From Clostridiaceae bacterium (lineage in GTDB: Bacteria > Bacillota_A > Clostridia > Acetivibrionales > Acetivibrionaceae): a stretch of 11,134 nucleotides of DNA. The position numbers and the translations under genes are program-made. The notes under the pieces are model-generated. The model made no database searches, was not told the origin of the DNA, and saw only the letters and a list, made by a program, of their open reading frames with translations. The stretch spans positions 1-11,134 of the forward strand of contig JAAZCB010001278.1 of NCBI GenBank assembly GCA_012513545.1. Reading direction: 5' to 3'. Below, in pieces: positions 1 to 11,134 of this stretch; the stretch's first letter is position 1, and every line of letters starts with the position of its first letter.

Positions 1-800
1 ATTCTAAGCATAGAACTATCAAAATCCCTTCCATGCAGCAAATCCTTCTTAAACTTCTCCCATCCTTGTCCATCAAGCTTATCTCCAATTTTGTCATGTA
101 AAACGCCATTTTCATCTGTAAACACACTTTCAGGATTTGTATACTTCTTCAATATATGTTCGGCACTTGCCATTAGAAATCCGGCAGTTCCACAGGCAGG
201 GTCACAAATAACATCATCAATCGAAGGGTCTATGAGCTCCACAATCATCTTTATGATATGCCTTGGTGTCCGGAACTGGCCGTTCATACCCGCTGTTGCA
301 ATTTTATTGAGCATATATTCATAAAGGTCACCTTTGGTGTCCGTATCGTCCATATTTATTCCATCGATAAGCTGAACTGCTTCATACAACAAGCTTGGCT
401 TCTGAATATGGTAAATTGCATCCTTCATAAAAGCTCCAAAACTTGTTCCCTCTCCTATTTGTTTTATAAACGGAAATACATTAACCACCATATTATCGTG
501 CATTTCCTTAGAGTTAAAATGCTTGAACAAAGACCATCTGCATTTGGTTTTATCTATCTTTAGACCATCTTTTTTGTCACCTTTTTTATCTTTTTCTTCT
601 TCATCATTTTCAAATATAGACTTGTGCTTTATCCCAATTCTTGCTGCCCTTTTCTCTGCTGCAGCGTCATTATCATCCAGCCTCTTTATAAAAAGCAAAT
701 ATGAAATCTGTTCAATAACTGTCAGAGGGTTTGAAATTCCTCCTGACCAGAAATTATCCCATAATGTATTAATCTTACTTATTAAATCACTACTAAGCAT
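1..800 (-). CDS. hsdM: Type I restriction-modification methyltransferase subunit HsdM (partial, 3' end outside window)
   Basis: This is the N-terminal 266 residues of the N6-adenine methyltransferase subunit of a type I R-M system. It would work with HsdS to methylate the recognition site and with HsdR to cut unmodified DNA. The frame is open without interruption from an ATG at 800 to the window edge. Residues 1-150 resemble the helical HsdM N-terminal domain, with a charged, lysine-rich insert at about 65-85. The stretch FRTPRHIIKMIVELI (177-191) leads into SAM-binding motif I, DPACGTAGFL (200-209). The catalytic NPPF/NPPY motif would lie further on and is not visible. The start overlaps the last 8 bp of hsdR, and a TGGAGGA ribosome binding site sits about 6 bases upstream inside hsdR, so the two genes are translated from one message. 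The identification is firm; completeness and activity cannot be judged. Confidence 0.95.
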   Translation of the reverse strand, partial: MLSSDLISKINTLWDNFWSGGISNPLTVIEQISYLLFIKRLDDNDAAAEKRAARIGIKHKSIFENDEEEKDKKGDKKDGLKIDKTKCRWSLFKHFNSKEMHDNMVVNVFPFIKQIGEGTSFGAFMKDAIYHIQKPSLLYEAVQLIDGINMDDTDTKGDLYEYMLNKIATAGMNGQFRTPRHIIKMIVELIDPSIDDVICDPACGTAGFLMASAEHILKKYTNPESVFTDENGVLHDKIGDKLDGQGWEKFKKDLLHGRDFDSSMLR

Positions 801-3800
801 GCATTTCCTCCAGTTCTACCTTATATGGTTTTATCAATTCAATTACTTCTTCCGAGATTTTACCCTTGAATAATCCATCAAATCCATCATGATTTATATT
901 TGTATACGGCGGTCCATACAGCGCGGCGAATGAAATCCCTTTATTCTTAATAATATCGTTCTTTATCATCTCAACGATTTTTATCTGGGTAGCCGATAAT
1001 TGTTTATTATGACCTCTTACAAAATCGTCAAATCTCTTATTTAGTTCATTTTCATCCACACCTACAAACATACGTAAAATGCCAACCAAATCATCTTTTT
1101 TTACATGGGTCTTTTCAGACAATTCTTCAATAGTAAATTCTATTTTCCCTGATTTAAATATTTCATAAACTGAGCTTATATCGCTCTCAGTAAGTATTTC
1201 TCCCTTACGGATTTTATGTATAACCAGCTGCATGTTCATTTCACTCTCAAGAGCTTTTCTTACCCTATCTGCATAAGGTTCCATATTGCTAGAACTTGTA
1301 CTGTAGGTTTCATAAACTTCTCTTACAATATATCCACCATCCTTTATATCAAGTCTTATATAAGAAGCAGCCGGATTTTCACTCCTGTACCTCATCAGTC
1401 CTCGAAGCCTAACTCTTGCCTCTTCAACATCCTCATATTTTGCCTGGTGCCAGATATTTTCATTTATAAGACTCTTCACATAATCCCTCAAACCGTTAAA
1501 ATGATTCAGGTTCAACCGTAACCTCGACAGCTCATAAATAGTATTGAGAATATGCTCAGCTAATCTCTTGTCAGCATTAATCTTATAAATCTGCATTTTG
1601 TACATCTGATTGTCAAACCAGATAGCAATCTTATCCCCTTCGCTGTCAATCCATTGCATAAGCGACGCAATTTCTTTTAAAAGTTTATCAAGAAGGTTTT
1701 GGTTTATAACAACCCAGTTCTGATCAAGCTTCAACCACTCCAGGGTTTTCCATTGTTTCCTCACTGCAACGGACTTCTCAGGCAATGCAGCTATATCTTC
1801 TCTAATAAGCTTTATCATATCGGCTTTTTTATCCGGATCATTTTTTTCGTTAAATATCCTTAGAAGTTCAATTCTTCTTTCGAACCTGATCTGAATGGAC
1901 GTCTTGGTTACAGCCGGAATAACACCATCCGGTTTTTCATCAAAAAACTCAAAGTTTTTCCAATGGTCAAACACTATAAACTGCTTCTTGTCCACACCTT
2001 TTCCGAATAAATCCTGGCACAGTCGTGTTCCCCGGCCTATCATCTGCAAAAACTTAACTTTTGAATATATAGGTTTGGCAAATACAAGATTTACAATCTC
2101 AGGAACATCCACACCGGTGTCCAGCATATCTACCGATATTGCAATTCTTGGCCTGTCTGCTTCTTTAAAACTGTTTAAGAGATCTTCCTTTTTCTCAATC
2201 TCCGAATGTATTATAGCTGCAAGTTTTCCATAATACTGTGGATACATTTCATCGAATAGTTCCATCAAAAGCTTTGCATGTCTTATGTTTTTAGCAAATA
2301 TAATGGACTTTCCAATTGTTTCACCGACTTTAATACCGTTGTTCATCAAGTTATCCAGAATAAACCTATTTGTGTCCTCATTGGTTACAAACTCCTCCAA
2401 TTGCTCTCTGTCGAAATCAATCTGGTTTTCGTCAAATCCACCCTCTTCCAACAGTTTACGCTGCTCTTCAGATAAGTTGGACCATTTTATACCCCTTCTT
2501 AAAAAATCAGTAGTTGCATCAATTTTCTTAGGTCTTAAAAGGTAGGGAGGCACATGGTCACAAGCCTCATCAAAAGAATAGTAAAAAGTAGGATCCCCAT
2601 CCGCACATTTAAACAAATTGAAGGTATTCCTGTTTATAAAATTAACCGGTGTTGCAGTTAATCCTATAATATATGCATCAAAATATTCTACTATATCCCT
2701 GTAAGTATTATAAATACTCCTATGGGATTCATCGCATATTACCAGATCAAAAAAACCGACACTGAACTTATCATAATGATTGATCATTGTCTGATAAGTT
2801 GAAAAGTATAGATTTACTTCTCTTACGTCACTGCTTGCCGATGTAATTCTTGTCGATGGCACTTCAGGCATAAAAACCTTAAAACTGTTTTTTTGTTCCT
2901 TTGCCTGTCTGACCAACTCATCCCTATCAGCAAGAAAAAGAACATGTTTTACCCAATTGGCCTGCATCATACCTTTTGTTAATGATATTACGGTTCTGGT
3001 TTTACCGGTTCCTGTTGCCATAACCATAAGGGCATTTCTCATGCCTCTCTCAAACTTTTCAAACACTCTTTTAATTCCTTCAATCTGGTAAGCACGTCCT
3101 GCAATATTTACATCCAATTCAACACTTGAAAGTGATTTTTTGTTTTCATGCTGAAAAAACAGATATTCCAGATCATCCAGGGTATAAAATCCCCATATCT
3201 GCCTTGGCTCGCTATATTTATCATCCCACATGTATATTTCATGGCCATTGGTATAATATATAACAGGTCTTATACCGTAGATCTGTTCTACACCATCGGC
3301 ATATATCTTCGCCTGGTGTTTGCCAACAACAGCATCTCTTGAAGTTTTCTTTGCTTCAATCACAGCAACAGGTTTCCCCTTTTTATCAAAAAGGACATAG
3401 TCAGCTTTTCCCTTTCCAGATTTCGTTGTAGGGTCCGGCACAACATATTCAACCTTTACAAATTCGGTATTTCCTACATTCCAGCCCGCATCTTTAAGCA
3501 TAAAATCAATAAGCTTTTTTCTTGTCTCATCCTCAGTCATTCCAAGTTCATTTGTTATTATTTCAAGCTCCTTTTCTACTTTTTCAGGAGCTTTTTGGGA
3601 TGACTGCAATTGTTCTTTTAATAGAGAAATCTCTTTTTCATGAGACTTTTTAAGCTCTTCAACTTCTTTTTTATAGGTGTCGATATCAACAACGGTTTTT
3701 GCTGAGCTTTTCTTTTCAGACTTTTTAGGCCAGATAAACTCTTTAGGAATAGACGTTCTGTCTGCCGTCACCTTTACATAAAGCCAGCACGACAGTTTAT

Positions 3801-4131
3801 ATATGCTCTTAAGGCACTCTGAAGCATCTTTAATATCATTATAATTTGAATGAGCTGCCTTATTTCCAATTTTTCTTACCAAATGGAACAAGTCTACAAC
3901 AGCCGGCTTTACAACATTTGCTTGAGACAGGATCTTTATTTTCTCAACTTGAGTTGATTCAACCGGCACAGGAAGTTTTAATGCAACAAAAACAAAATCT
4001 ATTAACTCTTCAGAGAATAGACGCATTTTAAACAGTGAAGAATTTGTATCTCTATATAAATATTTTTCTGCAAAATGGCCATTTTTAGCCAAATTAGGCC
4101 ATTTGTCTTTTAAGAAAGCAAAATTAGACAT
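793..4131 (-). CDS. hsdR: Type I restriction endonuclease subunit HsdR (EcoEI-like R subunit)
   Basis: This is the 1112-residue DNA-translocating and cutting subunit of a type I R-M system. Visible parts in order are: a DUF4145-like N-terminal domain (about 1-125); a lysine/glutamate-rich coiled coil (about 150-195); the HSDR_N nuclease domain with a PD-(D/E)XK signature at D244 and E259-A-K261; a superfamily 2 helicase motor with Walker A ATGTGKT (372-378), DESH (467-470), LTATP (491-495), motif V around VDMLDTGVDVP and motif VI QMIGRGTR (696-703); and a long C-terminal HsdM-interaction region of the EcoEI_R_C type. All key motor and nuclease residues appear intact. The ATG at 4131 is preferred because GAGGG precedes it by about 8 bases and the protein then starts MSNFAFLKDKWP. 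The frame is open upstream to 4314, but that extension runs through direct repeats and has no ribosome binding site. hsdM follows with an 8-bp overlap; no hsdS is in the window. Confidence 0.97.
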   Translation of the reverse strand: MSNFAFLKDKWPNLAKNGHFAEKYLYRDTNSSLFKMRLFSEELIDFVFVALKLPVPVESTQVEKIKILSQANVVKPAVVDLFHLVRKIGNKAAHSNYNDIKDASECLKSIYKLSCWLYVKVTADRTSIPKEFIWPKKSEKKSSAKTVVDIDTYKKEVEELKKSHEKEISLLKEQLQSSQKAPEKVEKELEIITNELGMTEDETRKKLIDFMLKDAGWNVGNTEFVKVEYVVPDPTTKSGKGKADYVLFDKKGKPVAVIEAKKTSRDAVVGKHQAKIYADGVEQIYGIRPVIYYTNGHEIYMWDDKYSEPRQIWGFYTLDDLEYLFFQHENKKSLSSVELDVNIAGRAYQIEGIKRVFEKFERGMRNALMVMATGTGKTRTVISLTKGMMQANWVKHVLFLADRDELVRQAKEQKNSFKVFMPEVPSTRITSASSDVREVNLYFSTYQTMINHYDKFSVGFFDLVICDESHRSIYNTYRDIVEYFDAYIIGLTATPVNFINRNTFNLFKCADGDPTFYYSFDEACDHVPPYLLRPKKIDATTDFLRRGIKWSNLSEEQRKLLEEGGFDENQIDFDREQLEEFVTNEDTNRFILDNLMNNGIKVGETIGKSIIFAKNIRHAKLLMELFDEMYPQYYGKLAAIIHSEIEKKEDLLNSFKEADRPRIAISVDMLDTGVDVPEIVNLVFAKPIYSKVKFLQMIGRGTRLCQDLFGKGVDKKQFIVFDHWKNFEFFDEKPDGVIPAVTKTSIQIRFERRIELLRIFNEKNDPDKKADMIKLIREDIAALPEKSVAVRKQWKTLEWLKLDQNWVVINQNLLDKLLKEIASLMQWIDSEGDKIAIWFDNQMYKMQIYKINADKRLAEHILNTIYELSRLRLNLNHFNGLRDYVKSLINENIWHQAKYEDVEEARVRLRGLMRYRSENPAASYIRLDIKDGGYIVREVYETYSTSSSNMEPYADRVRKALESEMNMQLVIHKIRKGEILTESDISSVYEIFKSGKIEFTIEELSEKTHVKKDDLVGILRMFVGVDENELNKRFDDFVRGHNKQLSATQIKIVEMIKNDIIKNKGISFAALYGPPYTNINHDGFDGLFKGKISEEVIELIKPYKVELEEMHA

Positions 4132-4165
4132 CTCTAGTCCCTCTGTTTTTATGTACGTCAGTAAT

Positions 4166-4194
4166 ATTATATATAAATTGTAGAAAATAATAAA
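4166..4194 (-). promoter_or_regulatory. Candidate promoter of hsdR
   Basis: A perfect TATAAT (minus strand, 4171 to 4166) lies about 35 bases upstream of the hsdR start. A weak -35 candidate, TTTATT (4194 to 4189), is 17 bases away. The surrounding DNA is very AT-rich, so chance matches are common. The three TGTAAACA repeats begin directly upstream of the -35 position, which fits a regulated promoter. Confidence 0.4.
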
Positions 4195-4200
4195 TAATTG

Positions 4201-4236
4201 ATGTAAACATTTTTGTAAACAATTCTGTAAACATTG
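4201..4236. repeat. Three tandem 12-bp direct repeats with core TGTAAACA, upstream of hsdR
   Basis: The eight-base core TGTAAACA occurs at 4202-4209, 4214-4221 and 4226-4233, exactly 12 bases apart, so the 36 bp form three imperfect 12-bp units. On the coding strand of hsdR this reads TGTTTACA three times. The repeats lie just upstream of the candidate hsdR -35 box. Such a small phased array looks like an operator or iteron for an oligomeric DNA-binding protein. No regulator gene is recognised in the window, so the ligand is unknown. Confidence 0.75.
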
Positions 4237-4383
4237 GATATATTCTTTATTAAAATCAATTGACCGGATTGTAGGATATACAATATTCATAATTCTTGTT
4301 AAACTTTTTGGCAATCAAAAATTTACTCATATAATAAGTTGTCTTGTATCCTTTTCCAACTATAATGTGTTTAAATATCTTTT

Positions 4384-5496
4384 CTATCTGCTACTTGCAA
4401 CCTTTTTAAGCGGCTCTCTAATCGCCTTCTCAATTTTAACCATAGCCTGACATAAAAAATCTTTTATTTTATCCCAATCATTGCGATTTGTAATGTCTAC
4501 ATTATAAAGCCTGTCAGTGATTCGTGCTGATTTTTTATCGTCCAGTCTTTCCCATATTAGCTTTGCTTCATATGTAGCTTCAATAGAATCTTTCTCTAAA
4601 TACAGTTTATCAAATATTTTCTTGTTTTCTTCTTTCGATCCTTTATTTATAAGTAATTCTACACCGGCATAACTTTTAGTTACTACAAAACTGAATGCAG
4701 AACCACTTACACCCGAACCACTGGATAACCAATGATCAACTCCAGGACTTACATTTTTATATTGCTGAGATACTGTATTAAACCTATTAAGTAATTCTGT
4801 CCAAAATTCTTTTCTAAGTTCAAAAATTCCTTGATTGGTTTCTTTAACTTCCATCTCTTCCCTTGTTTTATCAGCCATTTTAATCATATACTCTTCTGCT
4901 TCTTTTACAGGTATTATCTGCTCCATATCAAGCAATACTTGTTTATCATACTCATACGGTGTAACTTTAAAACATTGAACTCTAATTCCGTGATTAAGCA
5001 TCCACATTACTGTTGATGTTACCTCTTTACGGAATTTGCCTGCAACAAGTATCATGCGTTGGTCATTTTCATTTAATGATATTTCAGAAAATGGCTTGCC
5101 ATTAAAAAAATCTACAATATTTTCTTCTGCTGTTTCACCCGGTAAATATTTTTCCAAATATACCTGATATATCTCTTTAATCTGTTGTTTCGTTAGTGTA
5201 GAACAGTACGATACATATTTTAACGCTTGCCAGGTTACATCCTTGCCAGTATCATCAAGCTTATTTTCAATTATTACAAGTGAACCGGTCTTATCAATAG
5301 CAAGCAAATCAAGTCTTTCGTTAGTATCATTAAAACCATCAAACTCCTTTTGTATAATAAGAAGCTCTTCTCCCAAACATTCCGGATATTTTGCAATCCA
5401 CTCCTGGAGGTGCTCACGTTCTCTAAATCCAAAGTCATGAAAGGTTTTACTCTCTATTTTTATTATTCTATTTGCTTCCTTGTCCAATATAAACAT
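4384..5496 (-). CDS. NucS-like PD-(D/E)XK nuclease domain protein with DUF4268-like C-terminus
   Basis: This 370-residue protein has a two-part layout. Residues about 25-130 look like an endonuclease NucS/DUF91-type PD-(D/E)XK domain: a HLQEWIAKYPECLGEEL helix, then RLDLLAID with D63, the strand LVIIENK with the E77-x-K79 pair, and Q90-x3-Y94 (QALKY), a late motif of RecB-like nucleases. Residues about 205-365, starting around LRKEFWTELLNRFN, resemble DUF4268. The middle segment (about 130-200) is not recognised. No signal peptide or membrane segment is seen, so it should be cytoplasmic. The ATG at 5496 is supported by AAGGAGAG about 9 bases upstream. It lies between the relaxase gene and hsdR on the same strand, with gaps of 127 and 252 bp. 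Proteins of this layout are often found near restriction systems; a role as an accessory or independent defence nuclease is inference. The fold assignment is from motifs only. Confidence 0.8.
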   Translation of the reverse strand: MFILDKEANRIIKIESKTFHDFGFREREHLQEWIAKYPECLGEELLIIQKEFDGFNDTNERLDLLAIDKTGSLVIIENKLDDTGKDVTWQALKYVSYCSTLTKQQIKEIYQVYLEKYLPGETAEENIVDFFNGKPFSEISLNENDQRMILVAGKFRKEVTSTVMWMLNHGIRVQCFKVTPYEYDKQVLLDMEQIIPVKEAEEYMIKMADKTREEMEVKETNQGIFELRKEFWTELLNRFNTVSQQYKNVSPGVDHWLSSGSGVSGSAFSFVVTKSYAGVELLINKGSKEENKKIFDKLYLEKDSIEATYEAKLIWERLDDKKSARITDRLYNVDITNRNDWDKIKDFLCQAMVKIEKAIREPLKKVASSR

Positions 5497-5623
5497 TATT
5501 ATTCACTCTCCTTTTTAGAGTCAGTATCGTAGCTGTCTCCCCCAGTATCTGAATTGCATCAAATTCACATCGAAGCAAAAACACTTAAACCTTAAATATT
5601 TATAACCCACAATCGAAAGAGCT

Positions 5624-7057
5624 TTAAATATTATATCTTTGTTCTCTAAGCTGTTGAATTTTCAATGTTTTAAAAGTATCTGCATTTAAAAAATGATCCA
5701 CTTTCTTTCTAGCAACTCTGATATCTTTTATTCGATTTTCAATAGCATGAAGTCCCTTTTTTAACTCCTGAGCTTTATTGATAAACTCATTAGCCTTACA
5801 AATAACTTTGTCAAAAGGAGTTGCAATATCTATATTCATTTCAGACAGCTTTTTTGCTGCATATTCATAAGAAAGAATATCTCCTTCATGCTTACTGTAA
5901 AAACCTTTTTTATTGAATGGATTACATTTTTCATATCGATAATAAACGTCTTTATTCCTGCTTGTAGTAGCTAAATACTTCGCAATCTCCCTATACTCTG
6001 AAACTTTATCATCAAGCCTTTTAATATCCACCTTTATCCTGGATATCCGACTTCGTAATTCTTCTATTCTTGATTCAAAATCACTTTTTTTATTTATACT
6101 TTCCTGTCTTAACAATAAAAGAGTATTTGCCAGTTCCTTAACATCTTTTATATGCTGCTTTCTGACATTTATCATTACTCTGTTCTCTAAAGTTATAGGA
6201 ACTTTTTTTACCCTTGTTACATCTCCAATGAGCTTATTTTTCATTTTTTTAGTAGTAATACATTTATCTTCAGGCATAGATCTTTCAGCTATGCGCTTGA
6301 TAATACTTTGCTCAGTATACATATCCCCAAGAGTTTTTGCCCTGGTAAACCTTTCTTGTCCATTTGCTCTGAATGCAATATGCTTTCCTTCCTTGATTTC
6401 ATAACCCAAATTCTGCATATTATTCTTAAACTGATCAAAATCAGGAGAGCACTCAATACACTTATCTATATTTCTTTTTAATTTCGATTTCCAGCTTTCA
6501 CCCTTTTTATCTTCCTGCCACTCCTTATAATGCTGACCTCTTTCTGTCTTAGGTGTAACTACAGAAAGACTGTATTGTTCACATAATTTATCACTTATCT
6601 TCCTTAACGCATAAGTAGATTTATAAAAATTATTAAATTTTCGTGTACAATCAATTGTTGTAGAATTAAAAATAATATGATTGTGAATATGTTTCTTGTC
6701 TACATGTGTAGCTATAACATATTCATGATTACCCTTGGTAAACTGGTCTGCAAGTTTTTTGCCAATCTCATGAGCTTTCTCAGGTGTAATATTATCATCC
6801 GGACTAAATGCCTGCCGTATATGATAAGCTAAAACATCATCCTGCTTTTTTGTTTCATTACCTTTAAACTCATTATATAAAATCTTGGATGCCGTAAAAT
6901 CCAAATAAGCCGTCTCAGGAGTACAATTATACGAATACACCAAATATTTATTATTAGTCTTTTTATTATTCTCAATATATTCCGTCCTATCCTTTAAGAT
7001 ATGGCTGATAGATTTTGTACCCGCTGATTTAATCCTTAAAAGTGTTGTTGTTGCCAT
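5624..7057 (-). CDS. mobA: Relaxase / mobilisation nuclease (MobA/VirD2-like, MOBP-type)
   Basis: This 477-residue relaxase would nick oriT, attach covalently to the 5' end through a tyrosine and pilot the strand into a recipient. The N-terminal relaxase domain spans about residues 1-165. It carries the metal-binding histidine motif HVDKKHIHNHIIFN (118-131; H118, H123, H125, H127), and Y27 in a RTEYIEN context is the likely nucleophile. The segment YHIRQAFSPDDNITPEKAHEIG (78-99) is typical of the family. Residues about 290-370 and the C-terminus are charged and probably coiled coil; no primase or helicase domain is seen. The length is normal for Firmicute mobilisation relaxases. It starts 15 bp after the mobC stop, with an AAGGGG box upstream of the ATG at 7057, and is almost certainly cotranscribed with mobC. 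No coupling protein or type IV secretion gene is visible, so the element would be mobilised in trans. Confidence 0.93.
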   Translation of the reverse strand: MATTTLLRIKSAGTKSISHILKDRTEYIENNKKTNNKYLVYSYNCTPETAYLDFTASKILYNEFKGNETKKQDDVLAYHIRQAFSPDDNITPEKAHEIGKKLADQFTKGNHEYVIATHVDKKHIHNHIIFNSTTIDCTRKFNNFYKSTYALRKISDKLCEQYSLSVVTPKTERGQHYKEWQEDKKGESWKSKLKRNIDKCIECSPDFDQFKNNMQNLGYEIKEGKHIAFRANGQERFTRAKTLGDMYTEQSIIKRIAERSMPEDKCITTKKMKNKLIGDVTRVKKVPITLENRVMINVRKQHIKDVKELANTLLLLRQESINKKSDFESRIEELRSRISRIKVDIKRLDDKVSEYREIAKYLATTSRNKDVYYRYEKCNPFNKKGFYSKHEGDILSYEYAAKKLSEMNIDIATPFDKVICKANEFINKAQELKKGLHAIENRIKDIRVARKKVDHFLNADTFKTLKIQQLREQRYNI

Positions 7058-7072
7058 ACCTGTTCAACCCCT

Positions 7073-7414
7073 TTATCTGAGCTCGCTAATAAATAGTGAT
7101 AATGTTTCTTTCTGTTTTTGGTTTATTGACTGTAGCATATTTTTTATATTTTTAATATCCTCACTGCATATATTCTGCATCTCATTCAACTGTTTTGTAA
7201 TTTGATTAATGTTTATACCGATTTTATTTATCTCATAAGACAGCTCTTTTAAAATTTTAAAATCTGTTTTTATTATCATTCCATCAAGAATCATTTTCCG
7301 CACATATGCGCTTTTGTTTCTTGTACCGGCTCTCTCAATTTTCTTTAATAGAAGTTCATTTTCCTCTTCAGACAAGAAAACTTTAAGTTCAATATCCCTT
7401 GATCTGTTCGCCAT
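7073..7414 (-). CDS. mobC: MobC-type relaxosome accessory protein
   Basis: This 113-residue protein matches the plasmid mobilisation MobC family, which binds oriT and helps the relaxase reach single-stranded DNA. The N-terminal part (about 7-50) has a ribbon-helix-helix pattern: a beta strand RDIELKVFL, a helix SEEENELLLKKIERAG, then NKSAYVRKMILDG. The hallmark GININQITKQLN lies at 66-77. The C-terminal helix is charged. I chose the ATG at 7414 because GGAG precedes it by 9 bases; a TTG five codons upstream, at 7429, has no proper ribosome binding site and overlaps the GGAG itself. It is the first gene of a mobC-mobA pair and sits directly downstream of the candidate oriT, the usual arrangement for this class. 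Confidence 0.9.
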   Translation of the reverse strand: MANRSRDIELKVFLSEEENELLLKKIERAGTRNKSAYVRKMILDGMIIKTDFKILKELSYEINKIGININQITKQLNEMQNICSEDIKNIKNMLQSINQKQKETLSLFISELR

Positions 7415-7455
7415 AATGATCAACTCCAATATTTGCTTTTATGGTTTTCAGGGGA

Positions 7456-7538
7456 TTGGGGGCTACCCCAAAAGTTAAAAATAACAAAAACGGCTACAGC
7501 TGTTTTGTAATTTTTGTGGAAGTGTGGGAACACTTCCA
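7456..7538. other. oriT: Candidate origin of transfer (oriT) with two hairpins
   Basis: The non-coding stretch just upstream of mobC holds two perfect inverted repeats. TTGGGG (7456-7461) pairs with CCCCAA (7466-7471) over a 4-base loop. TGGAAGTG (7517-7524) pairs with CACTTCCA (7531-7538) over a 6-base loop and is followed by TTGCTTGC. Relaxases of this class usually act on an oriT next to their own genes, marked by an inverted repeat close to the nick site. The position and structure fit; the exact nick position cannot be read from the sequence, although the GCTTGC beside the second hairpin is a reasonable place to look. Confidence 0.65.
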
Positions 7539-7566
7539 TTGCTTGCTAATCTTAAATCTTTCTATT

Positions 7567-7596
7567 ATTATACTACTTTGATTTGCCAAAATACAA
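7567..7596 (-). promoter_or_regulatory. Candidate promoter of the mobC-mobA operon
   Basis: On the minus strand TTGTAT (7596 to 7591) and a perfect TATAAT (7572 to 7567) are separated by 18 bases. Transcription from here would run through the candidate oriT hairpins and then into mobC and mobA, so relaxosome binding at oriT could influence expression of the operon. The match is moderate and the region is AT-rich. Confidence 0.45.
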
Positions 7597-7644
7597 TAGA
7601 CAATTAACTAGTGAAACTTCAAATGATACACTTGAGAGCTTCAA

Positions 7645-8310
7645 TTAATAGACATTTTCTAAAAATGTTCCTTTACCCAATTCTTGTGCCTTCTTAAAAT
7701 GATATTTGCTGTTTTCCATATCGTTTTCTTTTTCAGCAATCAAACCTAAATAATAATGATTCATTGCATTATGTAATTTGTATTTTTGTTCTGATAATAA
7801 TCCCTTAAAAATTATTTTACTTTCTGCAATTTCTCCTTGATAAAATTTAATAGCTCCTCTTAATTTCTGTAATGATTCCTTGAAAAACTTGTATTTTCTA
7901 TTTTGCTCAAAACTATCAAAAAGGTCCTTATTAATTTTATACATATTGATTGCATCGTCAACTCTCCCAAGTAGAGTTAGTATTAATATGTAATTTGAAT
8001 AGTACTGAACCTTCCAAATTTCGTTTTTAAATCTGTCCCCAATTGAATTCAGTATATCTAAAGCATCCTGAAAGCTTCCTTTATATATCAAACCAGTAAC
8101 TTTATTTGATAAAAGCATTCTTTTTATTTCTTTACGCTTAACCTTTCTTAAATATTTTTCGATTTCTGTCATATATAAATTTAGATTACCATCCCTTATT
8201 AAATACAAATTAAGATTGCGATATTTTATCTTTCTTAAGTTATAAAGAATGTAATAAAATACTATTGAAAGTATTAGTAATACAAATAAAAATTTAATGT
8301 TTACATTCAT
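7645..8310 (-). CDS. Membrane-anchored TPR-like protein of unknown function
   Basis: I do not recognise a specific family for this 221-residue protein. Residues about 6-24 (IKFLFVLLILSIVFYYILY) form one hydrophobic segment followed by the basic stretch RKIKYR, which suggests an N-terminal membrane anchor with the rest in the cytoplasm. The remainder is helical with TPR-like units: GSFQDALDILNSIGDR, GRVDDAINMYKIN, GEIAESKIIFKGLL, and most clearly NHYYLGLIAEKENDMENSKYHFKKAQELG near the C-terminus. The ATG at 8310 is supported by GGAAGGA about 8 bases upstream. It stands alone between the recombinase gene and oriT with its own AT-rich upstream region, and its base composition looks even richer in AT than the restriction genes. 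A scaffold or surface-related role during transfer is possible but is only inference. Confidence 0.7.
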   Translation of the reverse strand: MNVNIKFLFVLLILSIVFYYILYNLRKIKYRNLNLYLIRDGNLNLYMTEIEKYLRKVKRKEIKRMLLSNKVTGLIYKGSFQDALDILNSIGDRFKNEIWKVQYYSNYILILTLLGRVDDAINMYKINKDLFDSFEQNRKYKFFKESLQKLRGAIKFYQGEIAESKIIFKGLLSEQKYKLHNAMNHYYLGLIAEKENDMENSKYHFKKAQELGKGTFLENVY

Positions 8311-8343
8311 AATTTCATCCTTCCCGATTTAACTCAATTTTTC

Positions 8344-8349
8344 ATTATA
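8344..8349 (-). promoter_or_regulatory. Candidate -10 box of the TPR-protein gene
   Basis: A perfect TATAAT on the minus strand lies 34 bases upstream of the ATG at 8310, within a run reading TATATTATATAAT. No convincing -35 box is seen at the right distance, so this is only suggestive. Confidence 0.3.
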
Positions 8350-8442
8350 TAATATACCTAAAGTAATAGAACATTTTTGTTTTTTTGTTCCAGGGTTTTA
8401 TTCTTCTATTTTCAAAAGTTTTATTACCTTAGTGGGAGTTGA

Positions 8443-9003
8443 TTACTGTTCAGACAATACTCTGTAAATTGTTGTCCGACTTAAACCAGTTTCTTTTATA
8501 ATATCTTTAATTTTATAATTACTTGAAGCTAATGTTTCAACAAGCTTTGCCTTGCTATTTCTCTTTGAAGGCCTTCCACCATTTCTACCCCTCGCCTTAG
8601 CTGCAGCTAAACCTTCTTTTGTTCTTTGAGAAATAAGATCTCTCTCTAATTGAGACAACCCGGCCATAACAGTAAGGAGAAATTCGTTATAAGGATTATT
8701 ACTGGTAGTATCAAGCCACGTATCTTTAAGGCTTTTAATACACGCACCTTTGTTTTTAATCTGGTCAACAATATCAAGTAAGTCCTTTGTGCTCCTGCTT
8801 ATCCTGGTAATATCGGTAACTACAACCGTATCATTAAGCTTAAGCTCATCGATCATCCTGATTAATTCAGGTCTGTTCTTTGTTTTACCGGATAATTTTT
8901 CTTTATAAATATTTCTGTTATCTATACCATAAGAAACTAAAGAATCCAATTGTCTATCAAGATTTTGTTCGATATTGGAAACTCTTGCATAACCAATTAA
9001 CAT
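8443..9003 (-). CDS. Small serine recombinase (resolvase/invertase family)
   Basis: This 186-residue protein has the normal length and layout of Tn3-resolvase/Hin-type recombinases. These cut DNA at a crossover site through a serine-DNA covalent intermediate and rejoin strands for resolution or inversion. The catalytic domain covers about 1-140: YARVS with R7 and nucleophile S9, DITRISRST with R67 and R70, and the E120-R121 pair at the start of the long E-helix region. After the linker ARGRNGGRPSKR comes a C-terminal helix-turn-helix (about 160-184, ending DIIKETGLSRTTIYRVLSEQ). All catalytic residues I can check are present. The ATG at 9003 follows a weak GGAT-type box. The gene has two repeat structures upstream that may be its binding sites. 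It may maintain a plasmid as monomers, invert a segment, or belong to the element's integration system; the sequence does not decide. Large serine integrases are several hundred residues long, so this is not one. Confidence 0.95.
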   Translation of the reverse strand: MLIGYARVSNIEQNLDRQLDSLVSYGIDNRNIYKEKLSGKTKNRPELIRMIDELKLNDTVVVTDITRISRSTKDLLDIVDQIKNKGACIKSLKDTWLDTTSNNPYNEFLLTVMAGLSQLERDLISQRTKEGLAAAKARGRNGGRPSKRNSKAKLVETLASSNYKIKDIIKETGLSRTTIYRVLSEQ

Positions 9004-9035
9004 ATATAATCACATCCATTAATATTTTATTTAAT

Positions 9036-9053
9036 TGTACCATAAATGTACCA
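9036..9053. repeat. Pair of TGTACCA repeats upstream of the serine recombinase gene
   Basis: TGTACCA occurs at 9036-9042 and 9047-9053, 11 bases apart, about one helical turn. Because GTAC is itself palindromic, the 20 bp from TTGTACC to GTACCAA also read as a loose dyad. The pair lies 33-50 bases upstream of the recombinase start and overlaps a possible -10 box TACAAT (minus strand, 9039 to 9034), so it could be an autoregulatory operator or a resolvase subsite. Confidence 0.5.
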
Positions 9054-9126
9054 AAACTTAATAAGAATGTGATACGTTTAATGAAACAAAAAACACCTTC
9101 AGAGATATGATTACTTCATCTGATAA

Positions 9127-9161
9127 ATATGTTTCATATAACGGTCGTTTTTGAAACATAT
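9127..9161. repeat. Perfect 10-bp inverted repeat, 35-bp candidate recombination or operator site
   Basis: ATATGTTTCA (9127-9136) and TGAAACATAT (9152-9161) are perfect inverted copies separated by 15 bases that include ACGGTCGT. The total of 35 bp and two-fold symmetry fit a crossover site for a small serine recombinase or a repressor operator. It lies about 125 bp upstream of the recombinase gene. No T-run follows on either strand, so a terminator is unlikely. Confidence 0.6.
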
Positions 9162-9251
9162 AAAAGCAAATAATTTTGTTGTAGGTATAATATACACAAT
9201 AGAATAAAACCTATCATTAAAGCATTTAAAGCGTAGGAAATAATTTGTTAA

Positions 9252-9273
9252 TTGAAAGTGAAAGTTCTTTCAA
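9252..9273. terminator. Weak hairpin after the peptidase gene
   Basis: TTGAAAG (9252-9258) pairs with CTTTCAA (9267-9273) over an 8-base loop, 33 bases after the peptidase stop codon. In the direction of the minus-strand operon it is followed by TTAACAAATTATTT, not a clean T-run, so it is at best a weak terminator. Confidence 0.3.
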
Positions 9274-9306
9274 CTATTTAAATGATCTTGAGTCCTTAAA
9301 ATATAC

Positions 9307-9927
9307 TTAAAAACTTCTTTTAATTAAACAGATTTCTCTGTATTCTATAGGTCCAAAAGAATATTTTTCATATGTAGCTAAATCTAATCTTTCCCTTGAT
9401 ACTTTCAAATTATAGCTCCACTCGTCTCTTATACATTCTAAATAATCGCTGTCAGGTTTTCTATAGTGCTGATGACGATAGTATGGATCAAAAAAATAGA
9501 GATAATTATTGTCAGCTTTTGTACATAATAAATAATGGTACATTTTGCCTGTCCTATCAGAACTAACTGAACACAATCCAACACCACCCCCATTAATGTA
9601 TCTTACAAGTTTATTATTATTGCGTAAATGTACTTCTTCGCCTGTTATATATTCACATTCTAAGCAAAAATCATTGTTTCTTTTAGAATACTGGTTGAGC
9701 CATTGAATAATAAATTCACATGCTAATCCCGTTGTACCTCTTTTTCCGTATTCACCGTTTTTGCTAATAGTATCTAAACAGTACAGCATAATTCTTTGAA
9801 TTACTTCAGGTGGTATTTCTTGTGTATCAAATAGATAATTTAAAGCATTTAAAAAAACTATTGGAACACAATCAAATTTAGTTGACTGATATTTTAATGG
9901 GACTTTTCCAGAAGGTACTTTAAACAT
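9307..9927 (-). CDS. C39-like papain-fold cysteine peptidase
   Basis: This 206-residue protein has the layout of a C39-like (papain-fold) cysteine peptidase. The likely nucleophile is C20 in STKFDCVPIVFLNAL, at the start of a helix. The likely catalytic histidine is H131 in MYHYLLCTKADNNYLYFFDP, with D147 of the FFDP turn as third residue. The fold is N-terminal Cys then C-terminal His-Asp, as in the family. No ABC-transporter domain, signal peptide or membrane segment is present, so it is a free-standing, probably cytoplasmic enzyme with unknown substrate. I chose the ATG at 9927, preceded by AGGTGGAG; a TTG at 9945 would add six residues and overlap the DUF3006 gene. With the ATG it starts 8 bp after that gene's stop and is probably cotranscribed with it. 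The FDCVP sequence departs from the common DCGP pattern, so an altered specificity or a peptidase-like non-enzyme is possible. Confidence 0.72.
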   Translation of the reverse strand: MFKVPSGKVPLKYQSTKFDCVPIVFLNALNYLFDTQEIPPEVIQRIMLYCLDTISKNGEYGKRGTTGLACEFIIQWLNQYSKRNNDFCLECEYITGEEVHLRNNNKLVRYINGGGVGLCSVSSDRTGKMYHYLLCTKADNNYLYFFDPYYRHQHYRKPDSDYLECIRDEWSYNLKVSRERLDLATYEKYSFGPIEYREICLIKRSF

Positions 9928-9935
9928 CTCTCCAC

Positions 9936-10133
9936 CTACTCCCAAACACTATCCATTAATTTCTGAATTTCTTTCTTTTTATCCTCTTTTACATCGGGAT
10001 CAATTGCAATTCTTAGAATAGAACCTTCTTTTGCTTCTGCCGGCAGCAATTCTACTGGCATATTAACCATCGTTTTATTCTCAAGTTCCACAACTGCAAA
10101 ATTACCTTCAAACCTATCAATTATAATCCTCAT
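9936..10133 (-). CDS. DUF3006 domain protein
   Basis: This 65-residue protein matches the small DUF3006 family: MRIIIDRFEGNFAVVELENKTMVNMPVELLP followed by an EGSILRIAIDPD strand and a lysine-rich tail. It looks like one small beta-barrel domain with a short C-terminal helix; no catalytic motif is visible and its function is not known. A perfect AAAGGAGG box lies 7 bases before the ATG at 10133 and overlaps the end of the upstream gene. Members of this family commonly sit beside genes for MBL-fold, ComEC-related hydrolases, and that is the arrangement here, with the MBL-type remnant 14 bp upstream. Confidence 0.85.
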   Translation of the reverse strand: MRIIIDRFEGNFAVVELENKTMVNMPVELLPAEAKEGSILRIAIDPDVKEDKKKEIQKLMDSVWE

Positions 10134-10147
10134 GTATAAGCCTCCTT

Positions 10148-10669
10148 TTATGGGTTACACCTTTTACATGCTTCATAACCTGCGTTTATTGCCTCTTCTC
10201 TACTATTAAAAATAACCTGGTTCTTTGGATATGGAAGAGAGCTGCAGGAGCTTCTATGAAATTTTTTCGTATTTTTATTTCCTATGTAAACTACTTGTGG
10301 CAAAGCATTTTCTGATTTTATCTGCTCTGGTGTTGGACTGATCGTAGGAATAGGTTCTGGAGTCGTTGTGGGTGTTACATTAACAACTGTTGTTGTTTGT
10401 ATCTCTATATCTCTAGGTGCCGGTGTTGGAGGAGCGTTTTCCTTTATAGCTGAGGCTTTCTTATCAAGCTTAATTGTTTCTCCATCAGATGTTGCAATAA
10501 TAGTTCCTGACTTATCAGTGCGGAATACTTCTATTCCAAAAGTTTTTAATCTGTTTAATATCAAATTGTCCGGGTGTCCATAACTATTATCTTCACCCAC
10601 TGAAATTACAGCATATTGGGGGTTGGCCAAGATTCGTGTAAAAACCCCCAACAATACATTATTTCCCAT
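10148..10669 (-). pseudogene. 3' remnant of an MBL-fold (ComEC-related) hydrolase gene with C-terminal Ada-like zinc domain
   Basis: The 173 readable residues resemble only the C-terminal part of secreted or membrane MBL-fold hydrolases of the ComEC-related type. NPQYAVISVGEDNSYGHP (16-33) and FRTDKSGTIIATSDG (49-63) match the end of the MBL domain. A Pro/Thr-rich linker follows (about 79-117), then an Ada-like zinc domain with YIGNKNTKKFHRSSC and ACKRC (ligands H138, C142, C168, C171). The HxHxDH metal-binding part of the MBL domain, which should precede this, is missing. The reading frame reaches a stop two codons upstream of the ATG at 10669, and no ribosome binding site precedes it. The 196-bp inverted-repeat element lies only 57 bp upstream. 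Loss of the 5' part by insertion or deletion is the simplest explanation. A short expressed zinc-domain protein is possible but less likely. Confidence 0.75.
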
Positions 10670-10726
10670 TAATTAATATAAAAAGGCCATATCAAAAATC
10701 AATTCTGGAATTTGTATATTTCTATT

Positions 10727-10922
10727 TAGGCCTAATGGAGAGCATCCGTGTTCTGTACTGAAAAGTAAAGTTTAAATTGGCTTAAACCAATACCTTTGAG
10801 GTTTTAAAATTTTTTTGTGATAGCTGAATTTAGCATATCAAACTAAACTCTTAAAAGCATTTATATAAGCAGCTTTCAGAATTACTTTTCAGTAGATAAC
10901 ATAGATGCTCCAGTTAGGCCTA
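10727..10922. mobile_element. Putative MITE: 196-bp non-coding element with long imperfect terminal inverted repeats
   Basis: The left arm (10727-10768) and right arm (10882-10922) are inverted copies that agree at about 36 of 40 aligned positions. The outermost TAGGCCTAA and innermost TACTGAAAAGTAA blocks are perfect, and the differences are two small gaps and four substitutions. The 113-base centre is AT-rich and encodes nothing. The 9-mer TTAGGCCTA occurs in direct orientation at both ends (10726-10734 and 10914-10922), so it may be a target duplication, but it contains an 8-base palindrome and could equally belong to the inverted repeats. No transposase is present, so the element would be moved in trans. 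It sits just upstream of the truncated MBL-type gene. Confidence 0.7.
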
Positions 10923-11031
10923 GTAGGGTAATTACAATACAAGATCAGAAGCTTTTTTAGTTTCTGTACTTTTTATTTCAATTTTCTCACAGGATGACAA
11001 TAAAGATCTGCGGTATACTCGATTTGCCGGA

Positions 11032-11062
11032 CACAGGTAAGTTAGGGTAAAATAAACCTGTG
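11032..11062 (+). promoter_or_regulatory. Inverted repeat in the transposase leader touching the ribosome binding site
   Basis: CACAGGT (11032-11038) pairs with ACCTGTG (11056-11062) across a 17-base loop. The last base of the stem is the first G of the GGAGG box. Transcripts that enter from outside could fold here and lower translation of the transposase, a control known from other insertion sequences. Whether it acts here is inference. Confidence 0.35.
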
Positions 11063-11074
11063 GAGGAGATAAAC

Positions 11075-11134
11075 ATGATAAATAAGGGTAACCGGTATAA
11101 TGACGAATTTAGGACTGATATAATAAGGCTTGTA
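11075..11134 (+). CDS. IS3-type transposase OrfA, N-terminal 20 residues only
   Basis: The open frame starts with an ATG at 11075, eight bases after a strong GGAGG, and runs to the window edge. The visible residues contain NRYNDEFRTDIIRLV, which matches the start of the helix-turn-helix of IS3/IS911-type OrfA proteins (pattern YxxEFKxxIVRL). OrfA binds the element's ends and is usually fused by frameshifting to the DDE-domain OrfB, which would lie outside. Only 20 codons are available, so the family call rests on this motif and the leader. It is the only plus-strand gene in the window. Confidence 0.65.
   Translation, partial: MINKGNRYNDEFRTDIIRLV

Follow-up and report, generated by a model that had tools for sequence, protein, structure and literature searches.

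In the window, the whole 11,134-nucleotide stretch of Clostridiaceae DNA analysed here, a DUF4268 gene and a type I restriction–modification (R-M) operon are immediately preceded by a co-directional mobilisation module comprising a candidate oriT, mobC and a MobP-type relaxase gene. The best reading of the window is a mosaic accessory region: a genuine mobilisation module next to a group of defence genes that might be carried along with it. The recombinase, mobC, relaxase, DUF4268, hsdR and hsdM genes and the oriT all lie on the minus strand, and matches to Pfam, PADLOC and NCBIfam profiles confirmed these parts at the places given to them in a sequence-only reading of this DNA. The interpretation attached to that reading survived as to the arrangement of the mobilisation and defence genes, but not as to its two further proposals, that they form one element and that this element has no secretion system of its own. 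All the parts are unremarkable members of known families. R-M genes as cargo of mobilisable elements are already known; their presence on or beside such elements bears on the spread of defence systems.

The mobilisation module and its candidate oriT

The relaxase gene (5624–7057, minus strand) encodes a PF03432 protein (E = 4.3e-37) with the catalytic Tyr and His residues of a MobP module; Y27, H118, D120, H125 and H127 were invariant in an alignment of 23 relaxases. The protein had no match among solved structures. The adjoining mobC (7073–7429, minus strand) encodes a NikA/MobC-like relaxosome protein (NikA-like, 6.4e-12; MobC, 2.3e-7). Its annotated start is a TTG at 7429, but the alignment with the Monoglobus MobC begins at 7414, and the ATG at that position is the likelier start.

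The oriT upstream of mobC that belongs to a MobP module is also predicted here. Its putative core (7517–7548, minus strand), recognised by comparison, consists of TAGCAAGCA and, after it, a hairpin whose 9-bp stem is perfectly paired around a 4-nt loop; the hairpin occupies 7517–7538 and is preceded by AGCAAGCA. Of 84 real stretches, 17 contained the motif, placed 38–119 bp upstream of mobC, and 11 contained the strict motif together with the hairpin, versus 6 of 4200 mononucleotide shuffles, which preserve base composition only. The hairpin stem also covaried: in nine sequences picked for equal stem length, 62 of 63 cells were paired, and four of the seven pairs had changed on both sides. L145, where the motif but not the hairpin was seen, and L148, L150, L157, L142, L143, L041 and L047 were left out of this comparison. 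None of 500 shuffles reached the observed number of paired cells or the covariation score, while 16 reached the observed number of pairs changed on both sides and 83 that of further pair types. The candidate oriT, proposed at first from a single sequence, has thereby gained comparative support from its recurrence upstream of mobC and from stem covariation, and these alignments indicate that it is more than a chance occurrence. No paper turned up in a text search of a literature library for exact strings of the core motif combined with oriT and relaxase; the covarying hairpin offers a handle for locating oriT sites in other clostridial elements.

The proposed order of recombinase, oriT, mobC and relaxase stands, except that a 221-aa ORF (7645–8310, minus strand) lies between the recombinase and oriT/mobC. 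This ORF begins with a hydrophobic stretch, and we read its remainder as possibly TPR-like; nothing in Pfam matched it above the curated cut-offs, and no plasmid matched it at E = 1e-3. Upstream of it lies the gene for a small serine recombinase of the resolvase/invertase type (186 aa; 8443–9003, minus strand; PF00239, E = 1.7e-40; PF02796).

The module resembles those of Tn1549/CD1110-type ICEs; we use the name Tn1549 for this module type partly on the basis of the CD1110/CD1115 labels on related loci. In the ICE modules of Monoglobus pectinilyticus (L181) and Vescimonas fastidiosa (L180), mobC is likewise followed by a MobP relaxase, which in Monoglobus is 37% identical to that of the window, and in related loci mobC is preceded by the same oriT motif and hairpin. 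In contrast to these modules, the window has a small resolvase gene and the 221-aa ORF upstream and defence genes downstream, and no T4SS was found in it. Relaxase relatives occurred in 74 of 246 genomes of the order of genome G253, none above 48% identity among the matches listed; one genome of another order (6 genomes) gave a partial match at 36%, and a scan of IMG/VR found none. For the comparison of neighbourhoods we used 110 relaxase loci, 70 from genome contigs and 40 from places listed for the order of G253. They comprise only 103 distinct sequences (L027 and L175 are one place), their flanks are unequal in length, some being shorter than 2 kb, and the compared relaxases are less than 50% identical to that of the window.

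The DUF4268 and type I R-M genes

The relaxase gene is 127 bp upstream of the DUF4268 gene (4384–5496, minus strand; PF14088, E = 4.1e-35). Its product falls in the PADLOC candidate defence family PDC-S11 (PDLC04913, 515 bits) over the full length, residues 1–368 aligning with positions 1–369 of the 375 in the model. NucS-like residues in the N-terminal part (R61, D63, E77, K79 and Q90) were invariant in 32 relatives, and the match to the NucS profile itself was weak (23 bits versus a cut-off of 216). We regard the protein as a candidate defence nuclease that appears to have kept its catalytic residues. It had no match among solved structures, and its AlphaFold model (pLDDT 60.8) was of insufficient quality for fold searching. 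Relatives were found in 2 of 299 genomes of the phylum of a Pelotomaculum genome and at nine loci in 391 Clostridia genomes, and none was found in a scan of IMG/VR. A role of DUF4268 as a fixed R-M subunit was rejected, since a type I hsdR was directly adjacent at none of the nine Clostridia loci. At L086 a type I system lies about 6 kb from DUF4268, and at L093 the similarity of the ORF just 5' of it to hsdR is confined to the helicase part.

The hsdR gene (793–4131, minus strand; PADLOC REase_I, 698 bits) encodes an EcoAI/EcoEI-like protein of 1112 aa when read from the ATG at 4131. The ORF extends to 4314, and this ATG is most likely the start because the PADLOC and plasmid alignments begin there; 252 non-coding bp (4132–4383) would therefore separate hsdR from DUF4268, and this gap contains a 12-bp tandem repeat (2.8 copies, 4202–4235). 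HsdR combines HSDR_N, ResIII and EcoEI_R_C domains, that is, the PD-(D/E)xK-type N terminus and helicase of a type I system. It matched the NCBIfam model restrict_EcoAI below the cut-off, its nearest named relative is from Lutispora sp. (77%), and in IMG/VR it gave one weak partial match (L206, 27% over 129 residues). The 5' part of hsdM, a type I DNA methyltransferase gene (3–800, minus strand; HsdM_N, N6_Mtase; PADLOC MTase_I, 224 bits), overlaps hsdR by 8 bp and is cut by the left window edge. By analogy with orthologous loci, hsdS is expected beyond that edge: a 375–427-aa ORF follows hsdM at 10 of the 11 loci with hsdM, and BLAST recognises hsdS in five.

These loci belong to clostridial chromosomal EcoAI-like hsdR-hsdM-hsdS operons, for which searching 117 genomes gave 12 hsdR orthologues (53–57% identity), three with internal stops. 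As in the window, hsdR is followed by hsdM, which was present at 11 of the 12. Unlike the window, no relaxase, MobC or DUF4268 gene was present in any of the 12 fetched flanks. Gammaproteobacterial plasmids offer another parallel, the R-M operon hsdM-hsdS-DUF4268-hsdR: in six of eight annotated plasmid regions DUF4268 immediately precedes a type I hsdR on its 5' side, as here, and it stands alone in the other two. The plasmid operons begin with hsdM-hsdS and their genes abut or nearly do so, whereas the order in the window is DUF4268, the 252-bp gap, hsdR and hsdM.

Linkage of the two modules

The genes from the recombinase to hsdM run in one direction, and no transposase or repeat was found between the mobilisation genes and DUF4268, which is also what a single element would look like. 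The proposal that the two modules are one element was nevertheless not upheld: mobilisation genes accompanied none of the 12 hsdR orthologues in the fetched flanks, type I hsd genes were recognisable at only 2 of the 110 relaxase loci, and no element end, integrase or replication gene was found in the window. Since the two relaxase loci, L173 and L151, do have type I R-M genes nearby, the neighbourhood recurs. No longest contig was common to the 119 DUF4268, 30 relaxase and 37 hsdR relatives compared, in a weak test in which each protein cluster was represented by its longest contig alone and all 119 listed DUF4268 relatives were included. Because both comparison sets are distant, linkage in closer relatives would not be visible in them. 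Together, these results suggest that the R-M genes do not belong firmly to the mobilisation unit and are better regarded as adjacent genes able to hitch-hike.

Likewise, the view that the element has no secretion system of its own was not supported. Related mobilisation modules often sit in Tn1549-type ICEs, where T4SS genes can be 13–19 kb from the relaxase (VirB4 at about 19 kb in L180 and about 13 kb in L181) and thus beyond the reach of the window, which spans 5.6 kb on one side of the mobilisation genes and about 3.7–4.1 kb on the other; 11 kb therefore cannot show that a secretion system is missing. Among the 110 relaxase relatives, ICE-backbone genes were near 46 and T4SS genes near 28.

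Possible origins of the region

We consider it probable, without holding it firmly, that a Tn1549/CD1110-type transfer-start module stands here beside DUF4268 and EcoAI-like R-M genes that are neighbours able to hitch-hike with it. Its gene identities, conserved oriT and intact catalytic residues emerge from sequence comparison; nicking, transfer, restriction and joint movement of the defence genes with oriT are what we infer from them. MobC and the relaxase would bind and nick oriT, the nicked strand and whatever is joined to it would exit through a T4SS supplied by a helper element or by a larger parent element, and HsdRMS and the DUF4268 nuclease would act against incoming DNA.

A possible but less favoured alternative is a single T4SS-less mobile unit, either a mobilisable plasmid or an IME, which is maintained by a plasmid-type resolvase and whose defence cargo consists of DUF4268 and the type I R-M genes. 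The shared gene direction and the intact oriT and relaxase are consistent with it, as are the likeness of the small recombinase to resolvases/invertases, with a relative in at least 5000 plasmid records (all less than 60% identical), and the finding of no T4SS, coupling-protein, ArdA, topoisomerase, large serine recombinase or other Tn1549-type ICE-backbone homologue in the window. Types I, II and III R-M are listed as cargo of IMEs and mobilisable islands in Table 3 of PMC5704250 (MGIVchHai6, RM I; MGIVchMoz6, RM II; MGIVmi1, RM III), so that type I R-M beside mobility functions is shared with such islands. However, those islands have known integration as described there and a different relaxase family, whereas Pfam found no large integrase or replication family among the 10 ORFs of the window, no element ends were found within it, and it does not look like a closed circle, since its ends share no overlap of at least 15 bases; the contig could, however, be incomplete. 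The small recombinase also had no counterpart beside any of the 110 relaxase genes compared (E = 1e-6).

More tentatively, the Tn1549-type start module may have split from its conjugative parent and now, together with the plasmid-type resolvase, drive a small hitch-hiking element of clostridia-like bacteria that carries a double barrier of DUF4268 and type I R-M behind the relaxase, a proposal we regard as doubtful. Such an element would shield its new host while borrowing the secretion systems of others; if the block moves as one, the oriT of a conjugative element would have been reused for defence cargo.

It is unlikely that the window belongs to a larger Tn1549/CD1110-type ICE whose T4SS, integrase and regulators lie beyond the window edges. 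The VirB4 distances in L180 and L181 and the ICE-backbone genes in 10 of 16 fetched flanks of the closest oriT-bearing relatives (one by a CHAP-peptidase match alone) argue for it, but a T4SS gene was present in only one of these flanks, six had no backbone gene, and none was found in the window within 5.6 kb on one side and 3.7 kb on the other. We find it equally improbable that the region is a defence island of the chromosome holding a stranded mobile-element remnant, with nothing that moves any more. The stand-alone hsdR operons at unrelated sites (12 of 12 loci) would suggest this, as would the signs of a decaying, rearranged region on the right, where an MBL/Ada-like gene is reduced to a C-terminal fragment and is followed by a palindromic repeat and the start of a transposase; but the relaxase, MobC, the oriT and the recombinase each have an intact sequence.

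An ORF at 9307–9945 (minus strand) without a family match, which we read as possibly C39-peptidase-like, has relatives in 8 of 391 Clostridia genomes. The window had no megablast match to phages and no Rfam family, and its promoter- and terminator-like sites were at about chance level. GC3 is 0.25 in the relaxase and DUF4268 genes and 0.33 in hsdR and hsdM, a step that speaks for the mosaic reading but is small and may occur between genes of a single genome.

Gene order and mobilisation genes

ORF calls and domain scans of the window confirmed the gene list of the sequence-only reading, with every gene on the minus strand: a small serine recombinase gene (8443–9003), mobC (7073–7429), the relaxase gene (5624–7057), a DUF4268 gene (4384–5496), hsdR (likely 793–4131) and hsdM, which begins from 800 and runs off the left edge. 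ORF calling added a 221-aa ORF (7645–8310, minus strand) absent from that reading, and oriT lies on the same strand between this ORF and mobC. Scans of the window detected neither a tRNA gene nor a member of any Rfam family.

Upstream of mobC, the window carries TAGCAAGCA and then a perfect 9-bp hairpin. When the window was compared with 83 related loci having a detected mobC (84 stretches in all), the motif was present in 17, located 38–119 bp ahead of the start extrapolated for mobC, and motif plus good hairpin occurred in 11/84 stretches versus 6/4200 mononucleotide shuffles; one related locus, L145, bears the motif, yet the hairpin was not seen there. In an alignment of nine sequences whose stems have the same length, pairing held in 62 of 63 stem cells and both sides had changed in four of seven pairs. 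The covariation score was reached by none of 500 shuffles, and the stem failed when the alignment was slid by one to three columns. As read from these alignments, the covariation evidence for the predicted oriT hairpin is strong but not independent, because we chose the nine rows and they include close copies.

For the relaxase, the closest relatives are at most 68% identical and known from contigs only. GTDB genomes contained 70 relatives, and an order represented by 246 genomes had further ones in 74 of them; the 70, with 40 of the places listed from that order, gave 110 relaxase loci. Within the fetched stretches, 46 of these loci had a Tn1549/CD1110-type ICE backbone gene and 28 a T4SS gene, the corresponding numbers being 10 and one among the 16 loci with the oriT motif. 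Two annotated plasmid records place the relaxase gene inside a Tn1549/CD1110-type element; VirB4 lies about 13 kb from it in one and about 19 kb in the other. No such backbone or T4SS gene lies in the window, whose extent beyond the relaxase gene is limited to 5.6 kb on the downstream side and about 4 kb on the upstream side. At 10148–10669 the window also encodes the C-terminal part, without the N-terminal part, of a protein that combines an MBL fold with an Ada-type zinc domain; full-length relatives lie about 0.8 kb (L012, 389 aa) and 0.15 kb (L019, 363 aa) from related relaxase genes.

The recombinase is a small resolvase/invertase, not a large serine integrase; its solved relatives are a Gin-type invertase, gamma-delta and Tn552/Sin. 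It supplies no integration mechanism. Its relatives occurred in at least 5000 plasmid records, all less than 60% identical, and no match to it was detected beside the relaxase gene in the 110 related loci (E 1e-6). Repeated and inverted TGAAACA/TGTTTCA words (9079–9165) and a TGTACCA tandem (9032–9053) upstream of the recombinase gene could be its crossover sites.

DUF4268 and restriction–modification genes

The DUF4268 protein matched the PADLOC candidate defence family PDC-S11 along its whole length, and D63, E77-x-K79 and Q90, a pattern that we take to be that of a NucS-like nuclease, were kept in all 32 aligned relatives. The NucS model itself scored only 23 bits (cut-off 216). The label "second nuclease" is fair as a predicted function, because of the PDC-S11 match and the kept NucS-like residues. 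Eight annotated plasmid regions were inspected from 362 plasmid records with a DUF4268 match; six had the gene immediately on the 5′ side of a type I hsdR and two did not, and none of nine Clostridia loci had a type I hsdR beside the DUF4268 gene. Adjacency to R-M genes recurs across distant hosts and is not obligatory. The domain is described as most often associated with GmrSD type IV restriction domains (PMC4619093).

HsdR belongs to the EcoAI/EcoEI-like type; among named relatives the nearest is from Lutispora sp. (77%), and many Clostridium species have one at 52–56%. Orthologues at 53–57% identity occurred in 12 of 117 genomes of one order; hsdM was found in 11 of these 12 loci, directly adjoining hsdR in 10, and an ORF of hsdS size followed hsdM in 10 of the 11. 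In two genomes (L187 and L202), the hsdR–hsdM operons lie a few kb downstream of a presumably smpB-like gene; the smpB neighbourhood is an integration hot spot. A 12-bp tandem repeat upstream of the window hsdR (TGTAAACATTTC, 2.8 copies, 4202–4235) is a possible operator.

One element or linked modules

The sequence-only reading had treated the mobilisation and R-M genes as one mobilisable element. Its observation is correct and its inference reasonable. In favour of one element, the two modules share a strand, with small gaps and no insertion between them. However, they occurred apart in every comparison set examined. The stretches fetched around the 12 hsdR loci contained no match to the relaxase, MobC, the small recombinase or DUF4268; one of these loci (L199) has a large serine recombinase 4.1 kb off. 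Recognisable type I hsd genes occurred within the fetched flanks of only two of the 110 relaxase loci (L151 and L173), and L011 and L048 have in common a helicase gene whose match to hsdR is confined to part of it. No longest contig was common to relatives of the relaxase, DUF4268 protein and HsdR, although this is a weak test. The balance of these sequence comparisons tilts towards modules that are loosely linked; one element lacking a T4SS is possible. L173 is a second case of R-M genes adjoining a relaxase of the window type: across its positions 1–8356 and 9223–11722, type I hsdS-like and hsdR-like genes, an ATPase-like ORF and a pair of nucleotidyltransferase-like genes converge on a related relaxase module.

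GC3 shifts from 0.25 to 0.33 between the DUF4268 gene and hsdR, and a 252-bp gap holding the 12-bp repeat lies at the same boundary. If there is a seam, 4.1–4.4 kb would be as good a candidate as the 5.5–5.65 kb named in the sequence-only reading. No element ends were found in the window.

IMEs carrying type I, II and III R-M systems have been tabulated (PMC5704250), defence genes on hitch-hiking elements discussed (PMC11389934), and a type II R-M system on a mobilisable plasmid described (PMC4743918). The window parts are new sequences of known kinds, and their combination is likewise of a known kind.

A MITE-like palindromic repeat of about 200 bp with TAGGCCTA-type ends occupies 10724–10924, its arms (10740–10806 and 10844–10910) being 72% complementary; no similar DNA was found in plasmids. 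At 11074–11134 on the plus strand, the window end cuts an ORF start that we take to be an IS3-type transposase OrfA, suggesting that the contig ends inside an insertion sequence.
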